A stretch of DNA of 64,000 nt from Sinorhizobium meliloti 4H41 (GTDB taxonomy: Bacteria > Pseudomonadota > Alphaproteobacteria > Rhizobiales > Rhizobiaceae): contig NZ_AQWP01000002.1 in assembly GCF_000375585.1 (NCBI RefSeq), forward strand, positions 620,001 through 684,000. The letters are read 5' to 3'. This document shows, piece by piece, positions 1-64,000 of the stretch. A program made the position numbers and the translations under genes. How positions within the stretch are numbered: position 1 is the stretch's first letter; the number at the start of each line of letters is the position of its first letter. Under the pieces are notes generated by a model. The model had not been told where the DNA came from. It saw nothing but the letters and a program-made list of their open reading frames with translations, and made no database searches.

Positions 1-1
1 A

Positions 2-1051
2 ATCACCCCGGCCATGCGCGAGAAGGCGCATGTGCTCCACCGCCACGGCGGATCGCCGATCGGCAACAGCCGCGTAAAGCTCACCAACACCGCCGACTGC
101 GTGAAGCGCGGTCTCGTCAAGGAAGGGGAGAATCCGCTGCGCGTCGCGGCCGAGAGGCTCGCCTCCGACGGCATCAGCATCCTGCACACGATCGGCGGCG
201 ACGATACCAACACCACCGCGGCCGATCTCGCAGCCTATCTCGGAGCCAACGGCTACGATCTGACGGTCGTGGGGCTGCCGAAGACGGTCGACAACGACGT
301 GGTGCCCATCCGCCAGACACTCGGCGCCTGGACGGCGGCCGAATACGGCGCACGCTTCTTCGACCATGTCAGCAACGAACAGAGCGCTGCGCCGCGCACC
401 CTCGTCGTCCATGAAGTCATGGGCCGCCACTGCGGCTGGCTGACCGCGGCAACCGCGCGCGCCTATATCCAGCTGGCCGGCAACAAGGAATATGTCGACG
501 GCTTCATGATGAACGCACAGCTGAAGAACATCGACGGCCTCTACCTTCCCGAGATGGCGTTCGATCTGGAAGCGGAAGCCGAGCGCCTGCGCGAAGTCAT
601 GGATCGCGCCGGGTTCGTCACGCTGTTCGTGAGCGAAGGCGCCTGCCTCGACGCCATCGTCGCCGAGCGGGAGGCCGCCGGCGAGACGGTCAAGCGCGAC
701 GCGTTCGGCCACGTGAAGATCGATACGATCAACGTCGGCAACTGGTTCTCCAAGCAGTTTGCGGCGCTCCTCGGCGCCGAGCGGTCCATGGTGCAGAAGT
801 CCGGCTACTATGCCCGCTCCGCCCCCGCCAATGTCGACGATCTGCGCCTCATCCAGAGCATGGTCGATCTGGCGGTCGAGAGCGCGCTCAACAAGGTCTC
901 CGGCGTGACGGGTCACGACGAGGACCAGGGCGGGCGGCTGCGCACGATCGAGTTCCCGCGCATCAAGGGCGGAAAGCATTTCGACACGTCCGCGAAATGG
1001 TTCGGCGAGGTCATGGATGTCGTCGGTCAGAAATGGCAGGTGGCCGACTGA
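2..1051 (+). CDS. pfp: Diphosphate-dependent 6-phosphofructokinase, 3' part
   Basis: Phosphorylates fructose-6-phosphate to fructose-1,6-bisphosphate using pyrophosphate, a reversible cytosolic glycolytic step. The reading frame is open to the left edge, so the N-terminus is missing; the ATG at 14 is internal. Counting from that ATG, GGDDT lies at residues 61-65 and PKTVDND at 89-95. The second Asp of GGDD is the known family marker for pyrophosphate rather than ATP as donor. MGRHCGW at 136-142 is the fructose-6-phosphate-binding block. The visible 345+ residues fit a family length of about 400. Substrate preference is inferred from the motif only. Confidence 0.93.
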   Translation: MTPAMREKAHVLHRHGGSPIGNSRVKLTNTADCVKRGLVKEGENPLRVAAERLASDGISILHTIGGDDTNTTAADLAAYLGANGYDLTVVGLPKTVDNDVVPIRQTLGAWTAAEYGARFFDHVSNEQSAAPRTLVVHEVMGRHCGWLTAATARAYIQLAGNKEYVDGFMMNAQLKNIDGLYLPEMAFDLEAEAERLREVMDRAGFVTLFVSEGACLDAIVAEREAAGETVKRDAFGHVKIDTINVGNWFSKQFAALLGAERSMVQKSGYYARSAPANVDDLRLIQSMVDLAVESALNKVSGVTGHDEDQGGRLRTIEFPRIKGGKHFDTSAKWFGEVMDVVGQKWQVAD

Positions 1052-1191
1052 TGAAGGACGAGGAGCGGTTCGCTGTTTTCTGAAACGGCGAGCCGCTTCT
1101 CACCGGAGGCTTTCGGCTCGAGAGGAGTTGACGGCTGCGCGCCGGCATGGCTCCCTCCTCTTCAGCAGCCATTCAACCGCGGAGCCCCCTC

Positions 1192-1827
1192 ATGTCCTTC
1201 GAACACTGGTTCGCCTTCGCCGCCGCATCTGCGGTGCTGCTTGCGATTCCCGGCCCCACGATCCTTCTCGTCATATCCTATGCGCTCGGCCACGGCCGCA
1301 AGATCGCGGGGGCGACCGTGGCTGGTGTGGCTCTTGGCGATTTCACCGCAATGACGGCGTCGATGCTCGGCCTCGGCGCTCTGCTTGCAACCTCGGCGGC
1401 GATTTTCACCGTGCTGAAGTGGGTCGGCGCCGCCTATCTCGTCTGGCTCGGCATCAAGCTCTGGAAGGCGCCGGTCGGCAACGACAGCGGGAGCACCCTT
1501 GAAACGAGTCCTGCAGAAAGGCCGCTGCGGATCTTCGTTCACACCTATGCGGTGACCGCACTCAACCCGAAGAGCATTCTCTTCTTCGTCGCCTTCCTGC
1601 CCCAGTTCCTCGATCTGTCGCGGCCGCTTTTCGCGCAGATGGCGATCTTCGAGACGACATTCCTGATACTCGCCACGATCAACGCGGCGCTTTATGCCTG
1701 GCTTGCTGCCGCGGCCGGAAGCACCATCCGCAAGCCGAATGTCCGGCGCATCGTCAATCGCCTCGGTGGTTCGCTGCTCATCGGCGCCGGCCTGCTGACG
1801 GCGGGCCTGAAGCGCGCCACGACCTGA
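1192..1827 (+). CDS. LysE/RhtB family amino-acid exporter
   Basis: A 211-residue inner-membrane protein of the LysE superfamily, which exports amino acids or similar small metabolites. It begins with a hydrophobic segment holding the family hallmark IPGPTILLVISYALGHG, followed by further hydrophobic segments to the end, the usual layout of about six helices. An in-frame ATG at 1147 would add 15 residues unlike the family, so the ATG at 1192 (MSFEHWFAFAAAS) is preferred; it gives the standard length. It stands alone between pfp and a lipoprotein gene, so the substrate cannot be inferred. Confidence 0.9.
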   Translation: MSFEHWFAFAAASAVLLAIPGPTILLVISYALGHGRKIAGATVAGVALGDFTAMTASMLGLGALLATSAAIFTVLKWVGAAYLVWLGIKLWKAPVGNDSGSTLETSPAERPLRIFVHTYAVTALNPKSILFFVAFLPQFLDLSRPLFAQMAIFETTFLILATINAALYAWLAAAAGSTIRKPNVRRIVNRLGGSLLIGAGLLTAGLKRATT

Positions 1828-1960
1828 CATGAGCAGTCTCTGAAATGCTCTCACGCGCTTGCCGCAACCGGCGGCATAGGTTAATGGAGATTCAAGCGCG
1901 GCGGGGTGGCAACCGCTGATTTGCAGGGGCTACGGGGCCCAGAAGCACGAAAGTGACAGC

Positions 1961-2965
1961 ATGGCGAAATTCCGTATTCCCCTTTCGAAGCGGGCACTTG
2001 CCGCCGTGTCCCTTGTTTCCGTCGCTGTTGCTTCCGGGTGTTCCACGGTCGAGCATACGTCGCTTGCGGAGTTAACGGCCGTGCAGACGGTCACGCCACT
2101 GCCGAAGCCGGGAACGGAGACGACGGCTTACGCACTGCCTGCGCCGATCGGCGCAACGGCGAGCACCTCGGCCGCATTGACCGCACAAACCTCGTCGGCG
2201 GTGCCGGCAAGCAGCACAGGAACTGATTTCGCTGGCGAAACGAAGACGGGGCCCGCGACAGACACGACTCTCGCTTTCGCGGCTCCCCAGTCGGTTGCCG
2301 TGCCGGCGGCCAAACCCGCGCAGCCCTTTGAAGTAGCGATGGCGACACCCGCCTCGGCAGGCACCTCCCCGGCAGCCGCGCCGCCGGTCCCCGAGAAAGG
2401 CGCCGGACATCAGTCCGCCCCGCTTATCGGAGTTGCCGCCTCGTGGGAATCGGATTTCGACACCGGCGAGCCGGTCGGTCTGGAAACGCTTGTCGCCAAG
2501 CGCATGATCGTTCCGACGGAGCGCCCGAAGACGGGCGTGTTCGACACCGCAATCGGCGCGGTCGCAAGCGTCATCCCCGATTCGCTGAAGTCCGGAAAAG
2601 CACCGACCAGCTCGCGGCCGGAGCTTGACAGGCTGATCAAATATTATGCCGAACTGAACGGTCTGCCGCTCGAGCTGGTGCACCGGGTGGTCAGGCGCGA
2701 GAGCAACTACAACCCCCGCGCCTACAGCAAAGGCAATTTCGGGTTGATGCAGATCCGCTATAACACGGCCAAGGGTCTCGGCTATGAGGGCCCGGCCGAA
2801 GGGCTCTTCGACGCGGAAACCAACCTCAAATACGCGACCAAGTATCTGCGCGGAGCGTGGATGGTTGCCGACAACCAGCACGACGGCGCGGTAAGGCTCT
2901 ATGCCAGCGGCTATTATTACCATGCCAAGCGCAAGGGCATGCTCGACGAGCTGAATATGAGGTAA
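1961..2965 (+). CDS. Lytic transglycosylase (SLT domain) lipoprotein
   Basis: Predicted outer-membrane or periplasmic lipoprotein that cleaves the MurNAc-GlcNAc bond of peptidoglycan. The signal peptide ends in a lipobox, VASGC, with the lipidated Cys at residue 27. Residues about 30-200 are a low-complexity Ala/Pro/Thr linker. The C-terminal third is an SLT-type transglycosylase domain: the catalytic Glu lies in RRESNYNP, followed by GNFGLMQI and the ATKYLRG repeat. The long linker suggests reach from the outer membrane to the wall. It is monocistronic, with the next gene convergent. Confidence 0.9.
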   Translation: MAKFRIPLSKRALAAVSLVSVAVASGCSTVEHTSLAELTAVQTVTPLPKPGTETTAYALPAPIGATASTSAALTAQTSSAVPASSTGTDFAGETKTGPATDTTLAFAAPQSVAVPAAKPAQPFEVAMATPASAGTSPAAAPPVPEKGAGHQSAPLIGVAASWESDFDTGEPVGLETLVAKRMIVPTERPKTGVFDTAIGAVASVIPDSLKSGKAPTSSRPELDRLIKYYAELNGLPLELVHRVVRRESNYNPRAYSKGNFGLMQIRYNTAKGLGYEGPAEGLFDAETNLKYATKYLRGAWMVADNQHDGAVRLYASGYYYHAKRKGMLDELNMR

Positions 2966-3002
2966 GCCGCGACGAGCGGCTGGCCTGTCTGCCGGACATC
3001 GC

Positions 3003-4364
3003 TCAATCGAGCGCGTCGATTATCCTCGCATTCAGCTTCTGCACGTCGTAGCCGAGGCGCGACGGTGTCAGCCCCAGGCGGACGACCGCGAGGCGAAGCG
3101 AGGGGACGATCATGATCGCCTGCCCGTCATGTCCAAGCATCCAGAACGTATCGGGCGGGAAATTCGCCGTTCCGGCGCGGATACCGTTTTCCTGGAGCCA
3201 GACCTGGCCGGCCCCGTAATCGCCGCCGGAAGCCGCAGTCGGCGTGCGCATGAAGGATACGTAACCTTCCGGCAGGAGCCGCCTCCCCTTCCAGCTTCCG
3301 TCCTGAAGCAGAAACTCGGCGAAGCGCGCCCAGTCCGGCGCCGACGCATACATGTAGGAAGAGCCGACGAAGGTTCCGCTTGCATCCGTCTCCATCACAG
3401 CGCTCGTCATCCCGAGAGGAGCGAAGAGCGCCTCGCGCGGATAGGAAAGCGCTTCAGCCGGGTCGTCGAATGTCTCCATCCAGAGTCGGGACAGAAGATT
3501 GCTCGTGCCGCTCGAATAGGCGAATTTCGTGCCCGGAGGGGCCTCCAGAGGCTTCGAGGCGACGAAGCCGGCCATGTCGCTTTCCAGATAGAGCATGCGC
3601 GTCACGTCCGTGACGTCGCCGTAATCCTCGTTGAAATCGAGCCCGCTCTGCATCGCGAGAAGATCGGTCAGCTTGATGCGAGCCCGCTCGTCGCCGTTCC
3701 ATTCGGTCACCAGATTGGTCTGGGTCAGATCCATCCGCCCTTCGGCAATGCGCCGGCCGATGATCGCCGCGGTCACGGACTTCGTCATAGACCAGCCGAG
3801 CAGGGGCGTGTTCCGGTCGAAGCCTGCCGCATAGGTTTCCGCGACCAGCCTGCCATCCCTGACGACCACGATTGCGCGCATGCCCGGGCCTGCCAGTGCC
3901 GGATCTTCGACGAGCATTTGAATGGCCGTGTCGATGTCCGGCTTGTCCCCGTCCGGCCAGTCGGCGCCGGGATCGTGGGCGAGAGGCGTCGTTGCCGACT
4001 CGGTCGCGCGCATCCCTGCAATGGCCTCGGCGCTGCCTCCGCTCACATTGGCGCAACCGTGGCCCGGACGGTAGACGGCGCGGCCTGGTGCGGCAAAGCC
4101 CAGGATACGCGCCGTCACGCTCTGCTCTTCCTGATCGACCGAAACGCGCACGAGCTTCAGCAGCGGGTGGCCAGGCGCCTGCACGTCCTGCGCCAGCACT
4201 TCCTGCGGATCGCGCCCCGCGAGGAACACGTTGGAGCAGACGATCTTGGCGGCATAGCCATCCCCCACCTTGAGGAGTTCAGGCGGAAACAGCGCCAGCC
4301 AACCGACGAGGCCCGCGAGCGCGGCCGCCACCAGTCCTCCAAGCGTCTTCAAAAGACCCTTCAT
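3003..4364 (-). CDS. Beta-lactamase/D-aminopeptidase-like serine hydrolase
   Basis: A 453-residue protein with an N-terminal membrane anchor (residues about 5-26) and a periplasmic class C beta-lactamase/penicillin-binding fold. The nucleophile motif SMTK is at about residues 192-195, the second motif resembles YSS in AYSSGTSN, and GHDGQ near the end fits the third element. Such proteins are esterases or peptidases more often than antibiotic-resistance enzymes; the natural substrate is unknown. The open frame extends to 4562, but the ATG at 4364 follows a purine-rich GAGGGCGAGA and starts directly with the membrane anchor, so it is chosen. Confidence 0.85.
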   Translation of the reverse strand: MKGLLKTLGGLVAAALAGLVGWLALFPPELLKVGDGYAAKIVCSNVFLAGRDPQEVLAQDVQAPGHPLLKLVRVSVDQEEQSVTARILGFAAPGRAVYRPGHGCANVSGGSAEAIAGMRATESATTPLAHDPGADWPDGDKPDIDTAIQMLVEDPALAGPGMRAIVVVRDGRLVAETYAAGFDRNTPLLGWSMTKSVTAAIIGRRIAEGRMDLTQTNLVTEWNGDERARIKLTDLLAMQSGLDFNEDYGDVTDVTRMLYLESDMAGFVASKPLEAPPGTKFAYSSGTSNLLSRLWMETFDDPAEALSYPREALFAPLGMTSAVMETDASGTFVGSSYMYASAPDWARFAEFLLQDGSWKGRRLLPEGYVSFMRTPTAASGGDYGAGQVWLQENGIRAGTANFPPDTFWMLGHDGQAIMIVPSLRLAVVRLGLTPSRLGYDVQKLNARIIDALD

Positions 4365-4459
4365 TCTCGCCCTCCCGCTCTTCGCATAAGTGCTACTGCG
4401 CTTTCGCCCGCCTGACCAGTGTACATGACCATTGCGTCTTGTATCCGTCAGCAGAGGCG

Positions 4460-4520
4460 CAGCGAGCCTCCTTCGCCCCGCTTGCGGGGAAATGCTGTCG
4501 GCACGCGGATGAGGGGCAAT
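4460..4520. repeat. Degenerate RIME1-like half-palindrome
   Basis: The stretch around 4470-4519 contains a short hairpin (CCCCGC-TTG-CGGGG) followed by a GCATGAGGGG-like tail. It resembles one half of the RIME-like element near the right end of the window (63530-63650), with several differences. It sits between the divergent serine hydrolase and btaA. Inferred to be a decayed copy of a dispersed rhizobial intergenic palindrome. Confidence 0.4.
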
Positions 4521-4616
4521 ACCCGAATCCCTGCGAGCCCCTGTGCGAAACCTCGTCATCAAAGTGTAGCCGAGTCACCTTAGAAGCAGCTCAGTTTCAA
4601 CTGGACGATAGGCAAG

Positions 4617-5867
4617 ATGACCGACTTCGCCCCGGATGCCGGCTTCGGCAAGAAGAATCCGAAACTGAAAAGCGCACTCCTGCAGCATAAAGCTCTCTCC
4701 CCCGCCGGTCTCTCCGAACGCCTGTTCGGTCTGCTCTTTTCCGGACTCGTCTATCCGCAGATCTGGGAGGACCCGATTGTCGACATGGAAGCGATGCAGA
4801 TCCGCCCCGGACATCGGATCGTGACGATCGGTTCCGGCGGCTGCAACATGCTGACCTACCTCTCGGCCGCGCCTGCCCGAATAGACGTGGTCGATCTCAA
4901 TCCCCATCACATCGCGCTCAACCGGCTGAAGCTTTCGGCCTTTCGCCACCTGCCGAGCCACAAGGACGTGGTGCGGTTCCTCGCCGTCGAGGGTACGCGC
5001 ACGAATGGCCAGGCTTACGACGTGTTCCTCGCTCCCAAGCTCGATCCGGCAACCCGCGCCTATTGGAACGGCCGGGATCTCACCGGCCGCCGGCGCATCG
5101 GCGTCTTCCGGCGCAACATCTACCGTACCGGCCTGCTCGGCCGCTTCATTGCCGCGAGCCATGTTCTCGCACGGCTGCATGGCGTCAATCCTGAAGATTT
5201 CGCGAAGGCGCGCTCCATGCGCGAGCAGCGGCAGTTCTTCGAAGACAAGCTCGCTCCGCTCTTCGAGCGTCCGGTCATCCGGTGGATCACCAGCCGCAAG
5301 AGCTCCCTTTTCGGCCTCGGCATCCCGCCGCAGCAGTTCGACGAACTCGCGAGCCTGAGCAGGGAGAAATCCGTCGCCGCGGTGCTGCGCAATCGCCTGG
5401 AAAAGCTGACCTGTCATTTCCCCTTGCGCGATAACTACTTCGCCTGGCAGGCCTTTGCGCGGCGCTACCCGCGGCCGGACGAGGGCGAGTTGCCGCCTTA
5501 TCTTCAGGCATCGCGATACGAAGCGATTCGCAACAATGCGGAGCGCGTCGAGATCCACCATGCGAGCTTCACCGAGCTTCTCGCCGGCAAGCCCGCCGCC
5601 TCCGTTGACCGCTACGTGCTCCTCGACGCACAGGACTGGATGACCGACCAGCAGCTGAACGACCTCTGGACGGAGATCACCCGCACCGCCGACGCCGGCG
5701 CGGCGGTGATCTTCCGCACGGCGGCGGAAGCGAGCATCCTGCCGGGGCGCCTCTCCACCACGCTCCTCGATCAGTGGCACTACGATGCCGAGACCTCGAT
5801 GAGGCTCGGCGCCCAGGATCGGTCCGCGATCTATGGCGGCTTCCACATCTATCGGAAGAAAGCATGA
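4617..5867 (+). CDS. btaA: Diacylglycerol 3-amino-3-carboxypropyltransferase BtaA
   Basis: First enzyme of betaine lipid (DGTS) synthesis: it moves the 3-amino-3-carboxypropyl group of S-adenosylmethionine to diacylglycerol, giving diacylglycerylhomoserine. The 416-residue protein matches the DUF3419/BtaA family, with a Rossmann-like SAM-binding segment (VTIGSGGCNML then VVDLNPHH) near residues 65-95. The stop overlaps the btaB start by ATGA, so the two are translationally coupled. In rhizobia this pathway replaces phospholipids during phosphate starvation. I found only a poor PHO-box candidate upstream. The btaB neighbour makes the assignment firm. Confidence 0.93.
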   Translation: MTDFAPDAGFGKKNPKLKSALLQHKALSPAGLSERLFGLLFSGLVYPQIWEDPIVDMEAMQIRPGHRIVTIGSGGCNMLTYLSAAPARIDVVDLNPHHIALNRLKLSAFRHLPSHKDVVRFLAVEGTRTNGQAYDVFLAPKLDPATRAYWNGRDLTGRRRIGVFRRNIYRTGLLGRFIAASHVLARLHGVNPEDFAKARSMREQRQFFEDKLAPLFERPVIRWITSRKSSLFGLGIPPQQFDELASLSREKSVAAVLRNRLEKLTCHFPLRDNYFAWQAFARRYPRPDEGELPPYLQASRYEAIRNNAERVEIHHASFTELLAGKPAASVDRYVLLDAQDWMTDQQLNDLWTEITRTADAGAAVIFRTAAEASILPGRLSTTLLDQWHYDAETSMRLGAQDRSAIYGGFHIYRKKA

Positions 5868-6529
5868 GCGCCGTGCAGACTGCGAATGAAGGCCAGGCTC
5901 ACCTCATGGACCGCATGTATCGCTATCAGCGGTACATCTATGATTTCACTCGCAAATACTATCTCTTCGGCCGGGACACGCTGATCCGTGAATTGAACCC
6001 GCCGCCGGGTGCATCCGTGCTGGAAGTCGGTTGCGGCACGGGCCGCAATCTCGCCGTGCTCGGGGAACTCTACCCCGGTGCGCGCCTCTTCGGCCTCGAT
6101 ATCTCGGCCGAGATGCTGGCGACCGCCAAAGCCAAGCTCCGGCGCAAAAATCGGCCGGACGCAGTGTTGCGGGTCGCCGACGCGACGAACTTCACTGCCG
6201 CCTCCTTCGATCAGGAAGGCTTCGACCGGATCGTCATCTCCTACGCGCTTTCCATGGTTCCCGAATGGGAAAAGGCGGTCGATGCCGCGATTGCCGCGCT
6301 CAAGCCGGGCGGTTCGCTGCATATCGTCGATTTCGGCCAGCAGGAGGGTTGGCCGGCCGGCTTCCGCCGCCTCCTCCAGGCCTGGCTCGGACGTTTCCAC
6401 GTCACGCCGCGCGAATTGCTTTTCGACGCGATGCGCACAAGGGCCGAGAGAAACGGAGCGGCGCTCGAGGTCAGATCGCTCGGACGAGGCTATGCCTGGC
6501 TCGCCGTCTATCGTCGCGCGGCACCGTAG
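5864..6529 (+). CDS. btaB: Diacylglycerylhomoserine N-methyltransferase BtaB
   Basis: Second DGTS enzyme: three successive SAM-dependent N-methylations turn diacylglycerylhomoserine into the trimethylated betaine lipid. The 221-residue class I methyltransferase shows motif I as VLEVGCGTGRNLAVL, then FGLDIS and the ALKPGGSLHIVDFG strand. The ATG at 5864 overlaps the btaA stop (ATGA). An upstream in-frame start at 5774 lies inside btaA and is rejected. Position directly behind btaA identifies it among many similar methyltransferases. Confidence 0.92.
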   Translation: MSAVQTANEGQAHLMDRMYRYQRYIYDFTRKYYLFGRDTLIRELNPPPGASVLEVGCGTGRNLAVLGELYPGARLFGLDISAEMLATAKAKLRRKNRPDAVLRVADATNFTAASFDQEGFDRIVISYALSMVPEWEKAVDAAIAALKPGGSLHIVDFGQQEGWPAGFRRLLQAWLGRFHVTPRELLFDAMRTRAERNGAALEVRSLGRGYAWLAVYRRAAP

Positions 6530-6690
6530 CGGACGATGGCGGAAAGCATTCGGCTGCAATTCACACTTGAGCTAACGCAATTTTTACGATGATATGGTGA
6601 AAAGGAGGTCACGCCTCCCTGGGGGACATCACCAATCATGGAAACCATCGCGTGAGGCAGGATCGTCGTTCGTCTCGAAACGGAACCCCC

Positions 6691-7476
6691 ATGCGCCGGC
6701 TTCTCCTGGCATTGCTGCCCATCGCCTCCATTCTCTCTTCCTGTACCTCCACAGATTACGACCTCGTCAAGACGGCCTCCATTCAGCCGCGCTTCCACGA
6801 TACCGATCCGCAGGATTTCGGCGGCAGCACGCCGCACCATCACAGCGTTCACGGAATCGACGTCTCCAAGTGGAACGGCGACATCGATTGGCGAAAGGTC
6901 AAGAATTCCGGCGTGTCCTTCGCGTTCATCAAGGCAACCGAAGGCAAGGACCGGCTGGACTCGCGCTTCCACGAATATTGGCAGCAGGCGCGCGCCGTCG
7001 GCCTCGCCTACGCGCCCTATCATTTCTATTATTTCTGCTCCACCGCCGACGCCCAGGCCGACTGGTTCATTGCCAACGTGCCGAAGAGCGCCGTCCACCT
7101 GCCGCCCGTCCTGGATGTCGAATGGAACGGCGAATCGAAGACCTGCCGCTACCGGCCGGCGCCGGACACCGTGCGGTCCGAAATGAAGCGGTTCATGGAC
7201 CGGCTCGAGGCCCATTACGGCAAACGGCCGATCATCTACACGTCCGTCGATTTTCACCGCGACAATCTGGTCGGCGCCTTCAACGACTATCATTTCTGGG
7301 TGCGCTCGGTAGCCAAGCACCCTAAGGACATCTACGTCGAACGCCGCTGGGCCTTTTGGCAATATACCAGCACCGGCGTGATCCCCGGCATTCAGGGCAG
7401 CACGGACATCAACGCCTTCGCCGGTTCCGCCAGGAACTGGCAGAAGTGGGTCGCGACCGTCTCGCAGGCAAGATAG
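6691..7476 (+). CDS. GH25 family lysozyme-like lipoprotein
   Basis: Predicted lipoprotein muramidase of 261 residues. Starting at the ATG at 6691 gives a short hydrophobic signal with lipobox ILSSC (Cys18). The glycoside hydrolase 25 domain covers most of the rest: HGIDVSKWNGDIDW with the first conserved Asp, AFIKATEG, then VLDVEWNG carrying the Asp-x-Glu pair that forms the active site, and WQYTSTG near the end. A GTG at 6652 in the same frame would add 13 charged residues before the signal and is less likely. Role inferred as peptidoglycan turnover. Confidence 0.88.
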   Translation: MRRLLLALLPIASILSSCTSTDYDLVKTASIQPRFHDTDPQDFGGSTPHHHSVHGIDVSKWNGDIDWRKVKNSGVSFAFIKATEGKDRLDSRFHEYWQQARAVGLAYAPYHFYYFCSTADAQADWFIANVPKSAVHLPPVLDVEWNGESKTCRYRPAPDTVRSEMKRFMDRLEAHYGKRPIIYTSVDFHRDNLVGAFNDYHFWVRSVAKHPKDIYVERRWAFWQYTSTGVIPGIQGSTDINAFAGSARNWQKWVATVSQAR

Positions 7477-7613
7477 ACCAGAGGACGGGGCGGCATGGTC
7501 CGCATTTTTCTTCATTCGGTCATAATGCTCTGAGAGAGCATCGATAGATTTCATTCTCGACAGACTTCGGGCCCGGCGGCATTCCGTGCGGCCGGCCACG
7601 GAAAGGAATTGTA

Positions 7614-8831
7614 ATGACAGGCACAGCGCGCAAAGCCCTTCTCTCCCTCGGATTTCTTGCCATCGCCGGCACGCCGGCCCTGGCGCAAGCTCCGGCTCAG
7701 TCGGGAAACCCAGCCGCCGCGTGCGGCGGCGACCTCGGCTCCTTTCTGGAGGGCGTCAAGGCAGAAGCGGTCGCCAAGGGCATTCCCGCAGACGTCGCCG
7801 ATCGGGCGCTCGCAGGCGCCGCGATCGACCAGAAGGTGCTCAGCCGCGACCGCACCCAGGGCGTGTTCAAGCGGACCTTCACCGAATTTTCGAAGCGAAC
7901 CGTCAGCAAGTCGCGCCTCGACATCGGTGCGCAGAAAATGCGGGAATATGCCGACGTCTTTGACCGGGCCGAGCAGGAATTCGGCATACCGGCGCCCGTG
8001 ATCACCGCGTTCTGGGCGATGGAAACCGACTTCGGCGCCGTGCAGGGCGATTTCAATACGCGCAACGCGCTGGTGACGCTGGCGCATGACTGCCGCCGGC
8101 CGGAAATGTTCCGGCCGCAGCTTCTCGCCGCAATCGAGATGGTACAGCACGGCGATCTCGATCCCGCGACGACAACCGGCGCATGGGCGGGCGAGATCGG
8201 CCAGGTACAGATGCTGCCTGAGGACATCATCGCCTATGGCGTCGACGGCGACGGCGACGGCCATGTCAATCTCAAGAAGAGTTCTCCGGATGCCATTCTG
8301 ACGGCGGCGAAATTCATCCAGAGCCTGGGCTTCAAGCCTGGGGAGCCGTGGATTCAGGAGGTCCGCGTCCCGGAGCAACTGCCTTGGGAGAAGACGGGCC
8401 TGCAGTCCGGCATGACCGCCGGCGATTGGTTCGCACTCGGTGTCACGCCGCGTGACGGCAACACCTCCAACAGCGGGCTTGAAGCCTCGCTGGTTCTCCC
8501 TCAGGGCCGCAAAGGCGCCGCTTTCCTGACCTACCCGAACTTCAAGATCTATCTCGAGTGGAATCAGTCCTTCATCTACACGACCTCCGCCGCCTATTTC
8601 GCGACCCGGCTTGCCGGTGCGCCTCCCTATCAGCAGGGCAATCCGGAACCGGGGCTCGGCGACGCCGAGATGAAAGCCCTGCAGACCAGATTGCAGGCGC
8701 TTGGTCATGACGTCGGCAAGATCGACGGCATTCTCGGCTCGGGCACGCGGGCCGCACTGCAGAAGGAGCAGTTGAAGCTCGGCCTTCCCGCCGACGGCTG
8801 GGCAACACCGGGCCTGCTGGAGGCGCTTTAA
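7614..8831 (+). CDS. MltB-like lytic murein transglycosylase with peptidoglycan-binding domain
   Basis: A 405-residue secreted enzyme. A signal peptide (cleavage near ALA-QAP, residue about 25) is followed by an SLT_2/MltB catalytic domain: METDFG holds the probable catalytic Glu, and AGEIGQVQMLPEDI is the conserved second block. The last about 60 residues form a PG_binding_1 domain (LQTRLQALGHDVGKIDGILGSGTRAALQ as spaced motifs). This is the common alphaproteobacterial layout. It lies next to, but is not coupled with, the GH25 gene; both point to wall remodelling. Confidence 0.92.
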   Translation: MTGTARKALLSLGFLAIAGTPALAQAPAQSGNPAAACGGDLGSFLEGVKAEAVAKGIPADVADRALAGAAIDQKVLSRDRTQGVFKRTFTEFSKRTVSKSRLDIGAQKMREYADVFDRAEQEFGIPAPVITAFWAMETDFGAVQGDFNTRNALVTLAHDCRRPEMFRPQLLAAIEMVQHGDLDPATTTGAWAGEIGQVQMLPEDIIAYGVDGDGDGHVNLKKSSPDAILTAAKFIQSLGFKPGEPWIQEVRVPEQLPWEKTGLQSGMTAGDWFALGVTPRDGNTSNSGLEASLVLPQGRKGAAFLTYPNFKIYLEWNQSFIYTTSAAYFATRLAGAPPYQQGNPEPGLGDAEMKALQTRLQALGHDVGKIDGILGSGTRAALQKEQLKLGLPADGWATPGLLEAL

Positions 8832-9042
8832 CCTTTGGCAGGACGCAAGAAGCGGGTGGCGACACCCGCTTCGCCGCAATACTGCTTGCACAATTCTGAA
8901 TTGTCGGGCTCCTATTCCGGCTTAGAGCGCGGTCGTTCCGGATGGGCGCACGAAGTGCGCTCCAACTTATTCGGTCGACGCATCGTGCTTTCCGAAATCG
9001 TCCGATTTCGGGCCGATGCGGCAGCTGCTGCGCAGGCAAGAT

Positions 9043-9987
9043 ATGGCTTCACCCGCAAATTCCATCAGCACCCACATGACCATGCGCCTCTGGGCACTGC
9101 TCGGGCTGCTCGGTCTCATCTGGGGCGGTTCCTTCTTCTTCGCCCGGGTGGCCGTTGCCCATGTGCCGCCTTTCACGCTCGTGCTTTTGCGTCTCGGCCT
9201 CGCTGCCCTCGCCCTGCATCTCTATCTTCGCGGCCGACACGGCATATATCCGGCGCTCGCCGGGCGCTGGCGCGAGTTCTTGCTCATGGGGCTCATCAAC
9301 AACGCCATTCCGCATGCGTTCATCTTTCTCGGCCAGACGCATATCGGCGCCGGTCTCGCTGCAATCCTCAACGCCACGACGCCGGTCTGGACGGTGCTCA
9401 TAGCGAATGTCGCGACCGAGGATGAAAAGCTGAGCACCGCGAAGTTCAGCGGTTGCCTGCTTGGGCTTGCCGGTACCGTCGTGCTCATAGGGCCGAGTGC
9501 GCTTGCCGGCCTCTTCGGCGCTGCCGGCGACGTGCCGCTCTGGGCGCTGGTCCTGCCGGTCCTGGCGGCAGTCAGCTACGGCTTTTCCGCTTCTTACGGC
9601 AAACGCTTCCGCAATCTGGCCGCGCCGGTGACGGCCGCCGGGCAATTGACGGCATCGACGCTCATCATGCTGCCGGTCGCGGTCCTCGTCGACATGCCAT
9701 GGACCCTGCCCATGCCGCCGCTCACGACCGTGCTCGCGATCCTCGGACTGGCGCTCGTCTCGACCGCCTATGCCTATATCCTGTTCTTCCGCATCATGGC
9801 CGAAGCGGGCGCCACCAACACCTCGCTGGTAACGCTGCTCGTCCCGCCAAGCGCCATCCTGCTTGGCTATCTCTTCCTGGGAGAAATACTGCAGGCGACG
9901 GATATCGGGGGCATGCTGCTCATCGCCGTCGGCCTGGCGATCCTGGATGGGCGCGTCCTGAAGCTCGGATATTCCGTCGGACGGTGA
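9043..9987 (+). CDS. EamA/DMT family transporter
   Basis: Inner-membrane drug/metabolite transporter of about 314 residues with two EamA repeats, each of about five hydrophobic segments; the first opens with LLGLIWGGSFFFARVAV and the second with LPVLAAVSYGFSASYGKRF. Substrates in this family are mostly unknown metabolites exported from the cell. Three in-frame ATGs exist (9016, 9043, 9076); 9043 has a weak purine-rich CAGGCAAG just upstream, and the start is uncertain by about ten codons either way. No operon partner. Confidence 0.88.
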   Translation: MASPANSISTHMTMRLWALLGLLGLIWGGSFFFARVAVAHVPPFTLVLLRLGLAALALHLYLRGRHGIYPALAGRWREFLLMGLINNAIPHAFIFLGQTHIGAGLAAILNATTPVWTVLIANVATEDEKLSTAKFSGCLLGLAGTVVLIGPSALAGLFGAAGDVPLWALVLPVLAAVSYGFSASYGKRFRNLAAPVTAAGQLTASTLIMLPVAVLVDMPWTLPMPPLTTVLAILGLALVSTAYAYILFFRIMAEAGATNTSLVTLLVPPSAILLGYLFLGEILQATDIGGMLLIAVGLAILDGRVLKLGYSVGR

Positions 9988-10261
9988 CCGTTCCGCGCGC
10001 CACGATCCGCCCGGCGGGCGCCGGTAGACTGATTCACCGACTTTTTCACACACTCACGCAGCGTTACAGATGTTTACATTAACCTCCTGGCAGGAATTGT
10101 GAATAAAATGTGGCATTCTAAATAGTTGATTGTTTTCAACATATTACATGCATTCATGAAAAAATCGGAGATAGGGAATTTCGCAGTGCAGCACAAGTTT
10201 CGCTTTCACATGCCGTTTTTTCGCCCTATGTTTTACCCGTCAACGCAGGGAGGATCAGCTT
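9988..10261. other. AT-rich intergenic leader before the microprotein
   Basis: About 270 bases between the EamA gene and the small ORF at 10262. From about 10065 the sequence is clearly richer in A/T than its surroundings. It includes an imperfect palindrome GTTGA-N6-TCAAC at 10125-10140 and ends with a strong ribosome-binding sequence, GGGAGG at about 10248. It probably carries a promoter and 5' leader for the microprotein; no larger coding region is convincing here. Confidence 0.5.
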
Positions 10262-10339
10262 ATGGGACTTACACACTCGTTGAACGTCCTTATGATCAGT
10301 GCAGCGTTCGCATTCGTGGCCGTAATGCTTTTCGTGTGA
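10262..10339 (+). CDS. 25-residue single-span membrane microprotein
   Basis: A very short ORF: ATG at 10262 to TGA at 10337-10339, encoding 25 residues that begin MGLTHSLNVLM and end AVMLFV. Apart from a short polar start, the chain is continuously hydrophobic and could form one transmembrane helix. A strong Shine-Dalgarno sequence (GGGAGGATCAGCTT) sits at ideal spacing before the ATG, and a perfect hairpin terminator candidate follows at 10455. These flanking signals argue that it is translated. Function unknown; I think similar very short ORFs exist near metF in other Rhizobiaceae, but this is from memory and unverified. Confidence 0.65.
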   Translation: MGLTHSLNVLMISAAFAFVAVMLFV

Positions 10340-10454
10340 TTCAGGGCCACTGACAGTCCAGCCGAAACGGGGACTTTAATTTCCGGAAAATCCATTTTGC
10401 AGCAAGGTCTCACCGCCGCTCAGGCGCAATAGTTCGACAGGCTGCAACAATCAG

Positions 10455-10488
10455 AAAGCCCATGAATGCTGCGGCATTCATGGGCTTT
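10455..10488. terminator. Perfect 15-bp stem terminator hairpin
   Basis: AAAGCCCATGAATGC at 10455-10469 pairs perfectly with 10474-10488 around a 4-base loop, with A and T residues at its two ends. It lies between the plus-strand microprotein and the minus-strand metF, so it probably stops transcription from both sides. Confidence 0.75.
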
Positions 10489-10519
10489 CGCTATGGTGCT
10501 GTTTATCCGAGGTCGGCCG

Positions 10520-11461
10520 TCATGCCCTCGCGACGGCCCGGACCGGGCGTTCCGTGTCTGCCGGCTGAGCCGGCGCGAGTTCCGGATCATAGCCCATCAG
10601 TTCGCAAACGGCAGTGATGAGCTGCGGGCGGTTCATCGTGTAGAGGTGGAAATCGCTGACGCCGCGCCGGACGAGATCGGTGATCTGTTCGGCCGCGATA
10701 TGGGCCGCCTCCCGGAAACGCCCTTCCGGCTGATCGTCAAGAGGACCCAGCCGCGAAACGATCGACTCCGGAACTCTGGCGCCGCAAAGACCGGCAAATT
10801 TCTGCACCTGGATGAGATTATTGATCGGCAGTATCCCGGGTACGATCGGGATCGCGATGCCCGCGCTCCTTACGCGTTCCAGATAGCGCTCGAAGTCGTC
10901 ATTGTCGAAGAAGAACTGCGTAAGCGCGCGCGTTGCGCCATTGTCGACCTTGCGCTTCAGCATGTCTATGTCGGCAGCGACGTCGGGGCTCTCCGGATGC
11001 TTTTCCGGATAGGCGGAGACGGAGATCTCGAAATCGCCGCGCGCCCGCAGGGCCTCGACGAGGGCGGCGGCATTTTCGTAGCCGCCCGGAAAAGGCTCGT
11101 AGACGCTGCCGATACCGCCTTGCGGATCACCCCTCAACGCGACGAAATGGCGCACGCCGCAGGCGACGAACTCGTCGATGACCGCGTCCACCTCCGCCTT
11201 CGGCGCGCCGACGCAAGTGAGATGCGCGGCCGTATTCCCGATCTCCATCTCCCCGATCATCCGCTTGACCGTCGTCAGGGAGCGCGCCTTGGTCGACCCG
11301 CCGGCACCGTAGGTCACGGTGACGAAGGCGGGCGCGAAGACGGAGAGAGCCGTGACGGTCTGAAAGAGTTGCGCCTCCATCTCGTCGTTCTTCGGAGGGA
11401 AGTACTCGAAGGAAAATCTAAGACCGTCGCAGTCCACGGGATAAGGCGTCCGTCCGTTCAT
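10520..11461 (-). CDS. metF: 5,10-methylenetetrahydrofolate reductase
   Basis: Reduces 5,10-methylene-THF to 5-methyl-THF, the methyl donor for methionine synthase; cytosolic flavoprotein. The 313-residue protein shows the family's SFEYFPPK near residues 17-24 (Glu of the active site), VTYGAGGSTK, and the HFVALRGDP segment. The open frame runs to 11629 but that extension lies inside the upstream gene; the ATG at 11461 sits two bases after the regulator's stop and gives the normal length. It forms an operon with the ArsR/methyltransferase gene and is presumably controlled by it. Confidence 0.95.
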   Translation of the reverse strand: MNGRTPYPVDCDGLRFSFEYFPPKNDEMEAQLFQTVTALSVFAPAFVTVTYGAGGSTKARSLTTVKRMIGEMEIGNTAAHLTCVGAPKAEVDAVIDEFVACGVRHFVALRGDPQGGIGSVYEPFPGGYENAAALVEALRARGDFEISVSAYPEKHPESPDVAADIDMLKRKVDNGATRALTQFFFDNDDFERYLERVRSAGIAIPIVPGILPINNLIQVQKFAGLCGARVPESIVSRLGPLDDQPEGRFREAAHIAAEQITDLVRRGVSDFHLYTMNRPQLITAVCELMGYDPELAPAQPADTERPVRAVARA

Positions 11462-11463
11462 TC

Positions 11464-12486
11464 TCAAACTCCCCCTGCATGAAGACGCTGGCGCGGCAAG
11501 TCGGCAACGGTTTCGACCGCGCGCTGATCGCGCGCCAGCCAGATGGTGACAGTCAGCTTCCCCTCCTGCCCGCCTTCCGGCGCAAGATCGGTCGTCTTCT
11601 CGAGCGAAAGATCCGCCTTCTGCAGCCATTCGCTCATTGTCTGGTGCGAGAAGCCCAGGCGCGCATGGGCATGGTCGTCACGCAAATGTTCAAGCCCATG
11701 CGGCGCGAAATCGATGATCACGAGCCGGCCGCCCGGGACGAGCATGCGCGCGGCCTCGGCAATCGCCGCCTCGGGCTCCTCGAGATAATGCAGCACCTGA
11801 TGGATCGTGACGAGATCGAAGGATTGACCATCAAGCGGCAGGTTGAAGATGTCGCCGTGGCGGATCGACGCCTTGGTGATGCCGGCCCTGTCCAGGTTGG
11901 ACCGGGCGACCGCCAGCATGTCGCGGCTGGCGTCGACGCCGATGCCGCGACGGTAAATGCCCTCGAAGAGCTGCAGGATACGTCCGGTTCCTGTGCCGAG
12001 GTCGAGCAGGCTGTCGACCGGCTCGTCGCCGACCATCGCCTTGAGCGCCGCCTCGACGTCGCCTTCGGCGATGTGCAGACGTCTGAGCTTGTCCCATTCG
12101 GCGGCGTTGCGGCTGAAATAGGCCTGCGCCTTCTCCGCGCGGGTTCTCTTCAACGTGGCAAGGCGGATTGCATCCCTGGCCAGAATTGCATCGTCGGCTG
12201 CAGCCGATGCGAGAAGCTCGCGGATCAGCGCGACGCGACGGCCCTCCTGCCGCAGGCGGAAATAGGCCCAGGCGCCTTCCTGATAGCGATCGATGAGCGC
12301 GACCTCGGCCAGCAATTTCAGATGACGCGAAATGCGCGGCTGCGACTGCCCGAGAATTTCGGTAAGATCGGTGACCGTCAGGTCGCCGGCCGAGAGAAGG
12401 GCCAGCAGGCGCAGGCGCGTCGGCTCGCCCGCCGCCTTCAGCACGTCGACCAGCGCATCCAAACCAAGCGTTTCCCGATCAGCCAT
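11464..12486 (-). CDS. ArsR-type regulator fused to a SAM-dependent methyltransferase domain
   Basis: A 340-residue two-domain protein. Residues about 5-90 are an ArsR winged helix (GEPTRLRLLALLSAGDLTVTDL, then SQPRISRHLKLL). Residues about 130-300 are a class I methyltransferase (LLDLGTGTGRILQLF, then GGRLVIIDFAPH). The gene directly precedes metF, suggesting that it senses a methyl-cycle metabolite (SAM or S-adenosylhomocysteine) and controls methionine synthesis, comparable to SahR-type ArsR regulators. Starts at 12498 and 12504 are possible but lie against the operator; the ATG at 12486 has GGGGAAGG upstream and begins MADRETLG. Confidence 0.88.
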   Translation of the reverse strand: MADRETLGLDALVDVLKAAGEPTRLRLLALLSAGDLTVTDLTEILGQSQPRISRHLKLLAEVALIDRYQEGAWAYFRLRQEGRRVALIRELLASAAADDAILARDAIRLATLKRTRAEKAQAYFSRNAAEWDKLRRLHIAEGDVEAALKAMVGDEPVDSLLDLGTGTGRILQLFEGIYRRGIGVDASRDMLAVARSNLDRAGITKASIRHGDIFNLPLDGQSFDLVTIHQVLHYLEEPEAAIAEAARMLVPGGRLVIIDFAPHGLEHLRDDHAHARLGFSHQTMSEWLQKADLSLEKTTDLAPEGGQEGKLTVTIWLARDQRAVETVADLPRQRLHAGGV

Positions 12487-12501
12487 AGCCTTCCCCATCA
12501 A

Positions 12502-12523
12502 CACATAAAGATATGTTTATGTG
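12502..12523. promoter_or_regulatory. 22-bp palindromic operator before the regulator-metF operon
   Basis: CACATAAA-GATATG-TTTATGTG: the 8-base outer arms are perfect inverted repeats and the centre is symmetric except at two positions. It lies 16-37 bases upstream of the chosen start of the ArsR/methyltransferase gene. AT-rich 22-bp palindromes of this kind are typical ArsR-family operators, so autoregulation is the simplest reading. Confidence 0.7.
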
Positions 12524-12921
12524 ATTTGTGGCGGCCGCGCAAGAGATTTGCGCATAGAGGCAATGGAATGGCGCCTGGAGGATAGAACGGCCGGCCCTTG
12601 CGGTCGCCCGGCCGACAAATGGCGCGCTACGATCTGTGGAGATTTCAGAACGCTTCGGGAGCAGGCTCTGCCCGTCGACCTCTGGACCGGAGGACCCACA
12701 CGCCGGGCATAGCAGCCGAACTCCGTGGATGACGCGGTGCATGCAACGGACTGCGCGTAACGCCGCCTGTTTGAGTATCGGTCGCTTGTGAACGGATCCT
12801 CGGGTCAAGCCCCGAGGATGCGCGGCGAAGCCCGGCGATGGCGACCCGGAGAAGCCGCCTTCGCTGGATGTGCAGGCTCAAAGAACGCGGTCAGCGATGC
12901 GCCGCCGCAAACCTATGACGG
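12524..12921. other. Non-coding gap with one dispersed-type hairpin
   Basis: About 400 bases between two minus-strand genes. No ORF here has a credible start and composition. One clear structure is a perfect 9-bp stem, ATCCTCGGG (12796-12804) with CCCGAGGAT (12811-12819), around a 6-base loop. It may end transcription arriving from ettA or be a copy of a small dispersed palindrome; a related but imperfect CTCTC/GAGAG hairpin follows ribH2 near 38590. Confidence 0.5.
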
Positions 12922-14571
<1,650 letters not shown>

Positions 14572-14699
14572 AAAGGAAATGCTCCGCATCGGAAGGGAAT
14601 TTTGCCCGCTATGTAGGCGAATTATGGTGGCGGGGCAACGCCAAAGGCCCTTGCCCCCACGCTCCCCCGCCGCCTCCTCAATGCGAATTGCGGTCCGGA

Positions 14700-15467
14700 T
14701 CAGCCCCGCCCGGCAGCGTCTGCGACCCCCTTCGCGCATTTGAATTCCGTCGGCCCCGCCGCCTGGATCAAATCCGCCAGCTCGGCTTTGCCCGAGAGGT
14801 CGCCCGAGAGCCCGATCGTCAGCCCGGTAATCACGTCGCGGCCGTTCACCGACTGGCAACGCATGCGCACCCGGTCTCCGGCCCCCGCCCCGAAAGCCTG
14901 GTCGAAGGCCTGCTTGATCTGTTTTTCGTCGAGTTCCCTGCCGATCCCGCCGGCGAAGAGCGCACGCACCGCCGACCGGTTGAGCTCGTCCAGAAGCCGA
15001 AGCTGCAGCGCGAAGTAGTCCTCGGCGTTTGCCGTCTGGCAGGTACCGTTGCGCAGCCATTGGTGCCGGTCCAGACCGGACTTGACGCCTGGCATGGCGA
15101 CGAGCAGGCGCTTGGCCGTCTCATCCCCCATGGCGACTTCCGGCAGTTCCAGCCAATCGCCCTTGCGGTCGCGCGCTTTCAGATCCGCCTCCACGCCGCA
15201 ATAGCTCTTCTTGAGCGGCCATAGTCCATGAAGCGAGAAATTCGTGGCGTCGAAGCGCTCCGCGGTCTGATCGACGCATTCCTTGCGATCGGGCCGGGTC
15301 TCGCAGAATCCCGGCTGCCAACTCACGGCGAGGACATATTCCGTCCTTCCCGCGCCGGTTTCGCCCTCGCTCGCCTCACTCTCCTGAGCCGCAGCGAGGG
15401 GCGCATTCGCCAAACCCAGCGCCAGCGCCGCCAACCTGATCAGATGCATCATCGCCCTTGTCTTCAT
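14700..15467 (-). CDS. RNase T2-like secreted protein with altered catalytic motif
   Basis: A 255-residue exported protein: signal peptide with cleavage near LAAAQ (about residue 27), then the RNase T2 fold. Motif CAS1 is intact as FSLHGLWP with its catalytic His. Motif CAS2, normally HEWxKHGTC, reads HQWLRNGTC here: the catalytic Glu is Gln, Lys is Arg and the second catalytic His is Asn. Eight or so Cys residues suggest disulfides. It may be a non-nucleolytic RNA-binding or inhibitor-sensing relative, or use a different chemistry. Monocistronic, divergent from the lipase-like gene. Confidence 0.82.
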
Positions 15468-15656
15468 TGCCCCAAACCCTCTAAAGGAAACAAAACAGGA
15501 ACAAATAACTCCATATACGGGAAAATTGCAACCCTGAATCGCATCTGCGGATTCGTTGTGATCTCATGCGCAACGAGCAACAAGCTGCGGTTGCCTTTCC
15601 CACCCAAATCGATTTGATATCCGCACGGCATCCGCAAGTGGGGGAGAGCGCATGGC

Positions 15657-16601
15657 ATGTTCGGGCAGGTGAGGACGCATCGAAGCCCGACCGGCGCGAC
15701 GCTCGGCTGGCGCCATTTCGGCGCCGCGGGCGAACCGCAAGGCATTCTCGTCATCAGCCACGGCCTTGCCGAGCATTCCGGCCGTTATGCCCGCTTTGCC
15801 GAAGCCATGGCCGGCCAAGGTTTCCACGTCTACGCCCATGACCACCGCGGCCACGGCACGAGCTGTGCCCCCGATGCATCTCCCGCCATGTTCGCGCAGC
15901 GGGACGGCGCGGCCAAGGTCGTCGCGGATCTCCGCGCGCTCCGCGATATGGCGGCGGCCAGCCATCCCGGCCTGCCGGTCGTGCTGTTCGGCCATTCGAT
16001 GGGCGGCCTGATCGCGCTTAACGCCGCCGAAACCGATCCGGAACTCTACGACGCGCTTGCTGTGTGGAACTCCAATTTCCGGCCCGGCCTTGCCGGGCGC
16101 GGCGGCCAGTTGCTGCTGGCGATCGAGAAGATGCTGAAGGGTTCGGACGTGCCAAGTCCGCTCGTGACGAAACTCACCTTCGGTGCCTGGAGCACCAGCA
16201 TCGCCGACCGGCAGACCGATTTCGATTGGCTCTCGCGCGATAAGAGCGAGGTTGCCAAATATCTCGAAGATCCGCTCTGTGGTTTCGACCCGACCGTATC
16301 GCTGTGGCTCGACGTATTCGCCTTCGCCTTTGCCGGCGCCCGCTCCGACCGGCTGTCGCGGCTGCCCTCCAGCCTGCCGGTTCACCTCGCCGGCGGCAGC
16401 GCCGATCCTTCCACCCTCAACGGAGAGGCCGTTCGCTGGCTGGGCAACCGCATGAAAGCGCGGGGCATGACGGATGTCACGATCGTAATTCACGAGGGCA
16501 TGCGCCACGAAACGCTGAACGAGATTGGACGGGAAAAAGCGATGACGGAGTTCGCCGCCTGGTGCCTGAAGGCAGTCGGGGGAAAGCGGCACCGTCCATG
16601 A
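15657..16601 (+). CDS. Alpha/beta hydrolase, monoacylglycerol lipase/lysophospholipase-like
   Basis: A 314-residue cytosolic hydrolase of the serine aminopeptidase S33/Hydrolase_4 family. It shows the oxyanion segment ISHGLAEHSGRY, the HDHRGHGTS block typical of monoglyceride lipases, and the nucleophile elbow FGHSMGG (Ser in GHSMG). The late Asp and His fit GGSADP and the EGMRHETLNE region. A strong GGGGGAG lies before the ATG at 15657. The stop overlaps the next gene's start (ATGA), coupling it to an EamA transporter; that pairing is unexplained. Confidence 0.88.
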   Translation: MFGQVRTHRSPTGATLGWRHFGAAGEPQGILVISHGLAEHSGRYARFAEAMAGQGFHVYAHDHRGHGTSCAPDASPAMFAQRDGAAKVVADLRALRDMAAASHPGLPVVLFGHSMGGLIALNAAETDPELYDALAVWNSNFRPGLAGRGGQLLLAIEKMLKGSDVPSPLVTKLTFGAWSTSIADRQTDFDWLSRDKSEVAKYLEDPLCGFDPTVSLWLDVFAFAFAGARSDRLSRLPSSLPVHLAGGSADPSTLNGEAVRWLGNRMKARGMTDVTIVIHEGMRHETLNEIGREKAMTEFAAWCLKAVGGKRHRP

Positions 16602-17551
16602 GCGAGCTCTCCCTTTCCAAGGCGGCAATCGACCACAACCGGATCTCCTACGGCCTGACGCTGATGGTCCTTTCGGTGTTGCTGTCGCCGCTGATCGACA
16701 TCTTCTCGAAGCTCGCCATAGCGACGGTTCCCTCGGCCGAGATCACGGCGGCCCGCTTCCTGCTGCAGATCGTCTTCATCCTGCCGATCGTCCTTCTGCG
16801 CGGCACGCTGTTTGATCTCACCTGGCGCAAGAGTGCGCTGCATGCGCTGCGCGGCGGCCTTTTGGTGGTGACCATGCTTTCCTTCATCACCACGCTGAAG
16901 GTCATGGAGGTGGCCGATGCCATCGCCATCTTCTTCGTGGAACCGATCATCCTCACCATTCTCGGCAGCATTTTCCTCAAGGAGACGATCGGCTGGCGCC
17001 GTTACACCGCCTGCGCTGTCGGCTTCCTCGGTTCGCTGCTCGTCATCCAGCCGAGCATGCAGGAAGTTGGTTGGGTCGCGCTTCTGCCGATCGTCGCCGC
17101 CTTCGGTCTCGCCGTTTTCCTGCTCGTGACGCGCATGGTCGCGCAGAACGAGGATCCCTGGTCGATGCAGTTCCATGCCGGCATCTGGGGAGGCCTCTTC
17201 TGTCTCGCGCTGCTCTGGTTCGGCGAGGGCAGCGGATCGAGCGTCTTCGATCCGGTCTGGCCGGACGGGCGCGCCTGGTACTTTCTGTTGGGAGTCGGCG
17301 TCACCGCGACGATCTCCGGCGTGCTCGGCGTCTATGCCTATCGGGCGGCGCCGGCCTCGGTGCTCGCGCCGCTGCAATATCTCGAGATCGTCTCGGCGAC
17401 GATTTTCGGCTGGCTCGTCTTCGGCGATCTGCCGGACGCGCTGAAATGGCTGGGGATCGCGATCATCATCGGCTCAGGACTTTATATCATCTGGCGCGAG
17501 CGACAGGTGCAGAAGACGGCGGGTATCGCGCCGGTGTCGCCGGCGATCTGA
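16598..17551 (+). CDS. EamA/DMT family transporter, coupled to the hydrolase
   Basis: A 317-residue inner-membrane protein with about ten hydrophobic segments in two EamA repeats (SVLLSPLIDIFSKLAIATVP in the first, AAFGLAVFLLVTRMVAQ opening the second). Members such as RhaT/YdcZ relatives move metabolites across the inner membrane. The ATG at 16598 overlaps the hydrolase stop; the longer frame from 16304 runs inside the hydrolase gene and is rejected. Translational coupling suggests that the transporter exports or imports a product or substrate of the hydrolase. Confidence 0.88.
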   Translation: MSELSLSKAAIDHNRISYGLTLMVLSVLLSPLIDIFSKLAIATVPSAEITAARFLLQIVFILPIVLLRGTLFDLTWRKSALHALRGGLLVVTMLSFITTLKVMEVADAIAIFFVEPIILTILGSIFLKETIGWRRYTACAVGFLGSLLVIQPSMQEVGWVALLPIVAAFGLAVFLLVTRMVAQNEDPWSMQFHAGIWGGLFCLALLWFGEGSGSSVFDPVWPDGRAWYFLLGVGVTATISGVLGVYAYRAAPASVLAPLQYLEIVSATIFGWLVFGDLPDALKWLGIAIIIGSGLYIIWRERQVQKTAGIAPVSPAI

Positions 17552-17586
17552 CAGCGGCGAAACAGGACAGCATTTGGGAGGTGCAC

Positions 17587-19233
17587 ATGGAAACGGGCGG
17601 ACAACTGGTGGTGGAGGCGCTTGCCGCAAACGGGGTGAAGCGCATCTCTTGCGTACCGGGAGAAAGCTATCTGGCGGTGCTCGATGCGCTTTATGACGCC
17701 GACATCGAGGTCGTCGTTTGCCGGCAGGAGGGCGGGGCCGCAATGATGGCGGATGCCTGGGGCCGGCTGACGGGCGAGCCCGGCATCTGCATGGTCACCC
17801 GCGGCCCCGGCGCGACCAATGCCTCCGCCGGACTCCACGTGGCCCGGCAGGACTCGGTTCCGATGATCCTCTTCATCGGCCAGGTACAGCGCGACGCCCG
17901 CGAGCGGGAGGCTTTTCAGGAAATCGAGTATCGCCGGGCCTTTACCGAAGTCGCAAAATGGGTCGGCGAAATCGACGATCCGGCGCGCATCCCGGAATTC
18001 GTGACGCGTGCCTTCGCCGTCGCGACGTCCGGCCGTCCCGGCCCCGTGGTCCTGACCTTGCCGGAAGACATGCTGACACAGAGCGCCGAAGCACCGGCCG
18101 CACGCGCTTACCGGCCGGTGGAAAGCCACCCCGGCCCAGGCCAGATCTCTCAGCTTGCAGAGCTTCTCTCCACCGCGAAAAGGCCGATCGCCATTCTCGG
18201 CGGTACTCGCTGGTCCGCCGAGGCCGTAGCCGGATTCCAGAGCTTCGCCGAGCGTTGGCAGCTGCCTGTCGGCTGCTCCTTCCGCCGCCAGATGCTTTTC
18301 GACCACCTGCATCCAAACTATGCGGGCGATGTCGGCATCGGCATCAACCCGTCGCTGGCAGGCGAAATCCGGGATGCCGACCTCGTCCTCCTCGTCGGCG
18401 GGCGGTTCTCGGAGATGCCTTCCTCCGGCTACACGCTGATCGACGTCCCCTACCCGAGGCAGACCCTGGTGCATGTCCATCCGGATCCGGGCGAACTCGG
18501 CCGGGTCTACCGTCCGGACCTCGCAATTGCCGCGAGCCCGCGCGACTTCGTCGCGGCGCTCTCTAGCCTGACGCCTGCGGCCGAGCCCCATTGGTCCGCC
18601 CGCACCGGGGAAATGCATGCGGCCTACCTCAAATGGTCGACGCCGCCGGAGAAGGGACCGGGCGACGTGCAGATGGGCCCGATCGTGAACTGGCTGGAGG
18701 CGAATACGGGGCCGGAGACGATCTTCACCAACGGTGCAGGCAACTACGCCACCTGGCTCCATCGCTTCCACCGTTTCAGGCGTTACGGGACGCAGGCTGC
18801 TCCCGCTTCCGGTTCGATGGGTTACGGCCTGCCGGCCGCAGTCGCGGCCCAGCATCTGCATCCCGACCGCGAGGTGGTCTGCTTTGCCGGGGACGGCTGT
18901 TTCCTCATGCACGGCCAGGAGTTCGCGACCGCCGTCCGCTACGAACTCCCCATCATCGTGCTCGTCGTCAACAACGGTATCTACGGTACCATCCGCATGC
19001 ATCAGGAGCGCGATTATCCAGGCCGCGTCAGCGCGACGGATCTGACGAACCCGGATTTCGCAGCGCTCGCCCGCGCCTATGGCGGCCACGGCGAAACGGT
19101 GGCGAGGACGGAAGAATTTGCAGGCGCCTTCCTGCGGGCGCGTGAGAGCGGCAAGCCGGCCATCATCGAGATCAAGCTCGACCCGGAAGCGATCACGCCG
19201 ACGCGGACGCTGAGCGAAATCCGCAACGGGTGA
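17587..19233 (+). CDS. Thiamine pyrophosphate-dependent acetolactate-synthase-like enzyme
   Basis: A 548-residue ThDP enzyme with the three standard domains: an N-terminal PYR domain with the catalytic Glu in VCRQEGGAAMMAD (about residue 48), a central Rossmann-like domain, and a C-terminal PP domain with the diphosphate/Mg motif GDGCF...VVNN. Excellent Shine-Dalgarno (GGGAGGTGCAC) before the ATG at 17587. No small regulatory subunit (ilvN) is adjacent, so it is more likely a catabolic decarboxylase or ligase than the biosynthetic synthase. Substrate unknown; the upstream EamA gene 35 bases away could be co-transcribed. Confidence 0.88.
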   Translation: METGGQLVVEALAANGVKRISCVPGESYLAVLDALYDADIEVVVCRQEGGAAMMADAWGRLTGEPGICMVTRGPGATNASAGLHVARQDSVPMILFIGQVQRDAREREAFQEIEYRRAFTEVAKWVGEIDDPARIPEFVTRAFAVATSGRPGPVVLTLPEDMLTQSAEAPAARAYRPVESHPGPGQISQLAELLSTAKRPIAILGGTRWSAEAVAGFQSFAERWQLPVGCSFRRQMLFDHLHPNYAGDVGIGINPSLAGEIRDADLVLLVGGRFSEMPSSGYTLIDVPYPRQTLVHVHPDPGELGRVYRPDLAIAASPRDFVAALSSLTPAAEPHWSARTGEMHAAYLKWSTPPEKGPGDVQMGPIVNWLEANTGPETIFTNGAGNYATWLHRFHRFRRYGTQAAPASGSMGYGLPAAVAAQHLHPDREVVCFAGDGCFLMHGQEFATAVRYELPIIVLVVNNGIYGTIRMHQERDYPGRVSATDLTNPDFAALARAYGGHGETVARTEEFAGAFLRARESGKPAIIEIKLDPEAITPTRTLSEIRNG

Positions 19234-19244
19234 GTGCTTTTGGT

Positions 19245-19263
19245 GGCCCGGCTGCGCCGGGCC
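19245..19263. terminator. Hairpin between convergent genes
   Basis: GGCCCGG (19245-19251) pairs perfectly with CCGGGCC (19257-19263) around a 5-base loop. It sits between the stops of the plus-strand ThDP enzyme and the minus-strand DUF442 gene. No clear T tract on either side, so termination is only inferred. Confidence 0.5.
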
Positions 19264-19267
19264 CGCC

Positions 19268-19606
19268 TCAGCCCCGAATATGCAGCGTCTGCTGATAGAC
19301 TGCGGTGGAGCGGGCGCCGGAGCGGCAATAGCCGAGCATCGGTCGCTGGAATTCGTCCAATGCGTCGACCATGCTCTTGACCGCGTCCGCGGTCACGCCC
19401 ATCGGGCCGACCGGGATATGGGTGATCTCCAGCCCGAGTTCCTGGGCACGCGCCGCGATGGCGTCGAAGGTCGGCTGATCGGGGGCCTCGAAATCCGGGC
19501 GATGACAGACGATGGACTTGAAGCCGAGCGCCTTGATCTCGTCGAGGTCGTCGACGGTGATCTGGCCCGAAACCGAGTACTCATCGTTGATCTGGCGAAT
19601 GTCCAT
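19268..19606 (-). CDS. TIGR01244/DUF442 family phosphatase- or sulfurtransferase-like protein
   Basis: A 112-residue cytosolic protein with the dual-specificity phosphatase-like fold of DUF442. It starts MDIRQINDEYSVSGQI and ends in the active-site loop GYCRSGARS, where Cys and Arg are the predicted catalytic pair; HRPDFE in the middle is also conserved. In other bacteria the same domain is fused to a metallo-beta-lactamase (Blh) linked to sulfide detoxification, which is why it is often called a sulfurtransferase. Actual activity is unknown here and no beta-lactamase-fold partner is adjacent. Confidence 0.85.
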   Translation of the reverse strand: MDIRQINDEYSVSGQITVDDLDEIKALGFKSIVCHRPDFEAPDQPTFDAIAARAQELGLEITHIPVGPMGVTADAVKSMVDALDEFQRPMLGYCRSGARSTAVYQQTLHIRG

Positions 19607-19675
19607 GTGGCGTCCCTCAAGAAAAGCGTTGCCCTGATTTAGGCCCGGCGCCGGGCGGCGTCAATCGAGAAGGCG

Positions 19676-20515
19676 TCATCGGGAGACGGCGAAAGCCAGG
19701 CGATATTCACGCGATTGACCGGGCTGAAGAAGGCCAAGCTCCCCGTTTGCGGCAAGTTCGGGCCGCTTCGCCAGGCGATGCGAGGCCGGTTCGATGCTGA
19801 CGACGTTGGCGCCGCCGCGCTGACAGCGCCACATCTGCAGGAACGGCAGCGTCTCGGTCCGGAACCGCACACGGAGTGTACGCCCCTGAAGACCCGGCAT
19901 TGCGCTCAGCGCCACCTCCGACCATCCGTCACAGGCAACGGCCGGCCGGCAGAAGTGCGCGCTGTCCCCCTCGCCGAAGCGCCAGGGAAGCGACCCGCCC
20001 TCGACCGACGGGCTTTCGATCCGCGTTTTCTCGCCGAGCAGCCGCCCCGCGATGTTCATGTGATACATCATCATCGGCGCAAAGGCCGACGAACCGATGT
20101 TGACGACGCGGTCGGCAAGCGTCACGGCGTGCGCGGCCGCATCGACTTGCCAGAGCCGCTCTATGGCCGCTCGGCCGCCGCAGGCGAGATCGACTTCGGT
20201 CACCGCAGTACGGCGATCGCCTGCCCCGCACATATCGGTCCGGCTGACAGGCGTTCCGGCGAGCGAACCGTGCAGGGGATAATAGGCGCCGGCGCCGCCT
20301 TCCAGAGCCTCGGGATGACGAATGTGGTCGGGACCGCAGGTGAACAGGAAACCCGCAAGCGCGCGGTCGATCCGCGGATCGCCGTCCGAGGGGATCGCCG
20401 CGCCGGGCGACAGGTCGACGCCGGCCACGACGAAGGCCGCGACATCGAGTGCCGAGGACGGGTCGAACAGGAGGTGGATCGCGGCGCCATCGGCCGCGTT
20501 CAAGGTCGTCCGCAT
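19676..20515 (-). CDS. DUF4432 / aldose-1-epimerase-like protein
   Basis: A 279-residue protein resembling the DUF4432 branch of the galactose-mutarotase-like superfamily. Supporting segments are YYPLHGSLAGTPV, the DRVVNIGSSAFAPMMMYHMNI block, and the C-terminal FLQMWRC...VSIEPASHR, where aldose-1-epimerases bind the sugar. The start at 20515 directly follows GAGGAGGTGAA; a TTG at 20530 would place the start inside that ribosome-binding site. Probably binds or epimerises a carbohydrate; the substrate is unknown and no sugar genes flank it. Confidence 0.72.
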   Translation of the reverse strand: MRTTLNAADGAAIHLLFDPSSALDVAAFVVAGVDLSPGAAIPSDGDPRIDRALAGFLFTCGPDHIRHPEALEGGAGAYYPLHGSLAGTPVSRTDMCGAGDRRTAVTEVDLACGGRAAIERLWQVDAAAHAVTLADRVVNIGSSAFAPMMMYHMNIAGRLLGEKTRIESPSVEGGSLPWRFGEGDSAHFCRPAVACDGWSEVALSAMPGLQGRTLRVRFRTETLPFLQMWRCQRGGANVVSIEPASHRLAKRPELAANGELGLLQPGQSREYRLAFAVSR

Positions 20516-20706
20516 TTCACCTCCTCGCAAGGAGCCCGGAATCAGGCAGAGAATCCATGATAGTCGAAGCCTCGGAACCGGGCCATTTCGGCGAGCGTTG
20601 CAATGGGCAGGATGTTGGCCTAACTAATTTAACCGGCTGTTCATGATGAATTCACTTTTTTCACATTAACGTCCAAATCGGTATGTACCGCCGCAAAGCA
20701 ACCGCC

Positions 20707-22089
20707 ATGAAGACAGGTTCCCTAGTGACGCCCGCGACCCGCACCGGCCTTTCGCTCTTCGCAGCACTCGCCCTCATCGCCGTGGAGCTTGCGCCCGCCA
20801 ACGCACAGGATGCCTATGGTGGCTATTGGGGCGGCGGCGAGGTGATGCTCGTCACCCCCGAAGGCGACATTCTCGACTATATCCCCGGAGAGGCCGAGGT
20901 TCACGCCATGCGCGACCGGCGCGGACGCACGGTGCTCGTGGATCCGTGGGGCAATATCGTCGCCACCGTCGTGCCGAATGACGGCTATGGTCGCGGACAG
21001 CGGCGCCGCCAATACGGGCGCGATGGCTATCCCGATCCCCGCGATCGCGGTTACGGCTATTCCGAGCCCGGCGAGTTTACCGGCGCCATTCCCGAATATC
21101 GCGATATTGCGCCCGCTCCGGTCGAGCGCGAGGATCTGCCCAACAGCCTTCCCTCGCTCTCCGATCGTGAGGAGGCCGCCTACGATCCGCAATACAATGA
21201 CCCGCTGGCACAGCCGATGCCGCCGGCCATGACGGTGAGAGGAAAGTCGCGCGCCGAGATCGCTGCCCTGCAGGTCTTCCTCGACCGCGAAGGCTTTTCT
21301 CCCGGCGTGATCGACGGCAAGATGGGCTCGAACGTCACCAAGGCCATTGAAGCCTGGCAGCAGGCAACGGGTGAAACGCTCGATCCGAACAATACCGAAG
21401 ACATTCTCGAGCGGCTGCGCTTCAACGGCGGCTTGCCGATTACGACCTACACGATCACCGCGGCGGATGCGGCCGGCCCCTTTGTCGCCTCCATTCCGGA
21501 AGACTACGCCCACAAGGCGCAGTTGCCGCATTTGTCGTTCACGTCCGTGACGGAGATGCTCGGCGAAAAGTTCCACATGGACGAGGCCTATCTGCGCGAG
21601 CTCAATCCCGGTGCCGATTTTTCGATCCCCGGCACGACGATCAAGGTCGTCAATCCCGGCCCGAACAAGAAGGGCAAGGTGGCGCGCATCGTCGCGGACA
21701 AGGCCCGCAAGCAGGTGCTCGCCTACGACGAGGCGGGGAAACTGATCGCCGCCTATCCGGCCACCATCGGCTCTTCCGACACGCCGTCGCCTTCCGGGAC
21801 GGTGCATGTCGAGCGTATCGCCTTCGATCCAGGTTATACCTATAACCCGAAGATCAACTTCCAGCAGGGCGCTAACGACAGGATCCTGCAACTGCAGCCG
21901 GGTCCGAACGGCCCGGTGGGCACCGTCTGGATCGCACTGTCGAAGCCGACCTACGGCATTCACGGGACACCGGAGCCGTCGAAGATCGGCAAGACCCAGA
22001 GCCATGGCTGCGTCCGCCTTACCAACTGGGATGCGACCGAACTCGGCAAGATGGTGAGCACTGGCGTCACGGTCGAATTCGTCGACTGA
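20707..22089 (+). CDS. L,D-transpeptidase (YkuD) with peptidoglycan-binding domain
   Basis: A 460-residue secreted enzyme that makes 3-3 cross-links in peptidoglycan or attaches proteins to it. Starting at 20707 gives a signal peptide ending near ANAQ. Residues about 40-160 are Tyr/Gly/Arg/Pro-rich; then comes a PG_binding_1 domain (LQVFLDREGFSPGVIDGKMGSNV region) and a C-terminal YkuD domain with IHGTPEP and the nucleophile motif SHGCVRL. An alternative ATG at 20683 adds eight polar residues before the signal. Large families of such paralogues are typical of Rhizobiaceae, whose polar growth relies on them. Confidence 0.9.
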   Translation: MKTGSLVTPATRTGLSLFAALALIAVELAPANAQDAYGGYWGGGEVMLVTPEGDILDYIPGEAEVHAMRDRRGRTVLVDPWGNIVATVVPNDGYGRGQRRRQYGRDGYPDPRDRGYGYSEPGEFTGAIPEYRDIAPAPVEREDLPNSLPSLSDREEAAYDPQYNDPLAQPMPPAMTVRGKSRAEIAALQVFLDREGFSPGVIDGKMGSNVTKAIEAWQQATGETLDPNNTEDILERLRFNGGLPITTYTITAADAAGPFVASIPEDYAHKAQLPHLSFTSVTEMLGEKFHMDEAYLRELNPGADFSIPGTTIKVVNPGPNKKGKVARIVADKARKQVLAYDEAGKLIAAYPATIGSSDTPSPSGTVHVERIAFDPGYTYNPKINFQQGANDRILQLQPGPNGPVGTVWIALSKPTYGIHGTPEPSKIGKTQSHGCVRLTNWDATELGKMVSTGVTVEFVD

Positions 22090-22276
22090 CGCACGACAAT
22101 CAGCCAAGCGTGCCGCGTGAATGCGCATGATCGCGACACGCTCGAGCTGCCTCGAATGCCATACAGCCCTGCCGGCCGCAGCAGCCTCATGACATCATGA
22201 AACATTGTCATGAAAAACTCCGCCGCATTGCCTTTATCACAGGCGAAACACCCCTGACTCTAAGGAACTGTCCGCG

Positions 22277-23566
22277 ATGGCAACGGAGCGTGCTCTCCCC
22301 AATCTCTGGCATGCGACGGCACCGGCCGCTCCGCGCACCGCTCCGCTAGCAGGCGACCTGGCGGTCGAGGTGGCGATCGTCGGAGGTGGTTTCACTGGCC
22401 TTTCGGCCGCGCTTCATCTGGCCGAGACAGGCGTCAGGACGGCGGTGATCGAATCGCGGATGATCGGCTTCGGGGGTTCGGGCCGCAATGTCGGCCTGGT
22501 CAATGCCGGCATGTGGGTGCAGCCGGACGACCTGATTGCAACGCTGGGAGCAGCCGCGGGCAACCGCCTTCTCGACGAACTCGGCGACGGCCCGTCATTG
22601 GTCTATGATCTCGTTGCGAAACATGGAATCGAATGCGAAGCCGTTCGCAACGGCACGCTGCATATGTCGGTCGGTGCGGAAGGGCTCAAGGAAATCCGGG
22701 AGCGCGAGGCGCAATGGAAAAAACGCGGTGCTCCGGTTGAGGTGCTTTCGGCAGAAAAGGCGCACGCGCTTTCAGGGGCCGAGTGCTTCACAGGCGCACT
22801 GCTCGACCGTCGAGCCGGAACGATACAGCCGCTCGCCTATGCGCGGGGCTTGGCGCGTGCGGCGCTTGCCGCCGGCGCCGAAATCTTCACCGATACCCCC
22901 CTCCTTGCAGCCAGCCGGCAAGGCGATCTCTGGAAATTGAAGACCGGGCGTGGGACGGTCACGGCCCGTCACGTCATTCTCGCGACCAACGCCTATGGAA
23001 GCCTTGTCACCGATACCCCATGGAAGGAGTTCCGGCAGGAACTGACGATCCTTCCCTATTTCCAGTTCGCGACCAATCCGCTGCCCGACCACGTGGCCGA
23101 GCGCATATTGCCCGAACGCCAGGGGGCCTGGGACACGGGGCTGGTGATGACCTCCTTCCGCATGGACAAGCAGAACCGGCTGATTTTCGGATCGATCGGC
23201 AGGCTCGATGCGATCGCCGCGGGCACACACCGGGCCTTCGCCGCCCGGTCCGTGCGCAAGCTCTTCCCCTTTATCGGGGATTTCCGCTTCGAATATTGGT
23301 GGGACGGCCGCATCGGCATGACCACGAACAATCTGCCGGCCATGCATGTGCTCGCCCCGAATGTCGTATCGATCAGCGGATATAACGGCCGCGGCATAGC
23401 CCCAGGTACCGTCTTCGGCCGCGCGCTTGCCCGTCACGTCACCGGCGACACGTCCGCGATCCCGCTTGCCGAGACGCCGGTCACGCCGGATCCGTGGCGG
23501 ACTCTGAAATCCGTCTTCTACCACGCCGGCGCCCAGGCCAAGCATTTCATCGATAAAAGGTTCTGA
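22277..23566 (+). CDS. FAD-dependent amine oxidoreductase (PuuB/OrdL-like)
   Basis: A 429-residue flavoprotein of the DAO family. The FAD-binding Rossmann motif VAIVGGGFTGLSAA is at about residues 35-48, followed by IESRMIGFGGSGRNVGLVNAG, the pattern seen in gamma-glutamylputrescine oxidases and related N-alkyl amine oxidases. The C-terminal GYNGRGIAPGT closes the FAD site. It is transcribed toward the parA gene and is separated from the glutamine-synthetase-like cluster starting at 24.5 kb, so a functional link to that cluster is possible but not shown. Confidence 0.85.
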   Translation: MATERALPNLWHATAPAAPRTAPLAGDLAVEVAIVGGGFTGLSAALHLAETGVRTAVIESRMIGFGGSGRNVGLVNAGMWVQPDDLIATLGAAAGNRLLDELGDGPSLVYDLVAKHGIECEAVRNGTLHMSVGAEGLKEIREREAQWKKRGAPVEVLSAEKAHALSGAECFTGALLDRRAGTIQPLAYARGLARAALAAGAEIFTDTPLLAASRQGDLWKLKTGRGTVTARHVILATNAYGSLVTDTPWKEFRQELTILPYFQFATNPLPDHVAERILPERQGAWDTGLVMTSFRMDKQNRLIFGSIGRLDAIAAGTHRAFAARSVRKLFPFIGDFRFEYWWDGRIGMTTNNLPAMHVLAPNVVSISGYNGRGIAPGTVFGRALARHVTGDTSAIPLAETPVTPDPWRTLKSVFYHAGAQAKHFIDKRF

Positions 23567-23592
23567 ACGGCAACGCCCTTCGGGATCGATCG

Positions 23593-24309
23593 CTACGCCG
23601 CCCGCGGCAAAGCCGAGCGCAGGCGGGACATCAGGGCGCGGCGTGCGGTCACGGGGAGCAGGTTCTGCACCTCGGCGGCAAGCGCGTATGCGTTTTCGCG
23701 CGCCTTGTCGAGATTGCTGACCCTGTTCGGGTCCATCATCTGCAGGGTGCCGCCGCACTCGAAGATTTCGCGATAGGCAACACGCTCGACGATCGGCGTA
23801 TCGAGGACCGAAACGCCGCGGGAGGCGAGCAGCGCCTTGATCGTCTGCAGCGCTCGCGTCGTCACCAGCGAATTGACGCGCGTCAACACGACCGAGTGGT
23901 TGATGCGTACCCTCGCCTTCTCTCCGATATGGCGGATAAGTTCAAGAATCTGTACGGCCCCCCGCGCATCCATGGCACAGCCCTGAACCGGTATCAGCAC
24001 GTGATCGGACAGACCCAGCGCCAACGCGACGATCGCGTCCTTGGCTCCGGCGAGGTCGATGACGATGAAATCGGCCTCACCCTTGAGTTCGCGGATATGA
24101 CAGGGAAGCGAAGCCGGAGTGACGTGCGAAATCACCTCGAGATTGGCGACACGGCCGGACACTTCGGACCAGCTCGTGATCCAGCGCTGCGGATCGGCGT
24201 CCAGTACCACGACGCGGTTTCCCTGCCTCGCCAGTTCCGTCGACAGGATCAGCGCCGCGGTCGTCTTTCCCGCACCGCCCTTTGCATTGGCGAATGTGAT
24301 GACCGCCAT
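23593..24309 (-). CDS. Orphan ParA/MinD family ATPase
   Basis: A 238-residue P-loop ATPase. The deviant Walker A KGGAGKTT is at residues 10-17, VVVLDADPQ is the A' motif, and FIVIDLAGAKD the Walker B. It lacks an N-terminal helix-turn-helix, so it belongs with short ParAs such as VirC1-like proteins rather than replication-linked RepA/ParA. No parB or centromere-like iteron is adjacent, so its cargo is unknown (plasmid, protein cluster or polar factor). Start chosen at 24309 because of GAGGTGAGAA just before it; the open frame to 24423 has no such site. Confidence 0.85.
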   Translation of the reverse strand: MAVITFANAKGGAGKTTAALILSTELARQGNRVVVLDADPQRWITSWSEVSGRVANLEVISHVTPASLPCHIRELKGEADFIVIDLAGAKDAIVALALGLSDHVLIPVQGCAMDARGAVQILELIRHIGEKARVRINHSVVLTRVNSLVTTRALQTIKALLASRGVSVLDTPIVERVAYREIFECGGTLQMMDPNRVSNLDKARENAYALAAEVQNLLPVTARRALMSRLRSALPRAA

Positions 24310-24465
24310 TTCTCTCACCTCGTCCTTGCTCGTTTCCGGTCCGCCGAGCGATGCACGGCGCGCGGTTTCCTTAATAGAACCTTGCAGAACATGGTTAACG
24401 AAATGGAAACTTTTGGCCCCCAAAAGTTAACCGTGGGGCGCATTTCCCGTTGAAGAGCAACGAAA

Positions 24466-24495
24466 AAGCCCGGAAAACATGGGTTTTCCGGGCTT
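24466..24495 (-). terminator. Intrinsic terminator of the ADH operon
   Basis: A perfect 13-bp stem, AAGCCCGGAAAAC (24466-24478) with its complement at 24483-24495, around a 4-base loop. Read on the minus strand it is followed by a TTTTT run, so it ends the operon whose last gene stops at 24519. Confidence 0.8.
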
Positions 24496-24518
24496 GAAAA
24501 AATTAACGACGGCTCCCG

Positions 24519-25664
24519 TCAAATGCATTCGGCGAACAGCTTTTTGGCGGCATCGAGCGTCAGTTCGACGGGATTGCCGCCGGCCGTCGGATCGACGATC
24601 GCCATCTCGGCCATCTCGTCGATACGGTCCGTGCCGACACCAAGCGCCGACAGCTTGTCGGGAACGCCGAGTTCCTCCCGGAGCTGCAGCACATAGTCAT
24701 AGAAACCGTCGAAACCGCCCGCAATGCCGAGATAGGCGGCGGCGCGACCGATCTTCTCCTCGATCGCGGAGCGGTTGAACCGCAGGACCGGGGGCATCAC
24801 CACGGCGTTGGTCATGCCGTGATGGGTGTTGTAGATCGCGCCGACGGGATGCGACAGCGAGTGGATCGCGCCGAGCCCCTTCTGGAATGCGACCGCCCCC
24901 ATGGCCGCCGCGCTCATCATGTTGGCACGGGCTTCGAGATCCGTGCCGTCCTTGTAGGCGCGCGGCAGATATTCCTTGACGAGCCGCATGCCCTCGAGGG
25001 CGATACCTGCCGACATGGGGTGATAGAAGGGAGACGAATAGGCTTCGAGGCAATGGGCAAAGGCGTCCATGCCCGTGCCGGCGGTGATCACCTTGGGCAT
25101 GCCGACCGTCAGTTCCGGATCGCAGATCGTGACGCCAGGAAGGAACTTCGGATGGAAGATCACCTTCTTCACATGACTTGCCGAATTGGTGATGACGCTG
25201 GCGCGCCCGACTTCTGACCCGGTACCGGCGGTCGTCGGAACGGCGACGATCGGCGCGATACCTTCGACGCTCGCGCGGGTCCACCAGTCGCCGATATCCT
25301 CGAAGTCCCAGACCGGCCGCGTCTGGCCGGCCATGAATGCGACGCACTTGCCGAGGTCCAGGCCCGAGCCGCCGCCGAAGGCGACGACGCCGTCATGGCC
25401 GCCGTCACGGAACGCTTTCACGCCGGCTTCGAGGTTCCTGTCGTTGGGGTTCGGATCGACGTCCGCGAAGATCGCGCGTCCGAGGCCACCCGCTTCCAGA
25501 ATATCGAGCGCCTGCTGCGTGATCGCCATCGGGGCAAGTCCGCGATCCGTTATGAGCAGCGGCTTCTTGATGCCGAGCGCCTTGCAGTGGTCGGCAAGCT
25601 CCTTGATCCGGCCGGCGCCGAATTTGACGGCGGTCGGATAGCTCCAGTTGGCGGTGATGGTCAT
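24519..25664 (-). CDS. Iron-containing alcohol dehydrogenase
   Basis: A 381-residue group III (Fe-ADH) enzyme that oxidises an alcohol to an aldehyde with NAD. It shows the nucleotide-binding GGGSGLDLGK at about residues 94-103, VPTTAGTGSE, and the metal ligands Asp (TGMDAFAHCLEAY), with His in the same motif and in GAIHSLSHPVGA and NTHHGM. The ATG at 25664 overlaps the stop of the aldehyde dehydrogenase gene (ATGA). With that enzyme it forms a two-step alcohol-to-acid oxidation module, downstream of a glutamine-synthetase-like ligase. Substrate inferred to be a gamma-glutamylated amino alcohol; not proven. Confidence 0.92.
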   Translation of the reverse strand: MTITANWSYPTAVKFGAGRIKELADHCKALGIKKPLLITDRGLAPMAITQQALDILEAGGLGRAIFADVDPNPNDRNLEAGVKAFRDGGHDGVVAFGGGSGLDLGKCVAFMAGQTRPVWDFEDIGDWWTRASVEGIAPIVAVPTTAGTGSEVGRASVITNSASHVKKVIFHPKFLPGVTICDPELTVGMPKVITAGTGMDAFAHCLEAYSSPFYHPMSAGIALEGMRLVKEYLPRAYKDGTDLEARANMMSAAAMGAVAFQKGLGAIHSLSHPVGAIYNTHHGMTNAVVMPPVLRFNRSAIEEKIGRAAAYLGIAGGFDGFYDYVLQLREELGVPDKLSALGVGTDRIDEMAEMAIVDPTAGGNPVELTLDAAKKLFAECI

Positions 25665-27046
25665 GCGGTCACTTTCTTGAGGTGATAGGATTTCGGGCGG
25701 GTGAGGTTGTGGAAGCCGAGCACCGAGAGCGAGCCGCCCCGGCCGGTCTCCTTGACGCCGGTCCAGCACAGCGCCGGATCGAGATAGTCGGCGCGATTCA
25801 TGAAAACCGTGCCGGTTTCGAGCTCACTGCCGATCCGCGCCGCGCGCTCCGCATCCTTCGTCCAGAGCGACGCGGTGAGACCGTACCGGCTGTCGTTCAT
25901 CAATTCGATCGCCTCGGCGTCGCTCTTCACCTTCATGATGCCCACGGCCGGCCCGAAGGTTTCCTCGCGCATGAACTCCATGGAGTGATCGACGTCGACA
26001 AGGACTTGCGGCGCCAGATAGGCACCGCCATCGTCCTGCGGGAAGAGCTTCGGGTCGATCAGCGCCTTGGCACCCCTGGAGATCGCATCGGCGATCTGAT
26101 TGCGCACGGTTGCCGCAAAGCGCTTGTGTGCCATCGGACCGAGCGTCGTCTCCGGATCGAGCGGATTGCCGAGCTTGTAATTGGACGCCCAGGCGACCGA
26201 TTTCTCGACAAAGGCGTCGTAGAGCGACTCATGCACATAGATACGCTCGATGCCGCAGCAGCATTGGCCGGAATTGTAGGTCGCGCCGTCCATCAGCGTG
26301 TCGACGGCCGCGTCGAGGTCGGCATCCTCCATCACATAGCCAGGATCCTTGCCGCCGAGTTCGAGGCCGAGGCCGGTAAAGGTGCCGGCCGCCGCCCGCT
26401 CGATCGACCGGCCGCCTTCGACCGATCCGGTGAAGTTGATGAAGTCGAAGCTCTTGGCGGCAATCAGCGCCGCCGTCGTGTCGTGATCCAGGAACAGGTT
26501 CTGGAAAACGTCCGCCGGAACGCCCGCCTCGATGAAGGCGCGCACCATGCGCTCGCCGACGAGGATCGTTTGGCTGGCGTGCTTGAGGATCACGGTATTG
26601 CCGGCCATCAGCGCCGGCGCGACCGTGTTGATCGCGGTCATATAGGGATAGTTCCACGGAGCGATGACGAAGACGACGCCATGCGGCTCGCGCGCGATGC
26701 GCCGCTCGAAGCGGTCGCTCTCCTCCACGACGAGCGGCTTCAGCGCATCGGCCGCGATCGAAGCGACGTAATTGGAGCGCTCGTTGAATCCCTTGAATTC
26801 GCCGCCATAGCGCACCGGCCGGCCCATCTGCCAGGCGAGTTCCGGCACCACCTCGTCGACCATCTCGTTGAGGCGTGCCACGCCGGCAAGCACCAGCTTC
26901 ACACGTTCATCGAGCGGGCGCCTGGCCCAGGCCTTCTGCGCGAGGCGCGCATGTGCCACGGCCTGCCTCGCCATCTCCAGCGGCATTGCCGGGCGCTCGG
27001 CATAAACCTCGCCGTCGACCGGCGAAACACATCGGATCATCGTCAT
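25661..27046 (-). CDS. Aldehyde dehydrogenase family protein
   Basis: A 461-residue NAD(P)-dependent aldehyde dehydrogenase. Catalytic Glu lies in LELGGKDPGYV and the nucleophilic Cys in NSGQCCCGIERIYV (three consecutive Cys); NFTGSVEGGRS is the coenzyme-binding segment and MREETFGPAVGIMKV the usual late motif. Coupled by ATGA to the alcohol dehydrogenase. Upstream, an inverted-repeat element separates it from the glutamine-synthetase-like gene, though all are on the same strand. Probable role: oxidises the aldehyde made by the neighbouring ADH to an acid. Confidence 0.93.
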   Translation of the reverse strand: MTMIRCVSPVDGEVYAERPAMPLEMARQAVAHARLAQKAWARRPLDERVKLVLAGVARLNEMVDEVVPELAWQMGRPVRYGGEFKGFNERSNYVASIAADALKPLVVEESDRFERRIAREPHGVVFVIAPWNYPYMTAINTVAPALMAGNTVILKHASQTILVGERMVRAFIEAGVPADVFQNLFLDHDTTAALIAAKSFDFINFTGSVEGGRSIERAAAGTFTGLGLELGGKDPGYVMEDADLDAAVDTLMDGATYNSGQCCCGIERIYVHESLYDAFVEKSVAWASNYKLGNPLDPETTLGPMAHKRFAATVRNQIADAISRGAKALIDPKLFPQDDGGAYLAPQVLVDVDHSMEFMREETFGPAVGIMKVKSDAEAIELMNDSRYGLTASLWTKDAERAARIGSELETGTVFMNRADYLDPALCWTGVKETGRGGSLSVLGFHNLTRPKSYHLKKVTA

Positions 27047-27080
27047 GATCGTCTTCCTGTTCTCATTTCACAATGAATTC

Positions 27081-27232
27081 CCCTCCCCAACCCTCCGCAC
27101 GAGAGGGAGGGGCTTAGCTTGCGGCACCGCTCCCCACGGTAATTCGGCCATGCTCCTTGTGGAGGCATCGGCTTTCGATAGGAGGGTGCCGCAACGTAGC
27201 CCCTCCCCCTCGTGGGGAGGGATTGGGGAGGG
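27081..27232. repeat. Inverted-repeat intergenic element (152 bp)
   Basis: Two arms of about 48 bases, 27081-27128 and 27185-27232, are near-perfect reverse complements: each begins or ends with CCCTCCCCAA and carries a GGAGGGGCT block and a GCGGCACC end next to the loop. The 56-base centre is unrelated sequence. It fills the gap between the aldehyde dehydrogenase and the glutamine-synthetase-like gene. The layout is that of a small non-autonomous palindromic repeat of the kind dispersed in rhizobial genomes; as RNA it would fold into a long hairpin inside the operon transcript. Confidence 0.75.
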
Positions 27233-27237
27233 CGTTG

Positions 27238-28608
27238 TTACGCCCTTTCGAACCCGCGCGCGACCTCCCAGTCCGTCACCCGCCGGTCATATTCCTGCTG
27301 CTCCCATTCTGCGGCGTGCACATAATGATCGACAACCTCTTCGCCGAAAGCGGCACGCAGCATCTTCGAACCGGAAAGCGCCTCGCTCGCCTCTCTCAGC
27401 GTATGCGGGATCTCGCGCACCTCCTTGCCCTGATAGGCGTCGCCCACGAAGGGCGCCTCCAGTTCCATCTTGTTCTCGATGCCGGAAATGCCGGCCGCGA
27501 TCAGGGCGGCAAAGGCAAGGTACGGATTGAGATCGGAGCCGCCGACGCGGCACTCGATACGGATTGCCTTGCTGCCCTCACCGCAGAGGCGATAGCCGGC
27601 CGTGCGGTTGTCCTTGCTCCAGATCGCCTTGGTCGGAGCGAAGGTGCCGGCCATGAAGCGCTTGTAGGAGTTGATATAGGGCGCCAGGAAATAGGTTACC
27701 TCGCTCGCATGGGCGAGCTGACCGGCCACATAATGGCGCATGAGCTCAGACATGCCATACTGCCCGTTCTTGTCGAAGAACAGCGGCGTTTCTCCGTCCT
27801 TGCTCCAGAGCGACTGGTGAATGTGCGACGAGGAGCCGGCGGCCGAGTAGTTCCACTTGGCAAGGAAGGTGATCGCCTTGCCGCGCTGCCAGGCGATTTC
27901 CTTGCAGCCGTTCTTGATGATCGCATGCCGGTCGGCCATCGTCACGGCCTCGGCGTAACGGACGTTGATCTCCTCCTGGCCGGCGGACGCCTCGCCCTTG
28001 GAGTTCTCGACCGGGATCCCGGCACCCTGAAGACCGTTGCGGATCGCCCGCATCACATCCTCTTCCTTGGTCGTCTGGAAGATGTGGTAATCCTCGTTGT
28101 AGCCGCTGGCGAGCTGCAGGTCGCGATATCCCGAGAGCCTCGCATCGTCATAGGACTGATCGAAGAGGAAGAATTCGAGTTCGCTCGCCATATAGGCCTT
28201 GAAGCCCATGGCTTCGAGGCGCGCCACCTGCTTCTTCAAAATGGCGCGCGGCGAGTGCGGCACTTCCGCATGCGTGTCATGGTCCAGCATGTCGCAGAGG
28301 ACCAGCGCGGTGCCTTCGAGCCACGGAATGCGCCGGAGGGTCGAGAGGTCCGGCTTCATCGTGTAGTCGCCGTACCCTTTCTCCCAGCTCGTCGCCTTGT
28401 AGCCGGGAACGGTCTCCATCTCCATATCCGTCGCAAGCAGGTAGTTGCAGCTATGCGTCTCCTTCCATGCGCTTTCCACGAAATATTCCGCATGAAACCG
28501 CTTGCCCATCAGCCGGCCCTGCATGTCGACCTGGCAAGCCAGCACCGTGTCGATGCGGCCCTCGGCCACGTCTCTCTTCAAATCATCGAATGTATAGTTC
28601 GCGCTCAT
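27238..28608 (-). CDS. Glutamine-synthetase family gamma-glutamyl-amine ligase (PuuA-like)
   Basis: A 456-residue glutamine-synthetase superfamily protein, class I/III fold. Visible motifs: SELEFFLFD (metal-binding Glu), AGQEEINVRY, SAAGSSSHIHQSL (the His loop) and RIECRVGGSDLNPYLAFAA at the end. It lacks the Tyr adenylylation loop of GlnA and resembles PuuA/GlnA4-type enzymes that join glutamate to an amine using ATP. Flanked by TRAP transporter genes upstream and ALDH/ADH downstream, it probably gamma-glutamylates the imported amine. The ATG at 28608 follows AGGACC; an upstream alternative at 28656 is weaker. Confidence 0.9.
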   Translation of the reverse strand: MSANYTFDDLKRDVAEGRIDTVLACQVDMQGRLMGKRFHAEYFVESAWKETHSCNYLLATDMEMETVPGYKATSWEKGYGDYTMKPDLSTLRRIPWLEGTALVLCDMLDHDTHAEVPHSPRAILKKQVARLEAMGFKAYMASELEFFLFDQSYDDARLSGYRDLQLASGYNEDYHIFQTTKEEDVMRAIRNGLQGAGIPVENSKGEASAGQEEINVRYAEAVTMADRHAIIKNGCKEIAWQRGKAITFLAKWNYSAAGSSSHIHQSLWSKDGETPLFFDKNGQYGMSELMRHYVAGQLAHASEVTYFLAPYINSYKRFMAGTFAPTKAIWSKDNRTAGYRLCGEGSKAIRIECRVGGSDLNPYLAFAALIAAGISGIENKMELEAPFVGDAYQGKEVREIPHTLREASEALSGSKMLRAAFGEEVVDHYVHAAEWEQQEYDRRVTDWEVARGFERA

Positions 28609-28702
28609 GGGAAGGTCCTGGTTCCGGTCTGCTACCGGTAGAATTGTTCCGTCCATCTCCGGGGCCGCATCGCAGCCCCGGGTGTCAGTTGCTGGGCCCC
28701 GA

Positions 28703-29752
28703 TCAGGTATAGCGATAGGGCGGCCCGGCCTTTTCCATTGTCTCGCGGTACTTCTTCAATATCTCTACGACCTTGGCCGCGCGCGGGCTGGTGGCAGCAA
28801 TCTCGTCCCAGAATTTCAGGGCCTCCGCTTCAACCGTTTTCCATTCCTCGTCCGGAATGGTCGTCAGTTCCAGCTTGGTGCCTTCGGCGCGCAACTTCGC
28901 CTCGCCGCCCCAGTACCAGTGCTGGCGATAGTAATGCGAGGAGTCGATGCAGAGGCGGAACAGCGTCTGCAGATGCTCCGGCACCTCCTTCCACCGTGCG
29001 GAGTTCGCAAAAAACGATCCGCACCAGGCGCCGGAGATATTGTTCGTCAGGAAGTACTTGGTGACGTCCGCCCAGCCCACCGTGTAGTCCTCGGTAATCC
29101 CCGACCAGGCGAGCCCGTCGAGTTCGCCCGTCTGCATGGCGACCTGCACGTCCTCCCAGGGCAGAGTGACGGGAACGACGCCGAAACGCGTCAGAAACTT
29201 GCCCGCGGTCGGGAAGGTGAAGATGCGCAGGCCCTTGAGGTCCGCAAGCGTCTTGATCGGCTTCACCGTTGCAAAGTTGCAGGGATCCCAGGATCCGGCC
29301 GAAAGCCAGGTGACCCCTTCGACTTCTCCGTAGGCTTCGGCCCAGATCTCGTTGAGGCCGTACTGATGAAAGAGCGTCGGCACGTCCAGGCTGTAGCGCG
29401 AAGCGAATGGGAAATAGCCGCCGAATACCTTGATGTCGACCGGTGAAGCCATCGAGTCGTCGTCGCTCTGAACCGCATCGATCGTACCGGCCTGCATGGC
29501 GCGGAACAATTCGCCGGTCGGCACGAGCTGATCGGCGGTGTAAAGGTCGATCTGCATCTCGCCATTGGCGGCCTTGTTGAAGGCATCGATCGCCGGCTTG
29601 ATGACATGTTCGGCGAGCGCCGGGCCGGCATAGGTCTGCAGGCGCCAGGTGATCTTTCCGGATTGCGCACGCACTGCCGGGGCAGCAAGCGCCGTCGTTC
29701 CGGCCGCGGCTGCAAGCCCGGCCTTCTTCAGAAAATCGCGTCTGTTGGTCAT
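28703..29752 (-). CDS. TRAP transporter solute-binding protein (DctP family)
   Basis: A 349-residue periplasmic receptor with a Tat signal (NRRDFLKK, then a hydrophobic stretch to AVRAQ). The body fits DctP/TAXI-independent TRAP receptors (TADQLVPTGELFRAMQAGTIDAV; LADLKGLRI; DVQVAMQTGELDG). At the position following GL(K/R)I, where most family members have the carboxylate-binding Arg, this protein has Phe (GLRIFTF). The ligand cleft region is rich in Trp/Tyr (SSHYYRQHWYWGG). Both hint at a non-carboxylate, possibly amine, ligand. It is the last of the dctQ-dctM-dctP block. Confidence 0.92.
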   Translation of the reverse strand: MTNRRDFLKKAGLAAAAGTTALAAPAVRAQSGKITWRLQTYAGPALAEHVIKPAIDAFNKAANGEMQIDLYTADQLVPTGELFRAMQAGTIDAVQSDDDSMASPVDIKVFGGYFPFASRYSLDVPTLFHQYGLNEIWAEAYGEVEGVTWLSAGSWDPCNFATVKPIKTLADLKGLRIFTFPTAGKFLTRFGVVPVTLPWEDVQVAMQTGELDGLAWSGITEDYTVGWADVTKYFLTNNISGAWCGSFFANSARWKEVPEHLQTLFRLCIDSSHYYRQHWYWGGEAKLRAEGTKLELTTIPDEEWKTVEAEALKFWDEIAATSPRAAKVVEILKKYRETMEKAGPPYRYT

Positions 29753-29848
29753 GTCCGTTTCCCTCTGTTTTCGTTCAACGTTCACTTCTTTTTCGGAGCC
29801 CCCCATCGGAAGGTCTCACCTCTTGCGGCGCAAGGCGCCGGCTCCCCG

Positions 29849-31174
29849 TCAGCCCTTCACATAGACATGGTGCGGCAGCCACAGTGCGATCTCCGGAAAC
29901 GCCGTCACGATTGCCAGTCCCACGAGCATCACCAGGACGAAGGGGAGCACCGATCTGTAGATGTCCATCAGCGATATCTCGGGAGGAGCCATCGCACGCA
30001 TCAGGAACAGGTTGTAGCCGAAGGGCGGAGTCATGTAGGCGATCTGGCAGGTTATCGTGTAGAGCACGCCGTACCAGATCAGATCGAAGCCGAGGCTGCC
30101 GACGAGAGGTATGTAGAGCGGGGCGACGATCACCAGCATGGCTGTGTCGTCGAGGAACGTGCCCATGACCAGATAGGAAAGCTGCATCAGGATCAGCACT
30201 TCCCACGGGCCCAGCCCCCATTTCTCCAGGAACAGGAACTCGATCGCCTTGACCGCTCCCAGACCGTCGAAGACCGCACCGAAGCAGAGCGCTGCCAGGA
30301 TGATCCACATGAACATGCAGGAGATGCCGAGTGTCTGCTCGATCGTCTTGTCGAAAACGGTCCATGTCAGACGCCCCTTCCACCAGGCCGCTACGAGGGC
30401 AGAAAGCGCCCCCACGGCGGAGCTCTCGACAAGGCTTGTGACGCCCATCACGAAGAGGCCCATCATCAGAAAGAAGATCATGAAGGGGAGGATGCCGGCG
30501 CGTAACAGCTTGAGCTTTTCGGCAAGCGGGACGTTCCGCTCCTCCTTGGGAAGCGCGGGCCCAAGATGCGGCTGTATCTTGCAGCGAAAGACCACATAGA
30601 TCGAAAACAGCAGTGCCAGAAGCAACCCCGGAAACACGCCTGCAAGCCAGAGCTGCCCCACCGGCTGACGCGCGATCATGCCGTAGAGCACCAGCACGAC
30701 GCTCGGCGGAACCAGAATGCCGAGTGAACTGCCCGCCTGAATGACTCCGGTCACCATCGTCTTGTCGTAGCCGCGGCGCAGGAGCTCGGGCAGCGCAATG
30801 GTCGCGCCGATCGCCATTCCCGCAACGCTGAGTCCGTTCATCGCGGAAATGATGACCATCAGCCCGATGGTGCCGAGCGCAAGCCCGCCGCGCAGGCCGC
30901 CCATCCACACGTGGAACATCTTGTAGAGATCCTCGGCGATCCCGGACTCCGACAGCATGTAGCCCATGAAGATGAAGAGCGGCAAAGTGAGCAGCGGATA
31001 CCATTTCATCAGCTTCATCGAAGCGGCGAAGGCCATCTCGAAGCCGCCATTGCCCCAGAGGAAGGCAGCCGAAACCGCGCCGACGACACCGATGGCCGCG
31101 AAGACCCTTTGCCCGGTCAGCATCGTCATCATCATGGACGAGAACATCATGAAGGCGATCATCTCGTAGCTCAT
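29849..31174 (-). CDS. dctM: TRAP transporter large permease (DctM)
   Basis: A 441-residue inner-membrane protein of about 12 hydrophobic segments, the sodium- or proton-driven translocating subunit of a TRAP system. Typical features are PLFIFMGYMLSESGIAEDLY near the first third, GATIALPELLRRGYDK, and IQAGSSLGILVPPSVVLVLYG. The ATG at 31174 overlaps the dctQ stop (ATGA). The gap to dctP is 96 bases. Substrate is set by the neighbouring binding protein and is inferred to be an amino alcohol or similar. Confidence 0.93.
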   Translation of the reverse strand: MSYEMIAFMMFSSMMMTMLTGQRVFAAIGVVGAVSAAFLWGNGGFEMAFAASMKLMKWYPLLTLPLFIFMGYMLSESGIAEDLYKMFHVWMGGLRGGLALGTIGLMVIISAMNGLSVAGMAIGATIALPELLRRGYDKTMVTGVIQAGSSLGILVPPSVVLVLYGMIARQPVGQLWLAGVFPGLLLALLFSIYVVFRCKIQPHLGPALPKEERNVPLAEKLKLLRAGILPFMIFFLMMGLFVMGVTSLVESSAVGALSALVAAWWKGRLTWTVFDKTIEQTLGISCMFMWIILAALCFGAVFDGLGAVKAIEFLFLEKWGLGPWEVLILMQLSYLVMGTFLDDTAMLVIVAPLYIPLVGSLGFDLIWYGVLYTITCQIAYMTPPFGYNLFLMRAMAPPEISLMDIYRSVLPFVLVMLVGLAIVTAFPEIALWLPHHVYVKG

Positions 31175-31680
31175 GCGATCGGCCTCCCCATCGCCCGGGC
31201 AAGGTCCTTGATGAAGATGGACGTTGCCTGCAGGAGAGTGAGTGCGATGCCTATCGTCATGACGATCTTGATCGGCGCCATGTAGGGTGCCCAGCTCGAA
31301 TAGCTGGTCTCACCGTATTTCAACGCGTAAGCAGTGCTGGAAACGCCCCCATAAAGCAGGAAGCCCAGATAGACGAAGAGCATGAGGATGGTGATCGCAT
31401 CGACCGCAGCGCGCGTGCGCGCAGTCCAGCGGCCATAGACCAGGTCCATACGCACGTGGCTGTCGAGCTGGAGCGAATAGGCCCCACCCAGCAGGTAGTA
31501 TGCCGCCATGACGAATTGTGCCATTTCGAGCGTCCAGAGCGACGGCAGCAGCCAGGCCTTCGATACGGACGAATAGAGCAGAATGCCCATCATCGCGAAG
31601 ATCAGATACATGGTCGTCCGGCCGACGCGGCGATTGAAGCCGTCGACCGTCCGCACATAGGTTTTCAAATATTCAGGCAT
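31171..31680 (-). CDS. dctQ: TRAP transporter small permease (DctQ)
   Basis: A 169-residue inner-membrane protein with four hydrophobic segments, matching the DctQ subunit of TRAP importers. It carries the family pattern of a central QLDSHVRMDLVYGRW, close to the conserved HVRVD motif. Its stop overlaps dctM (ATGA). Upstream, 127 bases separate it from the amidohydrolase gene; the whole set probably forms one transcript. Confidence 0.9.
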   Translation of the reverse strand: MPEYLKTYVRTVDGFNRRVGRTTMYLIFAMMGILLYSSVSKAWLLPSLWTLEMAQFVMAAYYLLGGAYSLQLDSHVRMDLVYGRWTARTRAAVDAITILMLFVYLGFLLYGGVSSTAYALKYGETSYSSWAPYMAPIKIVMTIGIALTLLQATSIFIKDLARAMGRPIA

Positions 31681-31807
31681 CGCGGCGCCCTGCCCCGCGC
31701 GCGCCGTCAGGACGAGGAAGCTCCCCTCCCATAGCTGCCGATCCGATCATGGGCTGCATCTCTCCTGTTCACCGTCATCACCGCGGCTTCGCCGCTCCCC
31801 GGGTCTA

Positions 31808-32581
31808 TTATTGTGCCGGAAGGGCAACCGCGCTCGTTGCGAGCAGCCCCGCCAGATAATCGGCCATGACCCTTTGGCCGACTTTATCGCGGATGAGATC
31901 GTTGCGGATCTCGATCATGACGTTGGGCACGCCAAGGCGGATACCGTATTCGATCAGACTGTGCGTCACGCCGTCGGCCGGTCCGTAAGGTTCGTTGCGG
32001 CGGACGTCGTATCCCGCCTCCGCGGTCGCCGCGGCGGCAAGCATGCGCTCCGCGAGCCGGCTGTCCGCATCGTGCAGAATGCCGAGCTCGACGGTCCGCG
32101 GCTTGCCGAAATAGATCGGCGTGAAACTGTGTATGGTCACGAGAACCGGCCCTCTGCGCGCGGCCTTGCGGTCTGCCACCGCGCGCGTGACCGCCGCGTG
32201 AAACGGCAGGTAAATCTCCTGGATCCGCGCCTGCCGCTCCGCGGCCGACAGGGCGACGTTGCCGGGCACCTCATAGGTCTCGCTGACGGAAGGCATCGCC
32301 GCAGCCGCTTCCGGCGGTCTGTTGCAGTCATAGGCAAGCCGCGAAAAACGCTGATGAATCAAGGTGCCATCCAGCTCTTTGGAGAGCAGCCGGGAGACAG
32401 CCAACGCGCCGGGATCCCAGGCGATATGGCTTTCGAGCGCTTCTCCGGAGAGACCGAGCGTTCCCAGGCGTTCGGGCATACGGTTCGAGGCATGCTCGCA
32501 GACGAAGAGAAAATCTCCCGCTGCTTCAGCGTTCTCGATCGCGACCGGGTCGCCCTCTGCCTCAGTCAAAAGTCTCGTCAA
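31808..32581 (-). CDS. N-formylglutamate amidohydrolase (HutG-like) family protein
   Basis: A 257-residue zinc-type hydrolase. FLFVCEHASNRMP, AWDPGALAV, DCNRPPEA, VTIHSFTPIYFGKPR and MIEIRNDLIRDK are all family blocks with metal- and substrate-binding His/Glu/Arg. Histidine-degradation genes are absent nearby. Instead it heads a TRAP/gamma-glutamyl-ligase/ADH/ALDH cluster, so it may hydrolyse an N-acyl or gamma-glutamyl amide intermediate rather than formylglutamate. First gene of the minus-strand unit; the intergenic region with RpiR at 32582-32751 holds paired operator-like sites. Confidence 0.88.
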   Translation of the reverse strand: MTRLLTEAEGDPVAIENAEAAGDFLFVCEHASNRMPERLGTLGLSGEALESHIAWDPGALAVSRLLSKELDGTLIHQRFSRLAYDCNRPPEAAAAMPSVSETYEVPGNVALSAAERQARIQEIYLPFHAAVTRAVADRKAARRGPVLVTIHSFTPIYFGKPRTVELGILHDADSRLAERMLAAAATAEAGYDVRRNEPYGPADGVTHSLIEYGIRLGVPNVMIEIRNDLIRDKVGQRVMADYLAGLLATSAVALPAQ

Positions 32582-32616
32582 AACCGGCTCCCCAATGCCT
32601 TGGCAGACGATGATTA

Positions 32617-32632
32617 TGAAGAGAATTCTTCA
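32617..32632. promoter_or_regulatory. Operator-like palindrome 1 (TGAAGA-N4-TCTTCA)
   Basis: An inverted repeat with perfect 6-base arms, TGAAGA and TCTTCA, 36 bases from the start of the amidohydrolase gene. It matches the TGAA-N8-TTCA frame of the second site 42 bases away. Possible binding site of the divergently encoded RpiR regulator. Confidence 0.5.
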
Positions 32633-32658
32633 CGAATGGGCTGCTGTCAATGGAAAAC

Positions 32659-32674
32659 TGAAACGATCTTTTCA
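32659..32674. promoter_or_regulatory. Operator-like palindrome 2 (TGAAA-N6-TTTCA)
   Basis: Inverted repeat with 5-base arms in the same 16-base TGAA-N8-TTCA frame as the site at 32617. The two are 42 bases apart, about four helical turns, so a dimer-of-dimers could bind both on one face. It lies about 80 bases before the RpiR start. Confidence 0.45.
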
Positions 32675-32751
32675 AAATTGCGATTGACTCCGATTGTGAC
32701 AGCGATGTTTAATTTCCGGCAAGCTGGCAAAGACCGGCCAAGGGGACGACA

Positions 32752-33630
32752 TTGAACGGCAACACGGCTTCCATGACGGTGTCGGATGTGATCAGCGCAC
32801 ATTTCGCCGCGCTGACGCGCGCCGAAAGGCAGTTGGCGGAGACACTTCTCGATAATTACCCGGTCTCCGGTCTCGGCTCGATCACCACCGTTGCAGAGAA
32901 CGCCGGCGTTTCGACGCCGACGGTCGCCCGCATGGTTCAGAAGCTCGGTTTTCGCGGCTTCCCGGACTTTCAGGCACGGCTTCATCAGGAGCTCGAGGCG
33001 ACGATTTCCAATCCGATCGCGAAGCACGACCGCTGGGCGGCCAGCGCGCCGGGAACCCATACGCTCAACCGCTTCGCCGACGCGGTCATGGGAAACATGC
33101 GCCAGACGCTGTCGCAGATCGAGCCCGCGGAGTTCGACACGGCCGCCGCACTCGTTGCCGATTTGAAGCGCAGGGTCTATCTCGTCGGCGGGCGCATCAC
33201 CCGCTCTCTCGCGGATTACCTCTTCACTCATCTTCAGGTCATCCGAACCGGCGTGACGCAGATCGCCGCGAACCCGAGTTCGTGGCCGCATTACGTGCTG
33301 GACATGCGCCCGGGAGACGTCCTCATCCTGTTTGACATCCGCCGTTACGAGCAGGAAATGGAAACGCTCGCCCGCTCCGCCCGAGACCGCGGCGTCGAGA
33401 TCATCCTCTTCACGGACCAGTGGGGCTCTCCGGTCGCCAAGTCTTCATCGAAGGTTTTCCGCGCCCGGATCGAGGTTCCCTCCGCATGGGACAGTTCCGT
33501 CATGCTGCTCTTCCTCGTGGAGGCGCTGATCGAGGCGGTACAGAGCTCGAACTGGGACCAAACCCGGGACCGGATGAAGACGCTGGAGGGCCTGTTCGAT
33601 TCCACCCGCATTTTCCGCAAGCCGGTCTAG
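32752..33630 (+). CDS. MurR/RpiR family transcriptional regulator with SIS domain
   Basis: A 292-residue regulator. Residues about 8-85 are an RpiR helix-turn-helix (LTRAERQLAETLLDNYP, then VAENAGVSTPTVARMVQKLGFRGFPDFQ). Residues about 120-270 form a SIS sugar-phosphate-binding domain (VYLVGGRITRSLADYL; GDVLILFDIRRYEQE). The probable start is the TTG at 32752, preceded by AGGGGACGACA; the first ATG (32773) has no such site. It is divergent from the amidohydrolase/TRAP operon and 186 bases upstream of an ABC importer, so it could regulate either or both. Confidence 0.9.
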   Translation: MNGNTASMTVSDVISAHFAALTRAERQLAETLLDNYPVSGLGSITTVAENAGVSTPTVARMVQKLGFRGFPDFQARLHQELEATISNPIAKHDRWAASAPGTHTLNRFADAVMGNMRQTLSQIEPAEFDTAAALVADLKRRVYLVGGRITRSLADYLFTHLQVIRTGVTQIAANPSSWPHYVLDMRPGDVLILFDIRRYEQEMETLARSARDRGVEIILFTDQWGSPVAKSSSKVFRARIEVPSAWDSSVMLLFLVEALIEAVQSSNWDQTRDRMKTLEGLFDSTRIFRKPV

Positions 33631-33816
33631 GAGGGCTCCGGCGGCTTGAATTCTCTGATGGAAGAGCATTCAGGCGACATTCGAATGCAACCGGGGCGGA
33701 TTGCTCCGAAGCCGACATATCTGCCGCAGGCGGGACAAAGCCTGTCACATAAGCTTCATCGCATATCTTTAACTGCATCGGCGAAATTGACTGAAAACCC
33801 AATAAGGAGAACCCCA

Positions 33817-34920
33817 GTGATTTCAAGGACTCAACGCCTGCTCTCGCTTTCGACCGCCATGCTGCTCGCAACGACGGCAGTAGCCGTTGCCGAGCCGAGC
33901 GAAGAGCTCATCGCAGCCGCCAAGAAGGAAGGCACGCTGACGACAATCGCGCTCCCGCACAATTGGTGCGGGTACGGCGACGTGATCGCCGGCTTCAAGG
34001 CCAAATACGGCATCGAAGTCAACGAACTGAACCCGGATGCGGGCTCCGGAGACGAGATCGAGGCGATCAAGGCCAACAAGGGCAACACCGGCCCGCAGGC
34101 ACCCGACGTCATCGACGTCGGCCTCTCGTTCGGTCCCTCGGCCAAGGCCGAAGGCCTGATTCAGCCCTACAAGGTCTCTACCTGGGACACGATTCCGGAC
34201 ACGGCCAAGGATCCGGAAGGCTATTGGTACGGCGACTATTACGGCGTTCTCTCCTTCGTGGTGAACACCGATATCGTCAAGGACGTGCCGAAGGACTGGG
34301 CGGACCTCAAGAAGTCCGACTATGCGAACTCGGTCGCCCTCGCCGGCGATCCGCGCGCATCCAACCAGGCGGTGCAGGCGGTCTATGCCGCCGGCCTCGC
34401 GGCCGGCGAAACCGATGCGGCAAAGGCCGGGGAAGCGGGCCTGGCCTTCTTCGCCGAGGTCAACAAGGCCGGCAACTTCGTCCCGGTCATCGGCAAGTCC
34501 GCCTCGCTTGCGCAAGGCTCGACGCCGATCATCATCGCCTGGGACTATAACGGCCTCTCCTGGCGCGACAGCCTGAACGGCAACCCGCCGGTCGAAGTCG
34601 TCGTCCCGGCCTCCGGCGTCGTCGCCGGCGTCTACGTGCAGGCGATCTCTGCCTTCGCTCCGCATCCGAACGCCGCCAAGCTCTGGATGGAATATCTTTA
34701 TTCGGACGAAGGTCAGCTCGGCTGGCTGAAGGGCTACTGCCACCCGATCCGCTTCAACGACCTCGTCAAGAACGGCAAGGTTCCGCAGGAAATGCTCGAC
34801 AAGCTGCCGCCGGCCGCATCCTACGAAAAGGCCGTGTTCCCGACACTCGACGAGCAGGCCAAGGGCAAGGAAGCGATCACCACCAAATGGGACAGCGTCG
34901 TCGGCGCGAGCGTGCAGTAA
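33817..34920 (+). CDS. ABC transporter periplasmic binding protein (PotD/FbpA-like)
   Basis: A 367-residue secreted receptor. The GTG at 33817 follows AAGGAGA at ideal spacing and begins a signal peptide (VISRTQRLLSLSTAML... cleaved near AVAEP). The mature part opens AAKKEGTLTTIALPHNW and fits the type II binding proteins of spermidine/iron(III)/phosphonate-like importers. LSWRDSLNGNPPVEVVVPASG and HPNAAKLWMEYLYSDEGQ are standard late blocks. Ligand unknown. First gene of a four-gene importer operon behind the RpiR regulator. Confidence 0.9.
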   Translation: MISRTQRLLSLSTAMLLATTAVAVAEPSEELIAAAKKEGTLTTIALPHNWCGYGDVIAGFKAKYGIEVNELNPDAGSGDEIEAIKANKGNTGPQAPDVIDVGLSFGPSAKAEGLIQPYKVSTWDTIPDTAKDPEGYWYGDYYGVLSFVVNTDIVKDVPKDWADLKKSDYANSVALAGDPRASNQAVQAVYAAGLAAGETDAAKAGEAGLAFFAEVNKAGNFVPVIGKSASLAQGSTPIIIAWDYNGLSWRDSLNGNPPVEVVVPASGVVAGVYVQAISAFAPHPNAAKLWMEYLYSDEGQLGWLKGYCHPIRFNDLVKNGKVPQEMLDKLPPAASYEKAVFPTLDEQAKGKEAITTKWDSVVGASVQ

Positions 34921-34997
34921 CCGCCATTGCGTACCTCCCCGCCTCGTACGTGGCGGGGAGGTCATTTTCCTCCGACGCCGGGACAGCCGAAAGCTTT

Positions 34998-35879
34998 ATG
35001 ACCACGACAACAGCAGCAGCACCCCTGATCAGCAAACGAGCGATCATCGACTGGCTGGGCATCGCGCCCTTCATGATTTTCGCGCTGATGTTCCTGGTCG
35101 TTCCGACGCTCTATCTCGTCACCGGCGCCTTCCTCACGCCTGCAGGCGAGTTCACCTTCAAGAATATCGGCGATCTCTTCACGCCCTCGATCCTCTCCGC
35201 CTACTGGATTTCGATCCGCGTATCGGTCGCCTCCTCGCTCGGCGGCGCGCTCATCGGCTTTTTCCTTGCGTGGGCGATCGTGCTTGGCGGGCTGCCGGGC
35301 TGGATTCGCTCCGGGCTCCTCACCTTTTCCGGCGTCGCCTCCAACTTCGCGGGCGTTCCGCTCGCCTTCGCCTTTCTCGCCACCCTCGGCCGCACCGGTC
35401 TTGTCACCGTGTTTCTGCGCGACTGGTTCGGCTTCAATCTCTATTCGACGGGGTTCAATCTCCTGAGCTTCCTCGGCCTCACCATCACCTACATGTATTT
35501 CCAGATCCCGCTGATGGTGCTGATTCTTACGCCGGCGCTCGACGGCATGAAGAAGGAATGGCGCGAAGCTTCCGAAATTCTCGGCGCCTCCACCTGGCAA
35601 TACTGGCGCATGGTGGCGCTGCCGATCCTCTGGCCGAGCCTGCTCGGCACGACGCTCCTGCTCTTCGCCAACGCCTTCGGCGCGATCGCCACCGCCTACG
35701 CGCTGACCGGCAGTTCGCTCAATATCGTGCCGATCCTGCTCTATGCGCAGATCCGCGGCGACGTGCTCCATAATCCGAATCTCGGCTATGCGCTGGCGCT
35801 CGGCATGATCGTCATCACCGGCATCTCCAATATTCTCTACATCTGGCTGCGGATGCGCGCCGAACGGTGGCAGAAATGA
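34998..35879 (+). CDS. ABC transporter permease 1
   Basis: A 293-residue inner-membrane permease with about six hydrophobic segments and the cytoplasmic EAA loop (EWREASEILGASTWQYWRMVALPILWPSL region) that contacts the ATPase. It corresponds to PotB/FbpB-type first permeases. The ATG at 34998 is 78 bases after the binding-protein stop; the longer open frame from 34887 overlaps that gene and is rejected. Its stop overlaps permease 2 (ATGA). Confidence 0.9.
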   Translation: MTTTTAAAPLISKRAIIDWLGIAPFMIFALMFLVVPTLYLVTGAFLTPAGEFTFKNIGDLFTPSILSAYWISIRVSVASSLGGALIGFFLAWAIVLGGLPGWIRSGLLTFSGVASNFAGVPLAFAFLATLGRTGLVTVFLRDWFGFNLYSTGFNLLSFLGLTITYMYFQIPLMVLILTPALDGMKKEWREASEILGASTWQYWRMVALPILWPSLLGTTLLLFANAFGAIATAYALTGSSLNIVPILLYAQIRGDVLHNPNLGYALALGMIVITGISNILYIWLRMRAERWQK

Positions 35880-36664
35880 AAGCAAGACGTCTCGGTGCCT
35901 GGATCGCCATCGCCATCGGAGCGAGCTATTTCATCGTCCCGCTGCTCGGCACGCTGGAATTCTCGCTGCGCATGCGCCGCGATGCCTATTCCTTCGACGC
36001 TTACCGGTCGGTCTTCTCCGACTTCCAGTTTCGCGAGACCTTCGGCTATTCGATGCTGATGGCGTTTTTCACGATCATCTTCGGCATGCTGCTGGTGGTG
36101 CCGACCGCCTACTGGGTGCGGCTGCGCCTGCCCCAGGTCCGCCCCGTCATCGAGTTCATCACGCTGCTGCCGCTCGTCATTCCGGCGATCGTCATCGTCT
36201 TCGGCTATCTCAGACTCTATAATTCCTCATCGTTCCTGCCGCTGACCGGCTCCACTTCCGGGACCAATGCGCTCCTGATGTTCTCCTACATGACGCTGTC
36301 GCTTCCCTATATGTACCGCGCCGTCGACACGGCGATGCGGGCCATCGATGTCAGAACGCTGACCGAGGCCGCGGAAAGCCTCGGCGCCAAATGGCCGACC
36401 ATCCTCTTCCGCTGCATTTTCCCGAATGTGATGAGCGGCGTGCTTTCCGGTGCCTTCATCACCTTCGCGATCGTCATGGGCGAATTCACCATGGCGGCGC
36501 TCCTCAACCGCCCGGCCTTCGGCCCCTATCTGCAGCTTGTCGGCGCCAACAAGGCCTACGAGCCTTCGGCGCTCGCCGTCATCGCATTCGCGATCACCTG
36601 GCTCAGCATGGGATTGATCCAGCTCGTATCGCGCTTCCAGAAATCCGCTCCGGCCAAGGCTTGA
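35876..36664 (+). CDS. ABC transporter permease 2
   Basis: A 262-residue inner-membrane permease of the PotC type, six hydrophobic segments, with its EAA loop at TEAAESLGAKWPTILFRCIFPNVMSG. The ATG at 35876 overlaps the stop of permease 1. Four bases separate its stop from the ATPase gene's ATG, so permease and ATPase are tightly co-expressed. Partners: binding protein 33817, permease 34998, ATPase 36669. Confidence 0.9.
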   Translation: MKARRLGAWIAIAIGASYFIVPLLGTLEFSLRMRRDAYSFDAYRSVFSDFQFRETFGYSMLMAFFTIIFGMLLVVPTAYWVRLRLPQVRPVIEFITLLPLVIPAIVIVFGYLRLYNSSSFLPLTGSTSGTNALLMFSYMTLSLPYMYRAVDTAMRAIDVRTLTEAAESLGAKWPTILFRCIFPNVMSGVLSGAFITFAIVMGEFTMAALLNRPAFGPYLQLVGANKAYEPSALAVIAFAITWLSMGLIQLVSRFQKSAPAKA

Positions 36665-36668
36665 TCAC

Positions 36669-37730
36669 ATGGCATTCCTGCAACTGACCAACATCCAGAA
36701 ATCCTTCGGCCCGGTTCAGGTCGTGCATAATTTCGACATGGGGATCGACAAGGGCGAGTTCGTCTCCTTCCTCGGCCCCTCCGGCTGCGGCAAGACGACC
36801 ATACTGCGCATGATCGCCGGCTTCGAAACGCCGTCCGGCGGCTCGATCTTCATCGACGGCAAGGACCAGGGCACGCTGAAGCCCAACCAGCGCAATATCG
36901 GCATGGTGTTCCAGTCCTACGCACTCTTTCCCAACATGAATGTTCACGACAATGTCGCCTTCGGCCTCAAGGTCGCCGGCGCCTCCAAAACGGAGATCGA
37001 GGCTCGGGTGAAGCAGATGCTCGGACTGATCAAGCTCGAGCATCTGGCGGACCGTTTCCCCTATCAATTGTCCGGCGGACAGCAGCAGCGCGTGGCGCTT
37101 GCCCGCGCCCTCGCCGTCAAGCCGCAGGTGCTGCTCCTCGACGAGCCGCTCTCCGCGCTCGATGCAAAAATCCGCATCTCGCTGCGGGAGGAGATCCGGC
37201 AGATCCAGCAGCAGCTCGGCATCACCACGGTATTCGTGACGCACGACCAGGAAGAGGCACTGTCGATCTCCGACCGGATCGTCGTCATGAATGCCGGCCG
37301 CGCCGATCAGATCGGCACCCCTTTCGAGATCTACAACACCCCGGCCACACGATTCGTCGCCTCCTTCGTCGGCACGCTCAACATCATCGAGGGCAAGGTG
37401 GCCGATCCCGCAAGCGGCGCGGTCACCATAGGCGGGCAGCGGATTTCGCTGAAAGAGCCGATAGCCGGGGCAAAGGGCGGCGACAGCATTTCGCTGGCAC
37501 TCAGGCCGGAAGCAGGCTCAATCGCCGAGGGCGCCAGGGGCGATACCGCACTTCCGGGCCAAGTCGTATCGAGGAGTTTTCTCGGCTCCGTCATCCGCAC
37601 CAAGCTGCGGGTCGGCGAAGACATCATCTCCTTCGATATGTTCAACGATCCGGGCATGACCCCGCCGGTCGCCGGCGAGAGCGTCACGCTGCGCTTCGCG
37701 GCAAAGGACCTGCTCGTCATCCGCGAATAG
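36669..37730 (+). CDS. ABC transporter ATP-binding protein (PotA/FbpC-like)
   Basis: A 353-residue ATPase energising the importer. Walker A GPSGCGKTT at about residues 37-45, Q-loop FQSYALFP, signature LSGGQQQRVALARAL, Walker B VLLLDEPLSALD, and switch His in VTHDQEEAL are all canonical. The C-terminal about 110 residues form a TOBE regulatory domain (IIEGKVADP; LALRPEAGS). Last gene of the operon; followed by about 115 bases before the FMN riboswitch. Confidence 0.93.
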   Translation: MAFLQLTNIQKSFGPVQVVHNFDMGIDKGEFVSFLGPSGCGKTTILRMIAGFETPSGGSIFIDGKDQGTLKPNQRNIGMVFQSYALFPNMNVHDNVAFGLKVAGASKTEIEARVKQMLGLIKLEHLADRFPYQLSGGQQQRVALARALAVKPQVLLLDEPLSALDAKIRISLREEIRQIQQQLGITTVFVTHDQEEALSISDRIVVMNAGRADQIGTPFEIYNTPATRFVASFVGTLNIIEGKVADPASGAVTIGGQRISLKEPIAGAKGGDSISLALRPEAGSIAEGARGDTALPGQVVSRSFLGSVIRTKLRVGEDIISFDMFNDPGMTPPVAGESVTLRFAAKDLLVIRE

Positions 37731-37815
37731 ACCGCGGAATGAATTGTTCAGAGGTGCGAAATCCTTGGAAAATTCTGTCGTGATTTTTCGCTTTCACGTC
37801 GCAGCACAGATTTGA

Positions 37816-38571
<756 letters not shown>

Positions 38572-38775
38572 AACGGTGCTGCCCCTCTCCCCGGGCTAAA
38601 CCCGAGAGGCGCAGATGTACCAATTCCATTCAGAAAAGGGGCGCGGTCGGCATCGGCCGCGCCTTCACATTGAAGCGATTGAAACCCCACGCGATCCGCG
38701 ATAACAAACTTGAATAACACTTGAAGGATTACTGCGGTCGGGCTTGGCAAGCCGGCAGGACCGGAGAAAGCGACG

Positions 38776-39660
38776 ATGACATTTCAGCCGCGCATGCAGA
38801 ACAGGATCAGCGGGTTTTCGATCATCGGCGGCCTCAACCGCAGAGAGTGGAATGGTGTGGTCGCGGATGTCTGGGATGTGGAATGCGTTCCGCATGCGGG
38901 CGGCTATTATATCGCCGAGGACCCCCGCATGTTCATCGTGCTCGACGCCAAGGGCGGCGGCAATTGCAGGGTGAAGCTCGCCGCAAACGGCAAGGGTGCC
39001 GTCCAGAACTACCATCGGCAGGCCCTCTCCTATATCCCGGCCGGAATGGAGCTCTGGACCGATGTCGTCGACATCCATTACATCCGGCATCTCGATCTTC
39101 ACTTCGACATCGATGCACTCGGCAGACGCCTGAAGGAAGACCTCGACGCCGCGGCAATCGAGACGCCCCGGCTGATGTTCCAGGACCAACGCTTCCTCGC
39201 GATCGCCGGCCTGATCGCAGCCGAGTGCCTCAATCCCCAGCCCCTCCACGATCTTTACGGCGACGGCCTCACGGTGGCGCTTTTCATCGATCTCATGAAG
39301 ATCGGCAAGCGAAGCGGCCGCAAGCGCAGCCAGCTTGCGGCGTGGCAATTGCGGCGGGCCGTCGATTTCATCGAGGAGAATTTCGCCCGTAATGTCCGGC
39401 TCGAGGAACTCGCCGACCTCACGGGGCTTTCCCAATCGCATTTCAGTCACGCCTTCAAGGCTTCGACGGGTGTCGCGCCTCACCAGTGGCACATCAATGC
39501 GCGGGTCGAACGGGCAAAGCAGATGCTGCTCAGGAGCGACGCCCCGCTGACCTCGGTTGCCGCCGAGACGGGCTTTGCCGATCAGGCGCACTTCACCCGT
39601 GTGTTTCGCAAGGCAGTCGGCACGACTCCGGCCTTCTGGAAGAAAAGTCACACCGCCTGA
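38776..39660 (+). CDS. AraC family transcriptional regulator
   Basis: A 294-residue regulator with an N-terminal ligand or dimerisation domain (residues 1-180, little homology visible) and a C-terminal pair of helix-turn-helix motifs: NVRLEELADLTGLSQSHFSHAFKASTG and PLTSVAAETGFADQAHFTRVFRKAVGTTP. It lies 152 bases upstream of the TonB receptor gene on the same strand, an arrangement typical of activators of siderophore uptake genes (YbtA/PchR-like). Direct regulation of the receptor is inferred from position only. Confidence 0.88.
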   Translation: MTFQPRMQNRISGFSIIGGLNRREWNGVVADVWDVECVPHAGGYYIAEDPRMFIVLDAKGGGNCRVKLAANGKGAVQNYHRQALSYIPAGMELWTDVVDIHYIRHLDLHFDIDALGRRLKEDLDAAAIETPRLMFQDQRFLAIAGLIAAECLNPQPLHDLYGDGLTVALFIDLMKIGKRSGRKRSQLAAWQLRRAVDFIEENFARNVRLEELADLTGLSQSHFSHAFKASTGVAPHQWHINARVERAKQMLLRSDAPLTSVAAETGFADQAHFTRVFRKAVGTTPAFWKKSHTA

Positions 39661-39737
39661 CCAGTCCGCCGGCAGCGCGCAGTTTTGCCCAAAATCGTTC
39701 AATTTCCCGATATCGGGACAAGCGCCGCCAAAATAGT

Positions 39738-39752
39738 TGATCTAGACACTCA
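39738..39752. promoter_or_regulatory. Possible IRO (RirA-type) box before the receptor
   Basis: TGA-N9-TCA (TGATCTAGACACTCA), the reported consensus of the iron-responsive RirA operator of rhizobia, 60-75 bases upstream of the TonB receptor. The motif is short and can occur by chance, so the position before an iron-uptake gene is the main support. Confidence 0.5.
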
Positions 39753-39812
39753 TCTTATCGTCGACAGTGCCGGTCACGCGGGGCAACGCGGGGCCGGCCG
39801 ATTTTTCGAGGC

Positions 39813-42029
39813 ATGATTGAGATGAAGTTCAGGATTCGCGGGGCGCATCTGAAGACTCTTCTGGCGAGGGGAGCAGCGCTCGCGCCGCTGATGATGAGCG
39901 GAATGGCGCTGGCGCAGGAGGGAAACGCCACGCAGCTCGAGCGGATCGTCGTCGAGGGCGGCATTGCGACGGGCGCCAGCGCGAGCGGACCGGTGGACGG
40001 CTACGTCGCAAAGGCGACTGCAACCGGGTCGAAAACCGCCACGCCGCTCAACGAAATCCCCCAGTCGGTCTCCGTCGTTGGCCGCGAGGAACTGGACGAT
40101 CGCGCCGTGGTCAACAAGGTCGACGAGGCCTTGCGCTATACACCCGGCGTCCTGTCGGCACCTTTCGGCACCGATCCCGACACGGACTGGTTCTACATCC
40201 GCGGCTTCGATGCGGCCCAGACCGGCCTCTTCCTCGACGGCCTGCCGCTCTTTAGCTTCGGTTTCGGCAATTTCCAGATCGACCCTTTCATGCTGGAGCG
40301 GATCGAGGTGCTGAAGGGCCCGGCCTCCGTGCTCTATGGCGGGTCCAATCCGGGCGGCATCATCAATCTGATCAGCAAGCGTCCGCTCGATGAGCCGCTC
40401 TATTACACCGAAGTCGGCATCAACAGCGACGGCAACGCCTTCACCGGCTTCGACATCAGCGACAAGCTGAACGATGACGGAACGGTTCGCTACCGCCTGA
40501 CCGGAAAGGTCGCCGGCGGCGACAACTATTCGGACTATTCCGAGGACTTGCGCGGTTTCATCCTTCCTCAGGTGACCTATGCGCCCGACGATGCGACCAG
40601 CCTGACCGTCTTCGGCCTGTTCCAGGGTCTGGACCAGGTTCATGTGGGCAACGGCTTCCTGCCCTATGTCGGAACCGTGGTCGATGCTCCCTTCGGCAAG
40701 ATCGACCGCGACGCCTATTTCGGCGAGCCGGACATGGACGAAGGAACCTACGCCCAGCAGATGGCCGGCTATGAGTTCACGCACGACTTCGACAACGGCT
40801 GGAAATTTACGCAAAACGCCCGCTATGCCCATCTCCACAAACACGAGAACTATCCGTATCCCTACGGCTTCGGCAATGTCGATCCGATCGCTCCCGAATA
40901 CCTTCTGAACCGCATCGGTTTCGAGGCCACCTCGAAAGTCGACAGCTTTGCGATCGACAACCGCGCCGAGACGGAATTCGACCTCGGCGCCACGAGCCAC
41001 ACCTTCCTTGCCGGCCTGGATTACAAATATTATCGACTGGACCACATTGGCGCCTCGGGAGACGCTACGCCGATCAGCCCGACCGATCCGGTTTACGGTG
41101 TGCCGCAGGGCCCGAAATCCGTGTACATCAACCAGGTTTTCACGCAGCAGCAGATCGGCATCTATGCTCAGGATCAAGTGCGCTTCGGCGACGGTTGGCT
41201 GGCCACGCTCAATGGGCGATACGACTATGTGGACACCGACCTCAGGAACGGCGCCACGGCCTGGGCCGCACCTTCGAACTTCGGATATGACGACGGAGCG
41301 CTCAGCGGCCGGGCCGGCCTTGCCTACGAGTTCGAAAGCGGCGTTACGCCCTATTTGAGCGTAGCGACGTTCTTCAATCCGCTCGTGGGCTCGCGCGACT
41401 CGAACCCGGATCCCGCGGTCACGACGCTGGTGCCCCTGAAGCCCGAAGAAGGCTACCAATACGAAGCGGGGATCAAATACGAGCCGTCGTTTATCGATGG
41501 TTTGTTCACCGCCTCGGTCTTCCAGATAACCAAGCAGAACGTCCAGGTGACCGACACACTCGGTGTTTCGACACAGCTCGGCGAGGTGCGCTCCCGCGGT
41601 TTCGAGCTCGAAGGCAAGGTGAATATCGACGAAAACTGGAAGGTCGTCTCGGCGTTCAGCTATACCGATCTGGAGATCACGGAAGACACCAACCCGTCGC
41701 TGCTCGGCAAGTCGCCCTATCTCATACCCGAGACTCAGGCCGCTCTGTGGCTCGACTACACCGTGACCGGCGGCGCGTTCGAAGGCATGAGCCTCGGTGC
41801 GGGCGTGCGCCGCCAGGGCGAGTCCTGGGCCGACGCCGCGAATACGAAGAAGGTCCCGGCGGCGACGCTCGTAGATGCCGCCATCCGCTATGAGAAGAAC
41901 GACTGGACGGCGTCGCTCAACGTCGCCAACCTGTTCGACAAGGACTATGTCGCGGGCTGCCAGGGTCTCCTGACCTGCGGCTACGGCGAAAGCCGGACTT
42001 TCACGCTGAAGCTCAGCAAGAAGTGGTGA
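39813..42029 (+). CDS. TonB-dependent hydroxamate-siderophore receptor (FhuA/FoxA-like)
   Basis: A 738-residue outer-membrane receptor for ferric siderophores. Signal peptide to about residue 34 (MALA-Q); TonB-box-like ERIVVEG at residues 43-49; plug domain with LNEIPQSVSVVGREEL and YGGSNPGGIINLISKRP; then a 22-strand barrel ending in LKLSKKW with a terminal aromatic residue. The plug motifs match siderophore receptors of the ferrichrome/ferrioxamine class; the exact siderophore is not decided by sequence. Neighbouring AraC gene and a TGA-N9-TCA motif suggest iron and siderophore control. Start 39813 or 39822. Confidence 0.92.
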   Translation: MIEMKFRIRGAHLKTLLARGAALAPLMMSGMALAQEGNATQLERIVVEGGIATGASASGPVDGYVAKATATGSKTATPLNEIPQSVSVVGREELDDRAVVNKVDEALRYTPGVLSAPFGTDPDTDWFYIRGFDAAQTGLFLDGLPLFSFGFGNFQIDPFMLERIEVLKGPASVLYGGSNPGGIINLISKRPLDEPLYYTEVGINSDGNAFTGFDISDKLNDDGTVRYRLTGKVAGGDNYSDYSEDLRGFILPQVTYAPDDATSLTVFGLFQGLDQVHVGNGFLPYVGTVVDAPFGKIDRDAYFGEPDMDEGTYAQQMAGYEFTHDFDNGWKFTQNARYAHLHKHENYPYPYGFGNVDPIAPEYLLNRIGFEATSKVDSFAIDNRAETEFDLGATSHTFLAGLDYKYYRLDHIGASGDATPISPTDPVYGVPQGPKSVYINQVFTQQQIGIYAQDQVRFGDGWLATLNGRYDYVDTDLRNGATAWAAPSNFGYDDGALSGRAGLAYEFESGVTPYLSVATFFNPLVGSRDSNPDPAVTTLVPLKPEEGYQYEAGIKYEPSFIDGLFTASVFQITKQNVQVTDTLGVSTQLGEVRSRGFELEGKVNIDENWKVVSAFSYTDLEITEDTNPSLLGKSPYLIPETQAALWLDYTVTGGAFEGMSLGAGVRRQGESWADAANTKKVPAATLVDAAIRYEKNDWTASLNVANLFDKDYVAGCQGLLTCGYGESRTFTLKLSKKW

Positions 42030-42100
42030 CGGGTGGTACTTCCCCTCATAGGCAGAGCCGGATGTGGGGGAACTCATCCACCGCCCCTTCAACGAAAACA

Positions 42101-42118
42101 CCCGGCATTGCTGCCGGG
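42101..42118 (-). terminator. Terminator of the polyol operon
   Basis: CCCGGCA (42101-42107) and TGCCGGG (42112-42118) form a perfect 7-bp stem with a 4-base loop. Read on the minus strand, it is followed by TGTTTT, so it ends the long operon whose last gene stops at 42175. On the plus strand it might also stop the receptor transcript. Confidence 0.65.
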
Positions 42119-42174
42119 CGTCTCGCTGCGTGCGCATGAGGGAGGATCGGCACGCGCCGCAGAATTCGCGACCG

Positions 42175-42612
42175 TTACTTCGCCTGATCCAGGCGGTCGA
42201 TCGCTTCGACATTTGCCGCCGACGGACCGTTGGGGTCGAACTCGGAGGCCAGCCACGTATCGACGATCGATTTCGCCAGTTCCGGGCCGATGACGCGCGC
42301 GCCCATGGTGATGATCTGGGCGTTGTTGGATTTGGCCGCCCGCTCGGCGGAATAGGTATCGTGGGTCAGCGCGGCGCGGATGCCCGGCACCTTATTGGCC
42401 GAGATGCACACGCCGATGCCGGTGCCGCAGATCAGAATGCCGCGCTCGTTTTCGCCGGCCGTGATCGTCTGCGCCAGATCGCGGGAGAGATCGGCATAGT
42501 AGCCGGTCTGACTCAGGTCCTTGACTTCGAGATCGCTTCTCTTGGCGAGATGCGCGGCGATGACGTCGAGCAGGGGCTTGCCGGCACTGTCGGCTCCAAT
42601 CGCGATTTTCAT
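42175..42612 (-). CDS. RpiB/LacAB-type isomerase, probable D-erythrose-4-phosphate isomerase (EryI-like)
   Basis: A 145-residue sugar-phosphate isomerase. The RpiB signature [13 protein letters not shown] with catalytic Cys is intact. The usual DHAG of the N-terminal GSDHAG is DSAG here (GADSAGKPL). Last gene of an ery-like operon with a Tpi-like and an EryC-like gene, it is best read as the EryI type known in Brucella, which interconverts a tetrulose-4-phosphate and D-erythrose-4-phosphate, rather than as housekeeping ribose-5-phosphate isomerase. The neighbouring enzymes give this reading most of its weight. Confidence 0.82.
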
Positions 42613-42656
42613 GTCGTTTCCTTTCCGTAAGGTGTTGTTGCCTGACCCGGCGATGC

Positions 42657-43424
42657 TCAGATCGCCCGGGCTACGCGTTGCAGAATGTCGAGATAGCCGC
42701 CCACGTCCCAGGCGGAGCGGCCGATGAAGAGCCCGTCGATATGGCGCTGGAGGATCAATTCCTCGCAGTTCTGCGGATTGACGCTGCCGCCATAGAGTAC
42801 CGGAACCTTCACGCCGAGTGCACGCTCGGCGACTTCGCCAATGCGGCGGTGGCGGGCATCCGCATAGTCGGCGGTGGCCGGTATGCCGTTGACGCCGATC
42901 GCCCAGACCGGCTCATAGGCCAGGAGAACGGGCGCCGTCCGCGCCGCGCCTTCGAGAAAGGCAAAGGCGCCTTCCACCTGGCGCTTCAGGACCGTATCCG
43001 CCTCGCCCGCCTCGCGTTCGGCGAAAGTCTCGCCGATGCAGATCAACGGCACGAGCCCATGCTTGACGGCGGCTGCCGTCTTCAGGCCCACGGTGCGGTC
43101 GGTCTCGCCGAAATGCTCCCGCCGCTCGCTGTGGCCGAGCTCGACGATGTCGAGATCGCAATCCCTGAGCATGACCGGAGAAATTTCGCCGGTCCAGGCG
43201 CCCGCATCGTCCCAGTGCATGTTCTGCGCACCGACCTTGACGCTCGTCGCCTTAAGCCTTTCCTTCACCTGCCGCACGGCGGTGAACGGAGGAATGACGA
43301 AGCGCTGTATCCGCTGATCGCGCCCATCCTCGGCGGCCGCAAGACCGTCGGCGAAGACCATTGTCTCGGCCAGCGTCTTGTTCATCTTCCAGCTCGTGCC
43401 GACCCAGAGACCAGACTTGCTCAT
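42657..43424 (-). CDS. Triosephosphate-isomerase-like, probable tetrulose-phosphate isomerase (EryH-like)
   Basis: A 255-residue TIM barrel with the TPI catalytic triad kept: Lys in SWKMNK, His in GHSERR and Glu in AYEPVWAIG. Loop 6, normally AIGTGxxAT, reads [10 protein letters not shown]: one extra residue and a Val in place of Thr. N-terminal NWK is SWK. In Brucella the second TPI copy (EryH) acts on a tetrulose-4-phosphate, and the same operon context applies here. Coupled by ATGA to the DeoR regulator gene. Confidence 0.85.
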
Positions 43425-44206
43425 GCGTTCTCCAATATTTTCCGATTGTCGATCCTGACGAGCTTGACGCCGGCGTCGCCGAGCGCCGCCGTATTCCCCT
43501 CGGACACTTCGCTTCCGGTCAGCACCGCATCGAAGGCCTCCAGCCCCGTCAGGAAATGCAGGGCCGACCGGCCGAACTTGCCGTGGTCCACCAGGAGATA
43601 TTTGCGGCTGGCGGATTTCACCATCTGGCGCTTGATCTGCACGACCTCCTGATCCTGGTGGAACGCTGACGCGCCCTCGACGGCCGAACTCGACAGGAAG
43701 GCCACGTCGGCGCGCAGCGAACGCAGCGCCTCCTCGGTGACGACACCGAAAAAGCCGTTGAATTTCTTGCTGTAATGCCCGCCGAGCGCGATCAGGTTGA
43801 TGCCCGGGGCTCCCGAAAGATCGGCGATGACGCCGAGATTGTTGGTGATGACGGTGAGCGGGCGAATATCCCTTAGAAACCCGGAGATCGCTCCGGCCGT
43901 CGAGCTGTCGTCGATGATGACGCTCTGGCCGGGCTCGATCAGCGTCGCGGCATGTTCCGCAAGGCGGCGCTTCTCGCCCGTCGCGATCTTTTCACGGTAG
44001 CGGAAATCGCTTTCGAATTGCGGGCTCGACTGGATGGAAGCGCCGCCATGGACCTTTCGCAGGAGCCCCGCCTGTTCGAGATCGTCAAGGTCGCGATGAA
44101 CCGTCATCTTGCTGACGCCGAAGCGAAGGGCGAGTTCCTCGACGGAGGCTGTTCCCGCCTCCATCAGGACATCCATGATCGCCTGGCGTCTGTCTTCCGG
44201 TTTCAT
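43421..44206 (-). CDS. DeoR family transcriptional regulator (EryR-like position)
   Basis: A 261-residue DeoR/GlpR repressor. N-terminal helix-turn-helix SVEELALRFGVSKMTVHRDLDDLEQAGLLRKVHGGAS at about residues 18-55; C-terminal sugar-phosphate sensing domain with SVIIDDSSTAGA and LITNNLG-like VITNNLGVIADL. It sits between the EryC-like and Tpi-like genes, so it probably senses a phosphorylated intermediate of the pathway and controls the isomerase genes. Its stop overlaps the Tpi-like start. Confidence 0.9.
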   Translation of the reverse strand: MKPEDRRQAIMDVLMEAGTASVEELALRFGVSKMTVHRDLDDLEQAGLLRKVHGGASIQSSPQFESDFRYREKIATGEKRRLAEHAATLIEPGQSVIIDDSSTAGAISGFLRDIRPLTVITNNLGVIADLSGAPGINLIALGGHYSKKFNGFFGVVTEEALRSLRADVAFLSSSAVEGASAFHQDQEVVQIKRQMVKSASRKYLLVDHGKFGRSALHFLTGLEAFDAVLTGSEVSEGNTAALGDAGVKLVRIDNRKILENA

Positions 44207-44301
44207 CGCATCGTCCCGTCAGGTGCAGCTAACCGCCGCGCCAAGGGAAAGGTAACACTCTTATGTGATTTTTCAACTCACATATGGGATTTTGTTACAT
44301 T

Positions 44302-45240
44302 TCATTGTGATAATTTCGAAGCATTGAATCCCGTTTCGATAAAGGGCTCCCAGAATTCAACCGACTCCCGGATCATTTCCACCACGTTGCGGTCGGTCGG
44401 TTCGCGCTCCCGGAAGGAAAGCTCCAGGCAGATTTCGTTGTCCGTCCCGCCTCCCCTCCTGACGGCCTCGAGCAGTCGTTCGGGCGTGATCCTTCCGTCC
44501 TTGTTGTGGGCGGCCGTGAAGGGCCAGTGTCCGCCCTTGTTCATCGAGGACTGCTTGACGTGAATGATCGGCGACTGCCGCGGAAAGGCCTCCGCCCAGG
44601 CATAGGGATCGACGTCGGCGGCGTTCGGCGATGTGACGTCGCCATGATCGATGTCGACCATCATCCTCATCGGGATCGGCAGGTCGGCTGCCGCCAGACG
44701 CCGGTCGAGCGCCCTGCACGCCTCGATCGTGTGGCCGAACTCCCGGCCGACCGACATCGGCTCCCAGAAGACATAGGAAAGGCCCGCGGCCTTGGCGTGC
44801 TCTGCCACCTCGCGCCAGCATTCGATGGCGATTGCCATCAGCTCCTCGCGACGCGCCGGGTCGTGATAATCCCTGAGCGTGAAGATCGCGAACTGCGTGC
44901 CCATGCCGGAAGCGCCGAGCTCGGCGGAGATATCGGCGAAAGTCTTGAACCAGTCGACATAATAGCGCCGGACGTCCGGGTCGGGATGTCCGAAATGATT
45001 GAGACGGCCATAGGGGCCCGTCATGCCGGAGGTGACTTTCACGCCGGTTCGGCCGAGCGCCGTTCGAAACTGCCGCAGCGTCTTGTTGATCGTCGCCGCC
45101 GGCCAGCCTGGATTGACGAATTCATGGGTGAGTTGGACGTAACCGATGCGGATCTTCTCGGCGATGGTGTCGATCAGGTCGTCCGCCTCGGCAAAGCGGT
45201 TGACCAGAGGATTGGTGTTGAGCGACAGCGTGAAGGCCAT
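44302..45240 (-). CDS. eryC: Sugar phosphate isomerase/epimerase, EryC-like tetrulose-4-phosphate racemase
   Basis: A 312-residue AP-endonuclease-2/xylose-isomerase-like TIM barrel. It opens LSLNTNPLVNRFAE and contains QLTHEFVNPGWP, TSGMTGPYGRLNHFGHPD, FWEPMSVGREFGHT, MVDIDHGD and IHVKQSS, blocks I recognise from Brucella and rhizobial EryC. EryC racemises L-3-tetrulose-4-phosphate in erythritol catabolism. The start at 45240 follows AAGGAGCCGGCA; the longer open frame lies inside the HAD gene. Metal ligands are probably the Glu and His residues in these motifs. Assignment is from memory, strengthened by the neighbours. Confidence 0.83.
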   Translation of the reverse strand: MAFTLSLNTNPLVNRFAEADDLIDTIAEKIRIGYVQLTHEFVNPGWPAATINKTLRQFRTALGRTGVKVTSGMTGPYGRLNHFGHPDPDVRRYYVDWFKTFADISAELGASGMGTQFAIFTLRDYHDPARREELMAIAIECWREVAEHAKAAGLSYVFWEPMSVGREFGHTIEACRALDRRLAAADLPIPMRMMVDIDHGDVTSPNAADVDPYAWAEAFPRQSPIIHVKQSSMNKGGHWPFTAAHNKDGRITPERLLEAVRRGGGTDNEICLELSFREREPTDRNVVEMIRESVEFWEPFIETGFNASKLSQ

Positions 45241-45253
45241 TGCCGGCTCCTTG

Positions 45254-46099
45254 CTACCAGAGGAATTTCGGGAGGATGAAATCGGGGCTCGCACCGTGCT
45301 CCCGGAAGAGTTGCCGGCGCTCCTCGTCCGACCGCTGCTCGAGAATTCCGGTGGCGACGAGCACCGAGCCGAGCCCGGCCGCCGCAGCCCCGGCAATGTC
45401 ATGCTCGACGCTGTCGCCTATGGCACAGACGCGCCGCGGCTCCGGCCGCCCGAGAAAATCGAGCGCGAAGTCGTAGATGTCGGCAAACGGCTTGCCGATC
45501 CAGCGCACAGGACCGCCCAGCTCTTCGTAAAGCTCGGCGATGCGACCGGCGCCGAAGGCCGGGCCGCTCCTCGTCAGCATCACCTTGTCCGGGTTGGTAC
45601 AGAGGCACGGGATGCCCCGCCGGGCAGCCGGTCCCAGCAGATCTTCGTAATAGGCAAGCGGATGGATATCGCCCTCGCTCCCCGCCAGCAGAACGATGTC
45701 GGCGTCTTCACCGCTCTCGGTGCGCACGAGATTCAGCCCCTTGAGCGGCGACTGATCGCCGTCGCGGCTGATCAGAAGGCACTTGCGCGCTGCGCCACCC
45801 TCGCCTTCGGCCTCCCGTTTCAAGAGCTGCCAGGCAACCTCTCCCGAGGTCAGGAACCAGTCCCAGCTTCCGCCCTGGAAACCGAGTGCCTCCAGCCGCC
45901 GATCGTTCTCGGCCGAGCGCTTGCCGGAATTGGAGAGGATGAGGACCCGCTTTCCTGCCTGCTTAAGTCGGACAAGCGTTTCCGCCGCACCCGGATAGGG
46001 ACCGCGCCCGTCTCTCAGCACTCCGTATTGATCCACGAGAAAGGCATCATATGCGTCCGATATCGCAGAGAGGGCTGGAATTTCCCGGACGACGCTCAT
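45254..46099 (-). CDS. HAD superfamily class IIA hydrolase (TIGR01459-like)
   Basis: A 281-residue HAD phosphatase. Nucleophile motif DQYGVLRDG (Asp first; the second position is Tyr where many HADs have Asp), motif II ILSNSGKRS, and the late GDSVEHDIAGAAAAG. The class IIA cap sits between motifs II and III. In this operon it could dephosphorylate a sugar phosphate or clear a toxic by-product; no direct evidence. The ATG at 46099 overlaps the kinase stop (ATGA). Confidence 0.85.
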   Translation of the reverse strand: MSVVREIPALSAISDAYDAFLVDQYGVLRDGRGPYPGAAETLVRLKQAGKRVLILSNSGKRSAENDRRLEALGFQGGSWDWFLTSGEVAWQLLKREAEGEGGAARKCLLISRDGDQSPLKGLNLVRTESGEDADIVLLAGSEGDIHPLAYYEDLLGPAARRGIPCLCTNPDKVMLTRSGPAFGAGRIAELYEELGGPVRWIGKPFADIYDFALDFLGRPEPRRVCAIGDSVEHDIAGAAAAGLGSVLVATGILEQRSDEERRQLFREHGASPDFILPKFLW

Positions 46100-47379
46100 A
46101 GCACGCCCGCCTCTTTCGCTCCCGACAGCGCCAGGCGAGCGGCGCCGGCAGCAGCCTCTTCCGATAGCACCGGCAGGAAGGGAACGACGAGCCTCCGTTT
46201 TCGGATTTCGGTCCACACCCGGTTCTTCGCGCCGCCGCCGACGGTGCGGATCGAGCCCAGGGCCGGGCTGCCGAGGGATACGAGCCGCTCATAAGCAAGA
46301 CGCTCGACCCCCGCGATGCCCTCGAAGATCGCCTTCAGGAATTCGGCGTCCTCCGTCGGGCGCGGTTCCATGCGCGGCATGAAGGCGGGATCGGCCACCG
46401 GGAACCGCTCGCCGGGTTTCAGCAGCGGATAGAAGTCGAGGCCCGTATCGCTCGCCGGGTCGATTTGCTCCGAAAGCTCGGCGATCCGATCGTTGCTGAA
46501 ATGCGCGGCGAGAACCGCGCCACCGGTATTGGAGGCGCCGCCGGCAAGCCACATATCGCCGATCCGATGGCTGTAGAGCCCGAATTCCGGGGCAAAGAGC
46601 GGCTTGTCGGAGAGCATCTTCACTGTCAACGTCGTGCCCAGCGCACTGACGGCGTCACCCGGCCGGTCAGCGCCGGTCGCAAGGAAGGAGGCGCAGCCAT
46701 CCGTCGTACCCGCAACGATAACGGCTTCGCTCGGCAATCCGAAGGCTTTCGCCGCGGCCGGCGAGATCGTCGCGACCGGCGCCCCCGCCGGCAGAACGTC
46801 GGGCAGAAGATCGATACGCGCGCCGGTCCGCGCAAGCCATTCCGGCCAGTTGCGGGCAACGGGATCGTAGCCGGTCTTCAGCGCGTTGTTTTCGTCGCTG
46901 ACGTCATAAAGCCCGGTGAAATGGCCGGCAATCCAGTCGGCCTGGTGAATGACACGGAAGACCTCCGGCAGCGACTGGACGGTCAGCAGCTTGGCCAGGC
47001 CCGATGTCGCGCCATGTGCCGCACTCTCCTTGGGTGCATGGACGGCGATGCGCTCCAGAATGGCGGGATCGCCGACCGGGTCGTTATACATGAGCGGCGT
47101 CGCAAGCGGCGCTCCGTCGGCAGCGACCGGGAGCATGGTGCCCGACGTGCCGTCGATGCCGACCGCACATATATGCGAGCCGTCGATGGCTTCGAGTGCC
47201 TGCGCAAGCGCGGCCTGAACCGCCTCCCACCAGCCAAGCGGATCGCGATGGTCGTCGGAAAAGGCGGCAAGCCTGGCTGCGCCCGACGCGACGATCTCGC
47301 CCGCAGCGGTCATCGCCACGGCACGTGCACCGGACGTGCCAAGGTCGATGCCGAGAACGAGCTTGCCCCGGCCGCTCAT
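46096..47379 (-). CDS. FGGY-family carbohydrate kinase (second kinase of the operon)
   Basis: A 427-residue sugar kinase, shorter than the usual 480-520. It has LVLGIDLGTSGARAVAM (phosphate 1), IDGTSGTMLPV, and AGTTDGCASFLATGA plus TVGGGAKNRVW near the end (adenosine site). The sequence type resembles D-ribulokinase/xylulokinase-like proteins of the YdeV/ribulokinase group. Coupled by ATGA on both sides, to the class II aldolase upstream and the HAD gene downstream. Substrate unknown; likely a ketose or polyol in a branch separate from the EryA-like kinase. Confidence 0.88.
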   Translation of the reverse strand: MSGRGKLVLGIDLGTSGARAVAMTAAGEIVASGAARLAAFSDDHRDPLGWWEAVQAALAQALEAIDGSHICAVGIDGTSGTMLPVAADGAPLATPLMYNDPVGDPAILERIAVHAPKESAAHGATSGLAKLLTVQSLPEVFRVIHQADWIAGHFTGLYDVSDENNALKTGYDPVARNWPEWLARTGARIDLLPDVLPAGAPVATISPAAAKAFGLPSEAVIVAGTTDGCASFLATGADRPGDAVSALGTTLTVKMLSDKPLFAPEFGLYSHRIGDMWLAGGASNTGGAVLAAHFSNDRIAELSEQIDPASDTGLDFYPLLKPGERFPVADPAFMPRMEPRPTEDAEFLKAIFEGIAGVERLAYERLVSLGSPALGSIRTVGGGAKNRVWTEIRKRRLVVPFLPVLSEEAAAGAARLALSGAKEAGVL

Positions 47380-48431
47380 TGCAGCACCTGCCCTGCACGG
47401 TTCAGCTGCTGGCGGTATTTTTCCGCGTCCCAGCCGAGAAGTTCCGCGTTTTCCGCATCGGTGAGATAGCGCAGCCTTGCACCCTCCGGGATTCGCGCCG
47501 TCACGTCCGAAAGGCAGCGCGCCATGGCGAGCGCGCCGGCAGAGATATCCTTGAGCACCAAGGCGCCCTTGCCGGGAAAGAGAAGGACCGGCGGCAGGCT
47601 CTCTCCCGCGCGACGGAAGCCCTCTTCGAGAGAGAGCGCGTTCTCTCCCGGAGCGGCGACAACCGACCCCTTGCCGAGAAAGATCACGTGGTCCGGATAG
47701 AGGCTGCCTCCCGCGGCAATTCTGCAGCTTTCCAGATCGGTCGCGGCATCGTGGATCCGCCCGTCGTCGGGCAGCCGATAGGCGCTGTTGACCGCAAGGC
47801 GCGACAGCGCCTCAAGGTCGGCGGAAGGCGCCCGCCGCACGGGCACGGCGAAGCGCTGGGATACCTCTGCGAGAAGACGCGCGGCGTCCGCGACCGTCTC
47901 GGCGGCGACGGCGAGCCCGTGATTTCCGAGTACCAGGACCGAGGTATCATCCCGAATCCGCTCGGCAATTGCCTTGGCGAGCGGCAGCCCCGGCCTGGCA
48001 TAGGGAACGAAGGCGTAGGGAATGCCCTGAAGCTTCTCTTCGGCAATCGCGGCCGCGTCGGCGTGAACGGCGGTCGCGATCGTCTCGACGCAATGGACAT
48101 GAACAACCACCTTCTGCGGCATCAGCGCGTGGACCGTGGTTTCGATCGATGGCCTGAGGCCCGAGGGGTTCAGATCCTCGACGACGAAATCCTGCGCCTT
48201 CTCCGTCGCCGGGTCGTCCCGCTCTAATGCGTCGAGCAACGGGTCGAGCGCGACCGCGACCATCACGTCGCGCCGACGGGCATGGGCAAGCCACAGGCCG
48301 GAAGCCTTGATCCAGAGGGTTCCGCCCTCCTTGATCGAGGTATTGCCGCCCGCGCCCTGAACGAGATCCGGATCGGCGCCGACACGGGCCGACAGATCGA
48401 GAAGCGCTTCGAATTCGGAGCTTCGCAACAT
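47376..48431 (-). CDS. Class II aldolase/adducin family protein, long form
   Basis: A 351-residue member of the class II aldolase/adducin family. GAGGNTSIKEGGTLWIKASG is the substrate/phosphate loop, VVHVHCVETIA carries the zinc His-x-His, and VLGNHGLAV the third zinc His. Roughly 120 extra C-terminal residues form an additional domain of unknown role seen in long family members. Probably cleaves or epimerises a sugar phosphate. Start at 48431 (ATG) rather than a TTG at 48434. Coupled to the second FGGY kinase. Confidence 0.87.
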   Translation of the reverse strand: MLRSSEFEALLDLSARVGADPDLVQGAGGNTSIKEGGTLWIKASGLWLAHARRRDVMVAVALDPLLDALERDDPATEKAQDFVVEDLNPSGLRPSIETTVHALMPQKVVVHVHCVETIATAVHADAAAIAEEKLQGIPYAFVPYARPGLPLAKAIAERIRDDTSVLVLGNHGLAVAAETVADAARLLAEVSQRFAVPVRRAPSADLEALSRLAVNSAYRLPDDGRIHDAATDLESCRIAAGGSLYPDHVIFLGKGSVVAAPGENALSLEEGFRRAGESLPPVLLFPGKGALVLKDISAGALAMARCLSDVTARIPEGARLRYLTDAENAELLGWDAEKYRQQLNRAGQVLQ

Positions 48432-48444
48432 CAATTCATCCTTC

Positions 48445-49983
48445 TCACGCCGCAGCCTGCTGGCCCTCGAACCAGCCGCTGAATGCCCGCTTCTCGGCGT
48501 CGCTCATATGCAGGCCGTGTTTCGTGCGCCGTTCCATCAGGTCTTCCGCCGTTCGCGCCCATTCATTCTCTATGAGGAAGCGGGCTTCCCGCTCCCGGAA
48601 GAGCGGCGTGAACGCCGTCCCGAGCTCGTCGAGACAGCTGGCGCTGCCGATCAGATCATGCGCCCGCGTGCCGTAAAGCCGGGCGTAGTGCTTGGCGAGG
48701 TCCGACGGCAGCCATCGGTAGCGCGCGCGCAGGTCGCCGAGGAACTGCTCGAAATCCGCATCCGCCATGTCGCCGCCCGGCAGATGCGCACGCGCCGTCC
48801 AGGCCGGGCCCATCTTCGGAAAGAAAGGCTTCAACCGCTCGAGCGCGTGCTCGGAGAGCTTGCGGAAGGTCGTGATCTTGCCGCCGAACACCGAGAGCAG
48901 CGGCGCGTCCTTCCCGGCGGCGTCGAGCTCGAAAATATAGTCGCGCGTCACCGCCGACGGATTTTCGGCATTGTCGTCGTAAAGCGGACGCACACCCGAG
49001 AAGCTGTGAAGGATGTCGCCCGGCGCCAGTTGCTGCTTGAAATAGCGGTTGACGGATTTCAGGAGATAGGCGACCTCGTTTTCGTCCGCCGTGACGTCCT
49101 CCGGCCGCCCGTCATAGGGAATATCCGTGGTGCCGATCAGCGCCAGATCGTTCTGATAGGGATTGATGAAGATCACGCGCTTGTCGGGGTTCTGGACGAG
49201 ATAGGCCTGCCGCCCCTCCCAGAACTTCGGCACGACGATGTGGCTGCCCTTGACGAGGCGCACGCTGCGGCTCGAATTCAGTCCCGCAACGCGGCCGATC
49301 ACGTCGTTGACCCAGGGCCCGGCGGTGTTGACCACGCAGCGCGCCTTGGCCTCCGTCTTCGCTCCGGTCGCGGCATCGGTCATCTCGACATGCCAGAGGT
49401 CGCCTCGCCGGCGAATACCGGTGCAGGCGGTGCGGGTCAGTATCCGGGCGCCTTTCTTTTTCGCGTCGAGCGCGTTGAGCACGACGAGGCGGGCGTCGTC
49501 CACCCAACAGTCGGAATATTCGAAGGCCTTGCGATAGGCCGGCTTGATCGCAGCGCCTTCCGGGGCCGTGCGCAGGTTGAGCACCCGCGTGCCGGGGAGG
49601 CGCTTGCGGCCGCCCAGGTGATCGTAGAGGAAGAGGCCGAGCCGTACGAGCCAGGCCGGCCTGTCGGCCGGATTGTGCGGCAGCACGAAACGCATCGGCC
49701 AGATGATGTGAGGTGCGGATTCCAGCAGAACCTCGCGCTCTATCAGGGCTTCGCGCACCAGGCGGAACTCGTAATATTCGAGGTAGCGTAAGCCGCCATG
49801 AACGAGCTTGCCGGAGCGGGAACTCGTGCCCTGCGCCAGATCGTCCTTCTCGCAGAGCAGGACGGAGAGCCCCCGCCCTGCCGCGTCGCGGGCAATGCCC
49901 GCACCGTTTATGCCGCCGCCGATGACGAAAAGGTCGTATGTGCCGGGTTCGGAACTCACGTGCTTGTCTCCTGTCGTCGTCAT
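48445..49983 (-). CDS. GlpD-like FAD polyol-phosphate dehydrogenase (EryB-like)
   Basis: A 512-residue flavoprotein like glycerol-3-phosphate dehydrogenase. FAD-binding VIGGGINGAGIARDAAGRG, SGKLVHGGLRYLE, NTAGPWVNDV, IGTTDIPYDG and SGVRPLYDD are all canonical GlpD blocks. Likely membrane-associated, feeding electrons to quinone. In ery loci a GlpD paralogue, EryB, oxidises erythritol phosphate to a tetrulose phosphate; this copy, within the kinase/isomerase operon, is the probable equivalent. A plain glycerol-phosphate role is possible because the neighbouring transporter resembles rhizobial GlpVPQST. Confidence 0.87.
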   Translation of the reverse strand: MTTTGDKHVSSEPGTYDLFVIGGGINGAGIARDAAGRGLSVLLCEKDDLAQGTSSRSGKLVHGGLRYLEYYEFRLVREALIEREVLLESAPHIIWPMRFVLPHNPADRPAWLVRLGLFLYDHLGGRKRLPGTRVLNLRTAPEGAAIKPAYRKAFEYSDCWVDDARLVVLNALDAKKKGARILTRTACTGIRRRGDLWHVEMTDAATGAKTEAKARCVVNTAGPWVNDVIGRVAGLNSSRSVRLVKGSHIVVPKFWEGRQAYLVQNPDKRVIFINPYQNDLALIGTTDIPYDGRPEDVTADENEVAYLLKSVNRYFKQQLAPGDILHSFSGVRPLYDDNAENPSAVTRDYIFELDAAGKDAPLLSVFGGKITTFRKLSEHALERLKPFFPKMGPAWTARAHLPGGDMADADFEQFLGDLRARYRWLPSDLAKHYARLYGTRAHDLIGSASCLDELGTAFTPLFREREARFLIENEWARTAEDLMERRTKHGLHMSDAEKRAFSGWFEGQQAAA

Positions 49984-49987
49984 GCGG

Positions 49988-50656
49988 TCAGGCGGCCTCG
50001 CCGTTGGGTTTGTCCTGATGGCCGTAAGTGGCAAATCCCTCGATGACGCCGGCGATTTCCTCCTGCGGCAGGACCACCGGGCCGCCGATCAGGAGCGCGT
50101 GGTAATATTGCTTGGCGATCGTCTCGAGCTCGACCGCCGCCCACATCGCCTTTTCCAGGCTCGAACCGGTCGCGATCATGCCGTGATTGGCCATGAGGCA
50201 GGCGGAACGCCCCTCCATCGCCTTCAGCACGTTCTCCGACAGCGCCTTCGTGCCGTAGCGGGCGTAATCGGCGACGCGCACGTCGGTACCGCCGAAGGCG
50301 GCGATCATGTAGTGGCAGGCGGGAATCGGCTTGCGCGCGATCGCGAGGATTGTCGAGAAGGTCGCGTGGGTGTGAACGACGGCGCCGACATCCGGCCGCG
50401 CCCGCAGAATGTCGAGGTGGAAGGGCCATTCGACCGACGGCCTCTTGGGGCCTGCCCAGGCGCCATACTCGCCGTCGATCGGCATGGCGACGATCATCTC
50501 AGGCGTCATCTCGGCATAGGGGATCGCAGACGGGGTGATCAGCATCGTGCCGCCATGGCGCAGGCTGATATTGCCCGAAGTGCCCTGGTTGAGGCCGATC
50601 GCATTCATGTGGCGGCAATGGTCGATGATCGACTGGCGCAGTTGAAGTTCGTTCAT
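49988..50656 (-). CDS. Class II aldolase/adducin family protein (fuculose-phosphate-aldolase-like)
   Basis: A 222-residue zinc aldolase-type protein of standard length. GTSGNISLRHGG is the phosphate-binding loop, VVHTHATFS provides two zinc His, and LMANHGMIATG the third; the catalytic Glu is probably in SVEWPFH or EMTPEM. Resembles L-fuculose-/L-ribulose-phosphate aldolase and epimerase family. Four bases from the GlpD-like gene and ten from the dehydrogenase gene, inside the operon. Would cleave a ketose-1-phosphate to DHAP plus an aldehyde if it is an aldolase. Confidence 0.88.
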   Translation of the reverse strand: MNELQLRQSIIDHCRHMNAIGLNQGTSGNISLRHGGTMLITPSAIPYAEMTPEMIVAMPIDGEYGAWAGPKRPSVEWPFHLDILRARPDVGAVVHTHATFSTILAIARKPIPACHYMIAAFGGTDVRVADYARYGTKALSENVLKAMEGRSACLMANHGMIATGSSLEKAMWAAVELETIAKQYYHALLIGGPVVLPQEEIAGVIEGFATYGHQDKPNGEAA

Positions 50657-50665
50657 CGTCCCACC

Positions 50666-51703
50666 TCAGCACGGATTGACCGGCGGCAGGCCGGCGATGT
50701 AGCGGCGCACTTCCTCTGCGGCCATTTCGGCCGCATAGGTCACGGTGCGTACCGACGCGCCCGCGATATGCGGCGTCAGCGTCACATTGGGAAGTTTCAA
50801 CAGCGGCCAGCCTTCCGGCACGGGCTCGACGGCAAAGGTCTCCAGCATCGCGCTTGCGAGATGGCCGCTGACGAGACTCTCGTAAAGCGCGTCATAGTCG
50901 CAGAGCGGTCCGCGGGCCGTGTTCACGAAGATCGCCCCCGGTTTCATCTTCGCGAAGGTTTCCGCATTCATCATGTTCTTCGTCTCTTCGCTGACGCGCG
51001 GATGCAGCGTCACCAGGTCGGCGCGGGCAAGCAGTTCGTCGAGCGAGACGTGCTCGACGCCGGCATTTCTGTCTTCGGCGCTGAGCTGAACATAGGGATC
51101 GTGGACGAGCACCTTGGTGCCGAAAGCACGAAGCAAGCGGACCACCTTGGTGCCGATATTGCCGTAGCCGATGACGCCGACCGTCATTTCGGAAAGCTCG
51201 CGGCCGGTGCGGTCGGCACGGTAGAGATCGCCCCGCCATTCGCTCCGCCTCAGCGCTTCGTGCCCCACGCGGATAAGGCGCGTCTCCGCGAGGATGGCGC
51301 CGATCGTGAATTCGGCGACGGCACTCGCATTGCGGCCGGGCGTGTTGACGACGAGGACGCCCGCTTCGCGAGCGGCTTTCATGTCGATATTGACCGGACC
51401 GCCGCGCGACACGGCGACGAGCTTCAATCCCGGCAGGTCAGCCAGCATCGTTCGCGACAGCGGTGCAAGCTGCGTCACGAGGATCTCGGCATCGCCGACG
51501 AAGTCGACGATTTCGCCGGGCTTGCCGAGATATTCCTTGAGGCCGTCCATGCCCTCCACGGCATAGCCGTGCTCCATCGGCACGTCCGGCCAGGGCAGTT
51601 CGAGCATGCTGATCTCATGCCCGTCGCCGCATGCCTCGACGATCTTGTCGCGAAAAACATCCGGCAGCATGAACCGGTCGCCGATAATGGCTATCTTCTT
51701 CAT
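50666..51703 (-). CDS. D-isomer-specific 2-hydroxyacid dehydrogenase
   Basis: A 345-residue NAD(P)-dependent dehydrogenase of the phosphoglycerate dehydrogenase/hydroxypyruvate reductase family. Nucleotide-binding GVIGYGNIGTKVVRLL, catalytic Arg in VNTARGPLCDYDAL, Glu in AMLETFAVEPVPEG and His in LTPHIAGAS are visible. ATGA overlap with the kinase before it. An acid-oxidising or -reducing step has no place in the classical erythritol pathway, so it points to an added branch (for example a tetronate or glyoxylate/hydroxypyruvate step). Confidence 0.9.
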   Translation of the reverse strand: MKKIAIIGDRFMLPDVFRDKIVEACGDGHEISMLELPWPDVPMEHGYAVEGMDGLKEYLGKPGEIVDFVGDAEILVTQLAPLSRTMLADLPGLKLVAVSRGGPVNIDMKAAREAGVLVVNTPGRNASAVAEFTIGAILAETRLIRVGHEALRRSEWRGDLYRADRTGRELSEMTVGVIGYGNIGTKVVRLLRAFGTKVLVHDPYVQLSAEDRNAGVEHVSLDELLARADLVTLHPRVSEETKNMMNAETFAKMKPGAIFVNTARGPLCDYDALYESLVSGHLASAMLETFAVEPVPEGWPLLKLPNVTLTPHIAGASVRTVTYAAEMAAEEVRRYIAGLPPVNPC

Positions 51704-53277
51704 TGCGGTCTTTCCTGTTGGTTTCCCGTTCCGGCTGCGTGGGAGAGCGCATGCCAGACGGGTTGAAGCGCTAGGCGCGACTGCTTGTAGGCGGGGAAAA
51801 GCGCGTCATAGCGGCGCGCAAGCTCTTCATCCGCGGGTTCTGCCGGCCGATGGTGGGGCCGCACCCATTCGCGGACGCAGTCGGCCATCGAGGGATAAAT
51901 GCCGAGAGAGACGGCGGCGATCATCGCCGCACCGGCGGCACCCGCCTCCTCGCGTTCGCTCGTCTGGATGCTGGCGCCGAGAGCCCCGCCGAGAATGCGG
52001 CGCAGCGAGGCGCTGCGCGCAGCGCCGCCCGACAGCCGAACGCAGGCCGGCAGCGGCCCCATCGCGGCGTAACAATCCCGCGAGGCAAAGGCGAGACCGT
52101 CGAAGACCGCGCGTACCATGTCGCCGAAGCCGTGATTGATCGAAAGCCCGACGAAGGAGGCGCGGGCCGAAGCATCGACAAAGGGGCCGCGCTCACCGGC
52201 CTCCGAAATGTAGGGCTGGAAGAGAAGCGGAGTCTCGTTCGCCTCGGAAAGCCAGCCATCCACATGGGCGAGCAGATCGTTCTTCGATTTCTCGATCCCC
52301 ATGCCCTTGAGGAGACCTCCCGCAAACTGCAGGATCCAGTCGATATTGAGCGTCGCAGCCATATTCGACTGCATCTGCGCATAGGTGCCCGGAATCGGCA
52401 TGCACATGGTGTAGCCGGTGTGATCCTGGTTGAGCCGAACATCGTCGGCGCCGGCGGCCAGACGCATGTGCATGCCTGTCGAGCCTATGATCGAGCAGCC
52501 CGTGTCGGTTCCGGGATCGTAGAGGCCAGCGCCGAGCGCGGTGCAGACGACGTCGACATAGCCGAGCACCACCGGCGTCCCCGCCGGCAGGCCCGTGGCG
52601 GCCGCGGCGGCAGCCGAGAGAGGGTGATGCGTGCTCGCCCCGTCGACGATTTCCGGCAGCAGGTGTTTGAGTTCGTTGAGACCGAGAAAGTCGATCACGT
52701 CGTCGGAATACTGGCGCTTGCGGAAATCGCCGAAGGTGAAATTCGCTTCCGAGGGATCGGTCGCGCGCCTGTCCGTGAGATTGAAATAGAGCCAGTCCTT
52801 GCAATGGAAAGCGGTCGCAGCACCTTGCAGCATTTCCGGTGCATGATCCTTCATCCAGCGCAACTGCGGGCCCTGCTGGCAGGCGGCAAGACCGGAGCCG
52901 GTGCGCGAGAAACGCTCCGCATCGCCGCTTTCGGCCCGCAGGCGTTCGACGATTGCGCTGGCGCGCGCATCGAGCCAGAGCCAGCCCTTGCCCACCGGCT
53001 CGCCCTCTCTGTCGATCATCCAGGTGCCGTCCCCCTGACCGGTCACCGCGATGGCGGCAACACGGCCAGGGAGGTTCTCGATCCTGGCCGAGAGCTCGAC
53101 CAGGGTTTTGACCGTGTCCGTCCAGGTACGCCGCAACTCCTGAACGCTGCCGGTGCGGCCCACCGCCTCATAGCTGTTCGGAACTGCCGTCATCGCCAAC
53201 TGCCGGCCGCCGAGATCGAAGGCGACCGACTTGATGACCGACGTCCCGGCATCGATGCCGATGAGGATGTCGCGCAT
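51700..53277 (-). CDS. FGGY-family carbohydrate kinase, EryA-like
   Basis: A 525-residue sugar kinase of full FGGY length. ILIGIDAGTSVIKSVAFDL is the phosphate loop, VTGQGDGTWMID and GWLWLDARAS sit at the substrate site, and CSIIGSTGMHMRL and VRLSGGAARSASLRRI near the end form the nucleotide site. It resembles the erythritol kinase EryA and L-xylulose/lyxose kinases. First metabolic gene after the transporter; its ATG shares the A of the ATPase stop (TGATG), and its stop overlaps the hydroxyacid dehydrogenase start. Probable first catabolic step: phosphorylation of the imported polyol. Confidence 0.87.
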   Translation of the reverse strand: MRDILIGIDAGTSVIKSVAFDLGGRQLAMTAVPNSYEAVGRTGSVQELRRTWTDTVKTLVELSARIENLPGRVAAIAVTGQGDGTWMIDREGEPVGKGWLWLDARASAIVERLRAESGDAERFSRTGSGLAACQQGPQLRWMKDHAPEMLQGAATAFHCKDWLYFNLTDRRATDPSEANFTFGDFRKRQYSDDVIDFLGLNELKHLLPEIVDGASTHHPLSAAAAAATGLPAGTPVVLGYVDVVCTALGAGLYDPGTDTGCSIIGSTGMHMRLAAGADDVRLNQDHTGYTMCMPIPGTYAQMQSNMAATLNIDWILQFAGGLLKGMGIEKSKNDLLAHVDGWLSEANETPLLFQPYISEAGERGPFVDASARASFVGLSINHGFGDMVRAVFDGLAFASRDCYAAMGPLPACVRLSGGAARSASLRRILGGALGASIQTSEREEAGAAGAAMIAAVSLGIYPSMADCVREWVRPHHRPAEPADEELARRYDALFPAYKQSRLALQPVWHALSHAAGTGNQQERPQ

Positions 53278-54401
53278 CAGGCGAGCTCCTCGCCGTGCGA
53301 AATGGCGATACCGCTCTCGCTGTCGAAGACGTGCAGGCTTGCAGGGTCGAGCCGGATGCCGATCGGCTGACCGATCTCCAGGCTGGTACGGTCGTGTTCG
53401 ACGAGCACCATGGTGCCGCCGGCGAAATCGGCCGCGATATGGGTCTGGTCGCCGAGCCATTGATTGACGGCAACACGCCCCGTCACCCCGTCTGCACTGC
53501 GCCGGACGGAATAGGGCCGGATGCCGAGAACCACATTCTGGCGCTTCATCAGCGCATTGCGAACGGCATGGGAGAAATCGGCGGCCTGGTATTCGAGCCG
53601 GACCCCGTCCTTGAGGCCGAAGGTCACGCGGGCGTCCGTGCCGCTGACGCTTGCCTCGAAGACGTTCATCGGCGGCTCGCCGACGAAGGTTCCGGTGAAG
53701 AGATTCGCCGGCCGCTCCTTGATCTTCTGCGGCGTATCGAACTGCTGCAGCACGCCGCCTTCCATGACGGCGATCCGATCGGCGAGCGCGTTCGCTTCGG
53801 TCTGATCGTGGGTGACGAGAATGGCGGTGAGCCCGCGTTCCTTGATGTAGTGCTTGATACGGCCGCGCAGCACGGCGCGCAATTGCGGCTCGAGCTGGCC
53901 CATCGGTTCGTCGAGGAGATGCAGGTCGGCGTCGCGGATAAGCGCGCGTCCGAGGGACGCCCTCTGCTGCTGACCGCCGGAAATCGAACTCGGATAACGG
54001 CCGAGAATATCCTCGATCTCGAGCAGCTTGGCGATGCTCGCTACCTTCTCTTCGACGACGCTTTGAGAGAGCTTCGACGCCTTGAGCGCAAAAGCTATGT
54101 TTTCGCGTACCGTCAGCGGCGGATAGAGCGAATAGCCTTCGAAGGCCATGGCGACGTTGCGGCGGACCGGCGCAAGCATATGCACCTGCCGGCCGGCGAC
54201 CGAAATCGTGCCGCGCGATACCGGTTCGAAGCCGGCGATCATGCGAAGGGTAGAGGTCTTGCCGCAGCCGGAGGAGCCCAGAAGCGCGATGATCTCACCC
54301 TTCTTCACCTCCATGTTCAGCTGCTTCACGGCGTGAACGCCGTAGTCGACCGGGCCATAGAACTTGTCGACGTTGTCGATCAAAAGAGCGGTAGCGTTCA
54401 T
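53277..54401 (-). CDS. ABC sugar/polyol transporter ATPase 1 (MalK-type)
   Basis: A 374-residue ATPase. Walker A GSSGCGKTS, signature ISGGQQQRASLGRAL, Walker B LHLLDEPMG and switch His in VTHDQTEA are present, with a TOBE-type C-terminus. Unusual points: the Q-loop reads AFEGYSLYP (Glu where Gln is normal) and the D-loop GQLE instead of the common SNLD. It pairs with the overlapping second ATPase gene (ATGA at 54398). Two dissimilar ATPases per importer is the arrangement known from rhizobial GlpST and Mpt systems. Confidence 0.9.
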   Translation of the reverse strand: MNATALLIDNVDKFYGPVDYGVHAVKQLNMEVKKGEIIALLGSSGCGKTSTLRMIAGFEPVSRGTISVAGRQVHMLAPVRRNVAMAFEGYSLYPPLTVRENIAFALKASKLSQSVVEEKVASIAKLLEIEDILGRYPSSISGGQQQRASLGRALIRDADLHLLDEPMGQLEPQLRAVLRGRIKHYIKERGLTAILVTHDQTEANALADRIAVMEGGVLQQFDTPQKIKERPANLFTGTFVGEPPMNVFEASVSGTDARVTFGLKDGVRLEYQAADFSHAVRNALMKRQNVVLGIRPYSVRRSADGVTGRVAVNQWLGDQTHIAADFAGGTMVLVEHDRTSLEIGQPIGIRLDPASLHVFDSESGIAISHGEELA

Positions 54402-55516
54402 GCCGCTTCTCCATCGCGCTTGGATGCCAGTTCGGACGGAAGGATGCGCTGGCCCGTCGCCTTGTCGAACAGAAAGGCCGCCCGACCGTCGACTGCGATA
54501 TGCGCCGGTCCGGCGACCGGGCCGGGGGTACCGGCAGGACGGGACACCAAGATCTCGCGGCCGCGGGCGGTCAGCGCCAGCGTCACGGTCTTCTCGTTGA
54601 GCGGCGTTTCCGCCTCGACCGTCACGGGGATCGCGCCCTGCGCGGCGGCTTCGGTAAAAGCGATCGTCTCCGGGCGCAGGCCGAGAACGCATTGCTTTTC
54701 GACAATTTGCGCGCCGAAGCCCGGTAGGCGCAGCCGCATGTCGGAGAGTTCGACGAACGCGCCGTCCGGTCCGCGCTGCGGCACGACATCGAGCAGGTTG
54801 ATGGTCGGATCGCCGAAGAGCCGGGCGATCTCTATATCGGCGGGCGCGTTGTAGATTTCCGCCGGCGTGCCGATCTGGCGGATACGCCCATGCGCCATGA
54901 CCGCGATGCGGTCGCCGAGCGCCATTGCCTCCTTGTAGTCCTGCGTGACGTAGATGACGGTTGCCCCTTGAGCGGCGAGCAGGCGCGGCAGTTCCAGCCT
55001 CATCTCGAAGCGCAGCTTCGCGTCGACGTTGCGAAGCGGATCGTCGAGAAGTAGCAGCGGCGGCGAGCCCACGAGGGCGCGGGCAAGTGCCGTGCGCTGC
55101 TTCTGGCCGTTGGAGAGCGCCTTCGGATGATGGCTCAGCACATGATCGATCTTCAGGAGCTTTGCGACCTTGTGCACGCCGGCGGCGATCGTGTCCCGGG
55201 ACGATTTCCGCGAGGTCAGCGCGCTGGCGATGTTGTCGAAGGCGCTCATATGCGGGAACAGTGCAAAGTTCTGGAACGCCATGCCGAGCCCGCGATGCTC
55301 CGCGTCCACGTCGGTCATGTCTTCGCCGCCGATCAGGACCCGGCCACCATCCGGTTCGATGACGCCGGCGATCAGCCGGAGCAGAACGGTCTTGCCGGAA
55401 CCGGACGGGCCGAAGAGCACCAGTCGCTCGCCATTGGCCACGTCGAGCGAGAGATCGTCCAGAACCGCCTGGCTCTTGTAGCGCTTGACGATGTTTTTCA
55501 GTTGCAGTGTTGTCAT
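54398..55516 (-). CDS. ABC sugar/polyol transporter ATPase 2 with degenerate active site
   Basis: A 372-residue MalK-type ATPase with Walker A GPSGSGKTV and Q-loop FQNFALFP intact. The signature is LSNGQKQRTALARAL, the Walker B ends LLLLDDP (catalytic Glu is Asp), and the switch motif is VTQDYKEA (His is Gln). A TOBE domain follows. Its own ATP site therefore looks slow or inactive, while its partner (ATPase 1) keeps Glu and His. Probably forms a heterodimer with ATPase 1 under two permeases. Coupled by ATGA to ATPase 1. Confidence 0.9.
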   Translation of the reverse strand: MTTLQLKNIVKRYKSQAVLDDLSLDVANGERLVLFGPSGSGKTVLLRLIAGVIEPDGGRVLIGGEDMTDVDAEHRGLGMAFQNFALFPHMSAFDNIASALTSRKSSRDTIAAGVHKVAKLLKIDHVLSHHPKALSNGQKQRTALARALVGSPPLLLLDDPLRNVDAKLRFEMRLELPRLLAAQGATVIYVTQDYKEAMALGDRIAVMAHGRIRQIGTPAEIYNAPADIEIARLFGDPTINLLDVVPQRGPDGAFVELSDMRLRLPGFGAQIVEKQCVLGLRPETIAFTEAAAQGAIPVTVEAETPLNEKTVTLALTARGREILVSRPAGTPGPVAGPAHIAVDGRAAFLFDKATGQRILPSELASKRDGEAA

Positions 55517-55520
55517 TCGA

Positions 55521-56378
55521 TTATCCCTTCACCGCACCGAGCGACAGGCCTTCGACGAGGTAGCGCTGGGCGTAGAGTGCGAGTGCGAGCGTCGGCGTGA
55601 TCGAGAGCACGATCGCGGCGGCGATCTGGCCGTACTGGATGCCCGAGGCCGTGACGAAAGCCAGCGCGCCGACTGTCACCGGCTGCTTGTCCGCGGACGC
55701 CAGCACCAGGGCGAACACGAAATTGTTCCACGCGAAGATGAAGGCGAGCAGACCGGCCGCTGCGATCCCGGGACCTGCCAGCGGCAGGGCGATCTTGCGG
55801 AACGTCGAAAACCAGGAGTGGCCGGCGATGCGATAGGCATATTCGACATCGGCCGAGATGTCCTCGAAGTAGCCGCGCACGATCCAGAGGATGAGCGGCA
55901 GGCAGATCAGCTGGTAGATCCAGATGAGACCGAAATAGGTGTTCGAGAGGCCGAGCCACTGAAAATACTGCGTCAGGGGCAGCAGCACGAGCAACGGCGG
56001 CGCAAAGCGGAAGGAGAGCAGCGTGAAGGCGATGTCCTCCGACCCCCTGAACTTGTGCCGCGCGAAGGCATAGGCCGCCGGCACGCCGAGGACCAGCGCC
56101 AGAGCTACGGAAGCGACCGACAGCAGAACCGAATTGCCGAGATTGCGCATGAAGGCGATATCGAGCGTGCCGGAAGCCGTCTGGAGTTTGCCGGTGATCA
56201 GCGCCGCATAATTCTCGAGCGTCGGCGTGAAGACCACCGATGGGGGTATTCTGAGGATCGTCTCGTTCGTCTGGAACGACATGAGGAAGATCCAGATGAT
56301 CGGAAACATGAAGAAGACGACGACCAGGGTGAGCGCGACGCCGCGCAGGAGCCGTTCGACCGGAGAGGTGGTTTCCAT
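55521..56378 (-). CDS. ABC sugar/polyol transporter permease (MalG-type)
   Basis: A 285-residue inner-membrane permease with six hydrophobic segments; EAA loop at EYAYRIAGHSWFSTFRKIALPLAGPG. AAGLLAFIFAWNNFVFAL is a typical MalG block. AAGGAGGCCGAAA precedes the ATG at 56378. Four bases separate its stop from the ATPase 2 start. A pair with the MalF-type gene at 56390. Confidence 0.92.
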   Translation of the reverse strand: METTSPVERLLRGVALTLVVVFFMFPIIWIFLMSFQTNETILRIPPSVVFTPTLENYAALITGKLQTASGTLDIAFMRNLGNSVLLSVASVALALVLGVPAAYAFARHKFRGSEDIAFTLLSFRFAPPLLVLLPLTQYFQWLGLSNTYFGLIWIYQLICLPLILWIVRGYFEDISADVEYAYRIAGHSWFSTFRKIALPLAGPGIAAAGLLAFIFAWNNFVFALVLASADKQPVTVGALAFVTASGIQYGQIAAAIVLSITPTLALALYAQRYLVEGLSLGAVKG

Positions 56379-56389
56379 TTTCGGCCTCC

Positions 56390-57313
56390 TTACGCTTCGC
56401 CGCGGGCGCGTTCGCGCAGCCGGAGCCAGTTCTTGATGAAGATGTTCGACAGGGCGTAGGTGATAGCCCACAGGATGATCAGCAGCGCCGCGGAACGCCC
56501 CACATTGGTCGACTGGAAGAAGTTGAGGTAAGCCTCGACCTGGAAGACCGTCAGCGTGTCCCCGGGTCCGCCCTGCGTCATCGCGTAGATGATGTCGAAC
56601 TGCTGGATCGAATCGAGCAGCCGGAAGAGCGTCGCCGTCAGAATATAGGGCGTCAGCATCGGCAAGGTGATGCGGAAGAAGACGAAACTGCGCGGCACGC
56701 CGTCGAGCGCCGCCGCTTCGAAAGGCTGCGTCGGCAGCGAGCGGAGGCCCGCGAGCAGCAGGATCATGATGAAGGGCGTATAGACCCAGATGTCGACCAG
56801 CACGACGGTCAGCAGCGCCGTGTCCGGCGACGAGGCCCAGCGGAAATTCTCAAGGCCTACGAGGCTTGCGAGATAGCTCAGGATTCCGAAGCCGGGATTG
56901 GTCATCAGCTTCCACATCAGCGCGGCGAGCGCCGGGGCCGTCATCAGCGGCAGGAGCAGCATGATCGAGATGAAGTTGTTGACCGTGGAGCGGCGCTGCA
57001 AGAGCAGCGCGATGCCGAGACCGAGCAGCAGCTCCAGGGTCACGGTGACGCCGGCATAGAGCAGCGAGATCTTCAGCGTGTTCCAGAAACCCGGATCGGT
57101 GAAGAAGTTCAGATAGTTCTCACCCCAGTTGAACTGGCGTGCCCAGGGCTGGCTAAGCCGGTAGCGCTGGAAGGAATAGATCACCGCCGTGAAGAACGGG
57201 ATCAGGATACCGATGCACACGAGAAGCGCCGGCAGGGAGAGCACATAGGGCAAGGCCCTCTTGCTGATCCCGAACCTGCTGCCCCTTGGGCTGGAGTGCG
57301 TTACTGAAGCCAT
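56390..57313 (-). CDS. ABC sugar/polyol transporter permease (MalF-type)
   Basis: A 307-residue inner-membrane permease of the CUT1 family: PYVLSLPALLVCIGILIPFF as first span, then the EAA loop at FEAAALDGVPRSFVFFRITLPMLTP. Its stop lies 11 bases before the MalG-type start. The gap between the binding protein and this gene (57314-57501) contains a GC-rich hairpin that could reduce downstream expression, a common way to keep binding protein in excess. Confidence 0.92.
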   Translation of the reverse strand: MASVTHSSPRGSRFGISKRALPYVLSLPALLVCIGILIPFFTAVIYSFQRYRLSQPWARQFNWGENYLNFFTDPGFWNTLKISLLYAGVTVTLELLLGLGIALLLQRRSTVNNFISIMLLLPLMTAPALAALMWKLMTNPGFGILSYLASLVGLENFRWASSPDTALLTVVLVDIWVYTPFIMILLLAGLRSLPTQPFEAAALDGVPRSFVFFRITLPMLTPYILTATLFRLLDSIQQFDIIYAMTQGGPGDTLTVFQVEAYLNFFQSTNVGRSAALLIILWAITYALSNIFIKNWLRLRERARGEA

Positions 57314-57414
57314 GGCCAGCTCCGTCTAAATGCCTGTGTCTATGACATAAGGGGTCGGCCGCGGCCGGCGCAGCCAGACCCCCTCTTCCATTTGCTTTTC
57401 GTGCCGGAACGGCG

Positions 57415-57431
57415 GCCCGCCGGCGGCGGGC
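57415..57431 (-). other. GC-rich hairpin between binding protein and permease genes
   Basis: GCCCGC at 57415-57420 pairs with GCGGGC at 57426-57431 around five bases, within the 188-base gap. No T tract follows, so it is a possible RNA-stability or attenuation element rather than a terminator. Confidence 0.4.
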
Positions 57432-57501
57432 TGGCCTGGAGCGGGATGGATGCGAACCTTCGATGATGTCCGCCCGCATCCGCTCCAAGCCTGAGGTGCG
57501 A

Positions 57502-58947
57502 TCAGCCGAGCCCGGCTTCCGCGAGCTGCCGGTCGATGCTCTCGACAAGCCTGTCGAGACCCTCGTCGACCGGCACCTCCTTCGCCACCATCTTCTGCAG
57601 CGTCGCCGCCCATTCGGTGGTGAGGTCGAAGAAAAGCGGCTGGGGGGTGAAGTGGATCTTCGCGCCCGGCGCCGAAACGTCGTGCATCTCCACATAACCG
57701 GGATAGCTCTTGTTCAACCGCTCGCGGAAGATCTCGTCTTTCCAGACCGATGCCCGGACCGGGTTGACGAAGTCCATCTTGGTCGCGCCGAAGATCGCGT
57801 GCTCGAGACCCGATGCCCATTGCAGGAAGTACCAGGTCGCATCCTTGTCCTTCGCGAAGTTGGACATGGCCAGCGACCAGATCCAGATGTTCGGCGTCGG
57901 AGCCTTTGCTTCCGGGTTGGCGGCAAACGGCGCGTAGGCGAGCTTGCCGGCCATCTTGTTATCGCCGCCATTCATGAAGTAGCCGAGAATGTCGGCGTCG
58001 TAGATCATGGCGGAGGCGCCGGCGCCGAGGTCCGTGCCGACCTGGTACCAGGTGTAGGTCGACCAGTCCTTCGGGCCGCTCTCCTGGATCATCTGCACCC
58101 ATTTCGCGTGGAAGGCCTTGGATTCAGGCGTATTCATCGCGGCCGAAAGCTTGCCGTCCTCCGAGACGTTCAGATCCTTCTGGCCGAAATTCGCGTAGCC
58201 GGAAAGGAAGCCCGGATGGATGGTCGCCCAGGAACGCGACCCGCGCACGCCGATGCCGTAGACGCCGCCGCCCACGTCCTTGTTGAGCTTTGCCGCGGTA
58301 GCGACGAGTTCATCGAGGTTCTTCGGAACGCTTGCGCCGACCTTTTCGAACATCTCCTGATTATAGGAGAGGTTGTTCTGCTCGTAGCCCCACGGAATGC
58401 ACCATTGCTTGGCATCTTCCGAACCGAGCGCACCGCCCGGCTGTCCGTTCCATGCGCAGGAAGCCTTGACGCCCGGCAGGAAGTCGTCCCAGCCATATTG
58501 CGGATTTGTCTTCGCCGGATCCTTGATCCACTCGTTGAGGTCCGTGATCCAGCCGGCCGGACCGTAGGTCCAGGTCATGTAGGCGCCGGTCATGAAGGCG
58601 TCGTATTCCGACGAGCCGGAAGAGAGCGCCGCCGTCACCTTGTCGAAATAGACGTCCTCCGGGAAGACGTCATAGGTGACTTCGATGCCGGTCAGGTCCT
58701 TGAACGCCTGAAGATTGGCGATCATCGCATCCGCATAAGGGTGCTTGTTCAGGAGCAGCTTCAGCGACTTGCCGGAATGTGCCTTCCAGTCGAAGTCGGC
58801 GGCAAGCGCCTGGGTCGACATCATGTTGAACAGGGTGCCGGCGGTGCCCGCCGTCAGGCCTGCCGCGCCAAGGCCCTTCAACAGGCCGCGACGGTCCACC
58901 TCTCCGCGCAGGAATGCGCCAATGAGGTCTTTCTCCTTGTCGTACAT
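57502..58947 (-). CDS. ABC sugar/polyol transporter substrate-binding protein
   Basis: A 481-residue periplasmic receptor of the CUT1 family. The N-terminus has a Tat-like pair (DRRGLLKG) and a hydrophobic segment to ALAADF. The mature part (KSLKLLLNKHPYADAM; TYDVFPEDVYFDKV; GGVYGIGVRGSRSW) is related to sugar and glycerol/polyol binders. First structural gene after the SorC regulator. With two permeases and two ATPases it forms a five-gene importer; organisation matches rhizobial GlpVPQST and MptABCDE, so the ligand is probably a polyol. Confidence 0.9.
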   Translation of the reverse strand: MYDKEKDLIGAFLRGEVDRRGLLKGLGAAGLTAGTAGTLFNMMSTQALAADFDWKAHSGKSLKLLLNKHPYADAMIANLQAFKDLTGIEVTYDVFPEDVYFDKVTAALSSGSSEYDAFMTGAYMTWTYGPAGWITDLNEWIKDPAKTNPQYGWDDFLPGVKASCAWNGQPGGALGSEDAKQWCIPWGYEQNNLSYNQEMFEKVGASVPKNLDELVATAAKLNKDVGGGVYGIGVRGSRSWATIHPGFLSGYANFGQKDLNVSEDGKLSAAMNTPESKAFHAKWVQMIQESGPKDWSTYTWYQVGTDLGAGASAMIYDADILGYFMNGGDNKMAGKLAYAPFAANPEAKAPTPNIWIWSLAMSNFAKDKDATWYFLQWASGLEHAIFGATKMDFVNPVRASVWKDEIFRERLNKSYPGYVEMHDVSAPGAKIHFTPQPLFFDLTTEWAATLQKMVAKEVPVDEGLDRLVESIDRQLAEAGLG

Positions 58948-59062
58948 CTGTTTTCTCCTCCACTACGGGTAAAACTGCTCGACTGAGCTGCCGGCTACCC
59001 AACCGGTATTGCCTCCCTGGACCGCAGCGCCGATTTTCGTCGCTCCTCGGTCCCGTGTTTTC

Positions 59063-60049
59063 TCAAGCGGCGAGCGTCTGCGCAGTGCGCTCGTCGGTGA
59101 TGAGTCCGCTCAGGAACCCGCTCTCCAGGACCGCGCGAATCGGGCGCGCCTTGACCCTGCCCCCGGCAATCGCCACGGTGCGGCGGTTCTGCAGGTCCTG
59201 CCGGCCAAGCGTGAAGGTGCGGTTCGAAAGCGCGGTCTCTATCGGCCTGCCCTTCTCGTCGAAGAAGTGGCCGAGCAGTTCGCCCACGCCGCCCGCTTTC
59301 TGGATCTCCGCTATTTCGCGCATCTCGATCATCCCGGTCGCCACAAGCGATGCCTCGCGCTCGGCCGTACCGATCCCGACCATCAGAAGGTCGGCCGACT
59401 TCGCGAGATCGAAGACCTCCCGCACGCCGCGCTGGCTGAAAAGGACATCGCGGTCCTCGACCGTATTCGCGAAGAACGGCACCGGCATCACATAGGCTTC
59501 CGCGCCCGTGCGCTCTGCCAGGCGGTGGATAACGTCATGCGGATTGGCGGAGAATTTTCGCGTGAGCCCGCCGAGCAGAGAAACGAAGCGCGTGTTGTTG
59601 CTCGCCGTGCGCGGCATGTACTCGATGCTGGCTGCGAGCGTGCGTCCGTGGCCGACGCCGATCAACGCCGTCTCTCCGCGCTCTATCTCGCGTCTGAGAA
59701 ACTGCGCCCCGGAGATGCCGAGCGCCTTCAACGGCAGGTCGTCGCTGTCGAAGTCCGGGACCACCTCGCAATAGTCCAGGCCGTAACGGCTGGAAAGCTT
59801 CTGCTCCAGCTCGACGCATTCGGAGACGTCCCCGTCGATATAGACTTTCACCAACCCTTCCTGGTTGGCCTTCATGATCAGCCGGTGTGCTTTGAGCGAC
59901 GTGAGCCCCAGGCGCTTGGCGACCTCGGCCTGGGTCAGCCCGCCGGCGTAATGCAGCCAGGCGGCGCGGGTTGCCATGCTCGCCTCGTCCTCGCGGACAG
60001 CCATTCCACCGATGCTCGCCATATCCTCCCACCCGATGCTGCGCTGCAT
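59063..60049 (-). CDS. SorC/DeoR-type sugar-binding transcriptional regulator (EryD-like)
   Basis: A 328-residue regulator: N-terminal HTH AGGLTQAEVAKRLGLTSLKAHRLI and a C-terminal SorC sugar-binding domain (GVGHGRTLAASIEYMP; LMVGIGTAERE; VAIAGGRVKARPIRAVL). Opens a long minus-strand operon, as EryD is linked to ery genes, and is probably its ligand-controlled regulator. The ATG at 60049 is taken; in-frame ATGs at 60022 and 60004 are alternatives. The 180 bases upstream are AT-rich and carry palindromes that may be its operators. Confidence 0.88.
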   Translation of the reverse strand: MQRSIGWEDMASIGGMAVREDEASMATRAAWLHYAGGLTQAEVAKRLGLTSLKAHRLIMKANQEGLVKVYIDGDVSECVELEQKLSSRYGLDYCEVVPDFDSDDLPLKALGISGAQFLRREIERGETALIGVGHGRTLAASIEYMPRTASNNTRFVSLLGGLTRKFSANPHDVIHRLAERTGAEAYVMPVPFFANTVEDRDVLFSQRGVREVFDLAKSADLLMVGIGTAEREASLVATGMIEMREIAEIQKAGGVGELLGHFFDEKGRPIETALSNRTFTLGRQDLQNRRTVAIAGGRVKARPIRAVLESGFLSGLITDERTAQTLAA

Positions 60050-60125
60050 GATAAATTTTGCAGCGCATGATATTTTTATCTCAATATGAAATAATTTTCA
60101 CGGGTTGAAAAAATTGTCAAGTCTC
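60050..60125. promoter_or_regulatory. AT-rich promoter/operator region of the polyol operon
   Basis: An AT-rich tract just upstream of the SorC gene. It holds a direct repeat CATGATA(A/T)... at about 60047 and 60066 (19 bases apart) and a palindrome TGAAA-N4-TTTCA at 60087-60100. Composition and position fit the operon's promoter with SorC operators; no -35/-10 pair is assigned. Confidence 0.5.
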
Positions 60126-60231
60126 AGTTGGTCGCATGCCGAAAAAACGCGGGCACATCGGCGATGCGTCCCGCGGAGTTTTCGAAAAGCCAATGGCGTC
60201 AGGTGATCGGCAGACGCGGAAGCCCGCCTCT

Positions 60232-61035
60232 CTAATGGCCGAGATTCTTGATGTAGAGAGACAGGAGCTGGGTTTGCGAGGAAATGCCGAGCTTCCGATA
60301 GACGTTGCGGCGGTGGACTTTGACCGTGCCCGTCGAAATGCCGAGCTTCAATCCGATCGATTCGGAAGAATGGCCCTGGAGCACGAGTTCGATGATCGCC
60401 GCTTCCCGCTCGGTAAGATTGAGGTGCCGCCAGACCCCGTCTGCCGGAGGATGTGCCGCCTTCCGGCGGCCCCGGCCCTTTTTCGCGAGCGCCATATCGA
60501 AGCGACGGTCGAGTTCCGCCCAATGATGGCGCACGAGGGCCGCCACCAGCAGCTCCGCCTTCTTCAGCAAAGCGAATTCCGTCGCGCTGAAGACCCCCGT
60601 CGCCTCCCGCCGCATCAAGGAGAGGACGACGGTGACCTGTTCGCTGACCGGCACGAAGAAGCCGACCTCCTCGGCAAGCCCCGTCTGGACGTAGTAGGTC
60701 CGGTAGTATTCGCTCGAGAAAAAGCGGTCGGGCGCCAGTTCGCGCATGCGCCACACGCCGGGCTTGGGGGCACGAGCGGCGTGATAGAACGGATCGAGCA
60801 GATAAGGTCCGGCCTGATAGAGGCTCACGAAGAGCACGTGATCCTCGGCGTCGAACGTACTGTAAAGGTCGAGCGGCCGTTCTTTTCCGCGATAGGCGAA
60901 GACGACGACGTAATCGAATGTCATCAGGGTGGACATCAGTCCCCGGAATGTGCAGCCGACAGCCTCGTCATCCATCGGGGCGCCGTTCACCAGCGGCGCC
61001 ATCGCCTGAAAAAGTCTGTCGAGGTCGATGCCCAA
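60232..61035 (-). CDS. LuxR-family transcriptional regulator
   Basis: About 267 residues. The C-terminal HTH (LTEREAAIIELVLQGHSSESIGLKLGISTGTVKVHRRNVYRKLGI, as spaced helices) is typical LuxR/GerE. The N-terminal about 180 residues have no autoinducer-domain motif that I can see and may sense a metabolite. The TTG at 61035 follows GGGAGAACCGT; an ATG at 61089 would begin inside the operator-like repeats, so the shorter form is preferred, with low certainty. Divergent from the PotA-like importer, which it probably controls. Confidence 0.82.
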   Translation of the reverse strand: MGIDLDRLFQAMAPLVNGAPMDDEAVGCTFRGLMSTLMTFDYVVVFAYRGKERPLDLYSTFDAEDHVLFVSLYQAGPYLLDPFYHAARAPKPGVWRMRELAPDRFFSSEYYRTYYVQTGLAEEVGFFVPVSEQVTVVLSLMRREATGVFSATEFALLKKAELLVAALVRHHWAELDRRFDMALAKKGRGRRKAAHPPADGVWRHLNLTEREAAIIELVLQGHSSESIGLKLGISTGTVKVHRRNVYRKLGISSQTQLLSLYIKNLGH

Positions 61036-61063
61036 ACGGTTCTCCCGGGTCGCTCCGCCGCTC

Positions 61064-61123
61064 TGGGGTATACTCCTCCCACAGGGCATTCTGGGTTGAA
61101 ATACCTCTCTTGGGGTATATACC
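61064..61123. promoter_or_regulatory. Paired GGGGTATA(C/T) repeats in the divergent promoter
   Basis: Two related near-palindromes, TGGGGTATACTCC at 61064-61076 and TGGGGTATATACC at 61111-61123, 47 bases apart, sit between the LuxR gene and the importer operon. Each matches GGxGTATAxxCC-type symmetry. They are good candidates for LuxR binding sites. Confidence 0.5.
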
Positions 61124-61177
61124 GGCCCGGGCGATTTTGACTAGGCTATCCGATAATGACGGTGGAAGCGGCGGTGC

Positions 61178-62299
61178 ATGAACCGCGAGCAATTCCAAGA
61201 ACGACCGCAGGGAACAGACGTGACATCCGCTTCGACGAACGACATCGAATTCCGTTCGGTCGCCAAACGCTATGGCAGCGTAACGGCCGTATCGGACATC
61301 AACCTGACGGTGCCGAAGGGCGCCTTCGTTGCGCTGCTCGGCCCATCCGGCTGCGGCAAGACCACATGCCTGCGCATGATCGGCGGCTTCGAGCAGCCGA
61401 GCGAAGGCATGGTCTATATCGGCGGCCAGCCGATGAACGGCGTGCCTGCCTATCGCCGGCCGGTCAACATGGTGTTCCAGCAATATGCGCTTTTCCCGCA
61501 TCTCGATGTCGAGCAGAACGTCGCCTATGGCTTGAGGCAAATGCGTCCCCGCATCCCGGCCGCCGAGATCACCCGGCGTGCTCAGGAGGCGCTGGAGATG
61601 GTCCGCCTCGGCGGCTTCGGCAAGCGCCGGATCCACGAAATGTCCGGCGGACAGCAGCAGCGCGTGGCGCTCGCCCGCGCCATCGTCAACAAGCCGAAGG
61701 TGCTGCTCCTCGACGAGCCGCTCGCAGCGCTCGATAAGAAGCTGCGCACCGCCATGCAGATCGAACTGCAGAGCCTGCAGCGCGAGCTCGGCATCACCTT
61801 CGTGCTCGTCACGCACGATCAGGAAGAGGCGCTCTCGATGAGCGACTTCGTCTGCGTCATGAGCACCGGCCGCATCGTGCAGATCGGACCGCCGCAGGAG
61901 ATCTACGACCGCCCGGCAAGTCTCTTCGTCGCCGACTTCGTCGGCAAGGCCAACCGCATCGCCGGGTCGATCGAACCCGGCGCCGGCGCGGTCCTCCTCG
62001 CCAATGGCGTCGGACTTGCCAAGCCCGCCCGAGCCAACGGCACGGCGGGCCCGGTCATGGTTGCGCTGCGCCCGGAGGCGATAAGCCTGGTGCGTGACGG
62101 CAGCGCTGCGCTGCGCGGCACGGTGACCCACCGTATCTTCCTGGGCTCGTCCGTCGAATATTCGGTCGAGGTCGAGGGCCTCGGAGATTTTCTCGTTACC
62201 GCAGACCGCCGCAGCCTGAACGACAGCGATCTCGCCGAGCCGGGCGAAAGGATCGGGCTAAGCTTCGACCCGAATGCAATGCATGTCTTTCCGGCCTGA
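61178..62299 (+). CDS. ABC transporter ATP-binding protein (PotA-like)
   Basis: A 373-residue ATPase. Walker A GPSGCGKTT, Q-loop FQQYALFP, signature MSGGQQQRVALARAI, Walker B VLLLDEPLAALD and switch His VTHDQEEAL are canonical; TOBE domain from about residue 245 (GSIEPGAGAV; VALRPEAISL). First gene of a spermidine/putrescine-type importer with a binding protein (62351) and permease (63670). The ATG at 61178 is taken; a GTG at 61220 after AGGGAAC is a possible shorter start. Confidence 0.92.
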   Translation: MNREQFQERPQGTDVTSASTNDIEFRSVAKRYGSVTAVSDINLTVPKGAFVALLGPSGCGKTTCLRMIGGFEQPSEGMVYIGGQPMNGVPAYRRPVNMVFQQYALFPHLDVEQNVAYGLRQMRPRIPAAEITRRAQEALEMVRLGGFGKRRIHEMSGGQQQRVALARAIVNKPKVLLLDEPLAALDKKLRTAMQIELQSLQRELGITFVLVTHDQEEALSMSDFVCVMSTGRIVQIGPPQEIYDRPASLFVADFVGKANRIAGSIEPGAGAVLLANGVGLAKPARANGTAGPVMVALRPEAISLVRDGSAALRGTVTHRIFLGSSVEYSVEVEGLGDFLVTADRRSLNDSDLAEPGERIGLSFDPNAMHVFPA

Positions 62300-62350
62300 A
62301 GGGCCCGATCTGCCGCAATCAATTGACGTCAACGATAAGGGAACAGCATC

Positions 62351-63514
62351 ATGACCAAGTGGTACAGAGAGAATGCCCCGATCACCGCGGACAAGCTTGC
62401 CGACGAACTGATGCGCCTGAAGCGCGGCTCCGTTTCGCGTCGTCACTTTCTCGGCGTCACCGGCCTCGGCCTCGCGACGGCCGTATTGGCGCGCCAGCCC
62501 GGCCTCTTCAACTCCGCCGCTTACGCCGCCGGCGACCTCGGCACGCAGATGTCGATCGCCACCTGGCCGAACTATCACGATCCCGCCACCTTCGAAGCCT
62601 TTACCGCCGCGACCGGCGTTGCGGTCGAAGTCAACGTCTTCGGTTCCAACGAGGAAATGCTGGCGAAGCTGCAGGCGGGCGGCACCGGCTGGGACCTCTT
62701 CGTGCCCACGAACTACACGATCTCGACCTATGTGAAGCTCGGCCTGATCGACGAGCTCGATCTCTCCAAGCTGCCCAACTACGACGCCTCGACGGAAAAT
62801 GGGCGCTTCACCAATGAAGGCATCGTCGACGGAAAGACCTATGCCGTACCGAAGAACTGGGGAACCACTGGGATCGCGGTGAATTCCGACAAGATCAAGG
62901 CGCCGGTTGCGAGCTGGAAGGACTTCTTCGAGGTCGCGATGACGGAAGCCGACGGCCGCGCCATGGTGCACGACTATCAGCTGACCACCATCGGCAACGC
63001 GCTGGTCTCGCTCGGCTTTTCCTTCAATTCGGTCAAGCCCGAAGAGCTCGCCAAGGCCGAAGAGTTGCTGATCAAGGTCAAGCCGCATCTCTATGCCATC
63101 AACAGCGACTATCAGCCCTCGATGCGCGCGACCGATGCGTGGATGACCATGTGCTGGACCAATGACGGGGCCCAACTCAACCGCGACATGCCGGAGATCA
63201 AGTTCGTGCTCGGCAAGGACGGCGGCGAGATCTGGTCGGACTTCTATGCGATCCCGAAGAGTGCAGCGAACAAGCCCGCGGGCTACGCGTTGCTCGATTT
63301 CCTGATGACCCCGGAAAATGCCGTTAAAGAACACATCGCCAACGGCGCGCCGACGACCGACAGCCGCGTCATGAAGCTGCTCCCGGCCGATGTCACCTCG
63401 AACAAGATCGTCTATCCGGACGAAGCGGCCCTCACCCCGCTCGAATTCGGCGCTGCCGTGACGCTGACGGATCCCGGCCGCGCCGAGCTGATGGCGCGCT
63501 TCAAATCGGCTTGA
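62351..63514 (+). CDS. Spermidine/putrescine-type ABC binding protein (PotD-like)
   Basis: A 387-residue periplasmic receptor. A long N-terminal stretch leads to a Tat signal (SVSRRHFLGVTG, hydrophobic to about residue 60, cleavage near AYAAG). Mature part: SIATWPNYHDPATFEAF, VFGSNEEMLAKLQAGGTGWDLFVPTNY, GTTGIAVNSDKI and IPKSAANKPAGYALLDFLMTPEN are PotD-family blocks. Ligand is a polyamine or other small organic ligand; not decided. Follows the ATPase gene by 51 bases. Confidence 0.92.
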   Translation: MTKWYRENAPITADKLADELMRLKRGSVSRRHFLGVTGLGLATAVLARQPGLFNSAAYAAGDLGTQMSIATWPNYHDPATFEAFTAATGVAVEVNVFGSNEEMLAKLQAGGTGWDLFVPTNYTISTYVKLGLIDELDLSKLPNYDASTENGRFTNEGIVDGKTYAVPKNWGTTGIAVNSDKIKAPVASWKDFFEVAMTEADGRAMVHDYQLTTIGNALVSLGFSFNSVKPEELAKAEELLIKVKPHLYAINSDYQPSMRATDAWMTMCWTNDGAQLNRDMPEIKFVLGKDGGEIWSDFYAIPKSAANKPAGYALLDFLMTPENAVKEHIANGAPTTDSRVMKLLPADVTSNKIVYPDEAALTPLEFGAAVTLTDPGRAELMARFKSA

Positions 63515-63524
63515 ACATACGGGC

Positions 63525-63655
63525 AAGATCGCCCCTCATCCCGCTGCCGCGACCTTCTCCCCGTTTAACGGGGAGAAGGACACAAGCCGCGACGCCCCAG
63601 TCCCCTCTCGCCGCCTGCGGGGAGAGGGTTAGGGTGAGGGGCAGTTTCATTCCAG
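63525..63655. repeat. RIME1-like double palindrome
   Basis: Two adjacent hairpins: CCTTCTCCCCG-TTTAA-CGGGGAGAAGG (perfect) at about 63551-63580, then CCCCTCTCGCC...GGGGAGAGGG at about 63601-63630. Both are flanked by inverted CCCCTCA/TGAGGGG ends at about 63533 and 63640. The layout, two palindromes inside about 110 bases, is that of the dispersed rhizobial RIME1 element. It sits between the binding-protein and permease genes. Confidence 0.7.
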
Positions 63656-63669
63656 TTCACGGACAAACC

Positions 63670-64000
63670 ATGCAGGCAGCAACGAACACGAAGAGGAAAC
63701 TGGTTACGGCGGCGCTGATTGCGCCGGCGGCCGCGTGGCTCACCGTCTTCCTGGTTCTCCCATTCATCGCCATGCTCGTCTTCGCCTTTGGCGAGCGGGC
63801 GCCTGAAGGCGGATACCAGCCGGCCTTCACCTTTGCGCAGTTCGCCAATCTGCCGACTCGCGCGGCCGCCTTCTGGAATACGCTGATGCTCGCCCCGGCC
63901 GGCGCCCTGCTCTGCCTCATCGTCGCCTATCCGGTCGCCTATTATCTCGCCGTCAAGGCAAATCCGCGCTACCGCCTCATACTCGTCTCGCTCGTCGTCG
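63670..64000 (+). CDS. ABC transporter permease (PotB-like), 5' part
   Basis: The first 110 residues of an inner-membrane permease, cut by the window's right edge. After a short basic start (MQAATNTKRKLVTA) come two hydrophobic segments, LIAPAAAWLTVFLVLPFIAMLVFAF and LMLAPAGALLCLIVAYPVAYYLA, as in PotB-type permeases. The third gene of the PotA/PotD/PotB-like importer; the remaining permease should lie outside the window. Confidence 0.85.
   Translation, partial: MQAATNTKRKLVTAALIAPAAAWLTVFLVLPFIAMLVFAFGERAPEGGYQPAFTFAQFANLPTRAAAFWNTLMLAPAGALLCLIVAYPVAYYLAVKANPRYRLILVSLVV

What the first reader, a model, noticed from the sequence alone, without database searches (positions are those of the whole stretch)
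24519..32581. Candidate gamma-glutamyl-amine (ethanolamine-like) catabolic cluster with its own TRAP importer
Seven minus-strand genes combine a HutG-like amidohydrolase, TRAP QMP, a PuuA/GlnA4-like ligase, an aldehyde dehydrogenase and an iron alcohol dehydrogenase. This fits uptake of an amino alcohol, gamma-glutamylation of its amine, oxidation of the alcohol to aldehyde then acid, and hydrolysis to recover glutamate. A TRAP-linked route for ethanolamine as nitrogen source was reported from solute-binding-protein screening (Vetting and co-workers, as I recall); I infer this cluster belongs to that kind. Histidine-pathway genes, the usual home of HutG, are absent.
Basis: partly seen in the sequence, partly recalled or inferred. 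Interest (0 to 1): 0.72.

Follow-up and report, generated by a model that had tools for sequence, protein, structure and literature searches.

The report
Ethanolamine nitrogen operon with swappable importer
This is a known kind of bacterial operon that imports ethanolamine, a breakdown product of membrane lipids, and dismantles it to recover nitrogen; less expected is that related species keep the same enzymes but have a different importer in the same spot.

Summary
In detail: seven minus-strand genes (24519-32581) encode an FGase-family amidohydrolase, TRAP Q, M and P, a glutamine-synthetase-like ligase, an aldehyde dehydrogenase and an iron alcohol dehydrogenase. The receptor is 70.5% identical to the ethanolamine receptor Csal_0678 (ligand per PMC12410723), and the gene order equals the Phaeobacter MED193 ethanolamine operon (PMC10132767).

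Added here: (1) an inverted repeat TGAAGA-N4-TCTTCA at 32617-32632, at one place only in the genome, is the likely operator. (2) In 33 genomes of the genus, ligase and hydrolase are always found, but the slot between them holds TRAP in 11, an APC-type permease in 21 and an ethanolamine-permease-like protein in 1, with four changes on the flanking-gene tree. (3) In 80 receptor loci, one ligase class occurs with this hydrolase (23) and another with a class-I-amidotransferase-like protein (22), without crossing.

Function in this organism is inferred from homology; nothing was assayed.

The parts
24519..25664 (-). Iron-containing alcohol dehydrogenase; proposed gamma-glutamylethanolamide dehydrogenase (start at ATG 25664; ORF runs to GTG 25769)
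   Evidence: PF00465 160.5 bits and PF25137 144 bits; no NCBIfam equivalog reaches its cut-off; order as in MED193
25661..27046 (-). Aldehyde dehydrogenase; proposed gamma-glutamylacetaldehydeamide dehydrogenase
   Evidence: PF00171 404.1 bits; no NCBIfam equivalog reaches its cut-off in the 25 shown of 45
27238..28656 (-). GS-like ligase; proposed gamma-glutamylethanolamide synthetase (likely start at an internal ATG near 28608)
   Evidence: PF00120 347.9 bits; 11zs and 5dm3; E327 position is F339
28703..29806 (-). TRAP receptor (DctP, EtoX-like) with Tat-type signal (likely start at an internal ATG near 29752)
   Evidence: 4uab E 5e-161; 227 of 322 identical; E239 conserved; TAT signal TIGR01409 24.2 bits, cut-off 16.7
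29849..31174 (-). TRAP large permease (DctM, EtoW-like)
   Evidence: PF06808 224.4 bits
31171..31680 (-). TRAP small permease (DctQ, EtoV-like)
   Evidence: PF04290 61 bits
31808..32581 (-). FGase-family amidohydrolase; proposed gamma-glutamylglycine amidohydrolase
   Evidence: PF05013 153.1 bits; best solved relative 2odf, hypothetical protein Atu2144, E 4.1e-89
32617..32632 (.). Inverted repeat TGAAGA-N4-TCTTCA, predicted RpiR operator
   Evidence: Only place in the genome; 15 of 16 positions invariant in 33 of 33 genus genomes; wider loci
32773..33630 (+). MurR/RpiR-type regulator (HTH_6 + SIS), divergent (ORF from TTG 32752)
   Evidence: PF01418 59.2 bits, PF01380 70.3 bits; RpiR gene at the same place in MED193

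Best explanation
A complete ethanolamine-utilisation operon of the gamma-glutamylation type. The TRAP receptor binds ethanolamine in the periplasm and the Q/M permease carries it in. The ligase uses ATP to join its amine to the gamma-carboxylate of glutamate. The iron alcohol dehydrogenase and the aldehyde dehydrogenase oxidise the protected alcohol to gamma-glutamylglycine. The FGase-family amidohydrolase splits this into glutamate and glycine, so that the nitrogen enters general metabolism. The RpiR regulator probably represses at an inverted repeat overlapping the likely promoter. Shown here: gene content, order, families, orthology, residue and motif conservation. Shown by others for relatives: ethanolamine binding and higher protein levels on phosphoethanolamine (Phaeobacter), and the pathway in two other species as reported there. 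Inferred: each catalytic step in this organism, and the regulator's role and site.
For: Receptor: 4uab E 5e-161, next relative 1.5e-19; 70.5% identity; E239, my equivalent of ligand-binding Glu220, present in 4uab, the window and 80 of 80 loci (role of Glu220 from PMC12410723); F196 stands where 2hzk has the Arg that PMC4646407 ties to carboxylates and says Csal_0678 lacks. Ligase: E327 position is Phe as in GlnA4; the GS fold's Glu212, His269 and Arg321 positions are kept. Order equals MED193 and two annotated plasmids. No EutB in this genome. In one genus genome the importer slot holds a protein close to the ethanolamine permease model (344.3 bits, cut-off 381.75).
Against: No assay exists for these proteins. 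No NCBIfam model names the enzymes above its cut-off. The Glu220 equivalence rests on an inferred +3 numbering offset. D50 lies in a poorly aligned stretch: the window has Pro there, but L072 and the four second-class ligases have Asp and L019 Glu in that column, and my probes for E131, E220, E357 and R359 failed. The 21 APC permeases in the slot match only general amino-acid permease models, all below cut-off, so they do not by themselves point to ethanolamine.
Confidence: 0.92

Rival explanations
1. Same chemistry, other main substrate: a related amino alcohol such as alaninol, serinol or isopropanolamine, with ethanolamine secondary.
For: The same enzymes could act on such amines (inference); 30% of receptor residues differ from Csal_0678, and contacts other than Glu220 were not mapped one by one.
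Against: Receptor orthologues from C. salexigens and Phaeobacter bind ethanolamine; the acidic contact and many aromatic residues are invariant in the 80 loci.
Confidence: 0.05
2. A polyamine (Puu-like) or other gamma-glutamyl-amine pathway.
For: The ligase has weak similarity to gamma-glutamylputrescine synthetase (200.6 bits, cut-off 650); an FAD oxidoreductase of the DAO family lies nearby at 22277-23566.
Against: That oxidoreductase is separated by a ParA gene on the other strand, matches L-pipecolate oxidase best (448 bits, below cut-off 600) and is absent beside the Paracoccus and Ruegeria operons; an alcohol dehydrogenase has no place in putrescine breakdown (established knowledge).
Confidence: 0.02
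3. Unrelated genes: a dicarboxylate TRAP transporter, a HutG N-formylglutamate deformylase and an ordinary glutamine synthetase side by side.
For: General family names.
Against: TIGR02017 20.3 bits against 278.75; Phe at the carboxylate Arg position; ligase lacks the E327 residue; a true GlnA lies elsewhere (677 bits on TIGR00653); the set is kept as a unit.
Confidence: 0.01

Closest known systems
Phaeobacter sp. MED193 ethanolamine operon RpiR-GGAH-EtoV-EtoW-EtoX-ETAGA-GAADDH-GETADH (PMC10132767, passages)
   Same: Same eight gene types in the same order; same receptor family.
   Different: Host is a marine Roseobacter; here an ABC transporter operon follows RpiR.
Chromohalobacter salexigens Csal_0678 receptor and pathway (4uab; PMC12410723 and PMC4646407 passages; original paper not held)
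   Same: Receptor 70.5% identical over 322 residues.
   Different: Its operon layout was not seen here.
Streptomyces coelicolor GlnA4 ethanolamine route (PMC6529630, passages)
   Same: Gamma-glutamylethanolamide synthetase, then predicted dehydrogenases and an FGase-family hydrolase; Phe at the E327 position.
   Different: The passages name no TRAP importer and a different regulator, EpuRI; the listing counts 'ethanolamine permease' 19 times in that paper.
Eut (EutBC ammonia-lyase) pathway
   Same: Same substrate.
   Different: Different chemistry; EutB absent from this genome and found in 11 of 33 genus genomes.

Membership tests
Gamma-glutamylation ethanolamine operon with TRAP importer (EtoVWX type) | TRAP receptor orthologous to the ethanolamine receptor | tested here: met
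   4uab E 5e-161; 227 of 322 identical; E239 conserved
Gamma-glutamylation ethanolamine operon with TRAP importer (EtoVWX type) | Order RpiR, hydrolase, Q, M, P, ligase, ALDH, Fe-ADH | tested here: met
Gamma-glutamylation ethanolamine operon with TRAP importer (EtoVWX type) | Receptor binds ethanolamine | not testable with these tools
   Needs purified protein
Gamma-glutamylation ethanolamine operon with TRAP importer (EtoVWX type) | Ligase makes gamma-glutamylethanolamide | not testable with these tools
   Only residues compared
Glutamine synthetase (ammonia ligase) | Acidic residues at D50 and E327 | tested here: not met
   Phe at E327; Pro in the D50 column, which is poorly aligned
HutG N-formylglutamate deformylase (TIGR02017) | Score above the curated cut-off | tested here: not met
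   20.3 bits against 278.75
Eut pathway | EutB large subunit present in the genome | tested here: not met
   0 matches; E. coli control positive

The most novel reading that the evidence does not exclude
The operon has an exchangeable importer slot. Within one genus the catabolic enzymes and flanking genes are kept, while the importer between hydrolase and ligase has been replaced about four times among three transporter types (binding-protein TRAP, APC-type permease, ethanolamine-permease-like). Over the receptor's wider range, ligase and hydrolase also come as two matched pairs that do not cross. Selection on uptake (affinity, energy cost, competing amines) would then act separately from the catabolic core.
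Probability: 0.6. Interest if true: 0.42.

Novelty: new member of a known kind. Interest (0 to 1): 0.28.

Why it matters
Ethanolamine comes from phosphatidylethanolamine, so the operon links membrane-lipid turnover to nitrogen supply; PMC10132767 (passages) estimates the receptor gene in about 5 to 10% of ocean bacteria. In this genome, which lacks EutB, it is the likely ethanolamine route. The importer exchange offers a natural comparison of a binding-protein importer and a permease serving the same enzymes in related species, and a single predicted operator makes the regulator directly testable.

Tried and rejected
Recent transfer of the TRAP genes into G028 was considered because its receptor protein is 98% identical to the window's and its ligase 89%. 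At DNA level they are 86.2% and 84.6%, so I dropped it.

Replacement of a block that includes the hydrolase was considered for G013 (hydrolase 79%, regulator 98% at protein level). Sliding DNA identity breaks down from about 28500 to 31750, the importer; the hydrolase stays at about 78-88%. One more gap (122 bases in 27001-27250) coincides with an intergenic palindromic element of the window; beyond 35750 the fetched G013 stretch ends.

Polyamine and HutG readings were rejected (see rivals). Structure prediction was not run, since solved relatives exist. The original Vetting paper was not held. ALDH against solved structures at E 1e-95 and the APC permease at 1e-5 gave nothing. A listing search for Sinorhizobium, ethanolamine, nitrogen source and glutamine synthetase gave three papers, by title off topic.

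Results against or limiting my reading: the 80 loci are the best 80 of 584 confirmed, found through six peptide patterns and so biased to close relatives. Several stretches are short, so absence of a gene from a locus is weak. The genus set and the 80 loci overlap (five contig lengths coincide). Which importer is ancestral is not settled; the deepest forks of the core tree have SH-aLRT 15 and G025 was left out of it (contig lacks ALDH and ADH). Hydrolase and regulator trees need 6 changes in all; starred branches force 4 and 3 for the APC label and 3 and 3 for TRAP. The shared label could also reflect old duplicates lost differently. Stops inside the matched stretch are listed for one receptor (G001), one ligase (G030) and four APC permeases (G015, G029, G031, G032); I did not look where they lie. 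The operator reference comes from the window and its shuffles keep base composition only; 4 of 23 loci with close RpiR (L012, L026, L043, L057) did not stand out. A first, stricter look for GAATTC-centred sites found them in 13 of 33 loci, 4 of these (L017, L021, L022, L025) without the flanking arms.
Full report
WHAT IS THERE. The window is G000:C2:620001-684000 of a 6.79 Mb genome in 46 contigs. The nearest named relatives of its receptor gene are Sinorhizobium and Ensifer (93-98% protein identity), so I take the organism to be of that genus. In transcription order: FGase-family amidohydrolase 32581-31808, DctQ 31680-31171, DctM 31174-29849, DctP receptor 29806-28703, GS-like ligase 28656-27238, ALDH 27046-25661, Fe-ADH 25664-24519. 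A divergent MurR/RpiR regulator lies at 32773-33630.

WHICH SUBSTRATE. The receptor's best solved relative is 4uab/4xf5 (E 5e-161; the next, 2hzk, 1.5e-19). PMC12410723 and PMC4646407 (passages) state that Csal_0678 of Chromohalobacter salexigens binds ethanolamine, the first giving 4uab as the complex. Aligned with the 4uab stretch, 227 of 322 window residues are identical. E239, my equivalent of the ligand-binding Glu220 (a +3 numbering offset is inferred), is present in 4uab, the window and 80 of 80 loci. PMC4646407 ties one Arg to carboxylate binding in TRAP receptors and says Csal_0678 lacks it; the window has F196 where 2hzk has that Arg in the alignment (that this 2hzk residue is the Arg-147 equivalent is my reading).

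WHICH PATHWAY. PMC10132767 (passages) describes RpiR, GGAH, EtoV, EtoW, EtoX, ETAGA, GAADDH, GETADH in Phaeobacter MED193, the order found here. It reports higher levels of several of these proteins on phosphoethanolamine, a Kd of 7.9 uM for ethanolamine, and says closely related genes were demonstrated as an ethanolamine pathway in C. salexigens and A. tumefaciens C58. P. denitrificans PD1222 plasmid 1 and a Ruegeria sp. B32 plasmid have the same eight genes in the same order. The ligase departs from glutamine synthetase where GlnA4 does: Phe (F339) at the E327 position (F331 in GlnA4, PMC6529630 passage), with the Glu212, His269 and Arg321 positions kept. The D50 column is poorly aligned: Pro in the window, but Asp or Glu in some related ligases. 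The genome has seven Gln-synt_C matches, one of them a true GlnA (677 bits on TIGR00653, cut-off 429.15). EutB is absent here and found in 11 of 33 genus genomes.

REGULATION (prediction). Between hydrolase and RpiR lies TGAAGAGAATTCTTCA (32617-32632), an inverted repeat TGAAGA-N4-TCTTCA. That pattern occurs at one place in the genome, with 0 for the reversed control. In the alignment of this intergenic stretch from 33 of 33 genus genomes, 15 of its 16 positions are invariant (ten rows printed, marks computed on all). In 33 wider loci with an RpiR homologue, a similar repeat stood out (at most 0.015 of 200 shuffles as good) in 19 of 23 with RpiR at least 60% identical and in 0 of 10 with RpiR at 54% or less. 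A TTGACA box on the minus strand (32650-32645) would place the -10 region inside the repeat (my reading; the match to the -10 consensus is poor, 3 of 6; consensus recalled). This fits a repressor site. The ligand of the regulator is unknown.

IMPORTER EXCHANGE. In 33 genus genomes, own included, the ligase is found in 33 (89-100% identity) and the hydrolase in 33 (at least 74%). The receptor orthologue is found in 11 (at least 93%); in the other 22 the best-scoring receptor match is 25-29% identical. I fetched the locus of the 32 other genomes and mapped the genes. The slot holds TRAP in 11. In 21 it holds an APC-type permease (PF13520 176.6 bits; best NCBIfam model TIGR00907, below cut-off; positions). 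In 1 (G018) it holds a protein with 344.3 bits on TIGR00908 ethanolamine permease, below its cut-off of 381.75. None of the 11 TRAP genomes has the APC permease at E 1e-100. On a DNA tree of ligase, ALDH and ADH (32 genomes, G025 left out) the three importer labels need 4 changes, and starred branches force 4 for the APC label and 3 for TRAP. Hydrolase and regulator trees need 6, with 3-4 forced. Against G013, identity collapses over the importer and not over its neighbours. A listing search of the open library for this exchange gave one paper, off topic by its title; subscription papers are not covered, so I do not claim it is unpublished.

TWO LIGASE-HYDROLASE PAIRS. In the 80 receptor loci (best 80 of 584) the ligases fall into a class at 65.7-97.4% identity to the window's (25 loci) and a class at 31.7-34.4% (45 loci). 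By locus: first class with FGase 23 (one, L026, also has a more distant GS-like gene); first class without FGase 2; second class with a PF00117 class-I-amidotransferase-like protein 22; second class without it in the stretch 23; no ligase in the stretch 9; L062 unclear 1. FGase with only the second class: 0. Amidotransferase-like with the first class: 0. I infer that the amidotransferase-like protein is the alternative gamma-glutamylglycine hydrolase; this is untested, and the classes also follow taxonomy.

VERDICT. Observation and interpretation hold. The system is already described and this is a new member with the published gene order.

Noticed in passing
33646-37730 (+): ABC transporter operon downstream of RpiR: receptor weakly like 2-aminoethylphosphonate receptors (62-63 bits, far below cut-off) and best solved relative 5t1p (E 1e-61); ATPase near PhnT2 (417.5 bits, cut-off 457.7). 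The receptor gene is beside RpiR in 10 of 80 loci, all Rhizobiaceae by title, and in 33 of 33 genus stretches. Substrate unknown; a phosphonate or another ethanolamine-related compound is conceivable.
   Followed up: partly
33646-36664 (+) and L099, L105, L106, L109, L101, L119, L122: In the genus the ABC receptor and permeases come at about 85-100% or, in some genomes (for example G001, G006, G007, G011, G012, G021, G024), only 60-75% identity to the window's, as if this transporter too had been exchanged.
   Followed up: no
27080-27232: Palindromic element (35-nt arms, 83% complementary) between ligase and ALDH; partial relatives at two other places in the genome; a 122-base gap in 27001-27250 suggests it is missing in G013.
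   Followed up: partly
22277-23566 (+) and 23593-24423 (-): FAD oxidoreductase like L-pipecolate oxidase AmaA (448 bits, cut-off 600) and a ParA-family ATPase next to the operon; both conserved beside it in most of the genus stretches fetched.
   Followed up: no
L018, L019, L035, L040, L043, L046, L047, L048, L057: Nine loci (seven Kiloniella, two Rhodospirillales MAGs by title) have RpiR, FGase, TRAP and ligase but no ALDH or ADH in the stretch (the stretches of L046 and L057 end soon after the ligase), so the oxidation genes lie elsewhere or differ.
   Followed up: no
L031:4296-5051 (+): Class-I glutamine-amidotransferase-like gene in second-class ethanolamine clusters (22 of 80 loci; PF00117 64 bits), probably replacing the FGase-type hydrolase.
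   Followed up: partly
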